From a virus: a DNA stretch of 48,091 nucleotides. Below are positions 1 through 48,091 of the stretch, in pieces. How positions within the stretch are numbered: the first letter of the stretch is position 1; each line of letters begins with the position of its first letter. Under the pieces are notes generated by a model that saw only the letters and a list, made by a program, of their open reading frames with translations, searched no databases and had not been told where the DNA came from. The position numbers and the translations under genes are program-made. Location of the stretch: the IMG/VR virus record IMGVR_UViG_3300046513_000115, positions 1 through 48,091 of that record, one strand, 5' to 3'.

Positions 1-2
1 CG

Positions 3-335
3 GACCAAATGGCGATCAAGTCCGTCATCAAACGCGCCGCCAAGCACCTGCCGTGGTCGCCGGATGCCATGGAACGCATCATGCGCGTGATCGAGTCCGA
101 TAACGCGGCCATGGGCTATGGCGACGAGGACGACGACGCGCCGGCCCAGCCGGCCGCCGCCCCGGCACAGCCCGCGCTGACCGATGAGCGCTCAGCCCAG
201 GCCGCCCAGCAGGTGCCGACCACGCGCCGGGGCTCGCGCATGGCAAACATCCTGCGCCAGCACCAGCAGCCCCCGGTGGCCGATGCGCCGCCGCCCTACG
301 ATGACATCCCGTGGGAGGATGACCCCCGTGGATGA
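3..335 (+). CDS. RecT-like single-strand annealing protein, C-terminal part (5' end outside window)
   Basis: The frame is open to the left edge and the visible part is about 110 residues. It begins with DQMAIKSVIKRAAKHLP, which resembles the conserved C-terminal end of the RecT family core, where a basic helix is followed by KxLP and then a variable acidic or proline-rich tail. RecT proteins anneal single strands during phage recombination and replication. After about residue 35 the sequence is a low-complexity Asp/Ala/Pro/Gln tail ending in WEDDPRG, as is usual for disordered tails of such proteins. The ATG at position 9 is probably internal, because the RecT-like motif starts before it. It overlaps the next gene by 8 bases, so it is the upstream visible member of the early operon. 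Only the C-terminus is seen, so family assignment is likely but not certain. Confidence 0.7.
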   Translation, partial: DQMAIKSVIKRAAKHLPWSPDAMERIMRVIESDNAAMGYGDEDDDAPAQPAAAPAQPALTDERSAQAAQQVPTTRRGSRMANILRQHQQPPVADAPPPYDDIPWEDDPRG

Positions 336-846
336 GCCCAAACTGAACCGGGCCCAGCGCCGCGCCCTGAAACATCAGCGGCGCGGCGCCGCGAAGCGCT
401 TCAAGTACGTCCATGAGGCGATCTTGACGGCCGATTTCATGCCGCGCGTGGAGGATGACGCGGACCGCATCGTGCAGCAGAAAATCCTGTTGCTGGACGG
501 GCTCGCCAAACTCAAGGCGGGCACGTTCGATTACAAGAATGCGACCACGTTCCACGACTTCATCAGCCTTGCGCTGCGCGCCGCGCGCCTGTCCATCGGC
601 GGCGCCCTGGTCGAGCCCGCCAATGCGCTGGGCGAAGCCTTCACCCAGGTGCTGGAGCGCTGGCAGGAGATTCACCGCTTCGCCGCCACCGGCGACGAGT
701 TGCGCGCGCTGGAGATGTGGCTGGAGGCGGTCTGCGAGGCGATGGGGGAGTTGCCCGTGGGGGTCTTGAAGTCGCTGCATGCCGAGCACGCCCAGGAGGA
801 ACTGGCGCTGCGTGCGGAGATGGCAGCCAAAGGAGGGAAATCTTGA
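328..846 (+). CDS. Hypothetical phage protein, helical
   Basis: The product is about 172 residues and of unknown function. I chose the GTG at 328, because GGAGG at 314-318 lies 9 bases upstream; the in-frame ATG at 319 sits directly against that site and starts further upstream would read through the RecT tail. The N-terminus (VDEPKLNRAQRRALKHQRRG) carries the NRAQRRA motif often seen at the start of phage proteins of unknown role, followed by basic residues. The remainder is mostly alpha-helical, with Leu/Ala/Glu-rich stretches and no recognisable catalytic motif or membrane segment. It overlaps the RecT-like gene at its start and the winged-helix gene at its end (TTGA overlap), which indicates translational coupling and a role in the early or recombination operon. 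Confidence 0.72.
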   Translation: MDEPKLNRAQRRALKHQRRGAAKRFKYVHEAILTADFMPRVEDDADRIVQQKILLLDGLAKLKAGTFDYKNATTFHDFISLALRAARLSIGGALVEPANALGEAFTQVLERWQEIHRFAATGDELRALEMWLEAVCEAMGELPVGVLKSLHAEHAQEELALRAEMAAKGGKS

Positions 847-1220
847 AGAAGCCGACGATCCGTGACGATGTGTTGCGGCTGCTGCAACCCAGCCAGATTG
901 GCCCCATGGCCGTCAATGAACTGGCGCTGTGCCTGCCGCACGTAACCGTGAAGTCCATCCGCAACACGCTGAACACGCTGCTGTCGGAATGGGCCATCCA
1001 CATGGTGAACCGGCACGCTGTCCATCCAAAATATGCGCTGGGCGCCCCGCCGGACGGCATGTCCCAGCCGCACGAAACGCGCGAGGCACGGCGGGACCGG
1101 GAATACCGCCTGCTTCTGAACTATCACCTGCGCCCTGAGTGGACCCCGGAACCGGACCCCGTGGCCGTGGCCTGGATGTTGACCCCGATCCCCGTGGAGG
1201 AACTGAATCATGTCGAATGA
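843..1220 (+). CDS. Probable winged helix-turn-helix protein
   Basis: The product is 125 residues, starting at TTG 843, with AGGAGG at 831-836 at ideal spacing; the start overlaps the previous stop codon. Residues 1-65 fit a winged-helix fold: a first helix (IRDDVLRLLQPSQIGP), a second helix (AVNELALCLP), a recognition helix (VTVKSIRNTLNTLLSEW) and a wing ending near KYALG. Small winged-helix proteins of this kind are common in phage early operons as DNA-binding regulators or replication accessory factors. The C-terminal half is charged and shows no motif. A DNA-binding role is inferred from the pattern only; the target is unknown. Confidence 0.68.
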   Translation: MKKPTIRDDVLRLLQPSQIGPMAVNELALCLPHVTVKSIRNTLNTLLSEWAIHMVNRHAVHPKYALGAPPDGMSQPHETREARRDREYRLLLNYHLRPEWTPEPDPVAVAWMLTPIPVEELNHVE

Positions 1221-2685
1221 CAACGAAGCCGCGAGCGTGGCGCAGTGGACCGATGAGCGGATCGATCAAATGTGGGGAGATGCATGGAAATCCCTTAAAG
1301 GTCCGATTTCATACACTCTTGCCGTCCGTGCATTCGCCCGCGCCCTGCTCGCCCAAGCCGCACCGCCTGCCGCGCCTGTGCAGGATGCGTCGGCAGCAAA
1401 TGATATTCAGGAGGCGCTGGACTGGATTGACGACTTTATCGCGCGGTGCAATGGCGATGACCGTGGGGCGTGCGAGTCCGTCAATGTACTGCGCCGCGCT
1501 CTGGACGCCGCGCCCGCCGCACCGCCTGCCGCGCCTGCGCAGGGGGATGCGCTGCGGGCTGCATTACAGCGTCTCGAAGTCGCGTGCGACCGGCGCTCCC
1601 GCCTGCTTACTGCCGACGCTTACAACGCGGCGAGCGCGCTCCCCGGCATGACCGATGCGCTTCTCGAACTGGACGAGGCCCGCGAGGAAGCCCGCTCCCT
1701 ACTCGCCGCGCCATTCGCATCGCAGCCCGCAGCGGGGGAGCGCTTCATTGCCATCGCCGCGCGCCGTAGCCTAACGACCGACGAAGTGGCCGAGTTCCGC
1801 GCCCTGCTCGCCGCGCCTGCCGCGCCTGTGCAGGGGGATGCGCTGACGCAAGATGCACTCCGTGCCGCGCTCCAATTGATCGCAGAAACGTTCCACGGGC
1901 AGACAGGAACAGCCGCCACGATGCAAGGCATCGCGCGATCCGCCCTACTCGCCGCACCCGCCGCACCAGCTACCGAGAAATCGGGGGCGGACTATTGCAC
2001 GGAAGAAAACTGCCGCCGTTGCCGAACCCCCAAGGAGCTGCGCACGCCTGAAATGTTTCACGCAGGGCTAGGCGCTTACCCCACCCCGCCCGCAGCAGAG
2101 GCCGCTAGCCAGCCTGGGGAAATGGGCGCGGGGGTGCCGACCGAGTGTCAGACGGTTTTCGGAGAGCCGTGTCAGTACGCGAGGGACATTGCGTCCGGCC
2201 GCGTTCATTGCATCCACTGTGATCGGGATAAGCCCGCATCGGCGCAGCAGGATGAGCGCGAGGCGTGTCAGCAGTGCAAGCCGTACCGCGATGCAACCGG
2301 CGAATTGGTGGCGCCTCTGTGCCGCTGCAAATCGTCCCAGCAGGTGCAGGCCGGTGGCGAGGATAAGCGGCCGCAGACCGCCGCCGCGCGCGACGTCCTG
2401 GCCGAGCGCCGCCGGCAGGTGGAGGCGGAAGGGTGGACGCCGGAGCACGACGACGTGCATGCCAACTTCGATATGGCCAATGCCGCCGCCTGCTATGCAA
2501 TGGCAGACGACTGGACGGAAGAAGAAGGCACGCCGGAACACTGGCCATGGGCGCCGCACTGGTGGAAGCCGAAGAGCGCTCGGCAGAACCTTGTGCGTGC
2601 TGGCGCCTTGATCCTGGCTGAGATCGAGCGACGGGACCGCGCCGCCCTGTCCCGCGAGCAGCCGCAAGGAGATAGCAATGGCTGA
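1210..2685 (+). CDS. Mosaic early protein with Pro/Ala spacers and conserved C-terminal WxWxPHWWKPK domain
   Basis: The product is 491 residues and overlaps the previous gene by 11 bases. The N-terminal 300 residues alternate short helical segments with Ala/Pro spacers (AAPAAPVQGDAL-type) that recur three times and are reflected in direct DNA repeats. Middle segments contain Cys pairs (ENCRRCRTP, IHCDRD, CQQCKPY, PLCRCK) that could bind zinc. The C-terminal 100 residues (AARDVLAERRRQVEAEGW ... WKPKSARQNLVRAGALI) match a widespread phage domain of unknown function, usually found as a separate protein or fused in Ea22-like proteins of nonessential early regions. The protein looks like an assembly of exchangeable modules; its function is unknown. 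The start ATG at 1210 follows GGAGG at 1197-1201, spacing 8. Confidence 0.75.
   Translation: MSNDNEAASVAQWTDERIDQMWGDAWKSLKGPISYTLAVRAFARALLAQAAPPAAPVQDASAANDIQEALDWIDDFIARCNGDDRGACESVNVLRRALDAAPAAPPAAPAQGDALRAALQRLEVACDRRSRLLTADAYNAASALPGMTDALLELDEAREEARSLLAAPFASQPAAGERFIAIAARRSLTTDEVAEFRALLAAPAAPVQGDALTQDALRAALQLIAETFHGQTGTAATMQGIARSALLAAPAAPATEKSGADYCTEENCRRCRTPKELRTPEMFHAGLGAYPTPPAAEAASQPGEMGAGVPTECQTVFGEPCQYARDIASGRVHCIHCDRDKPASAQQDEREACQQCKPYRDATGELVAPLCRCKSSQQVQAGGEDKRPQTAAARDVLAERRRQVEAEGWTPEHDDVHANFDMANAAACYAMADDWTEEEGTPEHWPWAPHWWKPKSARQNLVRAGALILAEIERRDRAALSREQPQGDSNG
1363..1845 (+). repeat. Three dispersed imperfect direct repeats (about 30 bp)
   Basis: Copies of a unit around cgcctgccgcgcctgtgcag lie near 1364-1385, 1523-1554 and 1814-1845. 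The last two copies extend further through a shared gggggatgcgctg. All lie inside the mosaic early gene and encode its Ala/Pro spacer. They could mark recombination junctions between modules. Confidence 0.7.
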
Positions 2686-2971
2686 CTTCATCAAAGACGG
2701 CGGCCCGGCGTTTCCCGGAGAGAAAGACATCGCGCACTTCGATTCTCTTGGATATGCGAAGGGGACCAAGCGCGCTCTCGTTGCCGGCATGACCCTGCGT
2801 GACTATTTTGCGGGGAAGGAATTGGCGAAGGTCGATGGCGTAAGCGTCAACGACATCCCATCTGCCTACCTGCGTTTGGCAGACCACTGCTACCGAATGG
2901 CCGACGCCATGCTCATCGCCCGCGAGCAGCCGCAACCGTCGAATGGCGACCGGGAAGGGGGTGCGGTGTGA
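2678..2971 (+). CDS. Hypothetical phage protein (DGGPAFP / GMTLRDYFA family)
   Basis: The product is 97 residues and overlaps the previous gene by 8 bases, with aaggag just upstream of the ATG. It begins with KDGGPAFPGE and contains the block GMTLRDYFAGKELAK and then YRMADAMLIARE. This pattern is shared by many small phage and prophage proteins of unknown function found beside Ea22- and Lar-like genes. No catalytic motif, signal peptide or membrane segment is visible. It is expected to be cytoplasmic and expressed early with its neighbours; function is not known. Confidence 0.75.
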   Translation: MADFIKDGGPAFPGEKDIAHFDSLGYAKGTKRALVAGMTLRDYFAGKELAKVDGVSVNDIPSAYLRLADHCYRMADAMLIAREQPQPSNGDREGGAV

Positions 2972-3201
2972 TGCTTGATAAATGCGAAGAGTGCGGCGGT
3001 GACCCGATCCAGCACATGCACATGTTGCAAGTGGTATGCAGTGGATGCGGGGTTGCTACGCCGTCAATGCAAGGCACACGCGGTGACTTCCAATCGGAGC
3101 ATGACGCGGCCGGCTTCTACTGGAATAAGGCTATGCGAGAACGCCGCGAGATCAAGCGCACCGCCACTGAAGGCTCGAAGAATGGGGGAAATGGAAAATG
3201 A
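2971..3201 (+). CDS. Small zinc-ribbon protein, Lar-like
   Basis: The product is about 76 residues. The ATG at 2971 overlaps the previous stop codon; a GTG at 2968 is also possible. Two CxxC knuckles (CEEC near residue 6 and CSGC near residue 25) form a zinc ribbon, followed by an aromatic/tryptophan segment (FYWNKAMRERR). This layout matches the small Lar (restriction alleviation) family of lambdoid and other phages, in which a CPxC ... CxxC ribbon is followed by AIxxWNxR. Here the ending WNKAMRER is a good match. Lar of Rac modulates type I restriction; for this protein a similar role is only inferred. It sits among other mosaic early genes. Confidence 0.65.
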   Translation: MLDKCEECGGDPIQHMHMLQVVCSGCGVATPSMQGTRGDFQSEHDAAGFYWNKAMRERREIKRTATEGSKNGGNGK

Positions 3202-3797
3202 GTGAGAAACTGGATTTGGATGCGCTGCAACGACTCCACGAGGCAACGTCCAAGGACTGGAGCATTCCGAATGCGCGCGTTGGCTCCGTGGTAGTTGGCG
3301 GACCTATGCAGACGTTCACTAATGGCACTGCGCAGCAACAGATTGCGATGTTCTGCGGTAACGATGCTACTGATGAACAGCAGCGCGACGCTAACGCGGC
3401 ATTCGCTGTCGCGCTGCATGCCGCGTTTCCCGCCTTAATCGCACGCATCCGCGACCTCGAAAGCCGCGCCAGCAACGCGGGCGGGGCTGTGGGAACCGTT
3501 GACTATTCGTGCAGCGGAAGCGTCCGTTGGCGAGAAGGGCTTACCCAAGGCAATTTCCCGGATGGCACGCCCCTCTACACCCACCCCGCCCCCGCGCAGA
3601 CGTCTGCATTTGATGCGAATGCCGAACGGTGGCGGCTGGATAGCGAAGAACTCGAAGCGTTCCACATGAGCATGGATAAGTTCGACGTGCCGCGCGCAAC
3701 CAAGTTTGGTGTCGTCATGAGCGCATTCGGACGCGCCGTCAAATACGCCGCCATGCTCGCCGCAGCGCCAGCCAAGCCGGAGGGGCCGGGGCAATGA
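3198..3797 (+). CDS. Ea22-like early protein
   Basis: The product is 199 residues, with ggggaaatggaaa upstream and a 4-base ATGA overlap with the Lar-like gene. The N-terminal part has the layout of Ea22/Ead-like phage proteins: an opening LDLDALQRLHEATSKDW, then a middle segment on accumulated items (RDANAAFAVALHAAFPALI) and an ARIRDLE coiled end. The central part contains a YTHPAP motif common to such proteins, and the C-terminal part has AAMLAAAPAKP. These proteins occur in nonessential early regions and have no defined biochemical activity. Membership is judged from sequence layout only. Confidence 0.65.
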   Translation: MSEKLDLDALQRLHEATSKDWSIPNARVGSVVVGGPMQTFTNGTAQQQIAMFCGNDATDEQQRDANAAFAVALHAAFPALIARIRDLESRASNAGGAVGTVDYSCSGSVRWREGLTQGNFPDGTPLYTHPAPAQTSAFDANAERWRLDSEELEAFHMSMDKFDVPRATKFGVVMSAFGRAVKYAAMLAAAPAKPEGPGQ

Positions 3798-4441
3798 CGA
3801 ACCGCACCAAGGACATCATGGACATGGCCCGCGCGGTCGGGCTCGATCCGATTCGCGCGTTCCAGCGCGCCAGTTCCACCTGCTGCGAATGTGAGGCCCC
3901 CAACGGCAACACTTCGACGTTCCGCCTGCGCACCACAAAAACCAGCGTGGCGGACGACAATGAGTGCATGAGCCACATGAAGCGCTTTTTCCGCCAGAAT
4001 CAGAAGCCCGACAACCAAGAACCGGAGCCCGAAGCCGTGAAGACTGAGCCGAACATCATCACCGTACCGAAGCGCAGCACCTATATGACGAAAGCCGCGC
4101 CGGCCCCTGAGCCAGCGCCCGCGCAGGAATCGGTTGCGGACCGCGAACTGACCCCACGCGAGTTCTTCCGCGTGGCGACCTGGGTGCAGGGCTGTGTGAT
4201 GCCGACCTTCCCCAGCCTGCAAGCCTTCGCCCTGGCCGCAACCAAGCATTTCAGCCTGCCCGTGTCGGAGGCGGTCATGCAGGAAATCATGGTGGAGGCC
4301 GGCGTGCCGGAGCCCGATAGCTGGAACCCGCCGCTCGAGCCGCACGTGGTGGTGGCGCGCGAACTGGCTGCGATGATGGAGCGCCTGGGCGAGAAGCCAT
4401 CGACGCAGTTCAGCCGGCTGATGGAAACGCTCAAGACGTAA
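3794..4441 (+). CDS. Hypothetical protein with N-terminal cysteine motif
   Basis: The product is 215 residues, with an ATGA overlap with the previous gene. Near residue 30 it has CCECEAPNG, then a linker rich in Pro/Glu/Ala around residues 70-115, and a helical C-terminal domain (LTPREFFRVATWVQ ... FSRLMETLK). A later cysteine (ECMSHMKRFF) could help bind metal, but this is a guess. No known family is recognised. It is the last gene of the plus-strand operon and its stop codon runs directly into the rho-independent terminator, which supports it as the true 3' end of that transcript. Confidence 0.62.
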   Translation: MTNRTKDIMDMARAVGLDPIRAFQRASSTCCECEAPNGNTSTFRLRTTKTSVADDNECMSHMKRFFRQNQKPDNQEPEPEAVKTEPNIITVPKRSTYMTKAAPAPEPAPAQESVADRELTPREFFRVATWVQGCVMPTFPSLQAFALAATKHFSLPVSEAVMQEIMVEAGVPEPDSWNPPLEPHVVVARELAAMMERLGEKPSTQFSRLMETLKT

Positions 4442-4466
4442 AAAAAGCCCCGCGAGGGGCTTTTCT
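4441..4466. terminator. Bidirectional rho-independent terminator
   Basis: The perfect stem aaaagcccc / ggggctttt (4443-4451 with 4456-4464) closes on a 4-base loop, with A-runs on the left and T-runs on the right. Both strands therefore read a GC stem followed by a U-tract. It lies between the converging stop codons of the plus-strand early operon and the Rz gene of the minus-strand late operon. Confidence 0.9.
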
Positions 4467-4975
4467 CATTGACCTTGGCAGACTGTGGTCGCGTATAGCT
4501 GCAACGCCGCTAGTTTCCCTTGGTCGTCTTGGATGCCGGCTCGGAGGTCGAGAATGTCTTGTCCCACAGTTGCAGGGAGTTCGACGGCGGCAGGAGGGTC
4601 CACGCCGGGGGGGGCGGCGGCTTCGCGCACGGCACCGCTATGGGCTGCTGGGCAACTTGCGGCGATCCGCACGATGCGACGGCCAGTAGCAACATCAGCC
4701 CGCAGGCGAGCATTATCAGCTTTTTCACGGGTCATATCTCCCTGTAGTGCATCAATCTTGGCGTTCGCTGCGTTCAGCCGCTCCTGCTTGGCCGCCGCCT
4801 CGGTGGCGGCGCGCGCGGCGGTCTCGGCAATGGCGCGCATCTGCTGGGCGTGCTCGGCCTTGAGGTCCGCAATCTCCGCATCCGCCTTCCATCCCCGGAA
4901 CCCCCAGCCCACCGTGACCAGCCCCAGCGCCAGCGCCGCGACGGCGAGGATGCGCCCCCACGGCAGCGGGGTCAT
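4466..4975 (-). CDS. Rz: i-spanin (Rz-like)
   Basis: The product is 169 residues with one N-terminal membrane segment (ILAVAALALGLVTVGWGF, about residues 8-26), then a long charged, Ala/Glu/Lys-rich coiled coil (residues about 30-95) and a Pro-rich C-terminal part. This is the layout of the inner-membrane spanin that joins with the Rz1 lipoprotein to fuse inner and outer membranes at lysis. The ATG at 4975 overlaps the stop of the upstream holin (ATGA). The Rz1 gene lies wholly inside it in another frame, the classical nested arrangement. It is the last gene of the minus-strand operon and runs into the shared terminator. Confidence 0.85.
   Translation of the reverse strand: MTPLPWGRILAVAALALGLVTVGWGFRGWKADAEIADLKAEHAQQMRAIAETAARAATEAAAKQERLNAANAKIDALQGDMTREKADNARLRADVATGRRIVRIAASCPAAHSGAVREAAAPPGVDPPAAVELPATVGQDILDLRAGIQDDQGKLAALQLYATTVCQGQ
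4510..4728 (-). CDS. Rz1: o-spanin lipoprotein (Rz1-like), nested within Rz
   Basis: The product is 72 residues, read in the +1 frame inside the Rz gene. A signal peptide (MKKLIMLACGLMLLLAVAS) ends in the lipobox V-A-S-C, so lipidation at Cys20 would give a mature outer-membrane lipoprotein of about 53 residues. The mature part is Pro-rich (AKPPPPPAW), as is usual for Rz1. The start is a GTG at 4728, with cagggagat about 9 bases upstream. It should pair with Rz across the periplasm for the last step of lysis. The composition and the nested position make this call firm. Confidence 0.88.
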   Translation of the reverse strand: MKKLIMLACGLMLLLAVASCGSPQVAQQPIAVPCAKPPPPPAWTLLPPSNSLQLWDKTFSTSEPASKTTKGN

Positions 4976-5178
4976 TGCGCCGCGCCCTGGCCCGGCTTGC
5001 CCTGCTGGATGACGCGCGCAATCAGCATCGCCAGCGCCAGCCACTTCACCATGGCCGGGTCCAGATACGCCTGGAACTGCGGCACGTACTCCCAGGCCAC
5101 GGACAGGATGCCCAGCAGCGCGGCAAGTTGTACCGTCATGTAGCGGTACGCAGTCTTCCAGTCTTCGATCAGCTTCAT
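4972..5178 (-). CDS. Small holin-like membrane protein
   Basis: The product is 68 residues with two hydrophobic segments (VQLAALLGILSVAWEYV, about residues 16-32, and MVKWLALAMLIARVI, about 43-58), a short basic tail and an N-terminal amphipathic start MKLIEDWKTAYRY. This layout is seen in a family of small phage holin-like proteins encoded next to endolysins and spanins. The ATG overlaps the endolysin stop codon and its own stop overlaps the Rz start, so the four lysis genes are translationally coupled. With a LydA-type holin also present, one of the two may act as an antiholin or pinholin; the sequence does not tell which. Confidence 0.75.
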   Translation of the reverse strand: MKLIEDWKTAYRYMTVQLAALLGILSVAWEYVPQFQAYLDPAMVKWLALAMLIARVIQQGKPGQGAAQ

Positions 5179-5666
5179 ATTTGCTCCGCAGAGATTTTCA
5201 GGTTACCGGCCACGCGCCGGGTCCAGCCTTTGCCGAAGGCCCCGAAGGTCGGCAGGTTACACAGGAACTCCAGCCGCTCGGCGTTGAACCGCATACTGAG
5301 TTTGGCCGGGGGCAGCGCATGCGCCGCGGCCATGGTCTTCGGCCCGATCACGCCATCGTCGGACACGCCGGCCGCGCGTTGCAGCAGTTGTGCGGCCTGT
5401 TTCTGGCCGCTGTTGTAGCTGGTGTCGAAGACATCGAAGCGCACCCCTTCGGGCAGTTCGTCAGCATGCACCGGGTTCCAGTATTCCGGCTTCGCAATCG
5501 CCTTGGCGGTCTCGCGCGGCAGGTCGCGCATGTTGCCCATGTAGCCGTGGCGTCGTGCCACCCGCGCGGTGATGCCCCACATGGTTTCGCCGCCTGGGTC
5601 GGCCGAGTGGTTGGAGTAACCGCCCTCGTGCCCCATCAGCTTGTCGAACGCCTCATCAAAGGTCAT
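5175..5666 (-). CDS. Endolysin, glycoside hydrolase family 108 (muramidase)
   Basis: The product is 163 residues. The N-terminal block HEGGYSNHSADPGGETMWGI is diagnostic for GH108 lysozyme-like endolysins; Glu14 in HEGGY is the expected catalytic acid. The middle keeps the family pattern of YWNPVHADELP and FDTSYNSG, and the C-terminal peptidoglycan-binding-like part has DGVIGPKTMAAA. The enzyme cleaves the glycan backbone of peptidoglycan. No signal peptide or signal-anchor segment is visible, so release should depend on the holins. It is coupled by ATGA overlaps to genes on both sides. Confidence 0.9.
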   Translation of the reverse strand: MTFDEAFDKLMGHEGGYSNHSADPGGETMWGITARVARRHGYMGNMRDLPRETAKAIAKPEYWNPVHADELPEGVRFDVFDTSYNSGQKQAAQLLQRAAGVSDDGVIGPKTMAAAHALPPAKLSMRFNAERLEFLCNLPTFGAFGKGWTRRVAGNLKISAEQI

Positions 5667-6019
5667 TGGTCGCCCTCGCGCTTGCTATCGACCCAGCGCC
5701 GGTACAGCGCTTCGAGCGGGTCCAGTGCCCGGCCACCCATGTGGCCGGCAATGCCGACCAGCATCGCGGTGTAAAGCTGATGCACGTTCATGGCCTCGCA
5801 GCCGTAGAAGGTCAGCACGCCCGCGAACGAGGAAATCACGATCTCGCCCACGATGGTGAGAATGGCTTGTTTCAGCGTCATATCGCCGGCCCTTACCTTA
5901 CGGATAAAGCGCACCGCCCCGCCCCATGCGGATAGTGCGATGACCCAGCCATACGTCAGCAGGCTGTACGAGGTCGGGTCTTTCGCGGCCTCGGCTGCTT
6001 GCCTGAGTTCTTCGTTCAT
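5663..6019 (-). CDS. LydA-type holin (holin superfamily III)
   Basis: The product is 118 residues with three hydrophobic segments: about residues 20-38 (SLLTYGWVIALSAWGGAV), 50-72 (AILTIVGEIVISSFAGVLTF) and 80-98 (LYTAMLVGIAGHMGGRAL). The blocks W-G-G-x-V-R-F-I-R-K-V-R, S-S-F-A-G-V-L-T-F and A-x-x-V-G-I-A-G-H-M-G-x-R-A are typical of P1 LydA-like holins. Holins form lethal lesions in the inner membrane and let the endolysin through. It is the first gene of the lysis cassette, 60 bases after the giant gene. Confidence 0.85.
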   Translation of the reverse strand: MNEELRQAAEAAKDPTSYSLLTYGWVIALSAWGGAVRFIRKVRAGDMTLKQAILTIVGEIVISSFAGVLTFYGCEAMNVHQLYTAMLVGIAGHMGGRALDPLEALYRRWVDSKREGDQ

Positions 6020-6079
6020 GTTCGCCCTATTGTCCCGTTCTGCGGCGATTTTAACGGTATTTTAGACATTTGCTTACAT

Positions 6080-9000
6080 CTACTTTTTCACAGATTCATT
6101 GAATACCTCAATGGCGCTGCGGTACAGGGCTTCTTCCTGCCGCTCCAAAGCGCTGAGTTGGTCGCGTTTCTGGGCCGTGGTCAGGGCCGGGTCGGCGTTG
6201 ATGTCGGCCGCCTCGTCGCGCAATGCCGCCGCCGCCTTGCCGGCCTGGGTGAACATGCGCGACAGGGAGACCAGTTCGGCCGTGCCGGGCCGGTCGAGTA
6301 GCTTGCCGGCCGCCTCGTCGTCGCCCGCCTTGCGGGCCTGCCGGAATTCGTCGGCCGCCGCGCGCGCTTCGTTGGCGAGGTCGTAGTAGCGGCCCCGGAT
6401 CGGCTTCACGTCATCGGGCTTCCAGAAGTCCTTGGCAATCGGGATGTCGCCGCTGTTCATCGAAGACCCGCCGGCCGCGAGCGCGCCCGCGCCGATGGAA
6501 TCGGTCACGAACTGGCCCAGGCCGCCGGAGTAGGTGCGCCACAGGTATTTGAGGGTTTCCGGGCTGACCTTGGTCAGGTCGTTCTCGAACTTGCCCGCGC
6601 CCAGCTTCTCGCCGCCGGCCGCGATCTGTTGCGCCAGCGCATCAAAGAAGGTGCCCTTGGTGGCGCGGAACATCTTGGCGTTGTCCGGCTGGGTCTTGCT
6701 GCGGTCGTTCTCGGGCACGATCTGGCCGCCGAACACGTTGCGGTTGGCCGCCAGTTCCGCGCCCGGCCGGATGATGGTCGGCGTGGCCGCCAGCACCGCG
6801 TCCAGCCCGTGGTTGTTGCTGTCCGGGTTGTAGAACCCGTTCAGCGGGAAGTAGGCATCCACGAACGACGACACCATGCGCACCGCCGACTTCATGGCGC
6901 TCTCGCCGCGCAGCGCCTCGGCCATGCCCACCCCGAAGGCATAGGCCGGCGCGAATTCCTGCGACAGCGGGATGTTCAGCGTGTGGTTGCCCAGGTGCAG
7001 GCGGAAGTTCTTCGTGCGCTGGTCCCAGCCGGCGCCCAGCCAGCGGTCCCGGTCGTCATCCATGCCGGCCGCCGCCGCGTAGAAGCCCAGCGCGGCCAGC
7101 ATGCCCAGCGCGGCCATGGCCTGATACTTGTGCTTGCCCTTCACCAGCGTCTGCATGGCGTTGGCCGTGCCCTGGATGGCCGGGTTCATGAACAGGTAGA
7201 TTGCGCCCAGCGCGCCGGTGGTGGTGCCCTTGCGGTCAAAGTCCACCGTCACGCGCTTGGCGGCCTGGGCAGCGCGCGCCGGGGTCTCGCCACGCTCGCG
7301 CAGCGTGATGTACAGGGCGAGGCGCAGCGCATTCTCGGTGCCCTGATTGATGACCTCGATGCCGTGGGCCATGCCGCCGACGATCTTGCGCCCGGCCACC
7401 TTGGCGGCCTTCACGCCGTGGCCGTGGGCGGCCAGCCGGCCAGCGCCGTAGGCATCCTCGTACATGCGCGTGAGGGTCTTGCCCTGCTGCTCCAGATCGG
7501 ACATCCACGATGCACCGGTCTTGCCGCCGTTGTTGCGGTACTCCTGCACGTACTGGCCGGTCTTGCCGGCGGGCGCCTTGCCGGTGGCAGCCCACTGCGT
7601 CATGGCCTTGAGCGCGGCCGGGTAGCGGGTCCACGCGCGGGCGGCCACGGCGGCGCCCTCGTTGCCGGTCATGTTGATGGTCCCGGTCAGCGCATCGCGC
7701 GCGGCATTGCGCAGGATGAAGGACGGGTTGTAGCCGGTGTAAATCTTGGACAGGTAGCGGTTCATGCCGCGCATGAATTCGAGGATCGGGTGCAGTTGCC
7801 GCGTATCGAGCGGGCGCACCTGCCGCGCCAGCGCCTCGTCGTGGAACTGCATGCGTACCGGCTGGCCCTTCACGTAGACCATGACCTCGTTGTCCTGCAA
7901 CGGCTTGTTGAACTGCTGCACGCGGTCGCCGTTCGAGTCCAGCACGATGTAGCTCTTGCCGGCCGGGCCGGCGCCCTCGATGAAGGCGTCCACCTGCGAA
8001 CGGGCATTGAAAGAGCCGATGGTCTGGTCGCCCTTGGGCCGGCTCGGGTCCACCACGTTGTAGACCTGCCCGGCCACATACCGGCCCTTGGGCGGCACGC
8101 CGATGCTCCACAGGCTCGGGTCCGGGTGCTGCGCCACCAGTGCCAGCAGGCTCTGGCGCGCAAGGTTCTTCTCGCCCACGACGACCGCTTGATCGTAGTC
8201 GCGCGCGATGTTCTCGAGGATATGTTCCTCGCGCTCATCGTGGCCCATGGCGCGCTTGATCTTCGGGCCAAATTCGCCGTCGCCCTTGAGCGGCACATAG
8301 TGCTTGTACGCCTTGGTCAGCGTGTCGTGGGTCTCCTGGTCGATCAGGCCGTAGGCTTGTTTCAGGTCCAGCGTGGCGGCGGCGATGTCGCGCGCCTGCT
8401 GGGCGATCTCGCGCAGCGGGCTGGCCAGCGGCACCTTGGCGAGAATCTTGTTGGCCTCGGCCGTGGTCATGCCGGAGCCCCCGTCCTGCATGTCCGGGTT
8501 GATCTGCGCAATGCGCTCGTTCCGTTCCTGCGCATGCTGGGCGTGCAGCAGTTCTTCCAGTTGCGCCGGCGTGAAGCCCTCCTTGGCTAGCCGGGCCATG
8601 AGCGGGCCGGTCAGTTGGCGCTGGGCGTCCTCAAGCCGCGCAGCGATGCGCCCCGGCCGGTTGGTCTCGGCGCGGTAGTAGTCGGCCAGTGCCAGATCGC
8701 CCAGGCCGGTCTGCTTCTGGATGCGCGCCTGTACCTTCTTGACGCGGTTCATGTTGTCCTGCACCGCCTCCTGCAAGCGCTCGAAGCGGGTCGGCGCGTC
8801 CGGCGTCAGGCCGGCGGCCACGGGGGCCGGGGTCGGTGCGGCCGGCGGTGCGGCGGGAGCGGTCGGCGCGGCCACCGACTGGCTGGCGGCCGGCGACAGG
8901 TCGAGGTCGTCCGGCGTGCCGCCGTCGCGGCCGGCGCGTTTGAGCGCGGCCAGCGCCAGCGCGCGCAGTTGCGGCGGCGTCACCTTGCCGACCTGCATGC

Positions 9001-12000
9001 CAAACACGCGCAGCAGCCACGCCTTGATCGCGCCCAGGGCGTCGTCCACCCAGCGCTTGACCGCCACCGGGGCCTGCTCGTATTCCTCGATGGCGTAGGC
9101 GCCGAATTCCTCCGGGTGCATGGCGTTGTTGGCGCCCACCGTATCGGCATGGCGCTGGCGCGCGAAAGCGGCATCCCAGAACTGGCGCATGCGGCCGGTC
9201 GATTGCACCGCCTGCCGTTGCAGCGCGTGCAGGCGCACCATCAGGTTCTTCCACTGCGTCTCGCCCAGCAGCGGGCGCACCCCGGCGTGGAACATCTCGT
9301 GCAGCAGCACCGGCGCGGCGCGCTTCATGTCCAGATTGCGCGCCACCATGTGGATGGTGCCGTCCGGCAGCGTGACAGCCTGCACGCCGCGCGAGGTCTG
9401 CGCCGGCACGCTGGCCGGGGTCTCGTGGATCACCAGCTTGCCAGCGTCCAGCATGCTCTGCACCAGCGGGCCGAATTCGCCGCCGGTCAGGGTCTCGCGC
9501 AGCAGTTTGGCCGCCGTGCCGTTGACGGGCTCGGGGCCGACCACGGATTGACGCGGCGCGTTCGGGGCTTCCTCCACCAGCCCGGCCGGCGCGGCGCCAG
9601 TCTCGGTCGCCACGGTCGCGGCGGCGGCGTCCGCCGACACGTCCGCGCCCTTCTCGGTGGACAGTTCGATCTCCAGCGCTTGCAGCGCGGCCATCTTCTC
9701 CAGCATTTCCTGCTGCTCGGGGAAGGGGGCGCCCAGGCGCTTGTCGATCTGCTCGATGCGGCGCTCGCTCTCGGTGATGTCGCGCTGCGCCTCGCGGCGC
9801 CACTGCTCGAGGTTGTTCACCTGATTGGCTGCGCGCGTGGCGATGCCGCCCACCGCGAGGTCCGGGTGCAGCGGGAACTGGATCAGCGGCGCCACGTCCA
9901 CCGGCAGGTCCACGCCGATGAAGGCTTGATAGCCGCCGGAGCCCTTGAGCACCGTGCCATGGAACTGCACCGGGAATCCCCCGATCTCGCCAATGGTCTC
10001 GGTGCCGGTGGTTTCGGAGCCGGTCAGGCCGGCGAACTGCTCGAATACCGCTTTGGAAAAGTCATCGCGGTTGTCGTAGGTGGTCTTGCCCAGCTTGGCC
10101 GTGAACTCGCCCGCCTTGATGGGCACTGCCTTCTTCATGGCCTTATCGAGCGCCTTGAGGCTGTCGGTCGCCGTGCGGATGCTCGCCTCGGCGATGTTCT
10201 TCTTGGCCCGCAGGCTGTTCTGGTCGCTGTGGTGCGCCTGCGCCAGCCGTTCCAGTCGGTCCACGTCCGCCTTGAGGCCGGCCAGACGCATGTAGCGCTC
10301 GTCGCCGGAGGCCAGCGCGGCGGCCATCTCGAAGGCGGATGCCTCGGACACGTCCTCGAGGGAGCGCACCGAATCATCGCCGTTCATGGCCTGCTCGATG
10401 AAGCGGGCCTTGCGACCGTTCATGCCCCACATGGTGGAGTCGTAGCTACCCTTGGTCGCCAGCGCCTGCACCGATACCACGCGGTTCTGGTTGCCCTGGC
10501 GGACAATGCGGCCCTCGCGCTGCTCCACGCTGGAAGGGAACCACGGCGCGTCAAGGTGGAACAGGTGCGACAGGCGCTTTTGCACGTTGACGCCCGTCTC
10601 CATGTCCTTGCCGCCGATCAGGATGCGCTTTTTTCCGGCGCGCATGTCCGCGAACAGCCGTTCCTTCTTGGCGTGCTGCTTGTTGTCGCGCATGAAGGCG
10701 ATGTGACCAGCCGGGATGCCGGCGTCGATCAGGCGCTTCTCGATCCACGCCTTCATGTCGAAGCCGCGCGAGGCGGCCGACTGCTCGCCCAGGCCAATGT
10801 CCGTGAACAGGATGACGCTGGAGCCCTTGATCGGGTCCACCACGCCGTTGGTGCTGTACTCGAAGTCCTTGCCCTCGTTGTAGGCCGCAATCACGCGGTC
10901 GATGGCCTGATTCAGCTTGCTGTTGGGGTCGCTGGGCATGGTCGGATCGACAAACCGCATGTCGATGGCCGAAAACCGGCCGTCCGAGATGACCTTGAGG
11001 ATGATGTCGTCGCCCGGCTTGGGCGGCCCCTTGCGGTCACGAATGGCCTTGATGCGCTGCTCCAGCGACGCCTGATACGCCTTGTAGCCCATCGGGCTGG
11101 GGGTCACGATGACCTCCCGGCCGCCGCCGGCCACGTCCGGGCGCTGCACCAGTTCCCCCAGGTTGGCGTTGGTCAGGATGTCCATGAAGGACCGCACGCG
11201 ACGCATCAGTTCCGGCACGTTCTGGAACTTGGCGAAGCGGCTGACCACTTCATAGCCGCCGGCCGCATTCTGCTCGAAGCCGGCCACCACATCCCCGTAC
11301 TGGTTGGCCCACGCATCGAACGTGTCCAGCCCATCCTCGGCCATCTGCTCGGGCTGGAAGAAGCGCTGCACCGTGTACAACTCGCCCATGGTGTTGGTCA
11401 CGGGCGTGCCCGATGCCATCACCAGCGCGCGGCCCGGCTTCATGCTGCGCAGGTACTGCGTCTTCATGAACAGGTCCATGGCGCGCTGCGAGCCGTTCGG
11501 GTCGATGCCCTTGATGTTGCCCTGGTTGGTGGCGAAGTCCAGCTTGCGGAACTCGTGCCCCTCGTCCACGTACAGGCGGTCCACCCCCAATTCCTCGAAG
11601 GTCAGCACTTGGTCCTTGCTGGCGCCCTGACGCGATTCCAGCCGGCGCTCCAGCGCCTCGATGCGGCGCTCCACCTGCTTGCGCGTGATGCGGTCCGACT
11701 TGTCCACCGTGTCGAGCGCGGCCGTCCACTCTGCGATCTGTGCCTTGATGAAGTTCGCCGTGTAGGCGTCGCTCATGCCGATGCGGCCGAACGCCGAATG
11801 GGTGATGACGATGGCGTCGGGGTTGTTCAGCGCGGCCTGCGCGACGAAGCGGCGGCGGTTATGGGTGTGGAAATTCTGCTCGTCGGCCACCATGATGTTG
11901 GCCGCCGGGTACAACTCCAGAAACTCGCGCGCGAACTGCGCCAGCATGTGGTTGGGCACCACGTACATCGGCTTGTTGGCGAGCCCCAGACGGCGCTCTT

Positions 12001-15000
12001 CCATGCCGGCCGCAATCATGGTGAAGGTCTTGCCGGCGCCCACCGCGTGCGCGAGGTAGGTGTCGCCCTCCTGCACCATGCGCCAGATCGCGCGCTTCTG
12101 GTGCGCGTAGAGGTCAAAGCGCAGCGACACGCCCGGCAGCGTCAGGTGCGAGCCATCGAACTTGCGCGGCGCGATGTTGTTGAAGTGCTCGTTGTAGTAG
12201 TTGACCAGCCGGTCGGCGCGGGTGGTGTCGGTCCAGACCCAGCGGGAGAATGCCTCGCGCATCTTGCGCGCGATATCGTTGGCCTTCTCGGTCGCCTCGG
12301 CATCCACCACAGTCTCGGTCTTGCCGGCCGACTTGACCGTGTTGGTGATGCGAATCTGCTTGTTGTTCAGCACCGCTTCGAGGATGTCCCCGGCGCGCAT
12401 GCGGTTGAAGTTGTATTCGCTCTGGTTGTTGCCGACCTGCTCGGCCGACCACGCGCCCACGGCCGGGTTGTAGGTCACGCGCACAGTCTCGCCCATTACC
12501 TCGGTGGCGAACTGCGCCACGTCCTTGGGCGGAATCCACGACTGGCCCAGCTTGACCGTAATCTCGGTCGGGCCCAGCGGCTTGGGCTGCACGGCCAGCA
12601 GCGCGTCCACGTTGCGCTGGTAGGCGCGGTCGGTCCGCGCGGCGGCCTGGGCCTCGTCCAGCTTGCGCCGCACGTTGCCCGCGAGGTATTCGTCGGCGGT
12701 CTGCCAGCCCCTGCCCGGCGCCTGATAGATGGCCGTGCCCAGCGCGTCGATGGTCTCGGCGCGGGTCATGCCGGCCAGCTTGGCCACTTCATCGAGGTCC
12801 AGCCGGCCCAGGTTGTTCAGCGAGACAAAGAGCGCATCCTGCGTGGTCTTGATCTCGGGCTCGCGGCGCTTCTCCAGCACGCGCTGGGACAGCACCGGCG
12901 CCTTGACGATCTCGCCCGATTCCTTGATGTGCTCGAGCGAGTAGGCCAGTGCCCCCTCCACGTCGAGGCGCAGCAGCGGGTCGTTCTTGAAGCGCTTCGA
13001 GATGGACGTGGTGCCGTCCGGCAATTCCCGCTCGATGGCCGTGTAGGCCAGCAGGTTGCCGTGCTTCTTGGTGAAGGTGTCGTAGGCGGCGGCCAGCGCA
13101 GCGAGCGACGCCTCCCAATTGCCGTCCGTGAGCTGGTCCAGTTGCGCCTGCTTGAGCGCGTCGCGCAGCGTCACCCAGGAAGTGAGAAACGCCTTATCGC
13201 TGGCCTTGAGCGTGATGGCCTTGCCATCGGCGCCGCGCCGCGTGGTCAGCGGCACGCCGGTGCCGCTATCCACCTGCATCAGCGTGCCATCCGGGGAAAC
13301 GTACAGGCCGCCTTCTTTCTTGTGCAACGGGTTGAAGTCCCGTTCCAGCGCCACGGCGCGCGAGGCGGCCGGCGCTTGGGCGCCCGGCTGGTAGATACCC
13401 TCGGGCAGTCGCGCCACAGCATCGCCGAACGCGGCATCCATGTCCTGGCCGGCGCGCGGCTCCACCGTGTACTCGTTGGCACGGTACATGGAGCCGGTGG
13501 TGGCGTGCTGGCCCAGCACCATCTCCGGGTGCGTCACGAAGTATTCGTTGATGGCGACCGGCGTGCCGTTCACGTCGATGGGGGTAACGTCGCGCCACGC
13601 CACGCCGTTGTCTTCCACGCCGGGGCCCTTCTTTTGCAGGAACAGCACATCCGTCACGACTTCGGTGCCGGCGTTGTCCTTGAACGCGGTCTGCGGCAGG
13701 CGAATGGCGCCCACGAGGTTCGCGCGGTCGGCAAGATACTTACGGGCCCGGTCGCTACCCTTGTCCATGGTGCCCTTGCTGGTCACGAACACCAGCATGC
13801 CGCCCGGCCGCACGCGGTCGATGGTCTTGGCAAAGAAGTAGTCATGCAGCATGAACCCCTGTTTCTTGTACTCGGGGTCGTTGCTGATGACGGTCTGCGA
13901 GAACGGCGGGTTGCCGATGGCCGCATCGAAGAAGTCGCGCGGCAGCGCCGTCTTGCTGTAGTCGCCCACGATGATGTTGCTTTCGGGGTACAGCAGCTTG
14001 GCGATGTTGCCGGTGATGGTGTCGTACTCGATGCCGGTGTACTGGCTGTTCGCGGCCATGGCCGCCGGCATGAGGCCGTTGAACAGGCCGATACCCATGC
14101 CGGGCTCGGCAATCTTGCCGCCGGCGAAGCCCATGCGGCCCAGCGCGTCGTAGATGCCGCCGATCACCCCGGCGCTGGTGTAGTGGGCGTACTGCGTGGT
14201 GCGCTTGGCCTGGGCGTATTCCTCGTCGGTCAATGCGGCCTTGAGCCGTTCGCCCAGCGCCTGCCAGCCGGCACTCTTGTACCGGCCGTACTGGTCCGGG
14301 AAGATGCCGTTGGCAATTTCGCTGGCGCCCCAGCCGGTGAAGCGCGACAACAGCTTGGCCTCGTCCGGCGTGGGCCGGCGGCCCTCGTCCATGAGGCGCT
14401 TGACCAGTTCAACGATTTCGACGTTGCGCTCGGCCGTGTCGCGCCACGAACCCGTGCGGGTCAGGTCGGCGGGTTCGATCCGGTGGTTGTTGCCGACTCG
14501 GGAGACAGCGCCGCGATGGTCTCCAGCGCCTGCGCTATCGCCACTTCCTCGGCCGTCTTCGCCGCGCTGTTCAGATTCTGCGTCCGTGCCAGCGGATTCG
14601 CCTCGAACGCGGGGCTTCCCTCGCTGACCTGCGCCGCGAGCGCGTCCTGCCGGGCGTCCGCTATCGCCTCCAGCGTCACCGCCAGCAGGTTGCGCAGGAA
14701 CTCGTTCAGCGTCCCCACTTCCTTCATGTGGTTGAACTGCCTCGGCGCCCGGTCGCGTAGCGCCTGCGTCAGCAGCGTCAATAGTTGCTTGTCCGTCATT
14801 TTCGGCGCCCTCCTGTACCTCGATTGTAGTATCTGGCGATTGGTTTGCAATGGGATATGGCTCGCCCTTCTCGCGGCGCGCCAGCATCGCCTCCACTTCG
14901 CCCATGCTCGGCGCGTCATCCACGAGTCGCTGGGTGATGGAATAGATCTCCCCCTCCAGCAGCGGCGAATCTTGCAGCGCGGCCAGCATCTGCGAGCGCG

Positions 15001-18000
15001 TGATGTCGCCGTTCATGTACGACACGACTTGCTTCTGGGCGGCCAGCAGGTCCGTGGCCTTCTGGCCCTTGCCCATCGGGATCGGGTCCGGCCAGCGGGC
15101 CTCGCCGGTCAGCTTCGGCTGCTGCTCGACGTGGCCGTTGCGGTCGCGCGGCAGGTCGTCCGTGGCATCTTCCGGCTTGCCGCCGGCCGGCCCGCCCTCG
15201 GGGATCAGGTCGCGGATGGCGTCATTGGCCGCCGCGTCATCGAGGTCTTGGTAGTAGAAATCCTCCACCGCGCTGTCGATCTGGTCCGGCGTCACGCCAG
15301 CGTCCAGCGCCTGCTGGATCAGGTCGCGGTCCAGCCGATCGTACTTGCCAGACACGGCCAGCACCGGGTGGTCGATAGCGTTGTTCGCCATGAAGAACCC
15401 GTAGCTGAACCCTTCCGGGGTCTCGCTGCGGGCATTCTTTGTCTTGAGGCTCTTGCCGCCGTAGAGCTTGTGCATCTTGGAGCCTTCGGTCGGCTCGACG
15501 GGCGCGATGGGCAGGTCGCCATTGAAGCGGCCCCAAATCAGGGTCTTCTTGGTGTACGGGTCGCCCAGGTGGTTCGGGTCGAACGACAGGCGCCACGGCG
15601 GCAGGCCGCCCAGCTTCTCGATGCGGCCCACCGGGTTCTCCAGCGCCCACACGGGCGGCTTGAAGTATTCGATAGCGGCCAGCGTCTGGTGCACCAGTTT
15701 GACCGATGCGACCGTGCGGCCGTCCGCGTCCTTGGCCGCGAAGTGACGCGCGCCGCTCGATGCAAAGTCCGTGCACGGGCAGGCGGCGAGGATGGCGTAC
15801 ACGTCCTGGCCGTCAAAGTCCCCAAACCAGTCCGAAAAGAACTCGGTGGAGAAGTTGTTCACATCCCCCACGGTCGGGTCGTCCTGGATGTCGAAGCGGT
15901 AGACCTGATACCCGGCTTCCTCCCACGGCTTGGACCACTCGCCGGACAGGTCAAACAGCGACAGCACCACGCGCTGGCTGTTCTCGCTGCGCATGGTCGG
16001 GTCGTCGCCCTGCTCGGCGGCATGGGCCTTCCAGCCCTGAATCACCTTCTTGGCCTCGGCCGGCGTCATCCAGCCGTGATCCTTATGGTAGACGCGGGCC
16101 TTGTCTTGCAGGCGGACGATATCGCCCTTGGGCGGCGCGTCAAACACGTGCGTGACCTTCTCGTCGGCCTCCACCATGCTGGCCTGGGCGGCGTTGAACT
16201 CGGTCACGATCTGGCCCAATTCGCGGTCGTCCACCCCCACCACGTGCTCGGGGGCGGTGGCCTTCTCATGGGTGGCCGGCTTGGCCTCGGCGGCCGGCGC
16301 GCGCTCATCCGCGAGGCCATCGGTGCGCATGTCGCGGATGCGCATGACGGCTTCCGACAGGTTGATGGTGGCCAGCGTGTCGGGCACGTCCTTGCCGTCC
16401 AGCAGGCGGCGCACGTTATAGACGATGATGCCATCGCGCTGCTTGGTCATCTCGGCGTGGATTTCGCCACGCTCGCCCACGTCCGCATTCCATTCGCGCG
16501 GGTTCGTGCCATTCATCTCCAGCCCGGCATCGCGCATGGCGCGGGCGAAGTCCTTCACCGGGTCCGCTTGGGCGGCCTTCACATCCGGGTTCTTCGGCAG
16601 CGTGTCGCCTTCGGCGGCCAGTTCCGTGCCCGCCCTCAACAGGTCGCCGCGCATGTCGTCGGTCATATTGGACCACGTGTGCAGTGGGTTATCGCGCTTG
16701 CCGGCGGCCTTCTGCACGGCGCTGCGTGCCCACGGCGTCAGCGCATTCCACCATGCGCTGGCGGTCGGGTAGCTGCTCGGGCGCGGGGTGCGCTCGGCGG
16801 CCTGCATGTCAGGGGTCTCCGGCGGGGTGTCGCCTTCGGCGGCCTCCATTTCCTTGACCAACTTTTCCTGGCGCTTCACGCGCTCGAGCAGACGGTCATC
16901 GACCACATTGCCTTGCGCCTCGACTTGCGTGCGGAGGTCGATCAGATCATTGCGAGCGTCCAGCAGCGTGTAGCCGGCATCACCCGGCTGGGCACGGCGC
17001 GGCGTTTCGGAAGCCACCGGGGCGGTTTCCGGGGTCTTGATGGCTTGACTTTCGGTCTTCGGCGTGATTTCCCAGCGCACCTTACCGGTCTGGGTCGCCT
17101 CATAGCCGTCCGCCTTCTTCTTGGCGATATAGTCGTCGGCCTTCGCCTTGGTGCCGAACCACTTCCCGGCATGCGGGTTCGCGGCCGGCTCGGGCTGTTT
17201 TTTCGCCTTGACCTCGGCATCGGCCTCAGCATCAGCGGCGGCCGAGGCCGTGCCATGGACCGCCGGCACGGCCAGCGGCCCGGCCTCGGCGTCCTTCGCC
17301 ATGCCCTTGATGGTCTCGCGCACCTTCTTGCCGTGGGCGCGCACCTCGTCCTCGGTCCAGCCGGTGGCGTCCTGCACGAATTTCACGTAGTCCGCGTCGC
17401 GCTTGCTCGGCGTGGTCTGCGAGGCGATGAACGCGGCGCGGTCGATATCGTTATCGAACGTGGGGGTGAACTGCTTGTTGCCGTGGGCGTAGCGCGGCTT
17501 GGCGCCGGCAAGGTCCGGGCTCAGTGCAGGGTGGCCGCCTGCCTTTGCGCCTTCGCCTCGGCCAGCATTTCCTGGCTCGCGCACAGCCGCAGCGCCGGCA
17601 GAACCGGGTTGGTTTGCAGGGCCGGGTGCGGGGGCTGGTACGGGTTCAGCAGCCGCCACATCAGCACGTCCTGAATCTGCTCGTCCATCGGCAACGGGTC
17701 CATTCCCTTCCTCCAGTGGTTTCACGTCGAACACCGCGCGGCCGTCTTCCTCGCGCTCCACAGCTTGATGCGGCTGGCCGGTGCTGCGCGCAGCGGCGCG
17801 CACGGCGTCGTTCGCGTCGGATTGCTTCACATAGGCGCCGCTCGCGGTGCGCTCGGCCGGCGGCTCCTGTTCCTCGGCGGCCACGGCCACGGGCGCCGGG
17901 GCGGCCTTGCGGCGCTCGATCTCGGCTTCGACCTTGCGGCGCTCGTCGGCGAACAGCTTGCTGCTGCCGCCGTTGAGCTTCTTCTGCTGGGCGATGTACT

Positions 18001-20587
18001 GCATGCGCTCGCGCAGTTCCGGCTCGGTCATCTCGGCAAGCGGCTTGGCCGGGGTCAGCATCGGCGCGGCCTCGCCCGGCGCCTGTTCAGCCTTCACAGG
18101 CGCCGGGGCGCTCTCGCCGGCGGGGGTATTCGATAGCGCGTAGTTGCCCAGGTCGTCGGCGGCGATCACACCCTCGTCAGCCATGCGCCGGACGAAGCGG
18201 TCCGCCGCCGTATAGCCCACGCGCAGCTTCTGCATGATGGCGTTGGGCGAGATGGCGCCGCCCTGGCGCACGAAGTCCACCGCCGCCTGATAGCGCGCGT
18301 CGTTGCTCTCCGGCGCCTTGGGCTTGGCCGTGGTCGGCGCAGTCGGGGTCGGCGCATCAGCAGTGGCCTCCACATCACCCGACGAACTCGGCGTTTCAGC
18401 CGGTTCCGTACCCGATTCTGCGAACAGATTCCCTTGTGAATCAACGGGTTGTGTTTCATCAACCCCAGTCGACAAGGCGGCCACATCGAGCCCGTCCGGG
18501 CCCACGGTAATGCCGTAGGTCTGGCCGTCCTCGCCCTCCACTTCGGCGGTCGGCGCGGGCGCAGTGCCCTTCTGCACGGCGCGGCCGATGGGGCCGCTCG
18601 GCGGGGCCGGCGGCGTGGCCGGGGCATTCGGGTTGCGCCCGCCGAACGCGGCGGCCTTCGCCAGCGCGTTCTCGCGCGCCTGCTCGGCGGCCAGTTCCTG
18701 CGTGGCCTGGGTCTGGCCGCCTTGCAGGTGGCGCACGCCAGCACTCACGCCGGTGGTGCCGCCCATCATCAGACCGCCCTGCATCATGGTCTGCGCGAGG
18801 GTATCGCCGGCTTGGCTCAGGTATTGCGCCAGCCCCGCTTCGAGGTTGGTGCCCACCCCCGGAACCTTGTCGGTCAGGAACTGGCCCAGCGTGGTCAGTT
18901 GCTCGCCGGGGATTTCCTTGAGCGTGGCTTTGGCGAGCGTGGTGGCGATATCGCGCGTGCCGGCGCCGCGCGCGGCCATCTTGAGCGCTTCCATCGTGTT
19001 GCCCAAGCCGAATTTCTCGCCCAGCACTTCGAAGGCGCCGAAGATCGCCGCGCGGGTCGCGGCTTGGCCGGGGTCGATGCCCTGCGCGCGGGTCTGGCCG
19101 TACTCCTGGCCGAACGTCTGCGTGAACATGGCCGCCAGCGGCACGGCAGAGCCGCCCGTTGCCACGCCACCCAGCAAGGCCGGCAGTTGCTGGGCGATGC
19201 TGGAGACCGCGCCCTCGAAGTTGCGTTGCAGCGCGTCTGGGCTCTCGCCGATGGCAGTCGTGCGTGCCTGCGACGACTTGATACCGCGCCGCGCAGTCTC
19301 GGCGGCATCATTGGCGCCCAGCAGTTCGGCGGTGGCCTGGGCCAGCCCCAGCGAGCCGACCTTGTACCCCTCGTAGCCCTTCACGGCGGCGCGGATGGCC
19401 GGGTGCGACAGCGGGCCCTTGTTAAACGCCTGCTGCGCCTGAAAATCGAAGTCCGACTGGCCCATCGTGCCCAACTCGGTGCCGGGCACAGTGCCGCGCT
19501 CGGCGCCGGTGCGGCCGAAACGCTCGGCGGTCTGGCCGTTGGCGCCAGCACGGGCCAGCCGGCGGGCGCGGCCCTCGGCCGTGGTGTCCAGCAGGTCAGC
19601 CGTGGGGGTGCGCGTCGCATCCTGCTGCACGCCCTGCATCTCGCGGGCCAGTTGGCCCACGGCGCCGGGGTCGCGGACCATGTTCGCGCGCTGCTCGGGC
19701 GTGGCCGCGTCGTACTGGCGCTGCACGGCGGCGCGGAACTCCGGGCGCACCGGGGCAAGCGACTGGTTGCGCGGCGCGGGCAGGTCGCGGCCGGTCATGA
19801 CGCCAGCGGCGCCGCCCTTGCCGATGGTGCCGGGCTCGTCGGTGGCGGCCTGGGCGGGTGCCTGCTGCTCGAGCCGGGCCGCTTCTTCCAGAGTCAGCAC
19901 CTTGTAGCGGCCGGGTTCCTCGGCATCGGCGGCCTGCTGCGCCTCGATGCGTGCGGCTTCCTCGGGGGTGATGGCCTTGTAGCGGCCGGGCTCGTCGCGG
20001 TTCAGCTTCGCTTCGACCTTGGCCGGGTCGTTCAGACCCAGGCGCGCGGCGATGCTCTTGGCATAGTCGCGCGTGGCGATCAATCCGTCATTGGTATCAG
20101 GAATCTTCCCGGCCTTGAGGTCATCCCGGTCATACCCGGCGTGGTAGCCGGCGGCCAGCAGTTCAGGGTCGCGGGTGTTGAGCGCCTTCTGGCCGTAGGC
20201 GATGTATTTAAGCCCCGCCTCCATGTTCTTCCACGGGTCGCGCTGGCCGGCGTAGCTGCCCATGACGCCCTTGTAGGTGTCGGGCATGACCTGAAAGCCG
20301 CCCACGGCGCCCTTGGGGCTGTCCTTCGTGTTGCTGTTGCGGCCGGATTCCTGCGACCACAGCGCGAGCGCGAAGTCGGGATCGACATCCATCTCTTTGG
20401 CTTTGCGCACCACGTCATCGGCGGTCGGGCCGGCGGTGCGGGGGAGGCCGCCGGCCGCCTGGGTGGCGGCGACGGCAGTCGGGGTGCGCTCGGTGGCAGG
20501 CGCCGGAGCCGGCGGGGCCATCGCGGCCAGATCGGCCGCCCCGGCGGAATAAATGGCGTCTAGTTCACTGTCGAGCTTTTTGGCCAC
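6080..20587 (-). CDS. Giant polyvalent virion protein: transglycosylase, FtsK-gamma-like, C5- and N6-methyltransferases, SNF2 helicase, zincin, LPD38-like
   Basis: The product is 4,835 residues, starting at GTG with AAGGGG upstream. Domains in order: SLT lytic transglycosylase, about 55-190, catalytic Glu80 and motif GFQVMPDT; a long hydrophobic/helical region, 440-620; FtsK-gamma-like winged helix, about 762-820; small polyvalent-associated segments, 1033-1180; C5-cytosine methyltransferase-like domain, about 1535-1740, with PC motif at 1604-1605 and ENP near 1650; N6-adenine methyltransferase, about 2040-2330, with EPGMGIG near 2161 and NPPF at 2226; SNF2-type helicase, about 2830-3400, with VGAGKT (Lys2853), DEGH at 3008-3011 and QREGRIVRQG near 3360; HEMFH zinc peptidase at 3763-3767; LPD38-like C-terminal region with a membrane segment near 4490-4510. 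Proteins of this class (Bcep22-like giant protein, P1 DarB, the polyvalent proteins of phages and conjugative elements) enter the cell with DNA, open the wall and protect or process the incoming genome. That role is inferred here. Two other genes are nested in its linkers. Confidence 0.93.
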   Translation of the reverse strand: MAKKLDSELDAIYSAGAADLAAMAPPAPAPATERTPTAVAATQAAGGLPRTAGPTADDVVRKAKEMDVDPDFALALWSQESGRNSNTKDSPKGAVGGFQVMPDTYKGVMGSYAGQRDPWKNMEAGLKYIAYGQKALNTRDPELLAAGYHAGYDRDDLKAGKIPDTNDGLIATRDYAKSIAARLGLNDPAKVEAKLNRDEPGRYKAITPEEAARIEAQQAADAEEPGRYKVLTLEEAARLEQQAPAQAATDEPGTIGKGGAAGVMTGRDLPAPRNQSLAPVRPEFRAAVQRQYDAATPEQRANMVRDPGAVGQLAREMQGVQQDATRTPTADLLDTTAEGRARRLARAGANGQTAERFGRTGAERGTVPGTELGTMGQSDFDFQAQQAFNKGPLSHPAIRAAVKGYEGYKVGSLGLAQATAELLGANDAAETARRGIKSSQARTTAIGESPDALQRNFEGAVSSIAQQLPALLGGVATGGSAVPLAAMFTQTFGQEYGQTRAQGIDPGQAATRAAIFGAFEVLGEKFGLGNTMEALKMAARGAGTRDIATTLAKATLKEIPGEQLTTLGQFLTDKVPGVGTNLEAGLAQYLSQAGDTLAQTMMQGGLMMGGTTGVSAGVRHLQGGQTQATQELAAEQARENALAKAAAFGGRNPNAPATPPAPPSGPIGRAVQKGTAPAPTAEVEGEDGQTYGITVGPDGLDVAALSTGVDETQPVDSQGNLFAESGTEPAETPSSSGDVEATADAPTPTAPTTAKPKAPESNDARYQAAVDFVRQGGAISPNAIMQKLRVGYTAADRFVRRMADEGVIAADDLGNYALSNTPAGESAPAPVKAEQAPGEAAPMLTPAKPLAEMTEPELRERMQYIAQQKKLNGGSSKLFADERRKVEAEIERRKAAPAPVAVAAEEQEPPAERTASGAYVKQSDANDAVRAAARSTGQPHQAVEREEDGRAVFDVKPLEEGNGPVADGRADSGRADVAAAEPVPAPAPGPANQPGSAGAAAVREPGNAGRGEGAKAGGHPALSPDLAGAKPRYAHGNKQFTPTFDNDIDRAAFIASQTTPSKRDADYVKFVQDATGWTEDEVRAHGKKVRETIKGMAKDAEAGPLAVPAVHGTASAAADAEADAEVKAKKQPEPAANPHAGKWFGTKAKADDYIAKKKADGYEATQTGKVRWEITPKTESQAIKTPETAPVASETPRRAQPGDAGYTLLDARNDLIDLRTQVEAQGNVVDDRLLERVKRQEKLVKEMEAAEGDTPPETPDMQAAERTPRPSSYPTASAWWNALTPWARSAVQKAAGKRDNPLHTWSNMTDDMRGDLLRAGTELAAEGDTLPKNPDVKAAQADPVKDFARAMRDAGLEMNGTNPREWNADVGERGEIHAEMTKQRDGIIVYNVRRLLDGKDVPDTLATINLSEAVMRIRDMRTDGLADERAPAAEAKPATHEKATAPEHVVGVDDRELGQIVTEFNAAQASMVEADEKVTHVFDAPPKGDIVRLQDKARVYHKDHGWMTPAEAKKVIQGWKAHAAEQGDDPTMRSENSQRVVLSLFDLSGEWSKPWEEAGYQVYRFDIQDDPTVGDVNNFSTEFFSDWFGDFDGQDVYAILAACPCTDFASSGARHFAAKDADGRTVASVKLVHQTLAAIEYFKPPVWALENPVGRIEKLGGLPPWRLSFDPNHLGDPYTKKTLIWGRFNGDLPIAPVEPTEGSKMHKLYGGKSLKTKNARSETPEGFSYGFFMANNAIDHPVLAVSGKYDRLDRDLIQQALDAGVTPDQIDSAVEDFYYQDLDDAAANDAIRDLIPEGGPAGGKPEDATDDLPRDRNGHVEQQPKLTGEARWPDPIPMGKGQKATDLLAAQKQVVSYMNGDITRSQMLAALQDSPLLEGEIYSITQRLVDDAPSMGEVEAMLARREKGEPYPIANQSPDTTIEVQEGAENDGQATIDAADAGATRPGAEAVQPHEGSGDAERVPAQPAGGDAGGDSGRPAGRARGAGQRGKPRVRGESAGTDAESEQRGEDGRGSGDSAGAGDHRGAVSRVGNNHRIEPADLTRTGSWRDTAERNVEIVELVKRLMDEGRRPTPDEAKLLSRFTGWGASEIANGIFPDQYGRYKSAGWQALGERLKAALTDEEYAQAKRTTQYAHYTSAGVIGGIYDALGRMGFAGGKIAEPGMGIGLFNGLMPAAMAANSQYTGIEYDTITGNIAKLLYPESNIIVGDYSKTALPRDFFDAAIGNPPFSQTVISNDPEYKKQGFMLHDYFFAKTIDRVRPGGMLVFVTSKGTMDKGSDRARKYLADRANLVGAIRLPQTAFKDNAGTEVVTDVLFLQKKGPGVEDNGVAWRDVTPIDVNGTPVAINEYFVTHPEMVLGQHATTGSMYRANEYTVEPRAGQDMDAAFGDAVARLPEGIYQPGAQAPAASRAVALERDFNPLHKKEGGLYVSPDGTLMQVDSGTGVPLTTRRGADGKAITLKASDKAFLTSWVTLRDALKQAQLDQLTDGNWEASLAALAAAYDTFTKKHGNLLAYTAIERELPDGTTSISKRFKNDPLLRLDVEGALAYSLEHIKESGEIVKAPVLSQRVLEKRREPEIKTTQDALFVSLNNLGRLDLDEVAKLAGMTRAETIDALGTAIYQAPGRGWQTADEYLAGNVRRKLDEAQAAARTDRAYQRNVDALLAVQPKPLGPTEITVKLGQSWIPPKDVAQFATEVMGETVRVTYNPAVGAWSAEQVGNNQSEYNFNRMRAGDILEAVLNNKQIRITNTVKSAGKTETVVDAEATEKANDIARKMREAFSRWVWTDTTRADRLVNYYNEHFNNIAPRKFDGSHLTLPGVSLRFDLYAHQKRAIWRMVQEGDTYLAHAVGAGKTFTMIAAGMEERRLGLANKPMYVVPNHMLAQFAREFLELYPAANIMVADEQNFHTHNRRRFVAQAALNNPDAIVITHSAFGRIGMSDAYTANFIKAQIAEWTAALDTVDKSDRITRKQVERRIEALERRLESRQGASKDQVLTFEELGVDRLYVDEGHEFRKLDFATNQGNIKGIDPNGSQRAMDLFMKTQYLRSMKPGRALVMASGTPVTNTMGELYTVQRFFQPEQMAEDGLDTFDAWANQYGDVVAGFEQNAAGGYEVVSRFAKFQNVPELMRRVRSFMDILTNANLGELVQRPDVAGGGREVIVTPSPMGYKAYQASLEQRIKAIRDRKGPPKPGDDIILKVISDGRFSAIDMRFVDPTMPSDPNSKLNQAIDRVIAAYNEGKDFEYSTNGVVDPIKGSSVILFTDIGLGEQSAASRGFDMKAWIEKRLIDAGIPAGHIAFMRDNKQHAKKERLFADMRAGKKRILIGGKDMETGVNVQKRLSHLFHLDAPWFPSSVEQREGRIVRQGNQNRVVSVQALATKGSYDSTMWGMNGRKARFIEQAMNGDDSVRSLEDVSEASAFEMAAALASGDERYMRLAGLKADVDRLERLAQAHHSDQNSLRAKKNIAEASIRTATDSLKALDKAMKKAVPIKAGEFTAKLGKTTYDNRDDFSKAVFEQFAGLTGSETTGTETIGEIGGFPVQFHGTVLKGSGGYQAFIGVDLPVDVAPLIQFPLHPDLAVGGIATRAANQVNNLEQWRREAQRDITESERRIEQIDKRLGAPFPEQQEMLEKMAALQALEIELSTEKGADVSADAAAATVATETGAAPAGLVEEAPNAPRQSVVGPEPVNGTAAKLLRETLTGGEFGPLVQSMLDAGKLVIHETPASVPAQTSRGVQAVTLPDGTIHMVARNLDMKRAAPVLLHEMFHAGVRPLLGETQWKNLMVRLHALQRQAVQSTGRMRQFWDAAFARQRHADTVGANNAMHPEEFGAYAIEEYEQAPVAVKRWVDDALGAIKAWLLRVFGMQVGKVTPPQLRALALAALKRAGRDGGTPDDLDLSPAASQSVAAPTAPAAPPAAPTPAPVAAGLTPDAPTRFERLQEAVQDNMNRVKKVQARIQKQTGLGDLALADYYRAETNRPGRIAARLEDAQRQLTGPLMARLAKEGFTPAQLEELLHAQHAQERNERIAQINPDMQDGGSGMTTAEANKILAKVPLASPLREIAQQARDIAAATLDLKQAYGLIDQETHDTLTKAYKHYVPLKGDGEFGPKIKRAMGHDEREEHILENIARDYDQAVVVGEKNLARQSLLALVAQHPDPSLWSIGVPPKGRYVAGQVYNVVDPSRPKGDQTIGSFNARSQVDAFIEGAGPAGKSYIVLDSNGDRVQQFNKPLQDNEVMVYVKGQPVRMQFHDEALARQVRPLDTRQLHPILEFMRGMNRYLSKIYTGYNPSFILRNAARDALTGTINMTGNEGAAVAARAWTRYPAALKAMTQWAATGKAPAGKTGQYVQEYRNNGGKTGASWMSDLEQQGKTLTRMYEDAYGAGRLAAHGHGVKAAKVAGRKIVGGMAHGIEVINQGTENALRLALYITLRERGETPARAAQAAKRVTVDFDRKGTTTGALGAIYLFMNPAIQGTANAMQTLVKGKHKYQAMAALGMLAALGFYAAAAGMDDDRDRWLGAGWDQRTKNFRLHLGNHTLNIPLSQEFAPAYAFGVGMAEALRGESAMKSAVRMVSSFVDAYFPLNGFYNPDSNNHGLDAVLAATPTIIRPGAELAANRNVFGGQIVPENDRSKTQPDNAKMFRATKGTFFDALAQQIAAGGEKLGAGKFENDLTKVSPETLKYLWRTYSGGLGQFVTDSIGAGALAAGGSSMNSGDIPIAKDFWKPDDVKPIRGRYYDLANEARAAADEFRQARKAGDDEAAGKLLDRPGTAELVSLSRMFTQAGKAAAALRDEAADINADPALTTAQKRDQLSALERQEEALYRSAIEVFNESVKK
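14461..14799 (-). CDS. Nested (overprinted) small helical protein inside the giant gene
   Basis: The product is 112 residues in the +1 frame relative to the giant gene, opposite giant residues about 1930-2042. The ATG at 14799 has AGGAGG nine bases upstream. In this frame 97 of 112 codons end in G or C by hand count, against about 54 of 112 in the giant frame over the same bases. The product is a normal-looking soluble protein: MTDKQLLTLLTQALRD, then FNHMKEVGTLNEFLRNLL, an Ala-rich helix, and VAIAQALETIAAL. The giant frame here reads only Gly/Ala/Arg/Asp low-complexity linker. Overall build recalls small helical proteins that accompany methylase-helicase proteins in mobile elements, but I do not recognise the family. 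Function unknown. Confidence 0.78.
   Translation of the reverse strand: MTDKQLLTLLTQALRDRAPRQFNHMKEVGTLNEFLRNLLAVTLEAIADARQDALAAQVSEGSPAFEANPLARTQNLNSAAKTAEEVAIAQALETIAALSPESATTTGSNPPT
17521..17703 (-). CDS. Nested (overprinted) small protein inside the giant gene
   Basis: The product is 60 residues in the +1 frame relative to the giant gene, opposite giant residues about 962-1022. The ATG at 17703 has GGAGG six bases upstream; a second in-frame ATG follows five codons later. By hand count 55 of 60 codons end in G or C, while the giant frame has about 24 of 60. The sequence (DEQIQDVLMWRLLNPYQPP, then helical LRLCASQEMLAEAKAQRQAA) has normal complexity, whereas the giant frame reads a GRADSGRADV / PAPAPGP / GNAGRGEGAK-type linker. 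No family is recognised and no membrane segment or signal is seen. Function unknown; the codon pattern argues that it is a real protein. Confidence 0.7.
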   Translation of the reverse strand: MDPLPMDEQIQDVLMWRLLNPYQPPHPALQTNPVLPALRLCASQEMLAEAKAQRQAATLH

Positions 20588-20665
20588 GCGGCACCCCTTG
20601 GTTTCGTTATCAGCACTTGCGCGCGATTCTACCGCGAAGTGCCGCGAAACCTAGGGATTGCGCCG

Positions 20666-22465
20666 CTATTTGTAGACAACCTTGCCGGTCTTGGTATCCA
20701 GCATCGGGATGCCCTTCTTCGCCATGTTGCTCGGCGACGATGCTGGCGCGTTGCCAGACGATGCCGGCTTTTTCTCAGAAGTTGGTGCATCCGCGAGGAT
20801 GGTGCGCATGTCCTCGTCAATCTGCTTGCGCTGCTCGGCCGACGATTTGGTCGAAAACCCATAGTCCTTGAGTCGCTCCGCCATCAGCCGCGCGCGAATT
20901 TCGGTAGGGTCCGGCTTCTTGCGCGTGGCGCCAATCCCCATCATCTCCGGCAGGTGCTCTTTGATGTACTCGTCGTCGTATCCGTTCTTTTTGAGATAGG
21001 CGACCTTGTAGTCGAGCGCTTCCTGCGCCGCATTGCGGCGGTTGGCCGATTCTCCGGCGGTCTTGGCCGCGTCGCGCTCCATGGCCTGCTCGTGCTTGCG
21101 GTCGGCTTCGGCGATCCGGCCCGGCTGCGTGCCGGCGTCCACGGCGAGTTTCTCCGCGACGCGCAGCTTCGAGGCGCCCACCTGCTTGGCAGCATCGGCG
21201 CGCGCGGCGGCCTCGGTCTCCGCCTTCTTATGCGCCAACTTGAACAGTTCAGGCGGCGAAAGCGCCACCAGCCCCATGGTGGCGAGGTCATCCCTCGGGA
21301 TGAACTGCGCGCGCTCCTGCTTGCTGGCGTCATCCCGCACGCGGACGTTGAACCCGGTCACGTTGCCTTCCTTGTCCTTCACGGTCTCCGGCTTGCCGAT
21401 CACGGTCTGGCCGTCCTGATAGTGGTCGTACAGGTCGGTGATGTGCTCGGCGGCCTTCTCCCAATCGCCGATCTGCACCGCCTTGTAGGCTTCGGCCCAG
21501 GTCTTGACGTTCTTCTGGGCGGTCCGGTCCTGGCTCCACTTCTCCCAGGCGGCGGCCATCTCGGGCTTGCCCTGCGCGATGTACATCTCGGCCACGCGCG
21601 GCACGCCCGACTTCTGGAAGAACTCGAGCACGTCAGGCACGGTCTTTTCGGCCTGCACGCGCGCCTCGGCCTCGCTCAGACGGCGCTGGGCGCCGGTGGT
21701 CGGCAGGCCCACGGCGGCCATGCGCGGCGAAAGGTTCGGCGCCTCGCGCGCGGGCACGCCCGGTGCGGCGCCCATCTCCTGCGTGGGGGCAGCCGGGGCG
21801 GCTGGTGCGGCGGTCTGCACCATCTGCGGCGCGGCCCCACCGGCCGGCTGGTTGGCATGCATCAGCGCCTCCACTCCGGCGCCCGTGGCGCGCGGCGTGG
21901 CCGGCTGCACGCCCTCGAGCCCGGCGCCGGTCTTCTGTTGCGGCTGGGCATACTGCTGCGCCTGCTGGTTGTGCAGTTGCTCGGCGTAGGTGGTGGCCGC
22001 CTCCGGCGTGGCAAAGGCGCCCAGGTGCTTGCCGGTCTTCTGGAAGTTCTGGATCGCCTCCTGCTCTGACATCACGCGCCCATCATCGCTGACGGTCGGA
22101 ATCAGATACTCCTTGCCGTCCACCCCAATCGACATGCTGCGCACGGTGCTGATAGAACCGTCCGGGTTCTTCACCACGGGCCGGTTATTCAGGTCGATGT
22201 TGCCGGCCTCCAGTTGGCCGCCCTGCTGCTGCGCGGGGGCGGCGCCCGGCGCCTGCGGGGCCTCCGGCTCGCCCAGCCCCATCAGGCTCGCCATCTTGGC
22301 GTCCACGGCGGCCTTGCGCTGGTCGCGCGCATCCTTGAGCGCGGCGGCGTTGGTTTCCTCCGCTTCCCACTCCTTGCGCTGCGCATTGAGCGTGCGGCCG
22401 GTGGCGATGCCGCTGGCCAGCCCCGCCGCGAAGGCGCCCAGCCCGGTCCCGTAGTTCGTTGCCAT
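20666..22465 (-). CDS. Probable virion/ejection protein with '[18 protein letters not shown]'-type domain
   Basis: The product is 599 residues. It opens with a small-residue segment ([16 protein letters not shown]), then a conserved domain at about 90-170 ([17 protein letters not shown] ... [16 protein letters not shown] ... [22 protein letters not shown]). That domain recurs in phage structural and polyvalent proteins. Residues 200-300 are Pro/Ala linker; the rest is long charged helix ([35 protein letters not shown]). Large helical proteins encoded between tail genes and a lytic transglycosylase in podoviruses are usually internal proteins ejected with the DNA. The role is inferred from position and composition. 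It lies directly upstream of the giant gene, with a 78-base gap. Confidence 0.72.
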
Positions 22466-22477
22466 GGTCTTGTCCCT

Positions 22478-23278
22478 TTAGAAAATCTTGCGCAGCACGC
22501 CGCCCAGCAGACCGCCCTTGGCGGCGATCTTGGCGGCTTCCGCCCAATTTTTGCCCTTGAATAGCTCGGTCGGGGAACTGCCCAGCCCGGCCAGCCGCGC
22601 CCCGTCGCCCAGGCCGTCGAAGGCCCGGTTGCCCCATTCCTGATAGCGCTTCGAGTCCTTGTAGAGCGCGCGGCCCTCGAGCCCGGTCTGCAAGGGGAAC
22701 TTCTCGTTGTCGCGCAGCCCCTGGCCCTTGGCCCACTGGTTGTGGCCGACGATGGCCGCTGCGAGCGCCGCCCACGGGCCGCCGGCGGCCAGCGCGCTGT
22801 AGCCGCCGCCGCCTGCGGCTGCGCCGCCTGCCCCCGCCCCAGCCGCACTGCCGCCCGCCACACCGCCGCCAAAGATGCCGCTCGCGCCGGCCGTCGCGCC
22901 AGACCCTGCCGTGGCCCCGCCGAAGATGCCGGGCAGCACGGTGGAGGCCGTGCCGCCGCCGTAGCTGGCCGCCGCCGCGCCGCCGCCGGCGCCGGTCAGC
23001 GCAGAGCCGCCGGTGACAGCGCCCGCGCCGCCGATGCCGGCCCCACTGAGCGCAGAGCCGCCGCCGCCGAACATCTCGGCCATGTTGCGGCCGTTGTTCA
23101 GGCCGTCGCTGAAACCCTGCCCGCCGCTGGTGCGGCCGTTGCCGGCCCGGTCAATCTCGGCGCGCCGTGCGCGGTCCTCTTCCTCCTGCGCGCGGCGCTC
23201 TTCCTCGATGCGACGAAGGCTCTCTTCGATGCTTGCGCTCGAAAAATCATACTGGTCTTCGTCGCCCATGCCGTTCAC
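22478..23278 (-). CDS. Gly/Ala-rich probable virion (ejection) protein
   Basis: The product is up to 266 residues. Start is a GTG at 23278 that overlaps the upstream stop, or the ATG at 23269 three codons later. The N-terminus is a highly charged helix (EESLRRIEEERRAQEEEDR). Residues about 65-170 are almost entirely Gly/Ala/Ser (GAGIGGAGAVTGG-type), suggesting glycine-zipper membrane insertion or a flexible core. The C-terminal 80 residues are an ordinary helical domain (NEKFPLQTGLEGRALYKDS). Similar proteins in podoviruses lie among internal ejection proteins and help DNA cross the envelope. That function is inferred. Confidence 0.7.
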   Translation of the reverse strand: MNGMGDEDQYDFSSASIEESLRRIEEERRAQEEEDRARRAEIDRAGNGRTSGGQGFSDGLNNGRNMAEMFGGGGSALSGAGIGGAGAVTGGSALTGAGGGAAAASYGGGTASTVLPGIFGGATAGSGATAGASGIFGGGVAGGSAAGAGAGGAAAGGGGYSALAAGGPWAALAAAIVGHNQWAKGQGLRDNEKFPLQTGLEGRALYKDSKRYQEWGNRAFDGLGDGARLAGLGSSPTELFKGKNWAEAAKIAAKGGLLGGVLRKIF

Positions 23279-24012
23279 TCGCTGGTTTCCATATTGAAGT
23301 GGGCGATGGCCTGGGCCGTCGCGTCCTTGATGATGCCCAGCCGCTCCTGATAGATCGCGTAGGCGCCGGGGTGGTGCTTACGCAGGTACTTGCCGCGCCC
23401 CTCTTCCCAATAGGCGGAGCACGTCATGCAGTCCGGCGAGGCGCTCAATTCCGGGTAGAAGCTGGGCAGTTCGATCTGTTGCAGGCCCAGATAGGCAAAG
23501 ACATCGGCGTCATCGAAGTCTTCGAGCGGGAACAGGTACTCGATCCCATCCTCCACGTCGCCCGACTTGAGTGGCGAGCGTTGCATGTCGCTGTGCTTCT
23601 GGCCCCGGATGATGCAGGTGATGCCGTCCGCCTTCATGCGCTCGTGCATCGGCAGGAACAGCGAGTACAGGCAGCACGAATAGCGGTCCAAAATGGCGGG
23701 CGCCCGGCCGCCGCACGCGGCGCGGCCAATCGGCGTGCTCAGGGCCGGAACCATATCGGACGGGATACCAAGGGTCGCAATGACCTCCGGCTGGCGCCCC
23801 TCGATCTCCACGAAGTGCGGCACCATGGCCGCCACTTCGCGCATCTGGCGCTCGGTCTCGGGGAACGGGTCGCCGCTGTTCAACCAGTAGACCGTGATGC
23901 GGTCCCAATGCGGCTTGAACAGGTGCAGCAAGGCCAGACTGTCCTTGCCGCCTGAAAATTGCAGTGCAATCTTCTCGTGCCGGTCGAAAATCGTTTGCTC
24001 CTGGGTGTCCAC
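23275..24012 (-). CDS. PAPS reductase-like ATP-pyrophosphatase family protein
   Basis: The product is 245 residues. Start is GTG at 24012 with AAGGAG six bases upstream. The PP-loop SGGKDS lies at residues 20-25, followed by VYWLNSGDPFPETERQM, the second typical block of the adenosine 5'-phosphosulfate/PAPS reductase fold. Cysteine pairs near residues 112-113 (SCCLYS) and near 194-197 (CMTC) could bind metal or act in thiol chemistry. Enzymes of this fold activate substrates with ATP; relatives include sulfate reductases, tRNA-thiolation enzymes and DndC of DNA phosphorothioation. No partner genes of such pathways are visible, so the substrate is unknown. It is unusual that the gene sits between two virion protein genes. 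Confidence 0.85.
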   Translation of the reverse strand: MDTQEQTIFDRHEKIALQFSGGKDSLALLHLFKPHWDRITVYWLNSGDPFPETERQMREVAAMVPHFVEIEGRQPEVIATLGIPSDMVPALSTPIGRAACGGRAPAILDRYSCCLYSLFLPMHERMKADGITCIIRGQKHSDMQRSPLKSGDVEDGIEYLFPLEDFDDADVFAYLGLQQIELPSFYPELSASPDCMTCSAYWEEGRGKYLRKHHPGAYAIYQERLGIIKDATAQAIAHFNMETSE

Positions 24013-24021
24013 GCTCTCTCC

Positions 24022-24942
24022 TTAGAAGGCCATCAGGCCCATACCTGCCAGATTACCGATGCCGCCCATCAGGCCCGCGCTGCTAGCGCTGTTCGCGGCG
24101 TTCTGCTGCGCCCACAGGGACGCTTGCGTGCCGTACTGGCCGTTGAGCGCGCCCGCACCGCCCGACAGCCCCGACATGGCGCCAGTGTAGCCTTGGCCCA
24201 TGATGCCGATGTTCGAGCGCCACGAGTTATTGGCCGCGCCGGTGTTGCCCACGGCCGAATTGCCGGCGTTCAGCCCCAGCCCATAGTTCGCCGCCGTCTG
24301 GCTGGGCAGACCCTGGCCCATGTTGATGGCATCGGCTTGCAGTTGCAGCGCCTTGTCGCGCACGCCCTGACGCGCGGTGTTGGCCGCGCCCGCCGACGAC
24401 AGCGCCGTGGCGGTCTGGGCGGCCTGATTGACGCCCGCCCACCGGCCACTGGTCGGGTTCAGGCCCATCGAGGCCATCTGGCGCTGGTTGACGCCCTGCT
24501 GCTGGGCGCTCGCGCGCTGTACGTCCGCCTGCGCCTCGGCGGCCATCTCTTCCTGCTTGGCCGGCGTGTTGTACTCGTTCGCGGTCTTGACGAACTGGTC
24601 CTGCAACGGCTGGAAGACCGACTTGTAGCGCGCCCGGTCCTCGCGCGCGTTGGCCATGGCCTCGTTCTGGGCGGCGATCTGCTGCTGCGTGACCTGCGTG
24701 GTCAGGCTGTCCAGCCCCGCCTGCCGGGTGTTGCCCTGGTTGAACTGGTCGCGCGCGAAGCCCAGCCAGTCGCGGCCAAGCTGCATTTCCTCGAGCGCGG
24801 CCTGTCCGACTGCCGGGTCCGGCGCCGGCGCACTGCCGCCGCCGCCGCCCTTCTTGTACAGGCGCATGCCGCGCCGCCGGCCCTCAAGCTGGAAGGCTTC
24901 TTCCGGCAGGTCCGGGATATGGTCGAGATAGACGCGGCTCAT
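24022..24942 (-). CDS. Probable virion/ejection protein, Gln/Ala/Asn-rich
   Basis: The product is 306 residues from the ATG at 24942, which overlaps the upstream acetyltransferase stop (ATGA). It opens with RVYLDHIPDLPEEAF, then a basic patch and a Gly-rich hinge (KKGGGGGSAPAPDP). The middle is long amphipathic helix rich in Gln and Ala (TTQVTQQQIAAQNEAMANA, EEMAAEAQADVQRASAQQQ). The C-terminus is Gly/Ala/Asn-rich with hydrophobic character (GLMGGIGNLAGMGLMAF). Proteins of this build are encoded in the same position in several podoviruses and are thought to be internal proteins ejected early in infection. Assignment is by context. Confidence 0.7.
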   Translation of the reverse strand: MSRVYLDHIPDLPEEAFQLEGRRRGMRLYKKGGGGGSAPAPDPAVGQAALEEMQLGRDWLGFARDQFNQGNTRQAGLDSLTTQVTQQQIAAQNEAMANAREDRARYKSVFQPLQDQFVKTANEYNTPAKQEEMAAEAQADVQRASAQQQGVNQRQMASMGLNPTSGRWAGVNQAAQTATALSSAGAANTARQGVRDKALQLQADAINMGQGLPSQTAANYGLGLNAGNSAVGNTGAANNSWRSNIGIMGQGYTGAMSGLSGGAGALNGQYGTQASLWAQQNAANSASSAGLMGGIGNLAGMGLMAF

Positions 24943-25373
24943 GGGCGAGGCTCCTGCGGGATGAATCGGCACCATTCGCGCAGCATGCCGAGGGAAATCA
25001 GATCGCCACCCTTGGGGTTGGCCTGGGGGTGGTAGCCCTCGCGGCGAAAGCCGAGATGCTCGTCAAAGCGCAGCGCGGCGCGGTTGGTGGCCGGCACCAG
25101 CCCGGTCACGCGGCGCAGCCCGCACTGGATGAAGGGGTAGCCGAACGAGGCGGCCAGAAAGGCCCGCGTGAGCCAGTGGCCGCGCCCGTCGCTGGCGATG
25201 TGGATGTTGCAATCCACCGCACTAAACCCATCAAAGACGGTGACAGCCAGAAGGTTGTCATCCTCGTCCGCATGGCCGATGGCGCGCGCATCCTCCCGAA
25301 AGCCGATCACGCCGATCCGGTCGGCGGCCCATGCAATCAGTCGTTCATCGTCGCCATAAATTAGCCGGCTCAT
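24939..25373 (-). CDS. GNAT-family N-acetyltransferase-like protein
   Basis: The product is 144 residues. It shows the GNAT layout: beta strands carrying NLLAVTVFDGFSAVDCNIHI, then an acetyl-CoA-binding segment (SDGRGHWLTRAFLAASFGYPF) and the C-terminal motif VTGLVPATNRAALRFDEHLGFRREG, split as VTGLVPATNRAAL and FDEHLGFRREG, typical of acetyltransferases acting on amino groups. The usual Q/RxxGxG/A loop is replaced by the less canonical GRGHWLTR. The same type of gene occurs among virion genes in other podoviruses. Substrate is unknown; a virion protein or a host target is possible. Confidence 0.78.
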   Translation of the reverse strand: MSRLIYGDDERLIAWAADRIGVIGFREDARAIGHADEDDNLLAVTVFDGFSAVDCNIHIASDGRGHWLTRAFLAASFGYPFIQCGLRRVTGLVPATNRAALRFDEHLGFRREGYHPQANPKGGDLISLGMLREWCRFIPQEPRP

Positions 25374-25422
25374 GCGTCACCTATACGGTAAATTGCCGCC
25401 ATTTTATCGGTTTCGTCGGTCA

Positions 25423-25794
25423 TCAGGTGCTAAATGTGTCGTTCTGTCCCGTGGCCACGGATTGCAGCGCCTGGAAGATTTGCAGCACGTCATCACGCAG
25501 CAGGTTGTAGTCCGCCATGGTCGGTGCGGCGGTCAACTTCTGGGATTTCATCTTCTTCATGCGGCCAATGACCGCCATTTCCTCCCTGCGCACCGCCGCG
25601 CGGGGGCGCGCGTCCTTGTCCTCGGGGGCAAAGCGGTCGCCAATCAGTTCTTGCAGGCGCTGCACCTGCGTCACGGTCAGCCCCAGCTTGTTGGCCAGTA
25701 CCTTGACGATGGCGGTCTCGAGGTCGCCCCCCGATACCGCTTGATCGCGCGTGCCGCGCCCGCTGACTGACGAATTGAGGTCTCCGCGTCCCAT
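25423..25794 (-). CDS. Hypothetical phage protein
   Basis: The product is 123 residues, starting 1 base after the large tail gene, whose 3' end supplies the Shine-Dalgarno (AGGTG). The N-terminus is Ser/Gly-rich (MGRGDLNSSVSGRGTRD). Residues 25-55 look like a helix-turn-helix or helical hairpin (AIVKVLANKLGLTVTQVQRLQE). The end is helical (LRDDVLQIFQALQSVATGQ). No family is recognised with confidence. Its position between the tail protein and the acetyltransferase suggests a virion-associated or assembly role, which is inference only. A 49-base gap follows before the acetyltransferase. Confidence 0.65.
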   Translation of the reverse strand: MGRGDLNSSVSGRGTRDQAVSGGDLETAIVKVLANKLGLTVTQVQRLQELIGDRFAPEDKDARPRAAVRREEMAVIGRMKKMKSQKLTAAPTMADYNLLRDDVLQIFQALQSVATGQNDTFST

Positions 25795-25795
25795 A

Positions 25796-27538
25796 TCACA
25801 CCTGTTTCAGTTCATCGACCGTGCCGGCCATCGTCACCTGGGAGATGTCGGCGTTGGCATTGATCTCGATCTCCCACTGCTGCGCCTTGAAGCCGGACGG
25901 CAGGCGGGAGATGGCGTTGAGCGTGCTGGTGGTGTAGATCGGCCGCCCATCGGCGTAGACCGTGACCGACACGAAGCGCGCTTCCTCCACGCGGGCTAGG
26001 TCGTCGTGGTTGATAGCCATCTCGTTGATGGCCGTACTGTTGACATCCCCGTGGATGGTCGGGTTGCCGAAGATCGCCGCATTGGCGGCCAGCGCGGCGG
26101 CACGGGCGGCCTCGATGGCGGCCTGTTCCTCGGGCGTGGCCGTGGTGGTGCCCTCCACGAAGATCACCCCGAAGTTGGTCGGGGTCGGCAGGATGAAGCG
26201 CTTGGAGCGCCAGTTGAAGGTCTCATTCTCCTGGCCGACCGCATCCCACTCCACGATGTCCTGGCCGATGCACAGAAAGAGCGCCCCGGACTCGATGTCG
26301 TACCAGCTTGCGTCCGCGCGGTAGTTGGTGCGCTGTAGCGTGGCCTCCTGGCCGGTCAGGTCGATGATGAATGAGCCCTCGCGCGCGGTGCCCAATGGAT
26401 CCACGTAGCGGTAGCTGGCGAGGTACTTGCCATAGAACTGGCTCGAGACGAAGCTCGCCGGCGAGGTTTGCAGCCACTGGTCCCGCGTCATGAGGTTGTC
26501 CGTCACCACGCGCGCGCCGCTGGAACTGGCCACCACGAGCCCATCCACGGACGGGTAGGCCACCGAATAGCCCAGATCGACCATGCCGCGCGAGTTGATG
26601 CACGGCAGGTTCAGTTCCAGTTTCTCGCTGGCCATCACGTCCGGGCTCTGCCCGCTGACCATGTAGGGCTGGCCCTTGGTGGCGACCACGACAGTCGTGC
26701 CGAAGGAGCCCAGCGCGACGATTTCATAGTCCATCGTCAGCACGTAGCCATCGGGCCACGCATGCGGGCGCCACGGCTCGCAGAACCACAGTTCCTTGCC
26801 CCGGAAGGCGGCCATCATGCCGCCGGGCAGGGAAATGAGCCCCTTGAGGTCGTCCGGCGGCGCGGTCCAGCCCATCGACGGCAGCAGTTCGGCCTGATCG
26901 GTCACGGGCACAGTGTCCACGTAGTTCGCGTTCGTGGCGGCGCGCTCGGCGATGAAGTACAGATCGGTGCCCGCGAGGGTTGTCTGCGAGCGGTAGATGC
27001 GCTGCTTGGTGATGGCGCGCCCGGCCGGCGGCGTGCGAAAGCCCGCGAGCGTCACACTCTGGCCGCTCTGCCAGTTGACTTGATTGGAGATGGGCGAGGG
27101 GGCCGATTCCTCCCCGAAGTCGGTCACTTCGGTATAGACGTAGAGCCGCGTGAACACGTCGCCCGTGCCGGTGCCGCCGATGGTCGCGGTCAGCGCGGCG
27201 GTGATGGCGGGCATGGCGAGCGGGTAGGTGGTACCCGCCACGATCATCTTGGGGGCGCCGTCCCCCATCACGTACAGGCGGTCATCCGCCACCGGGCCGG
27301 GCACCGCCTTGACTTCCTCGTCCCAGGCCAGCCAGTCGGCGCCGTTGCGGTAGATCGTCTTGATCTGCCCCTCGGGGATGGTGGTGATGCGCTCGATGAA
27401 CTTGGCGCGCCGGTACGGCGACAGCGCGCCGGTATCGAGGCGCGCATTCACTGCGAGCTGGGCGGCGTTGTCGGGCAGTTGCCGCGCCTGGATGTGCGGC
27501 ATCTCGCCCTGAAACCCGATTAGTTTGATGACCGCCAT
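25796..27538 (-). CDS. Tail protein (nozzle/tubular-type), podovirus
   Basis: The product is 580 residues, rich in beta strands, with repeated short Trp/Tyr/Gly strand motifs (DWLAWDEEVKAVPG, KELWFCEPWRPHAWPDGYV, YGKYLASYRYVDPLG). The first 60 residues (FQGEMPHIQARQLPDNAAQ) resemble the start of large tail proteins of podoviruses that build the tail tube or nozzle. The C-terminal part (ISRLPSGFKAQQWEIEIN) matches the recurring ending of this protein group. It follows a 202-base noncoding stretch, so it may be transcribed partly from its own signal. Virion location is likely; the exact position in the tail is inferred. Confidence 0.75.
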   Translation of the reverse strand: MAVIKLIGFQGEMPHIQARQLPDNAAQLAVNARLDTGALSPYRRAKFIERITTIPEGQIKTIYRNGADWLAWDEEVKAVPGPVADDRLYVMGDGAPKMIVAGTTYPLAMPAITAALTATIGGTGTGDVFTRLYVYTEVTDFGEESAPSPISNQVNWQSGQSVTLAGFRTPPAGRAITKQRIYRSQTTLAGTDLYFIAERAATNANYVDTVPVTDQAELLPSMGWTAPPDDLKGLISLPGGMMAAFRGKELWFCEPWRPHAWPDGYVLTMDYEIVALGSFGTTVVVATKGQPYMVSGQSPDVMASEKLELNLPCINSRGMVDLGYSVAYPSVDGLVVASSSGARVVTDNLMTRDQWLQTSPASFVSSQFYGKYLASYRYVDPLGTAREGSFIIDLTGQEATLQRTNYRADASWYDIESGALFLCIGQDIVEWDAVGQENETFNWRSKRFILPTPTNFGVIFVEGTTTATPEEQAAIEAARAAALAANAAIFGNPTIHGDVNSTAINEMAINHDDLARVEEARFVSVTVYADGRPIYTTSTLNAISRLPSGFKAQQWEIEINANADISQVTMAGTVDELKQV

Positions 27539-27583
27539 TCAGACCCCCATAAACCATGAACCCCCAGCAATCGACCACACCAT

Positions 27584-27615
27584 GAACGGAAGCCGGGGAG
27601 CGGCGCCTTCCGTTC
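27584..27615. other. Perfect 9-bp inverted repeat in a 202-base noncoding gap
   Basis: Arms gaacggaag (27584-27592) and cttccgttc (27607-27615) can form a hairpin with a GC-rich 14-base loop. It lies in the longest gene-free stretch of the window (27539-27740). That gap also holds a short GA-dinucleotide run near 27664-27680. No U-tract follows on either strand, so it is not a typical terminator; RNA processing or a regulatory role is possible. No convincing promoter was found here. Confidence 0.6.
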
Positions 27616-27740
27616 AAAGGCATGGCGACGGCTGGGGGCTATCGTCATGGGCGCCGCATCACAGCAGAGAGAGAGAGAGAACCACGCTGCGGCACGCCGC
27701 CATCTTACCGCATCATGGTCCCATCTTTATGCAAAACCTC

Positions 27741-28907
27741 TTAAAACTCGAAACCTTCTGAATAGAACGTCGCGGTGTTGCCGGCCCACGTAACACTCGG
27801 CTCGGTGAGTAGCGAGTAGTTGCCGGCCACGGCGGGCACTTTCCGTGCGCTCTGATGGATCACCCCGCCGCTGGCCGACCCTTTTAGGGAGTGGTAAATA
27901 TGGGCATACGTGTTGCCCGTGGAGTCGTCGCGCCAGTACGCTGAGATGAGGTAATCCCCGCCTGCCGTGGAGTTGGCATTGAAATTCACCAGCAGGTCAT
28001 ACGCCGTCGCAATCGGCGGGATGTACACGCTCAAATTGGTCAGTGCGTACGCACTGCCGGCGTTGATGGTGGCGGAGCCCACCGGCGCGCCGGCCGCCGG
28101 GTAAATGGCAGACCGGCCGGCGTACCGGGTAGTGACCCCAGCATTCGCGCCGCCAATGCGGATTGGGCACAACAGGCACCAGTGGGTGTAGCCGGACGGG
28201 AGCGTGGGGCCGGAGGTCGTCACGCTGGCAATCAGCGCGACCGCCGTGCCGTTCCAGATTGCATAGATATAGACCCACTGCCCGGAGAAGTTGCCAGCCT
28301 GATCCCGGCCGCCCGCCGCCGGGCCGGCAGTCGTAAAGGTGACGGTCTTGTCGCCACCACTGCCAACGACCACGACATCGCCGGCAGCATTCTTGAGCGC
28401 CGCCGCATCGAAGGACAGCGTGACGGAGTTGACGGAGGATGAGCCGCCCTTTAGCCCGACATGCCAGTTGCCGCCGATCAACCCGGCATTCATCTGCGCC
28501 TTGTTCACGGCATCTGTGCCGGCCGTGCCGGTCGCCAGCCCGGTGATTTTATTGCCGCCCATAGGGATGTCGCCGGACATCGTGGCGCCCAGGCCGCCGG
28601 TGCGGAGCACGAATTCATTCGCCGCGGCCACGGTCCAGCGCACCTCCACGCGGTCATTGGCGGAAAACGCGAGCGGCGTGGTGCCCTCCTGGCCGCGCGT
28701 CACGGTCAGGGTGTCGGACGTGCGTGCCGTGCAGCGCATGATTTCCAGCGTGCCATCGGTCTTCACCACGGTCACGGGGCACCAGTCGCCCCCGCCCAGC
28801 ACCGGGAACTTGGCGCCGCCCCCGGTTTGCAGCACCAGCGACAGATCGGTGTTGGTGATTGGTGCGGCCAGCGAACTGACGGCGTTGTTGGCGAGTTTCA
28901 GGGCCAT
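27741..28907 (-). CDS. Tail fibre protein
   Basis: The product is 388 residues. Residues 1-95 (ALKLANNAVSSLAAPI, FPVLGGGDWCPVTVVK, LEIMRCTARTSDTLTVTRGQ) form a conserved attachment-type domain that is also present, diverged, in the 29471-29995 gene. A linker with GDIPMGGNKITGLATGTAG, the trimeric fibre motif G-x-x-I-x-x-L, follows. The C-terminal 220 residues are beta-rich and rich in Gly/Ser/Thr/Tyr, as expected of a receptor-binding tip. It is followed by the noncoding gap. Role: host recognition; the receptor is not predictable. Confidence 0.82.
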   Translation of the reverse strand: MALKLANNAVSSLAAPITNTDLSLVLQTGGGAKFPVLGGGDWCPVTVVKTDGTLEIMRCTARTSDTLTVTRGQEGTTPLAFSANDRVEVRWTVAAANEFVLRTGGLGATMSGDIPMGGNKITGLATGTAGTDAVNKAQMNAGLIGGNWHVGLKGGSSSVNSVTLSFDAAALKNAAGDVVVVGSGGDKTVTFTTAGPAAGGRDQAGNFSGQWVYIYAIWNGTAVALIASVTTSGPTLPSGYTHWCLLCPIRIGGANAGVTTRYAGRSAIYPAAGAPVGSATINAGSAYALTNLSVYIPPIATAYDLLVNFNANSTAGGDYLISAYWRDDSTGNTYAHIYHSLKGSASGGVIHQSARKVPAVAGNYSLLTEPSVTWAGNTATFYSEGFEF

Positions 28908-28916
28908 GGCGAATCC

Positions 28917-29468
28917 TTAAATCTGTTCAATGCGGTACATATCGGTCTGGCCCTGCCGCACCAGTTGGGCGTAGGGGTGCGGCTGGGGGAATCCTGGGTT
29001 GGGGTTGTTGATGGACGCGGCGAAGCGCGAGAAAGCGCCAAAGCCCGCGTAGACCAAGGAAACCGTAAACCCGGTGGTCAAGTTCGTGATGCGCAGGTTC
29101 CCGGTGTAGGTCATGCTCGCAAGCCAGACCGCAGCGCCCCAGAAGGCAACGCGGATCGGTATGTTGTTCGAATCGACCTCGTAGGTGGTGGTGATTTCGA
29201 TGGTGACGATGGATGAGCCAAGAAATGGCTCCTGCCCTGCCGGGATGGTGATGGCGCCCTGCTGCGGTCCAGGGTCGCCCACCCCGCTCAGGCTCCAGAC
29301 ATTCGTGGGCCACCGGAGCACCCAGCCGGCCGTGTAGAACTGCTTCCACACCCCGCCGTCCTTCACCCAGGCCGCCTTAACCGGCGTCCACGTGGCGCCG
29401 ATCTTGATAAATAGCGACTTGACGAATTTCCACAGCCCGCCAGTCTTCACGTAGGGGACGAATGACAT
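28917..29468 (-). CDS. Tail tip/fibre-associated protein with repeated VKxGGxWK motif
   Basis: The product is 183 residues. The first 45 residues contain repeated short units (YVKTGGLWKFVKS, IKIGATWTPVKAAW, VKDGGVWKQFY). This repeat pattern is known from phage tail-tip proteins, where each unit is a short strand ending in W-K/P. The remainder is beta-rich with aromatic residues (FLGSSIVTIEITTTYEVD, LRITNLTTGFTVSLVYAG) and no catalytic motif. It lies between two fibre genes that share an N-terminal domain, so it likely forms part of the same fibre assembly. No family name is assigned. Confidence 0.68.
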   Translation of the reverse strand: MSFVPYVKTGGLWKFVKSLFIKIGATWTPVKAAWVKDGGVWKQFYTAGWVLRWPTNVWSLSGVGDPGPQQGAITIPAGQEPFLGSSIVTIEITTTYEVDSNNIPIRVAFWGAAVWLASMTYTGNLRITNLTTGFTVSLVYAGFGAFSRFAASINNPNPGFPQPHPYAQLVRQGQTDMYRIEQI

Positions 29469-29470
29469 GG

Positions 29471-29995
29471 CTACACCTGATACCAGATATCGCCGTCAGC
29501 GCCGCCGGACGGGGCGCTGCTGCTGACCGTGCGGGCGCCGTAGCCGTTCTTGCCGCTGGCGACGGCCGCCGCGATGGCCGCATCCATCTGGCTCTTGGTC
29601 GTCGCATCCGTGCCGGCCGCGCCGTCCGCGAGGTTCTTGATCTTCTTCGCGCCCATGTCGAGGTCTTCGGCCATCGCATCGCCGGTGCGCTGGAACATGG
29701 TCTCGAAGGCGGCCTTCGTGGCGCGCAGTTCTACCCGGTCACCGGTGGCGAACGACAGCGCGGCGGTGCCCTCCTGGGCCCGCACGATGGTCATCAGGTC
29801 GCCCACGCGCTCGGTGCAGCGGGTGATTTCCAGTGTGCCGTCCACCTTGATGAGCGACAGCGGGAACCACTCGCCTGCGGCAGGGGTCGGGAACTTGGCG
29901 CCCTCGCCCGGCGTCACGCTGATGCTGACCCCGCCAGACGCGAGCGAGGCCACCAGCTTCGTTACTGCGTTGTTGGCGAATTTCAGCTTTGCCAT
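29471..29995 (-). CDS. Tail fibre protein, short paralogue
   Basis: The product is 174 residues. Residues 1-95 (LKFANNAVTKLVASLASGG, WFPLSLIKVDGTLEITRCTE) match the N-terminal domain of the 27741-28907 fibre in sequence and length. It continues with MGAKKIKNLADGAAG, the G-x-K-I-x-x-L fibre motif, and an Ala/Ser/Gly linker ending in GDIWYQV, a common ending of short fibres. It has no large receptor-binding tip, so it may be an adaptor or connecting segment. Similar tandem fibre genes are reported for Bcep22-like phages. Confidence 0.78.
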   Translation of the reverse strand: MAKLKFANNAVTKLVASLASGGVSISVTPGEGAKFPTPAAGEWFPLSLIKVDGTLEITRCTERVGDLMTIVRAQEGTAALSFATGDRVELRATKAAFETMFQRTGDAMAEDLDMGAKKIKNLADGAAGTDATTKSQMDAAIAAAVASGKNGYGARTVSSSAPSGGADGDIWYQV

Positions 29996-29996
29996 A

Positions 29997-30296
29997 TCAG
30001 CAATCCTTCACACGGAGTTGAAAGTCCACTTCCTTGACCCGACCGCCGGCCGTGGCCGCGACCACGGTAATCTTGTAGGTCTTGCCGGACACACCGCCCG
30101 ACAGCCACACCTTGACCTCAAGCCCGTTCAGTTGGGTGGATTCGATCTGCACCCCATCCGGGTTATCCACAGGGTCATAGGCGGGGCTGACCGTGGCCTC
30201 GGCCGTGGTCACGAGGTCGCCGTCCGGGAGCCACGGCGAGAAATCAAGGCCATAGTCCCGCTGGTCGGCGGGTTGCTTCATCTGTACGCCCAGCAT
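29997..30296 (-). CDS. Fibre-tail adaptor protein (Ig-like)
   Basis: The product is 99 residues. The layout matches the common podovirus fibre-tail adaptor type: KQPADQRDYGLDFSPWLPDGD, then a strand pair and the diagnostic ending VKVWLSGGVSGKTYKITV ... GGRVKEVDFQLRV. The fold is predicted to be a small beta sandwich that links the tail fibre to the tail. It lies directly upstream of the fibre gene at 29471-29995, 1 base apart, which fits this role. Confidence 0.75.
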   Translation of the reverse strand: MLGVQMKQPADQRDYGLDFSPWLPDGDLVTTAEATVSPAYDPVDNPDGVQIESTQLNGLEVKVWLSGGVSGKTYKITVVAATAGGRVKEVDFQLRVKDC

Positions 30297-30307
30297 CGCT
30301 ACTCCTG

Positions 30308-30763
30308 TCAGACCCTGGCCGCGTCATACGGCACGCGCAGGGTGGTGTTGTCCTTGGGCACGCGCATCACGCACGAACGGTGCGCGTCGCTCCACACATC
30401 GGGGATCGCCGGCGGGATCGGCAGGCCGTGGCTGGCTACCATGACCATCTCCGCGAGCCCGGCCGCGTAGGTGATGCTGGCCGGCACGGCGTAGGCCGAC
30501 ATCTCCATCGCCGCCTCGCCCCCGGCCGTCACGCCCAGGCGCGCAGCGCCCACCGCATCCATCGTCATGGCCGCCATGCCGGTAATGGCGCCCAGGATGG
30601 TCGCGTTGCCGGTCGCCGCCATGCTCATGGCCGCCGTGGCCGTGCCCGCCACCAGCCCAAGCTGCGCCGCGCCATCGGCGGCCATCGTCATCGTGGCCGT
30701 GCCGGCCCCGTAGAACGTGTCCCAGCCGTTGAGTGCGGTGCCGTTGAGCGGGTAGCGGTTCAT
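30308..30763 (-). CDS. Small structural protein with tandem ~20-residue A-x-M-x-M-x-A repeats
   Basis: The product is 151 residues. The start overlaps the upstream stop (TAATG). From about residue 19 to 115 it carries five imperfect tandem repeats of about 20 residues with core A/T-x-M-x-M-x-A, for example ATMTMAADGAAQLG, AAMSMAATGNATIL, AAMTMDAVGAARLG. Each unit probably makes two short strands, so the protein may form a beta-solenoid-like rod. The C-terminus (SDAHRSCVMRVPKDNTTLRV) is a separate short domain. Position between structural genes suggests a virion or fibre part. No named family is recognised. Confidence 0.7.
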   Translation of the reverse strand: MNRYPLNGTALNGWDTFYGAGTATMTMAADGAAQLGLVAGTATAAMSMAATGNATILGAITGMAAMTMDAVGAARLGVTAGGEAAMEMSAYAVPASITYAAGLAEMVMVASHGLPIPPAIPDVWSDAHRSCVMRVPKDNTTLRVPYDAARV

Positions 30764-31188
30764 TACGTGAGCGAGACCGTCAGCGTGTTGATGTCGAACA
30801 GGATCACGTCACCGACCGCGATGGTGCGCGGGGTGGACAGCACGCCATAGGTAATCAGGTTGCCGCCGGTCGGCGCATCCCAGACCCCGTAGTGGGTCAC
30901 GGTGATGCTGGCCGCGCCATTGTTGTTGGGGAACGTGATTTGCTTGGCGTTGCGGCACACCCCGTTGGTGTCGGCCGCCGACCAGCCTGCCGACACGCCG
31001 CCCGCGCCCACCGAGGCATCGCGCCGCGCGTAGCCGGGCCATGCCGCGCCGCCGGTCTCGTTGGCGCCGGCTGGGCCGGGGTCGGCCGTGTGCAGCGACA
31101 CGTAGGTCGCGGTCGGCGGGGTGATAGCCTGCCCGCGCAGGATGCAGTTCATGACGTTCTGGCGGGTAACGGTCGATGCGGCGGCCAT
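30763..31188 (-). CDS. Phage tail/fibre protein (gp80-like)
   Basis: The product is 141 residues. It has the recognisable layout of a widespread small tail-fibre-type protein: ATYVSLHTADPG near residue 28, GYARRDASV, and the ending THYGVWDAPTGGNLITYG and a Gly/Thr-rich strand (RTIAVGDVILFD). The same pattern is found in mycobacteriophage gp80-like proteins and in many prophages. It is beta-rich and presumably a virion component. It is coupled to the next gene through a TAATG overlap. Confidence 0.72.
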   Translation of the reverse strand: MAAASTVTRQNVMNCILRGQAITPPTATYVSLHTADPGPAGANETGGAAWPGYARRDASVGAGGVSAGWSAADTNGVCRNAKQITFPNNNGAASITVTHYGVWDAPTGGNLITYGVLSTPRTIAVGDVILFDINTLTVSLT

Positions 31189-31197
31189 GGCGGCTCC

Positions 31198-31833
31198 TTA
31201 CAAGAAATTGGCTTTGGTGCGGATCGGGCCAAGCTGCTGGCCGGCCTGCTGGAGTGACTTCTTGCCCAGCGCCTGATCGAACTTGCCCTGGTAGTAGACC
31301 GCCCGTTCCGGGTCGGAAAACGACTGCTTGGGCAGCATCAGGATGCCGGCGGCCGCGCCCCAGCCGATGGTCTGGCGGTACTGGCGGGCGAGGAAGTCCG
31401 GCACCTGCTCGGCGTCCTCGCTCGGCTTGAGGATGAGCGACACGTCGATGGTGCCCGGCGGGGTCTGGTTCGACTGCGGCACGACGCGGATGGAGTCGTA
31501 GCCGATCTGGGTGAACCATTTCGGCTGGCCTTCCCACAGACGTTCCGTGCTGCGCCAGTCCGGGTAGCGGTCATCCAGCCAGCCGACCGTGGCCGGGTCC
31601 AGCCGCATGCCGTTCCAGTCGCAGCGCTCGATCTTGACGATGACCGATTCGCCCGGCGCGCACAGCAGGTTCGGGTCTTCGCCCAGGTCGAACGAATCCT
31701 CGAAGCGCCACAGCAGCGTTTCCTCGCAGAAGGCGATGCAGGCGTTGCGGATGTGCTCGTGCGCGACCGGCTCCGGCACGCCGGGGCACAGCGGCAGCAC
31801 TTTCGTCAGGAAGGTGTCGAGGTCGGTCATCAT
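31198..31833 (-). CDS. Probable head-tail adaptor/tail accessory protein
   Basis: The product is 211 residues, starting with an ATGATGA overlap with the DUF6682-like gene. The N-terminus (LDTFLTKVLPLCPGVPEP, HEHIRNACIAFCEETLLWRF) is helical like connector proteins that sit under the portal. The centre is beta (YDSIRVVPQS, TIDVSLILKP) and the C-terminus again helical. I infer that it is the second connector or tail accessory factor, as it follows a recognised adaptor gene. No named family is recognised with certainty. Confidence 0.68.
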   Translation of the reverse strand: MMTDLDTFLTKVLPLCPGVPEPVAHEHIRNACIAFCEETLLWRFEDSFDLGEDPNLLCAPGESVIVKIERCDWNGMRLDPATVGWLDDRYPDWRSTERLWEGQPKWFTQIGYDSIRVVPQSNQTPPGTIDVSLILKPSEDAEQVPDFLARQYRQTIGWGAAAGILMLPKQSFSDPERAVYYQGKFDQALGKKSLQQAGQQLGPIRTKANFL

Positions 31834-32477
31834 GGGTGGTTCGCGTTCGGGCTGTTGGCCGTGGTGGTGGCGTTGTTGTCCGTCACCGCGTCCACGAACG
31901 CCTGATAGTGCGCAGCGGCAATCGTGCCGTTGCCAAACTCGGAATCCTTGGACAGACAGCGGAACACCATGTAGTGCACCAGCACGTTGATGTACTCCGC
32001 CCCCATGTCCAGCGTGTCGCCCTCGGCGACCAGCGCCGGGGGCAGTTCGGAGAACAGCGCCTCGAGCTTCACGTCCGCCACGGCTGGCGGGTAGATATAG
32101 AAGATCGACGGCGAGCGCTCGTCAAACGAGAAATGCTTGATGGTGCTGGCCGCCTTCATGGTGTGCCAGTCCGGGTTCTGGTCGTCCAGCAGGCGGCGCT
32201 CCACGCGGCGCACGATGCGGCCCGGCGTCGTGCCGGTGGTGCCCATGTTGCGCACCACGTCCAGCAGTTCGATGCCGCCGGCCGGCAGCGTCTGCGCAGT
32301 GCCGGCAACCAGCGTCACGTTGCCGCGTACCGCGCGCGCGGCGGGCCGGCGCACGATGGTCTCCCGCGCCGCGTCGTTGGCCCATTGCAGCATCTCCGGC
32401 ACGGTCCAGCGGACATGCGCGATGTCTTGCAGGATGTTCGAGGTCCGGCTGATGAGGTCGGTAGCTGCAATGGGCAT
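31830..32477 (-). CDS. Head-tail adaptor, DUF6682-like
   Basis: The product is 215 residues. It shows the DUF6682 pattern found beside podovirus portal/capsid genes: ILQDIAHVRWTVPEMLQWAND at the start, split as ILQDIAHVRWT and VPEMLQWANDAARET, then AQTLPAGGIELLDVVRNMG, RIVRRVERRLLDDQNPDWH and the FYIYPP motif near residue 120. The helical end (AAHYQAFVDAV) also matches. Members act as adaptors below the portal. The position between the capsid genes and the tail genes fits. Confidence 0.82.
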   Translation of the reverse strand: MPIAATDLISRTSNILQDIAHVRWTVPEMLQWANDAARETIVRRPAARAVRGNVTLVAGTAQTLPAGGIELLDVVRNMGTTGTTPGRIVRRVERRLLDDQNPDWHTMKAASTIKHFSFDERSPSIFYIYPPAVADVKLEALFSELPPALVAEGDTLDMGAEYINVLVHYMVFRCLSKDSEFGNGTIAAAHYQAFVDAVTDNNATTTANSPNANHP

Positions 32478-32483
32478 GACGAC

Positions 32484-33242
32484 TTACTCCCCGGCCTTGC
32501 CGGCGACCTTGGCGCGCAGGTTCGCCAGCAGCATCGTGCTCGGCGGAGCCTTGCCGAACAGGGTCTTGTACTGCGTCGCCAGCGCGGCGCGTTCTTCTTC
32601 CTCGGTCAGCGCCTGGGAATTTTCCAGCGTGGCGCCCTGGCCGGCGCTGTCCTGGCCGTCTTCCACCGGCGGCAGCCCCTTGGCGGCTTCGTCGGCGGCC
32701 GGCGGCGCTTCCACGGCGGGCGGCGTGCCCGGCGGCGGCAGGGTCAGCGGGATCGGGGCGCTCGGCAGGGAGGCCAGCGTGGGCACGTCCGCGATGATGC
32801 CGTCCGCGATGTCCTCGATCACGCGCTCGATCTTCACGTCGCGCATGTCGGCGGTCATCTCGTTCCAGTTCTCCACGGTCAGGCCGGAGTCGGAAAAGGC
32901 GCGGCCGACCAGCGAGCCCAGCGCGTAGACCGTGCCGTCGATGTCCACGTTCGGCGGGAACACGTTGGAGCCGACCAGCAGCGAGACATCGACCTCGGGC
33001 ACGCCCGCGCCTTCGTCCACCACGGCGCGTTCGCGCTCGGCGAACATGGCCTCCACGCCCTCGGAACCCGGCGTGCGCACCAGCCGGTAGCCCTCGGAAA
33101 TCTGCATGAAGCGCTGCAAGTGCGCCTCGTTGATGACGTCAGCCACGTGCCGGCCGTGCTCGTCCGGGGCAAAGTGGTAGGTCTTGCCGGGCATTTCCAC
33201 GATGGAGCCGCCCTCTCGCTTCAAGATGCATTCAACTTTCAT
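32484..33242 (-). CDS. Virion-associated protein with C-terminal HeH/LEM-like motif
   Basis: The product is 252 residues. The N-terminal half mixes beta strands and helices (SIVEMPGKTYHFAPDEHGR, HLQRFMQISEGYRLV). Residues about 165-215 are a Pro/Ala linker. The last 35 residues (EERAALATQYKTLFGKAPP, STMLLANLRAKV) form a helix-extended-loop-helix (HeH/LEM-like) motif, which is common at the C-terminus of phage head-completion proteins and can bind nucleic acid. It follows a terminator hairpin after the decoration gene, so it is likely expressed less strongly than the capsid genes. Confidence 0.66.
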   Translation of the reverse strand: MKVECILKREGGSIVEMPGKTYHFAPDEHGRHVADVINEAHLQRFMQISEGYRLVRTPGSEGVEAMFAERERAVVDEGAGVPEVDVSLLVGSNVFPPNVDIDGTVYALGSLVGRAFSDSGLTVENWNEMTADMRDVKIERVIEDIADGIIADVPTLASLPSAPIPLTLPPPGTPPAVEAPPAADEAAKGLPPVEDGQDSAGQGATLENSQALTEEEERAALATQYKTLFGKAPPSTMLLANLRAKVAGKAGE

Positions 33243-33263
33243 GATTCCCTCTCTTGCTGTTAG

Positions 33264-33289
33264 AAAACAGGGGGCACGATGGCCCCCTG
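33264..33289 (-). terminator. Rho-independent terminator after the capsid/decoration genes
   Basis: On the minus strand the perfect 8-bp stem CAGGGGGC / GCCCCCTG (33289-33282 with 33275-33268) and a 6-base loop is followed by TTTT. It lies between the stop of the decoration-like gene (33321) and the start of 33242. It probably ends or attenuates the strong capsid transcript. Confidence 0.75.
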
Positions 33290-33320
33290 GTCGTAATGCG
33301 CGTGCCGGGGGTGTTAGCCC

Positions 33321-33794
33321 TTAGACTGCGCGGTAATCAGCCAGAATGCGGAACTTCTGGCCGGCGGCGGCCAGCGTGGCCGCAGCGGTGGTGATTTTAA
33401 TCCCGATGGAGCGGTCCTTGTCGCTGGCGGCGACGAGGAAACCGTTCTTCGCGGTCATCTCGGTGGCGGTGCCGGCTTGGCCGGCGGTCGATGCCGAGAA
33501 ATACTCGTTGCCGCAGGTGCGCGCGCTCACCTTGTCGCCCACGTCGCCCGACATCAGGCCCACATCGAACACAATGGCGGGCGAGCCGCCGGTGTCGATG
33601 TCATCGGGCAGCAGCCACATGCGCGAGATGGCATTGCCGGCCGGCAGCACGCCAATTTCGATGATGTCGTTGGCGATGGGGGTCACGCCAGCTTCGAGCG
33701 CGTATTCGAACAGTTGCGAGACCACGACGCCAGCGCAGCCGGCATTCGGCGTGGTGCGTTGCTGGGTGGCCCAGGCGGATTGCAGAATGGTCAT
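33321..33794 (-). CDS. Probable capsid decoration/structural protein
   Basis: The product is 157 residues, encoded directly after the major capsid gene. It is small, beta-rich and hydrophobic (SQLFEYALEAGVTPIANDIIEIG is split as FEYALEAGVTP and IANDIIEIGVLPAGN; later AIVFDVGLMSGD and KFRILADYRAV). Genes of this size and position after an N4-gp56-type capsid protein usually encode a head decoration or stabilising protein. A GGAG site lies seven bases before the ATG. Named family not recognised; role by position. Confidence 0.68.
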   Translation of the reverse strand: MTILQSAWATQQRTTPNAGCAGVVVSQLFEYALEAGVTPIANDIIEIGVLPAGNAISRMWLLPDDIDTGGSPAIVFDVGLMSGDVGDKVSARTCGNEYFSASTAGQAGTATEMTAKNGFLVAASDKDRSIGIKITTAAATLAAAGQKFRILADYRAV

Positions 33795-33829
33795 GATGTT
33801 TCTCCGAAGTCAGATTCAGGTGGAACCGG

Positions 33830-33847
33830 GAGGGGCCGAAGCCCCTC
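33830..33847 (-). other. UUCG tetraloop hairpin between capsid and decoration genes
   Basis: On the minus strand the transcript reads GAGGGGC-UUCG-GCCCCUC, a perfect 7-bp stem on the very stable UUCG tetraloop, starting just after the capsid stop codon. No U-tract follows, so it is more likely a stability or processing element than a terminator. Confidence 0.75.
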
Positions 33848-33857
33848 ACCATGGCTC

Positions 33858-34952
33858 TTAGCTGTGCTTCTTGGCGGCCACGTCGATGGACAGCACGCCG
33901 AAGTCCTTGTTGTTGAAGCGGGCCTTCTTCATGCCGGCGATGAAACCGGCGGAGATGGCGGGCTCGTTCTCGTAGTCCTTCGTCGTTTCCTTCCAGTCGT
34001 AGCGCAGACCGTTGGCCGAACCGTAGGCGATCACGCCAGCTTGGCGACCCATGAACAGGGCGCGCGAGGCCAGCACGTTGGCGCCCGCGCCGTAGTCCGA
34101 GAAGCGGATGGCGTTGCGGTGCTTGTGCAGGATCACGTTGTTAATCATGCCCAGCCCGCCCTTGAAGATCGGGTTGTTCTTGCCTTCGGCAGCGGCAGCG
34201 GCCTTCTGGAAGTCGGTCCACGTGCCGCCGGCGGCGGTGCGCAGGTCGGTGGCCGAGTATTCGGACATCACGCAGACGTAGTGCTCCGCGCCTTCCACGG
34301 TGGTCGGCACCATGTTGGCCGTTTCCGGGTTTTCGGCCTGCATCATGCCCGCGCGCTCCACGGCACGCTCGATCACCAGCGGGCTCATGACGTCGCCGGC
34401 GGTCAGCGTGGCCTTGGAGGTTGCCGTGCCGCCGTACAGGATGTGGTCCACGTCCGGAGCATCGAATGCGTTGCCAGCAAAGCCCGTGAAGTCGGTGGCT
34501 TCGATGAAGTCGGCATTGACGCCACGCGCGCCCGACAGGTACATGAACAGCAGTTCGTCGGTCAGCTTGTAGAAGTAGTCGCCCAGGCGGTCACGGGCGA
34601 TCCGGCGGATGTTGTGGACCGTGCGCTTGCGCGACATGCGGCCACCGGCGGACACGGCGTGGCGGACTTGGTCGATCTTCACCTCGTCCTGATAGAACTT
34701 GAGGCTTTCTTCCTTGCCTTCGACGCGGTTGTCGCCGTAGGTCGGCTTGCCGCGCAGGTGCACCGACAGGTCGAACGTGATGCGGTCGCCCGCGTCCTGC
34801 TCGAGTTCGGTCTTGCGCTGGATGACGGAGTTGTCGGAGGTGCCGATGAAGCGCGCTTCGAAGTACGACTTCTTGCGGATGTCCACGGCGAGGTCGGCAG
34901 ACCAGCGCTTGACGGCTTTCGGATCACCAAACGGGATGGTGGTGGTAGTCAT
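33858..34952 (-). CDS. Major capsid protein, N4-gp56/DUF4043 type
   Basis: The product is 364 residues. The N-terminal block KRWSADLAVDIRKKSYFEARFIG and DNSVIQRKTELEQDAGDRI belongs to the N4-gp56-type (Phage_capsid_3, DUF4043) capsid proteins; I quote it as KRWSADLAVDIRKKSYFEA and KTELEQDAGDRITF. Further blocks are GRMSRKRTVHNIRRIARD, an E-loop-like region and the end NGLRYDWKETTKDYENEP. It forms the icosahedral shell. GAGG lies seven bases before the ATG. A clear sigma70-type promoter lies 65-93 bases upstream, and hairpins follow the gene, which suggests a highly expressed unit with the decoration gene. Confidence 0.88.
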   Translation of the reverse strand: MTTTTIPFGDPKAVKRWSADLAVDIRKKSYFEARFIGTSDNSVIQRKTELEQDAGDRITFDLSVHLRGKPTYGDNRVEGKEESLKFYQDEVKIDQVRHAVSAGGRMSRKRTVHNIRRIARDRLGDYFYKLTDELLFMYLSGARGVNADFIEATDFTGFAGNAFDAPDVDHILYGGTATSKATLTAGDVMSPLVIERAVERAGMMQAENPETANMVPTTVEGAEHYVCVMSEYSATDLRTAAGGTWTDFQKAAAAAEGKNNPIFKGGLGMINNVILHKHRNAIRFSDYGAGANVLASRALFMGRQAGVIAYGSANGLRYDWKETTKDYENEPAISAGFIAGMKKARFNNKDFGVLSIDVAAKKHS

Positions 34953-35016
34953 GGATGTGCCTCATGAAAGTAGTGGAAACATTTCACGACGCACATCCTG
35001 CGCTATCGTTGCCGCG

Positions 35017-35045
35017 ATTATGTGTGTTTTGGCATCACTTGGCAA
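35017..35045 (-). promoter_or_regulatory. Candidate sigma70 promoter for the capsid gene
   Basis: On the minus strand TTGCCA (35045-35040) and CATAAT (35022-35017) are separated by 17 bases, a good match to sigma70 -35 and -10 elements. It lies in the 115-base gap between the CsrA-like gene and the major capsid gene, giving a 5' leader of roughly 55-60 bases. It is locally AT-richer than the rest of the window. Confidence 0.62.
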
Positions 35046-35067
35046 CAGATAGGCGAAGATGGGTGAA

Positions 35068-35256
35068 CTATGCCGGGGAAAGCCCGACTTTGGCCGCCAT
35101 TTGGGCGGCGTTGGACGGTTCCACGCGGTTGATAGGGACCGATTTGTCGGCCTTGATCGACAGCCGGGCCGTATTCCCGCTCTTGGATTCGAGCGTGATA
35201 ACGGCGTAATCGCCGATCTTGACCGATTCTCCCGGCTTGATGTCGAGTTTTAGCAT
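35068..35256 (-). CDS. csrA: CsrA-like RNA-binding regulator
   Basis: The product is 62 residues. It aligns without gaps to CsrA over the first 47 positions: Met1, Leu2, Leu4, Gly9-Glu10, Ile14-Gly15-Asp16, Gly27-Asn28, Arg31, Ala36, Lys38, Val40 and Arg44 coincide with E. coli CsrA. Leu4 and Arg44 are the main RNA-contacting residues in CsrA, and both are kept. The C-terminus (NAAQMAAKVGLSPA) differs. CsrA dimers bind GGA in the loops of mRNA leaders. The gene sits between the Tad2-like gene and the capsid gene, so it could regulate late phage messages or host carbon/biofilm genes; targets are not known. Confidence 0.8.
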   Translation of the reverse strand: MLKLDIKPGESVKIGDYAVITLESKSGNTARLSIKADKSVPINRVEPSNAAQMAAKVGLSPA

Positions 35257-35310
35257 CCTGGCCCCTATCTACCCCGTGTGATTATTACTGCCCAGCGTCC
35301 ATCGCCTTTA

Positions 35311-35775
35311 TTACTCCACGATGTACCAGTCATCTGCCAGCGCATCGGAACCCGAAGGCGCCCAGGTACTTACCGTGTTGTCGGCGCCCTTGAGCGCGAG
35401 GTAGGCGTTGTACGGCACCATGGCGCCTTCGCCAAAGTGGCTCTTGGCCGCGCCCGTCTGGGCCGGGTAGCTGGCGGCCGGCACGAGGTAGACGAATTGG
35501 CCCTTGCCGTTCCAGCCCTTGCGTGCGACGGTGCGGCCGGACTTGAGCGCAGACAGTGCGGCGCCGAAGTCGTTGGTGTGGCGGTAGCGTGCGTCGAACG
35601 CGATAGGCTGGGCCACCACTGGCTGCGCCGGACCGTCCACCAGCCCACCGATGGCCGCATGCATGGCCTCGCCCATCTTGCGGCCGACTTCTGGCATCTG
35701 ATTGCCCGCCACGGCACTCGCCAGCGCGGGCATGGCCAGTTGCTCGAGGGTCTGGCGGATGAATTCTTGGCTCAT
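35311..35775 (-). CDS. Tad2-like (DUF2829) protein, candidate anti-Thoeris factor
   Basis: The product is 154 residues from ATG 35775, with AAGGAC seven bases upstream. Residues about 69-154 match the DUF2829/Tad2 domain: FGAALSALKSGRTVARKGWN, then QFVYLVPAAS, a PYNAYLALKGADN block, and the ending DALADDWYIVE. Tad2 proteins of some phages sequester the cyclic ADP-ribose-type signal of Thoeris defence. This one has an extra N-terminal helix segment of about 65 residues (EFIRQTLEQLAMPALASAV). It is placed in the head gene cluster rather than in an early region, so a virion-carried or late role is possible. Ligand binding is inferred from family only. Confidence 0.78.
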   Translation of the reverse strand: MSQEFIRQTLEQLAMPALASAVAGNQMPEVGRKMGEAMHAAIGGLVDGPAQPVVAQPIAFDARYRHTNDFGAALSALKSGRTVARKGWNGKGQFVYLVPAASYPAQTGAAKSHFGEGAMVPYNAYLALKGADNTVSTWAPSGSDALADDWYIVE

Positions 35776-35777
35776 GG

Positions 35778-36107
35778 TCAGTCCTTGGCGGCTTCGGTGG
35801 CCGCGTCGCGGCGGGCCTGCCCTTGCTGGTAGGGCATCCATTCTGCGTAGCGGCCGATCACCTTGCCCTCCGCGTCGGTAGACGGTTGTTCGTCGCCTTG
35901 TAGCAGGCGGCACGACAGCACCGGAAACATCTGGCCATGCATGTCGATCACCAGCAGGTTGACGCAGGTATCGCCCCACACGGCGATGATGGTTGCGTCC
36001 AGCGGCTGGGCGTGCTCGCCCGCAATGGCCGTCATCGGCTTCGGGCCGCGCAGGTCTTCCGCGCTCGGGCGATACCAGACCTTGCGGCCAACGGTTGGTT
36101 TAATCAT
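35778..36107 (-). CDS. Hypothetical phage protein
   Basis: The product is 109 residues from ATG 36107; GGAGAG lies five bases upstream. The layout KPTVGRKVWYRPS, then LDATIIAVWGDTCVNLLVID and YAEWMPYQQGQA is that of a small protein family frequently found beside the DUF2829 gene in phages and prophages; function is unknown. It is beta-rich and small, with two cysteines. Two bases separate its stop from the Tad2-like start, so the two are probably cotranslated. Confidence 0.72.
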   Translation of the reverse strand: MIKPTVGRKVWYRPSAEDLRGPKPMTAIAGEHAQPLDATIIAVWGDTCVNLLVIDMHGQMFPVLSCRLLQGDEQPSTDAEGKVIGRYAEWMPYQQGQARRDAATEAAKD

Positions 36108-36175
36108 GTTCTCTCTCTCCGTCATTGGGTTGAATGGGTGGACCTAAGCCCACCCGGATGATACCCGCGCGGCTA

Positions 36176-37213
36176 TCAGCCGTGGGCGAGGTATCGGTCC
36201 CGCTCCGACTCCGACATCCGCATCAGCGCTTCCTCATGCGCCTCCCAATTCGACTCGCGCAGGCGATCCAGCGCGGCGAACTTGCCGCTGTCGGTGCTCA
36301 CGTCCTCGCCCGCGCTGGCCGGGGCATTGCGCAGGGTCTGGGGCGCGGCCGGCTTGCTACCCTTGAGCGGACCCTTCTTGTCCTTGATGTCCGCCTTCGG
36401 CTCGGCAACCTTGGTCTTGGCGGCCACACCCAGATCGGCTTCGACCATCTGGTGCGCCTTCTCGAAGATTTCCATCGCGCTCAGACCCTGGGAGGCCGGA
36501 TCGGCGCCGACCTGCCGCACGAAGTGGTCCAGTGCCTGATAGCGCACGGTGCTGGAGCCATACTCGGGGTGCGTCTGCGTCGTGAAGTGCTTGACCTGGG
36601 CCTTCCAGTTGTTGACGTGCTGCTGCTGGTAGGCGTCGCGGGCCATCTCGGCCTTGTCCACGGCGCGCTCGAGCTTGCGCTGTTCCTCGCTGATGGCCTC
36701 GAGCTTCTCGTGGTACTCGGACGTGGTGATGTCGCCATTCTCGTAGGCGTCGAGCGTGGCCTTCTTGTCGTCCTTGAAGGCTTTCAGGCGGGCTTCGTGG
36801 TTCTCGGGGAATTCTGCGACGAGGATCGGCTCAATGATCTCAGGCGCGGCAGCGGCGCGAGATGCGGCGGCATCAGCGCCATCGCCATCGCCGCCGCCGT
36901 TGCCAGCATCATCGCCGCCCGCTGCGTCGCCGTTCTCGGCTGCGCCAGCCTTTCCTGCGGCATCCACTGCGGCACCCTCGTCGCCCTCGCCTGCTGGGTC
37001 GCCATCGCCTTCGCCGCCTTCCTTGCCCGCTGCTGCACCTTTGTTGACATCGGTTTCCCCCTCGGTTTCGGTATCGCCTTCCTGGGCGGCCATCGACGCG
37101 CGCAGGCTTTCGCCCAGCGTCAGCGTGGTGCCTTCGTCGTTCGGCTCGTTCAGCAGCGCTTCGCGCTCGGCCGGCTCAAGGTTGTCCAGTTCTTCCTGCG
37201 TGTAGGTGGTCAT
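36176..37213 (-). CDS. Scaffolding protein
   Basis: The product is 345 residues. The first 110 residues are highly acidic and rich in Gly/Ala/Asp/Glu (for example GGEGDGDPAGEGDEGAAVDA). The middle, about 125-240, is strongly charged coiled coil (RLKAFKDDKKATLDAYENGD, EKLEAISEEQRKLERAVDK). The C-terminus is basic/helical (FAALDRLRESNWEAHEEALM). An acidic helical protein without cysteines between portal and capsid genes is the usual scaffold, which guides capsid assembly and then leaves. No protease domain is visible. Confidence 0.82.
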   Translation of the reverse strand: MTTYTQEELDNLEPAEREALLNEPNDEGTTLTLGESLRASMAAQEGDTETEGETDVNKGAAAGKEGGEGDGDPAGEGDEGAAVDAAGKAGAAENGDAAGGDDAGNGGGDGDGADAAASRAAAAPEIIEPILVAEFPENHEARLKAFKDDKKATLDAYENGDITTSEYHEKLEAISEEQRKLERAVDKAEMARDAYQQQHVNNWKAQVKHFTTQTHPEYGSSTVRYQALDHFVRQVGADPASQGLSAMEIFEKAHQMVEADLGVAAKTKVAEPKADIKDKKGPLKGSKPAAPQTLRNAPASAGEDVSTDSGKFAALDRLRESNWEAHEEALMRMSESERDRYLAHG

Positions 37214-37243
37214 GCTGTCCTCTCTTGGTGGTGAAAGTGGTAG

Positions 37244-39589
37244 TTACATGGCCGGCGGGACTTCCCCGTCCGGCGGCATCATCGGGGGCAGGCCATCGGC
37301 CGGGCCCATGGGTTCCGCCGGCGGGGCGGCGGCTTCTTCGCCCATGCCCGGTAGGCCGTTGGGCACGAAGTTCTTGGGGCGGAAGGGTGAAGCCATCGGA
37401 TCGGCGTCGGTCGGCATGGCCGCGCCCGTGAACCCGGCTTCCTCCAGCAGCGCATCGGCCACGCCAGCGACTTCCGGCATGAACGTGGCGACTTGGCCGG
37501 CATCCATGGCGCCCTGGATGCTCTCGATGTTGGTCTTGACGGTCTGCGCGTCGATCTGCGCGGCCTTGGACGACGACAGTTTGGCGTCTGCGATGGCCTT
37601 GATCGCATCGGCCTCGGCCTTCTTGGCGTCCGCCTCGGCCTTCTTGGCCTTGGCCTTGGCCTCGGCCAGCGTTGCCATGGCGAGGTCGTCGTTGTACGCG
37701 GCCTGCTTGGCCTGGGCCTCGGCCTTCTGGATTTCCTCCGGGGTCGGCTCGGTCGCGTCCGGGTCTTTCTGGCCGTTGATCTGGCGGATGCGCTTGACCA
37801 GTTCGTCGCGGTTCTGGATGTCCAGCGACTCCACCAGCAGGTCCATCATGCTGACGACCATCTCCGGCGGCAGTTTGGTGGCGAGGTCCATCAGTTCGGC
37901 GGCGGCGGCTTGGCGCATGCTGGCGCGCCAGTCCACCTCATCCACGATGAAATCAGCCTTGGTCCGCGTGATGTCGTTCTCGGGCAGGCTGTCATTGACG
38001 TTCACATACTCGGGCTGGCCGCGCGAGTTGGTGATGCGGAACTGCTTTTCCTCGGTCATGAACTGTTCGATCAGCGACAGTTCCTTTTCCCCGTGCATCT
38101 GGTAGGCCAGACGCAGGTTATCGAAGATGCCGGACGTGCCGACTGAGCCCTGCTCCTGGCGCGCCTCGATGGCGACGCCCGACACGGCATTGGTGGCGCG
38201 GCCCAGCAATTCGTCGGTCACGCCGCCCACCTGCTGGATCATCTGGATGGAGCGGCTCGCCAGTTCGAGATGCGCGGGCGCGAGGTCGCGGTCCACGTCG
38301 ATCTCCAGCGCCTTGCCGGGGTTCTTCTCGATCACCGAATCCGGGCGGGCGACCTCGGCGCGGAATTCCTCGATGTCATCGACCGCGCCCTTGTCCATGA
38401 TGACTTTGGACGAGGACAGGATGTAGAGCGTCTTCGACATCCGCTTGTTCACATCGTCCTGCATGCCACGCATGAAGCGGGTCACGCCATACGGCAGGCC
38501 ATCGCGCGCGCGGCGGTAGCCCCAGACCGGGGTGAACGGGTAGCGGTTGTGGCGGTACGGGCTCGGGCCGAACGTCAGCAGGGCCTCGGTGGTCATGATG
38601 GCGCAGTGCATGCGCATCATCGGGCCGGTGGCGACCTCGGCACGGCCATAGGCCACCTCAAGCTGGTGGCGCTCGTCCTCGGCGTCGTAGACCTCGCCCC
38701 GGAAGTCCGAAGAGCGGCCCTTGAGCTTCTTGACCGACACGGGCTTGCGGAACCAGCACTCGATCAGGCGCACGCGCTTGCGCGAGTATTCGAACGAATC
38801 GCGCATGCCCCCGGACATGCTGCGCTCGTACTCGCGGCTGTCCATCGGGTCATCGCCGTCCTCGTCGTCCGCGCCCCAGGTCTCGTAGCCATCGGTCGCG
38901 GCTTCTTCCAGCGCGGCCTGCCGGTCCGGGAACATGGCCACGGCCACGTCGAGGTCCACCCATTTGGTGCGGAAGATGTATCGGCAGTCTTCCATGCCGA
39001 CACGGCGGTAGGTGCTGTCGAACAGGATGTTGCGCCACGACTCGGCGCCGGAGTAGATCGGCTCCCCGTCATCCTCGTCCTGATACTGCGTCTCCAGCCA
39101 GCCGATACCAGCCTTGACGGCTTCCTCGAACGCGCGCGACCGCTCATAGGCGGTGTGGTTCACGTCCGAAAGGTACTTCATCAGGGCTGTCTTGCGCTCG
39201 GCGGGCTTGCCGTCCGGCTTGCGGCGCGGGAGGATTTTGAAGTCCACCCGGCCCCGCTTCTCACTGCCCAGAATCCAGTTGATCGACTGGCTGATGACGT
39301 TGTAGACCGTGGGCGCCTGCCCGCGCTCGCGCAATACCTCGATCTCGTCCTCGGACCACTGGATGTTGTCGTAGTAGTCCTCATCCACCGCCATCTCCGC
39401 CCGGTTTTCCTCCTGGCGATCCAGTTCCTGCCGGTAGAAGCTGACCAGCTTCTTTTGGAGGGTCTGGTGGATGTCGTTGTCCAGCGGGTGGACCGTTGTT
39501 GACGGGTTGACGGCACCGGCCGTCGCGGCGCCCTCGTCCGGGAAGGCGGACTGTACGCGGGTCGAGTCGGTGTCGTTAATGTCGAACAA
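37244..39589 (-). CDS. Portal protein, P22-like
   Basis: The product is 781 residues, with start TTG 39589 and AGGAG six bases upstream. Early blocks NRAEMAVDEDYYDNIQWSE, APTVYNVISQSINWILGSEK and DVNHTAYERSRAFEEAVKAG are typical of P22-type portal proteins, where the length (P22: 725 residues) also fits. The centre contains FTPVWGYRRARDGLPYG, also characteristic, and the C-terminal part is a long Ala/Lys-rich coiled coil (AKAKAKKAEADAKKAEADA), which could form the barrel. It makes the dodecameric DNA channel and holds the terminase and tail. Confidence 0.9.
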   Translation of the reverse strand: MFDINDTDSTRVQSAFPDEGAATAGAVNPSTTVHPLDNDIHQTLQKKLVSFYRQELDRQEENRAEMAVDEDYYDNIQWSEDEIEVLRERGQAPTVYNVISQSINWILGSEKRGRVDFKILPRRKPDGKPAERKTALMKYLSDVNHTAYERSRAFEEAVKAGIGWLETQYQDEDDGEPIYSGAESWRNILFDSTYRRVGMEDCRYIFRTKWVDLDVAVAMFPDRQAALEEAATDGYETWGADDEDGDDPMDSREYERSMSGGMRDSFEYSRKRVRLIECWFRKPVSVKKLKGRSSDFRGEVYDAEDERHQLEVAYGRAEVATGPMMRMHCAIMTTEALLTFGPSPYRHNRYPFTPVWGYRRARDGLPYGVTRFMRGMQDDVNKRMSKTLYILSSSKVIMDKGAVDDIEEFRAEVARPDSVIEKNPGKALEIDVDRDLAPAHLELASRSIQMIQQVGGVTDELLGRATNAVSGVAIEARQEQGSVGTSGIFDNLRLAYQMHGEKELSLIEQFMTEEKQFRITNSRGQPEYVNVNDSLPENDITRTKADFIVDEVDWRASMRQAAAAELMDLATKLPPEMVVSMMDLLVESLDIQNRDELVKRIRQINGQKDPDATEPTPEEIQKAEAQAKQAAYNDDLAMATLAEAKAKAKKAEADAKKAEADAIKAIADAKLSSSKAAQIDAQTVKTNIESIQGAMDAGQVATFMPEVAGVADALLEEAGFTGAAMPTDADPMASPFRPKNFVPNGLPGMGEEAAAPPAEPMGPADGLPPMMPPDGEVPPAM

Positions 39590-39609
39590 TGGTCACTCCT
39601 ATGGACGGT

Positions 39610-40068
39610 TTAAGCCTGGGCGATGGGGATATGGTCCAGAAGTTCGATAGACCGGCTGGGCCCGCCCCCGAACTTAACACTGCCCGATGCGCCCACCACG
39701 GTCTCGGTCGGGTCTTCCGGCAGCGTGATGAGGTCCAGCAGGTGGTCGAAGATCATCCCGTGGATTCTCGTGGCCGTTGCCATCACGTTGCTGTCAAATC
39801 CCAGCGTTTTGGCGAATTCTAGCGACATTTGGGCCGCGTAGCGCGGATTTGTCCACTTATAGGCGTGCTGTAGCAGCACCACGCAGGGTTTGGTGACGCT
39901 GCGCACGGCCGGCACCAGCACCAGACAGGGCTCGGTGTCGTCGGAGTTGTCGTCCGTGGGGGCGTAGTACCACGTGCCATACAGGCGGAACTCGCCCAAT
40001 TCGCGGACGAAATGGTGGCGGGTCAGGTCAAGGGCCGGGCGGGCGGCCTCAATCACATGGCTGGTCAT
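39610..40068 (-). CDS. Hypothetical phage protein
   Basis: The product is 152 residues. The start overlaps the stop of the upstream gene (ATGA). The sequence mixes beta and helical segments (FRLYGTWYYAPTDDN, CLVLVPAVRSVTKPCVVLLQ, YAAQMSLEFAKTLGF) without catalytic motif or signal peptide. A Gly/Ser stretch (GASGSVKFGGGPS) lies near the C-terminus. Its position between terminase and portal might suggest a packaging or accessory role, but I do not recognise a family. Confidence 0.65.
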   Translation of the reverse strand: MTSHVIEAARPALDLTRHHFVRELGEFRLYGTWYYAPTDDNSDDTEPCLVLVPAVRSVTKPCVVLLQHAYKWTNPRYAAQMSLEFAKTLGFDSNVMATATRIHGMIFDHLLDLITLPEDPTETVVGASGSVKFGGGPSRSIELLDHIPIAQA

Positions 40069-40664
40069 TGCTTTTCCCCGAAATTGACAGAAATTTTCTC
40101 ATTTTCGCCGATGATGCGCGCCATACGCATATGAACCACAGCGGAGTGGATGGCGTCGTCCAGTGTGGCGGCCTGCCCCTCCCCATCGCCATAGCAAACC
40201 GACACGTGCGTCGCGCCGTCCGGGCTCAGAAATTGCCAGAAAAAGTCATCCCGCGTCACATCCCAGCGCATAGCGGCGCGCTCGGCAGGTTCGAGGCTCG
40301 CCAGTTCCTCATCCGTTGGGTTGTGATACTTCGGGAGCTGGTCCTGGGCCTGCGCCACTACGGGGTCGTCCAACTCGGCCGCGTCGTCCTGCACCCTCCA
40401 CTCCAGCCGCACGCCCGCGTAGGCGGCGCGGGTCTCGGGGAAGGTGCTGTCGGTGCACAGGTCGAACTCCTTCATGCCGGTCAGTTTCTGCCAGCCCTCG
40501 GGCTCGGCGGGCTCCGGCGCAAAGGGGTAGCCCTCGTCGCGCTCGATGCCGTCCGCCATGAGGCGCAGCAGCTTGGCGACCACGGGCACGGCAAAGCGGC
40601 GGTCATGCGGCAGGTTGGGCGCCTCGATCACGATGGCGATGGCGCGGCCGGTAGGTTGGTCCAT
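40065..40664 (-). CDS. Hypothetical phage protein
   Basis: The product is 199 residues from ATG 40664; agagagg lies seven bases before it. A longer reading from a TTG at 40688 overlaps the terminase stop but lacks a better ribosome site. Strand-helix alternation (RAIAIVIEAPNLPHDRRFA, AKLLRLMADGIERDEGYPFA, DFFWQFLSPDGATHVSVCYG) suggests a compact globular fold. No motif or family is recognised. The four-base overlap with the gene at 39610-40068 suggests they act together. Confidence 0.65.
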   Translation of the reverse strand: MDQPTGRAIAIVIEAPNLPHDRRFAVPVVAKLLRLMADGIERDEGYPFAPEPAEPEGWQKLTGMKEFDLCTDSTFPETRAAYAGVRLEWRVQDDAAELDDPVVAQAQDQLPKYHNPTDEELASLEPAERAAMRWDVTRDDFFWQFLSPDGATHVSVCYGDGEGQAATLDDAIHSAVVHMRMARIIGENEKISVNFGEKQ

Positions 40665-40684
40665 GGGTTCCTCTCTCTGGTAGG

Positions 40685-42286
40685 TCAAGCAACGCGCCAG
40701 CTACGGCGCGACGGCGCGCGCGGCTTGCTGCTGCGCACGTTCATGTTGATGAGGCGCCCGGCATACGCCTGCCCAAGCTGGCGCAGCGCGTCGGCCGCTT
40801 CGCTGTGGCCGTGGGTCTTGTCCGGGATGCTGCTCCACGTCTTCAACTGCGGGCTCCACTTCTTGCGGTACAACTCGATGTGCCGGATGCCCTCTTTGCA
40901 CTCGGTTTCATCGAAGTACAGCAGCGGGAACACGTCGCGGGTCTGCGAGATACCCCAATTCACGTCATCAATGACTGGCACGACTTCGAAGCGGTGGCCG
41001 GGCATCAGGGTCTCCAGCATCTGCTTGGGGCTCTTGTTGGTGGTCTCGCCCTGGCGCACGTGGTCCGCGTCGTGGGGCAGGAAATGCTGTTGGAACACCA
41101 GCCCCAGCCCTTGCAGCCACGTGGCGAACGTCGCGTAGGGCTCGCCCCAGCCCTCTTTGAACCGGATGGCGTGCCATTCGTTGTCGATCACCTGGAACAC
41201 CCAGATCGCGGTGCCGTCGCTGTGGCCGATGTCCCAGAACGTGAAGCACGGGATGCTAGGCAGGACTGGGATGCGGGTCTTGAAGCGGCCTTCGCTGCGT
41301 GCCGTGGCGATCTGCTTGGCGTAGTACGTGCCTTCGGTGCTCACCTTGAATGGCTCCTGTGGGGTGGATGGGTACTCGCGCCACATCTTTTCTTGGTCGC
41401 CGGAGAAATCCGCGTCGCGGGTCGCCACGTACCACGCGCGCTGTTCCGCGTCCAGCTTGGTGCGCATCTTCCCCTCGACCTCAAGGAAGTAATCGTTGTC
41501 GGCCTGGGTGATGAGCACGCCCGCCGGGCTCATGCGGTAGTTGGGTTCCTGCCACCACGGGTAGAAGTGGAAGCGGTAATCGCGCTGGGTCAGCACCTTG
41601 CGCGTGTCATGCAGCGCCTGGGCCTTCTCGCACATGTCGAAGAACTCGCCCGCCTGCCCCTCGGCGGTGGATTCGATGATGACGATGCCGGTCTTCGGCA
41701 CGGCCGGAATCGAGCCCGTCACCACTTCGTCCGCCTTGTCCGGGTGCTTGGCGGAAATCTTGCCGAACTCGGACACGTGCAAGCGGTGGATCGTGCCGGA
41801 GCGCACGGAGGTCGCCACGCGGATGCTGCTGTTGTTGTGGGCGAAGTGGATTTCGCTCTTGGTGCAGGACGTGAGCGGGAATTGCGCCAGCAGCGCCGGC
41901 GGCAGGTTCTCGTAAGCGAATTTCACCTTGTCCCGAAACAGCGCCTCTGCCGTCTCGCGGTCCTGCGCGATGATGCCGCACCGGCCATTGGCGTTGAACA
42001 GCGCGTAGTCCAGCCACATGATGCAAATGAGCGTGGTGAAGCCAAGTTGGCGCGCCTTGAGGATGATGTTGCGGTGCCACTGCCGGGCGATGAACCGGCG
42101 CTGGGCCCGGTTGGGGCGGAAGGGCAACACTAGCCCCTCGTCGTCGCTGTCCCCATCGCCCTTGATGAGAATCTTGTAGAGGCGCCCAGAGCACAGCCGC
42201 CACATAGGGTCCGCGAGGCACTTTTTCAGTTCCTCAGGGTCCGTAGGCAGGCTATCTTCCTCGATATCGAGGGAAATCCGGGTCAT
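40685..42286 (-). CDS. terL: Terminase large subunit
   Basis: The product is 533 residues. ATPase motifs: a Walker-A variant KARQLGFTT near residues 77-85, a Walker-B-like strand with acidic residue (HRLHVSEFGK, about 168-176), and IVIIESTAEG near 201-210. The nuclease domain begins with FWDIGHSDGTAIW near residue 350, in which the Asp is the expected metal ligand; later acidic residues are present. It drives DNA into the prohead and cuts it. No small terminase gene is recognisable in this window; one of the small unknown genes upstream could fill that role. The C-terminus ends in a basic tail. Confidence 0.92.
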   Translation of the reverse strand: MTRISLDIEEDSLPTDPEELKKCLADPMWRLCSGRLYKILIKGDGDSDDEGLVLPFRPNRAQRRFIARQWHRNIILKARQLGFTTLICIMWLDYALFNANGRCGIIAQDRETAEALFRDKVKFAYENLPPALLAQFPLTSCTKSEIHFAHNNSSIRVATSVRSGTIHRLHVSEFGKISAKHPDKADEVVTGSIPAVPKTGIVIIESTAEGQAGEFFDMCEKAQALHDTRKVLTQRDYRFHFYPWWQEPNYRMSPAGVLITQADNDYFLEVEGKMRTKLDAEQRAWYVATRDADFSGDQEKMWREYPSTPQEPFKVSTEGTYYAKQIATARSEGRFKTRIPVLPSIPCFTFWDIGHSDGTAIWVFQVIDNEWHAIRFKEGWGEPYATFATWLQGLGLVFQQHFLPHDADHVRQGETTNKSPKQMLETLMPGHRFEVVPVIDDVNWGISQTRDVFPLLYFDETECKEGIRHIELYRKKWSPQLKTWSSIPDKTHGHSEAADALRQLGQAYAGRLINMNVRSSKPRAPSRRSWRVA

Positions 42287-42344
42287 CTTCGGTCATTTCA
42301 ATGCGATGCCCGGATACTACAACATCACGTTCGCGTCGTGTGAC

Positions 42345-43664
42345 CTACCCTTGCGCCAGCCAGTTCGCGGCATCGGCATAGGGCGGGGTGCTGCTGGTCA
42401 CGGGTGATGCCCCGATCATCTTGTAGATGGTGAAGGCGCTGGCGGATGGGCTGATGAAACGTGCCGGGTCCACCACATTGTTGATCTTGATCGCCTCGTA
42501 GCCGATGGCCTGGGCGTGCAGCCCGTCATCGGTCCACGCGGGCACCTTCCACAACCCGGAATTGCGCGCGCTCTCCCACTGGTCGGCGATCTCGAAGTAG
42601 CCCTGCCAGCCGGCGAGCCCAGCGCGGACGGCGTTGTTGACCTGCACGCGGACTGCGGCCCCCGTGCGCGGGGTCTGGTTGCCGGTGGTTGCCCACTCGT
42701 CGGTGGAATCGGTGTCTGGCCCGAAGGTCTGGCCGAAGATCGGCTTGCCGGTGGCGTACTTGGCCTTGAAGGCGGCGAGGCGCGACAGCACGGTCGCCAT
42801 GTCGGCGCCGTTGCGGATGTCGTTCTGCCCCAGCGCGCAGACCACATGCGTGACGTAGGGCCCGATCATGTCCGTCAGCAGACTGCCCGCGTCGTTGGCG
42901 TTCTGCGCGGTGCGCCCGTAGGCCGCCAGCAGGGTGTTGCCGATGGTCGGCGCGAGGCTGGGGGTGATGGTGCCGTTGTCCGGCCCGTAGGGCAGGCCGC
43001 CTTCGTTGTTGAACCCGCCAGACGTGGAGCTACCGATCACCAGCACCGATGGGCCGGTGGTCTGGCCGACGATGGCCGAAGGGCCGTAGATGTAGGTCGG
43101 GAACAGGTTCTCGTACGTCCCGCCCATGGTCTTGTTGGTGATGCCGGACGCGCCCGATTCGCGGAACTCTCCATAGTCGTAATCGCGCACGGTGGTCATG
43201 CGCGCGGCGATCACGCCGACTGCGTTGGTAGCGTAGCTGTGCACCCAGAAATGGGCGCCCTTGGGGATGGCGACCGTGATGTCGTCGGTCCACAGGCCGC
43301 CGCCGTCCGGGATCACGCCGCCGGCCACGCCGCTGAACTTGGCCTGGGTGTACGTGCCCTGCGGGTACTCGACTGAGGCCCAGATCGGCATGGTTGCGCC
43401 CGTGGGTTCGCCGAACTCCTTGCAGTTCAGGAACAGCATGCGGAACGTGCTCAGGTCCGCCGTGGCCGTGCAGCGCTTGCGGTTGCCCATCTGCAAGCTG
43501 CCCGACTGGAAGAATGGGATCAGCCCGCCCGTGGCCGCCAGTCCTGGGTACGGCGTCAGCTTGGGCCCGAAGACCATGGCCCCCGGCTGGAACGTCTGCC
43601 CCGCCGCCCAGGTGGCGAGCCCCGCGCCACCGCCCGATCCGCCTGCTACCGCGCGCAGTCCCAT
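42345..43664 (-). CDS. SGNH/GDSL-hydrolase virion protein (probable tail spike/esterase)
   Basis: The product is 439 residues from ATG 43664 (GAGGGGA upstream). The N-terminal 200 residues are Gly/Ala-rich and beta-rich, as in virion attachment domains. The C-terminal half has SGNH blocks: VLVIGSSTSGG near residue 210 (nucleophile Ser), GQNDIRNG near 276, and DGLHAQAIGYEAI near 378 (Asp-x-x-His). Enzymes of this type remove acyl groups from surface polysaccharides and serve as tail-spike deacetylases. Its place upstream of the terminase, away from the other fibre genes, is notable. Activity on a particular polysaccharide cannot be read from sequence. Confidence 0.82.
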   Translation of the reverse strand: MGLRAVAGGSGGGAGLATWAAGQTFQPGAMVFGPKLTPYPGLAATGGLIPFFQSGSLQMGNRKRCTATADLSTFRMLFLNCKEFGEPTGATMPIWASVEYPQGTYTQAKFSGVAGGVIPDGGGLWTDDITVAIPKGAHFWVHSYATNAVGVIAARMTTVRDYDYGEFRESGASGITNKTMGGTYENLFPTYIYGPSAIVGQTTGPSVLVIGSSTSGGFNNEGGLPYGPDNGTITPSLAPTIGNTLLAAYGRTAQNANDAGSLLTDMIGPYVTHVVCALGQNDIRNGADMATVLSRLAAFKAKYATGKPIFGQTFGPDTDSTDEWATTGNQTPRTGAAVRVQVNNAVRAGLAGWQGYFEIADQWESARNSGLWKVPAWTDDGLHAQAIGYEAIKINNVVDPARFISPSASAFTIYKMIGASPVTSSTPPYADAANWLAQG

Positions 43665-43665
43665 G

Positions 43666-43980
43666 TCAGTTCCCCTCGCCAACCGTCACCCGGACCGTGG
43701 CTGTGGTGTCGCTGATGAATGCCATCTGGCTGGTGTCGTTCGGCGGCGTGAAGACCTCGACCGTGCCGCCCAGCATCGGCACCCCGTTGTCGATGGTCAG
43801 GCCGGGTGCCGCGCCCCATGCGAATGCGATGTTCCCGCCACTCACGAGTACGCGCACGGTCGCGCCCAGCCGCGTGGTGCTGGGCAGGGTCAGGACTTGG
43901 ACGCTGGAAGTGACTGCGAGGGTGCGCTGGGCGTCCGGCGTGGGGCCGGAGGCTTCGGCGGGCGAGAATGGCTTGTCCAC
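43666..43980 (-). CDS. Small beta-rich probable virion protein
   Basis: The product is about 104 residues. Start chosen as GTG 43980 (GGAG about seven bases upstream); a TTG six bases further upstream is too close to that site. The sequence is strand-rich (VQVLTLPSTTRLGATVRVLV, GTVEVFTPPND, ATVRVTVGEG) and without charged helices, suggesting a small beta-sandwich. It overlaps the start region of the SGNH gene and could be its partner or a decoration protein. Named family not recognised. Confidence 0.65.
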   Translation of the reverse strand: MDKPFSPAEASGPTPDAQRTLAVTSSVQVLTLPSTTRLGATVRVLVSGGNIAFAWGAAPGLTIDNGVPMLGGTVEVFTPPNDTSQMAFISDTTATVRVTVGEGN

Positions 43981-44042
43981 GGGCAATCTCCGAAGATCGG
44001 GGAAGTTGCCCGCACTTTACAGGATGATGACTGCGGAATCTA

Positions 44043-44390
44043 TTACGTTGGCGTCATCTCACGCTCGCACGCGAGGTAGGCGCGGTGCCAGTCCTCGGCC
44101 TCGGCTGGGTCGCCCAGCCTGCCCTCCACCGCGCGCCGGCGGGTCATGGCCGCCGCCTGCCGGATGGTGATGGCCACGGCCCCAAGCTCGATGGCCTTGG
44201 CGCGCTTGCCTTTCGCCACGTCGAAGTGCTCGGTAGGGCGCCCCGACTTCTGTATCCAGCGGGGTTGCAGGCCAAGCTGGCGCGCCATCCACATCAGTTC
44301 CTCGCGGCTGTCCGCGATCATGTGGGACATCTTCATCATGCCCAGGCGGCCTAGCTCGTGCTCGTGCATGTCGTCCACGTAGATGGTCAT
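44043..44390 (-). CDS. DUF4031-family protein
   Basis: The product is 115 residues. The layout IYVDDMHEHELGRLGMMKMSHMIADSREEL, quoted as IYVDDMHEHELGR and KMSHMIADSREELMWMA, followed by IQKSGRPTEHFDVAKGKRA and AVAITIRQAAAMTRRR matches DUF4031, a family of small proteins in phages and bacteria of unknown function. Conserved Asp and His residues suggest a metal or nucleotide site. It overlaps the upstream gene by four bases and is the last member of the small-gene operon before the virion genes. Function unknown. Confidence 0.78.
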   Translation of the reverse strand: MTIYVDDMHEHELGRLGMMKMSHMIADSREELMWMARQLGLQPRWIQKSGRPTEHFDVAKGKRAKAIELGAVAITIRQAAAMTRRRAVEGRLGDPAEAEDWHRAYLACEREMTPT

Positions 44391-44737
44391 GGGTTAGCGC
44401 CCCGGAGTTTTTCGAGGTTGGCGGCGAGACCGGCCATCTTGTCGGCGGGGATGGCCTCACTCAGCATCACCAGCATGGCCTTGAAGTTCTCATCCCGCGC
44501 CGTGCGCTGCATTTGCTCAAGTTGATCCACCGCGCTCTGTGCCTGCGCGTGCAATTCGATGATGTAGAGACCCGAATCCGCCATGATTTCATTGGCGGCG
44601 CCAGCCACGCGCGCCATGTGAAGCTGGCCGGCCAGCATGCGTAGCAGTTCGGTTGCTCGGCGCATGGTGCGCACCACTTCATGCTGGGTCAGGGCGTGGT
44701 TGGGCCGGCCCAATTCATCACGATAGGTCTTGGTCAT
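44387..44737 (-). CDS. Hypothetical helical protein
   Basis: The product is 116 residues, almost completely alpha-helical (EVVRTMRRATELLRMLAGQ, LYIIELHAQAQSAVDQLEQM, FKAMLVMLSEAIPADKMAGL). Four-base overlaps join it to genes on both sides. No cysteine or catalytic motif is visible. A small helical protein upstream of the terminase could be a small terminase, but nothing in the sequence specifically supports that. Function unknown. Confidence 0.65.
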   Translation of the reverse strand: MTKTYRDELGRPNHALTQHEVVRTMRRATELLRMLAGQLHMARVAGAANEIMADSGLYIIELHAQAQSAVDQLEQMQRTARDENFKAMLVMLSEAIPADKMAGLAANLEKLRGANP

Positions 44738-45042
44738 GGGCGCTCCCCTTTGTAGAGCCCGGCCAGCATCTCCGGCGTCGTCATCCCGCCCAAGGCGTTG
44801 ACCTTCTCCTGGATGGCCAGCCGCTGCTCATGGGTGAGGCTATCCATCGCAACGGCCATCCTCTCGGCCTCGCGCTGCGCCGGGCTGGGCCACTCACGGG
44901 CCTCGAAGTCCATCCACCAGCATTGGCCGCCGCGCTCGAACAGATGTCGCACGAAGTCGCACGCGGCGACTTTGCTATCCGCCCGGCAGGTGAATTCCAT
45001 CTCGGCGTGCCTGCCCTTGGCGGTCACGATATAGGTCTGCAT
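44734..45042 (-). CDS. Hypothetical phage protein
   Basis: The product is 102 residues from ATG 45042, with GGGAGAT upstream; a reading from further upstream lacks such a site. The first part is a beta-strand motif (QTYIVTAKGRHAEMEFTC) followed by helix (KVAACDFVRHLFERGGQCWW) and a second helix (THEQRLAIQEKVNALGGM). Two cysteines and a WW pair are visible, but no family. Overlaps the next gene by four bases. Function unknown. Confidence 0.65.
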   Translation of the reverse strand: MQTYIVTAKGRHAEMEFTCRADSKVAACDFVRHLFERGGQCWWMDFEAREWPSPAQREAERMAVAMDSLTHEQRLAIQEKVNALGGMTTPEMLAGLYKGERP

Positions 45043-45044
45043 GG

Positions 45045-45296
45045 TCACATCTCCCAGGTTCGGCACAGCATCATGGATAGGACAGCCGGGTAGGTCCACT
45101 TGCCCGGCGCGCGCTGGCGCCTCGGGCTCGGCAGGACGATGAAAGCCGGTGCGGTCTGGTAGCCGATGATGCGCATCGGCGTCTCGCGGGTGCCATCGCG
45201 CTCCAAGAACTGGTAGAAGCAGACCATACCGTCGCTCTCAGCCCTGTGGATAACTGGCTTCGGCGTCAGCCGGTGGCGGGGTTCGTAGAGCCTCAT
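45045..45296 (-). CDS. Hypothetical basic protein
   Basis: The product is 83 residues, basic, with a strand-rich centre (GMVCFYQFLERDG, MRIIGYQTAPAFIVLPSP) and no recognised motif. Its ATG overlaps the stop of the 44-residue gene upstream (ATGA). Length and spacing fit the operon; function unknown. Confidence 0.6.
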   Translation of the reverse strand: MRLYEPRHRLTPKPVIHRAESDGMVCFYQFLERDGTRETPMRIIGYQTAPAFIVLPSPRRQRAPGKWTYPAVLSMMLCRTWEM

Positions 45297-45427
45297 GCCT
45301 GCTCCCTCCAGTAACGGGCACGCATGATGTCGCGGCGGCCCTCGAAATCGCGGCGCACGGACCGTTTCACGTACTCGCGCAGGATGGTCTTGACGCGGCG
45401 GATGGTCTTGAATCGCATCTTCATCAT
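45293..45427 (-). CDS. Very small basic protein
   Basis: The product is 44 residues, highly basic (MRFKTIRRVKTILREYVKR, then RRDFEGRRDIMRARYW). A ggggga site lies just before two adjacent ATG codons (45427 and 45424); its stop overlaps the next start (ATGA). The strong positive charge suggests nucleic-acid binding, which is a guess. It is supported by overlaps on both sides rather than by a known family. Confidence 0.62.
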   Translation of the reverse strand: MMKMRFKTIRRVKTILREYVKRSVRRDFEGRRDIMRARYWREQA

Positions 45428-45594
45428 TTCCCCCGCTGTCGGAGGTTGCGGACCGTCAGCCCCAGGTTTGCGCGCTCACACCATTCCTCGCGCTCCACGT
45501 CACGGCCCGTGCTGTAGCCAGTCTTGTAGCCGATCCAGAAGCCCAGCAGGGCCACGGCAAGCAGCGGCGCGGTGGTGGCGATGATCTCAAGCAT
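45424..45594 (-). CDS. Very small membrane protein
   Basis: The product is 56 residues with an N-terminal membrane segment (IIATTAPLLAVALLGFWIG, residues 4-22) and a soluble C-terminal part with charged helix (GRDVEREEWCERANL). The stop overlaps the start of the 44-residue gene. The layout (one membrane segment and a short cytoplasmic or periplasmic tail) resembles small phage inner-membrane proteins of unknown role, but not spanins or holins known to me. Called on coding structure and overlap. Confidence 0.65.
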   Translation of the reverse strand: MLEIIATTAPLLAVALLGFWIGYKTGYSTGRDVEREEWCERANLGLTVRNLRQRGK

Positions 45595-45595
45595 C

Positions 45596-45946
45596 TCAGC
45601 CCCCCGTCAGTTCGCGGCGCAGCTTGCCCAGCATCACCAGCGCCTGCTCGCGGTTGCCGCCCAGCACCAATTGCTCGATGTCGTCCAGCCGCGCTATCAC
45701 GTCGCCGTACAGGTACGTCACCAGCCGGCGCTGCGCAACCTCTTGGGCGGTGCTATACGTGGCCGGCAGGGCGTCGAACTCCGTGCCCAGCGTCACATAT
45801 AGCCGGTAGCGCTGGGTAAAACTTGGCAGGTGGGACCGCTCGATATCCACATCCAGCACGCCCACGTGCGTATCCGTCAGCGCGAACTGGTCCACCCGCG
45901 CGGCGTCGTGGCGGCGGTGCGCCTTGATCTGGTCAATCAGCTTCAT
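45596..45946 (-). CDS. Hypothetical phage protein
   Basis: The product is 116 residues from ATG 45946, preceded by a G-run (ggggggaaataagc) as ribosome site. The first segment is MKLIDQIKAHRRHDAARVDQ, the middle strand-rich (GVLDVDIERSHLPSFTQRY, LYVTLGTEFDALPA), and the end helical (ARLDDIEQLVLGGNREQAL). No family recognised. It lies one base before the membrane-protein gene. Function unknown. Confidence 0.65.
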   Translation of the reverse strand: MKLIDQIKAHRRHDAARVDQFALTDTHVGVLDVDIERSHLPSFTQRYRLYVTLGTEFDALPATYSTAQEVAQRRLVTYLYGDVIARLDDIEQLVLGGNREQALVMLGKLRRELTGG

Positions 45947-45948
45947 GC

Positions 45949-46461
45949 TTATTTCCCCCCTCTCTGTTTGCGGCGGATGCTGTCCAGCCATGCGGTGTGG
46001 GCGGCCTTGTTCTGCGCCGCCTGCTTACGCTGCCGGGCCTCGCGTTCCTCGCGCCGGCTGGTGTGGGCCGCCTCGATCAGCGCTTGGTCGAAGTTGAACT
46101 TGACGCCATCCAGCTTGCCCAGCGTGCCGGTGCGCAGTGTCTGGCCAGCCTCGGACCAATGCACGGTGACGAAGGTCTCGCCCGCCGGTATCTCGCTGTG
46201 GGCGAACTCGAACACCCGCCACACGTAACCATCGCGCACCAGCCGGGTCTCGAAACCGTCATACACGCTGGCCGGGTCGATCCCCAGCGCGGTCGGCCTG
46301 GGCCGCTCGGCGATGTACTTGAGCATGGCCGGGCTCGGCGGCCAGTGCTCTGGGTCCATGAAATCGGTCCACGCCAGCCGTGGCGTCAGTTCGTCCGCCC
46401 TCAGCCGCGTCCAGCACGTGCTGGCCGGGTCGATGAACTCGTCGCGCAGGTCATTCTGCAT
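45949..46461 (-). CDS. Hypothetical phage protein with basic C-terminal helix
   Basis: The product is 170 residues from ATG 46461, with AAGGAGAG six bases upstream. Middle region is mixed strand/helix (WTDFMDPEHWPPSPAMLKYI, YVWRVFEFAHSEIPAGETF). The C-terminal 40 residues are a strongly charged helix (AHTSRREEREARQRKQAAQN), possibly nucleic-acid binding. No named family recognised. The start overlaps the end of the small membrane-peptide gene. Confidence 0.65.
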   Translation of the reverse strand: MQNDLRDEFIDPASTCWTRLRADELTPRLAWTDFMDPEHWPPSPAMLKYIAERPRPTALGIDPASVYDGFETRLVRDGYVWRVFEFAHSEIPAGETFVTVHWSEAGQTLRTGTLGKLDGVKFNFDQALIEAAHTSRREEREARQRKQAAQNKAAHTAWLDSIRRKQRGGK

Positions 46462-46549
46462 CGCTTCTCTCCTTACGAGGTTGGCCGCCGTGCCACGCAT
46501 GCAGCCACAGCAGGCCCAGGTAGAACCAGAACGGCATTGCATTCTCCAT
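46451..46549 (-). CDS. Very small hydrophobic peptide
   Basis: The product is 32 residues (or 28 from the second ATG at 46537, which has GGAG six bases upstream). The hydrophobic segment MPFWFYLGLLWLHAWHGG is followed by a charged tail (PRKERSDAE). It overlaps the next gene by 11 bases, and its 3' end holds that gene's ribosome site, so its translation could control it. It may be a membrane peptide or a short leader. Support is moderate. Confidence 0.48.
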   Translation of the reverse strand: MENAMPFWFYLGLLWLHAWHGGQPRKERSDAE

Positions 46550-46580
46550 GTCCGTTATTGGCTCCGATGGTAATGGAAAC

Positions 46581-46608
46581 GGGCGAGTCCATGTGACTGG
46601 CCTCGCCC
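46581..46608 (-). terminator. Possible weak terminator hairpin
   Basis: Arms gggcgag and ctcgccc (7 bp, 14-base loop). On the minus strand the stem is followed by GTTTCC, a poor U-tract. It lies 40 bases after a better terminator and may back it up or act as a regulatory structure before the small-gene operon. Confidence 0.35.
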
Positions 46609-46647
46609 GCGCTACTTTGTTGCTTGCCGCCTCGCGGTGGCTGTTCA

Positions 46648-46682
46648 AAAGATTGCGCGCCGCCGGTTGCGCGCGCAATCTC
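46648..46682 (-). terminator. Rho-independent terminator after the coiled-coil gene
   Basis: Perfect 11-bp inverted repeat agattgcgcgc / gcgcgcaatct (46651-46661 with 46672-46682) around a 10-base loop. On the minus strand it follows five bases after the stop codon of 46688-47917 and is followed by TTTT. It separates that gene from the small-gene operon downstream. Confidence 0.8.
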
Positions 46683-46687
46683 ATGCC

Positions 46688-47917
46688 TTAGAACGGAATT
46701 TCGTCAAACTCTTCTGCCGCGCGCTTGGCATCCTCGCCAGTCAGTTGCTGGAGCAATTTGCACGCGGCATCCCAAGCCATCATGTGGTGCGCATGGCTGC
46801 TATGGCGCATCGCCATGGCAATTTGCTGGTTCGCCAGCGCGCTCCCGTGCTCGGCCTGGAACAGCGTGCGCGCCAATATCTCGGCCGACCGCACGATATC
46901 CCCCGCGCTGCGCGCCTGGGGCGTGGGCTCGGCGCCCGGCGCGGTCAGCAGGCGCCGCTCGACTGCCGCGAACCACGGGATTTCCCTACCGCTGCTCATC
47001 TTGCGCACCACTTGAATCGCCGCGTAGTGGCTCGCTTTGCAGTTGGCGGCATCGGCGTCTGGATAGTGCACCGCGTAGTTGGCGTAGCAGCCTTCTGGCG
47101 TGTTGCCAGTGTGCTCGATGCGAATGCCGTCCGGCCCCTGCAAGTAGCGTGGCGGCGTGCCGACGGGCGGCTTCCACCGCTCGGCCAGCAGCGCCTGCAA
47201 CGCGCCCGCGCGAATCACCACAGGCAGGCTGGCCACCATGGATTCCAGCCCGTTGTCGCGGCCATCCTCCCAGAACCACATCTGCCCGCCGCCAGCGGCT
47301 TGGGCTGCTGCGTCACGGGCGGTTGTCACGTCCTGGCGCAAACCCTTGACCCGATCCTCCATCACGGCAACCATCGAATTGGCCTCGGCCAGCGCCGATT
47401 TCAGGCGATCCACCTCCAGCAGCGCCGTGTTCTTGGCCTTGTTCATGAGGTCGCGTTCGGCCACCAACGCCACGCGCTCGTCGCGCAGCTTGTCGTTCGC
47501 CTTGTCCAGTTGGTCATTGGCCCCGCGCAGTTGCTCGTTGACGCGGCGCAGTTCGTCGCGCTCGGCCACAACATGCCTGTGGTCAGCCTTCAAGCTCTCC
47601 ACCTTGGCGCGTAGTTCATCGCGCTCCTTGGTCAGCCCCTCCCATTCATCCTGGGTAGCGTAGGGCTTTGACATGACGCGGAGTGGCTCAATCTTTCCCA
47701 GCCAATCCTCTAATGGCCGCGTGTCCATCAGCAGCGGGTCCACCATGAAGGGCCTCGGGTCGCCGATCTCGGCCAGCCGCTTGGCTGCGGCGGCGATCAG
47801 CGTGCGCTCGGGCTCGAAGCTGCCTGCGTGCCCAATCGCCAGCGCCAGCCGCAGGCAGGAAGCGAGCCCAGCGTTGTTGACTGTATCGTATTGATCGTGC
47901 TCGTTATTGGATTCCAA
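46688..47917 (-). CDS. Coiled-coil protein with SSB-like C-terminal acidic tip
   Basis: The product is 409 residues. I chose TTG 47917 because AAGGAG lies eight bases upstream; the frame is open further but without a ribosome site. Residues about 93-215 are a long heptad-rich coiled coil (ERDELRAKVESLKADHRHV, AERDELRRVNEQLRGANDQ). The part from about 215 on is a mixed globular region (YANYAVHYPDADAANCKASH). The very C-terminus is AAEEFDEIPF, an acidic tip ending in D-E-I-P-F that resembles the SSB tail (D-D-D-I-P-F), by which SSB recruits DNA repair and replication partners. No SSB fold is seen. Partner recruitment is inferred. A terminator follows directly. Confidence 0.75.
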   Translation of the reverse strand: MESNNEHDQYDTVNNAGLASCLRLALAIGHAGSFEPERTLIAAAAKRLAEIGDPRPFMVDPLLMDTRPLEDWLGKIEPLRVMSKPYATQDEWEGLTKERDELRAKVESLKADHRHVVAERDELRRVNEQLRGANDQLDKANDKLRDERVALVAERDLMNKAKNTALLEVDRLKSALAEANSMVAVMEDRVKGLRQDVTTARDAAAQAAGGGQMWFWEDGRDNGLESMVASLPVVIRAGALQALLAERWKPPVGTPPRYLQGPDGIRIEHTGNTPEGCYANYAVHYPDADAANCKASHYAAIQVVRKMSSGREIPWFAAVERRLLTAPGAEPTPQARSAGDIVRSAEILARTLFQAEHGSALANQQIAMAMRHSSHAHHMMAWDAACKLLQQLTGEDAKRAAEEFDEIPF

Positions 47918-47973
47918 TTTCTTTGCTCCTTGTTGATAACTCCGTTGTACGGAATGGTTAGTGGTTGCTACCG

Positions 47974-48090
47974 TTACAGCACGCTGTCGATGGCGGCGCG
48001 GGGATCGGTGCCGTTCTCGAACCGCACGAGCTCCGCGCAGCAGCCGCACCCGACATCCGCATAGAGATGGTCCTTGATGCCCAGGTTGGT
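47974..48090 (-). CDS. Partial hypothetical protein (5' end outside window)
   Basis: The last 38 residues of a minus-strand gene are visible. They contain YADVGCGCCAELVRFENG, with three nearby cysteines, and end in DPRAAIDSVL. No family is recognised from this short piece. A 56-base gap with a TCCG-TACAA-CGGA interrupted palindrome separates it from the coiled-coil gene. Confidence 0.55.
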   Translation of the reverse strand, partial: TNLGIKDHLYADVGCGCCAELVRFENGTDPRAAIDSVL

Positions 48091-48091
48091 G

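Follow-up and report, generated by a model that had tools for sequence, protein, structure and literature searches.

Can a second protein be encoded out of frame inside the gene of a giant phage protein, and if so, what might it do? This question is raised by positions 14461-14799, minus strand, of a 48,091-nucleotide virus sequence (IMG/VR record IMGVR_UViG_3300046513_000115, analyzed at full length and hereafter called the window). The window is from a Bcep22-like (Lessievirus) phage, and among annotated phages it is closest to the Burkholderia lessieviruses JC1, DC1, CSP3, BcepIL02 and BcepMigl. The host gene encodes a protein with SLT (transglycosylase), C5-MTase-like, N6-MTase, SNF2-type helicase and LPD38 regions. 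It fits the DarB-like class, in which an N6-methylase is followed by an SNF2-type helicase together with phage polyvalent domains. The corresponding protein of JC1 (gp69) is present in virions (PMC9144972). The features on which the argument depends are as follows.

6080-20587, minus strand: giant host gene, encoding a 4835-residue DarB-like large polyvalent protein (phrog_10089, E=0, and other domain matches)

14809-14814, minus strand: AGGAGG, Shine-Dalgarno sequence of nested gene 1 (read from the sequence; Shine-Dalgarno sequences also occur in homologues)

14461-14799, minus strand: nested gene 1, +1 frame, encoding a 112-residue protein predicted to be helical (translation, homologues and same-place +1 ORFs, substitution pattern, AlphaFold2)

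14464-14800, minus strand: stretch of the giant gene over nested gene 1, translated in the giant frame as a low-complexity linker and free of stops in 77 distinct sequences

13628-14251, minus strand: N6-adenine methylase region, beginning just past nested gene 1 (phrog_9133, residues 2113-2320; Pfam Eco57I, residues 2219-2292)

Nested gene 1 is wholly contained in the giant ORF, on the same strand and in another frame. Translation gives 112 residues and a stop (MTDKQLLTLL...TTTGSNPPT*), and the start is +1 relative to the giant frame (5788 mod 3 = 1). The DNA 5' of the start reads ATCGAGGTACAGGAGGGCGCCGAAA-ATG, so that AGGAGG ends nine bases ahead of the ATG. Over the overlap, 97 of the 112 nested codons end in G or C, against 54 of 112 in the giant frame. 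The initial annotation, made without database searches, had given the same 112 codons, frame and AGGAGG spacing, and the same counts of G/C-ending codons (87% against 48%); all of these held exactly, the counts on a recount. Its description of the giant frame as a Gly/Ala/Arg/Asp linker also held, the linker being read here as rich in G, A, R, D, E and S, and its helical product held as a prediction. In addition, a 3019-residue open frame lies antisense to the giant gene at 8615-17674 on the plus strand, which is likely a by-product of high G+C content and codon usage. The deposited annotation of Pseudomonas phage Itty13 (L034) likewise has three large ‘hypothetical’ genes antisense to its giant gene.

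We then asked how much weight an open frame of this length can bear. When the giant codons were reshuffled synonymously, a stop-free +1 frame of the nested length was obtained with P=0.67 in the window phage, and with P values of 0.14-0.98 in its relatives. ORF length was accordingly dropped as evidence for nested gene 1; because an open +1 frame is probable by chance, the case rests on comparison. The peak of third-position G/C follows the giant frame on both flanks and moves to the nested frame in the overlap in all 26 of the 26 homologues. Across six pairs of sequences, the wobble position of the giant frame accounted for 22-31% of substitutions in the overlap versus 48-81% downstream (Fisher p 6e-4 to 1.3e-9). 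The same shift, 35% versus 66%, was seen in the low-divergence pair formed by DC1 and IMG/VR locus L010/L020, which we take to be Bcep22 (Fisher p 0.02). Within the overlap, the third position of the nested frame carries the most substitutions, tying with the giant wobble position in DC1/BcepMigl. These counts are pairwise rather than tree-based and assume independence of sites; within those limits, they indicate that purifying selection acts on the nested frame.

The giant frame was assessed over the same bases. Among 77 distinct nested sequences we observed no giant-frame stops, against 228 expected if synonymous choice were constrained by the nested frame only, and the third frame, used as a control, showed no depletion (468 stops observed against 315 expected). 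The 77 sequences are related and hence are not 77 independent trials; several single low-GC sequences individually gave P below 0.005 for the absence of giant-frame stops. With no stops where 228 were expected, selection clearly acts to keep the giant frame open as well, and therefore this is true dual coding. The earlier proposal of codon-level selection on the nested frame is thus supported by the substitution pattern, whereas the accompanying idea that the giant linker merely tolerates the nested frame held only by half, since the giant frame too is kept open by selection. Two observations had been named that would refute the nested gene, namely stop codons in the nested frame of close relatives and equal substitution rates at its three codon positions. 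The relatives carry no such stops, and the rates are unequal, with the nested third position highest and the giant wobble position low, so that neither observation refutes it.

Conservation extends well beyond the lessieviruses. A tblastn search with nested protein 1 matched Lessievirus records, each at 53-59% identity (E about 1e-20 to 1e-27), and all of these homologues are in the +1 frame with an ATG and a Shine-Dalgarno sequence. More widely, a +1 ORF with an ATG, and usually with a Shine-Dalgarno sequence, occupies one spot in giant genes, just ahead of the N6-methylase domain; this holds for phages of Burkholderia, Erwinia, Klebsiella, Pseudomonas, Agrobacterium, Ochrobactrum, Vibrio, Microcystis and Pseudoalteromonas, and for about 80 IMG/VR contigs. 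Homologues or same-place +1 ORFs of nested gene 1 were thus found in more than 80 phage giants. Among distant giants, a +1 ORF lies at the equivalent place in every one whose start is within the data; some of these products resemble each other weakly, and sequence comparison detected no relationship between the nested protein and the +1 ORF of Pseudomonas phage 8P. The window protein shares only about 11-19% identity with a second type, found in Erwinia and Klebsiella phages, and the two types are linked by profile comparison (hhalign probability 90, E 1.5e-6).

A scan with the second-type protein returned 62 IMG/VR loci, 60 of which have the nested +1 ORF inside an open giant frame; the other two are a contig end and the phage PBC5, discussed below. 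In most of these loci, stops lying 2-40 codons upstream close the nested frame. The start codon and ribosome-binding site of nested gene 1 are conserved among homologues, and a Shine-Dalgarno match, mostly 5-10 bases ahead of the start, is present in nearly all homologues with a placed start (this tally leaves out a few loci whose match began within the ORF, so that the start was misplaced). Nested gene 1 is annotated in none of the phage records that we opened, including that of JC1. A pattern scan of viral contigs with a single nested protein gave no match, and an alignment was required for detection. Taken together, the frame, start and product that the relatives share, the distribution of substitutions over codon positions and the switch in GC phase go far beyond chance. 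On this comparative evidence, and without direct detection of the protein, we consider it very likely that 14461-14799 (minus strand) is a protein-coding gene nested out of frame in a DarB-like gene, with both frames under selection.

What kind of protein is this? AlphaFold2 modeled nested protein 1 with a pLDDT of 85.6 and helices at residues 3-17, 19-28, 31-58 and 69-96. No family for the window protein was found in PHROGs, Pfam or NCBIfam, and Foldseek found no match to the model below E 1 in the PDB. The best VIA Z score, 7.0, lies within the range of common helical arrangements; weak fold matches to IcmS/IcmW-like proteins and PG0816 were not used. There was thus no clear match among solved or viral structures, and no function was revealed. 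The Erwinia-type protein has a distant profile likeness, over residues 2-63, to TnpV (Pfam PF14198; best E 1.8e-4, 7 of 11 members), a small mobile-element protein with a role in excision postulated from homology with lambda Xis (PMC3158075). However, the protein of phage PEp14 scored 20.7 bits, under the Pfam cut-off of 27, and the window protein did not match PF14198 at all. A TnpV search of control genomes gave no match anywhere and is hence uninformative. The model predicts a small, folded helical protein; the likeness to TnpV is distant.

A GC-phase scan of the window giant gene showed two switches only, one at nested gene 1 and one at about codons 900-1040. The second corresponds to the following features.

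17710-17714, minus strand: GGAGG, Shine-Dalgarno sequence of nested gene 2 (read from the sequence)

17521-17703, minus strand: nested gene 2, a 60-residue ORF in the +1 frame over another linker of the giant gene (GC-phase scan, same-place counterparts, wobble suppression)

Counterparts of nested gene 2 with Shine-Dalgarno sequences lie at the same place in other lessieviruses, Erwinia phages and Vibrio phage VvAW1, and giant wobble changes are suppressed over it (Fisher p 5e-7 to 0.02). Nested gene 2 is less secure than nested gene 1, because its sequences differ more between groups. Both nested genes are in the +1 frame. Further GC-phase dips were observed at codons 3420-3560 of the giant gene of locus L001 and codons 3500-3660 of that of L036; these may possibly be a third nested or overlapping feature, with no clear ATG-started ORF established. 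A bolder reading is that giant polyvalent genes systematically hide small accessory genes in linker frames (at least two in the window gene, always +1 and each just ahead of a conserved domain), that these slots take up and exchange small mobile genes, and that the products are made as a set with the injected protein. We lean slightly against it at present.

One homologue of the nested protein stands outside any giant gene. It occurs in a prophage-like region of a Burkholderiaceae genome (L119), with no giant gene or methylase nearby, and it forms part of a pair.

5970-6194, plus strand, and 6397-6723, minus strand (L119 coordinates): free-standing small genes, one per nested-protein type, on opposite strands about 200 bases apart

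The free-standing copy resembles the phage genes at the DNA level from the ATG, give or take one base, to the vicinity of the stop, and here a TAA interrupts the giant frame. The adjoining gene encodes a 74-residue protein of the Erwinia (TnpV-like) type and has a strong Shine-Dalgarno sequence. The pair sits between two anti-repressor-like fragments, and an integrase ORF lies about 4 kb away. No stand-alone homologue was found on the plasmids searched. An even sample of genomes from the class and phylum also gave no homologue; that search matched nothing anywhere and is thus uninformative.

We propose the following model for nested gene 1. Ribosomes would start at its own Shine-Dalgarno sequence and ATG on the giant-gene mRNA, and the nested frame would yield a separate helical protein of 11-12 kDa, which has not been detected directly. 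Ribosomes in the giant frame would translate this stretch into a flexible linker joining the N-terminal part to the methylase-helicase part. The nested protein may then serve the giant antirestriction protein, which is carried in the virion and injected, as an accessory or as a partner in assembly, and nesting would tie its presence and expression to those of the giant protein. The accessory role is suggested because each phage giant gene that we examined has a +1 ORF at this spot. We regard it as the likeliest single guess and no more than that, as it is an inference resting on co-location only, and an independent role of the nested protein is equally possible.

In that alternative, the nested gene is real, the protein acts independently of the giant (for example, in regulation or host takeover), and nesting is nothing more than compaction. 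It is favored by the L119 homologue, which has no giant gene and lies beside a second, TnpV-like gene and anti-repressor-like fragments in an integrase-bearing region, and by the distant likeness to the small mobile-element protein TnpV. Against it, 60 of the 62 IMG/VR loci are within a giant gene and none is stand-alone, the place before the methylase is fixed, and expression would follow that of a virion protein. This reading, too, falls short of being probable.

A further alternative concerns history rather than function. An N-terminal gene, a small gene and a methylase-helicase gene may have fused through loss of the first stop, so that the small gene became trapped within the newly formed linker. 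In keeping with this, plasmid relatives such as those of the Ti plasmid and Martelella keep the methylase-helicase as a separate gene, starting shortly before the methylase match, and the small gene is able to stand alone (L119). However, the IMG/VR loci included no phage in which the three genes are separate, the plasmid methylase-helicase relatives that we inspected lack the nested gene, and the data are equally compatible with a linker that already existed and took up a mobile small gene. We consider origin by fusion possible but short of probable.

It could also be argued that the nested frame is no separate gene but an alternative C-terminus of the giant N-terminal half, made by frameshifting. 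In Sinorhizobium phage PBC5 (L038/L070), the nested domain directly continues the annotated upstream protein, orf33, and PHROG family 938 has this domain C-terminally. The length of the PHROG 938 profile (2185) is that of orf33; the ‘endolysin’ label that relatives match through this family probably comes from the upstream part and is uninformative on the nested domain. In PBC5 the frame is shifted only upstream of the nested gene, as a single-base indel could explain, and an alignment with Agrobacterium phages agrees with such an indel. The PBC5 giant gene is thus probably split by a one-base indel, which puts its N-terminal half in frame with the nested ORF, and the in-frame fusion was set aside on this account. 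In addition, nearly all homologues have their own ATG with a Shine-Dalgarno match, the nested frame is stopped 2-40 codons upstream in most loci, and the stand-alone copy begins at the equivalent ATG. The frameshift explanation therefore seems very unlikely.

Finally, the view that the frame is a chance product of high G+C content and giant-gene composition, with the codon signature as a by-product, is all but excluded: a stop-free frame of such length is indeed probable under synonymous shuffling and the window holds many spurious ORFs, but the ATG, Shine-Dalgarno sequence and product are conserved across diverse phages, the suppression of giant wobble changes already refutes chance, the frame is present in lower-GC phages where stops would be expected, and a stand-alone homologue exists.

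How does the nested gene, as we read it, compare with known systems? ComS, encoded within srfAB of Bacillus subtilis, is similarly a small protein in a distinct frame of a very large gene, with expression from the same operon (PMC12915044); however, it is an unrelated protein of one bacterial operon, whereas the phage nesting recurs at one site across many genera and a second nested ORF lies in the same gene. Rz1 embedded in Rz, the spanin pair found in Bcep22-like phages too, offers another case of whole nesting with its own start (PMC9144972). Rz1 is a lysis lipoprotein, whereas the product of nested gene 1 is predicted to be a soluble helical protein; inspected by eye, nested protein 1 (MTDKQLLTLLTQALRDRAP...) has no hydrophobic N-terminus or lipobox, and it is not of the Rz1 class. 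DarB of phage P1 is the archetype of the methylase-helicase part of the giant (PMC5512222), and no nested homologue was found in P1 darB or its surroundings. Ulx, a small Dar protein encoded beside darB in P1, was considered as a homologue of the nested protein; this is unsupported, as the nested profile did not detect it. Same-strand nested genes are thus already known; this case stands apart in that it recurs at a single linker position in different phage genera and is dual-coding. The earlier statement that nested genes were undescribed for this giant family is consistent with the open-access literature that we searched, outside which most subscription journals fall.

These results give a well-known phage group, the Bcep22-like phages and their relatives, a further conserved protein that annotation has missed, and indicate that a long linker in a giant injected protein can be encoded by DNA that codes in two frames. 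Gene finders pass over such frames, and therefore virion proteomics limited to annotated genes would miss the product.
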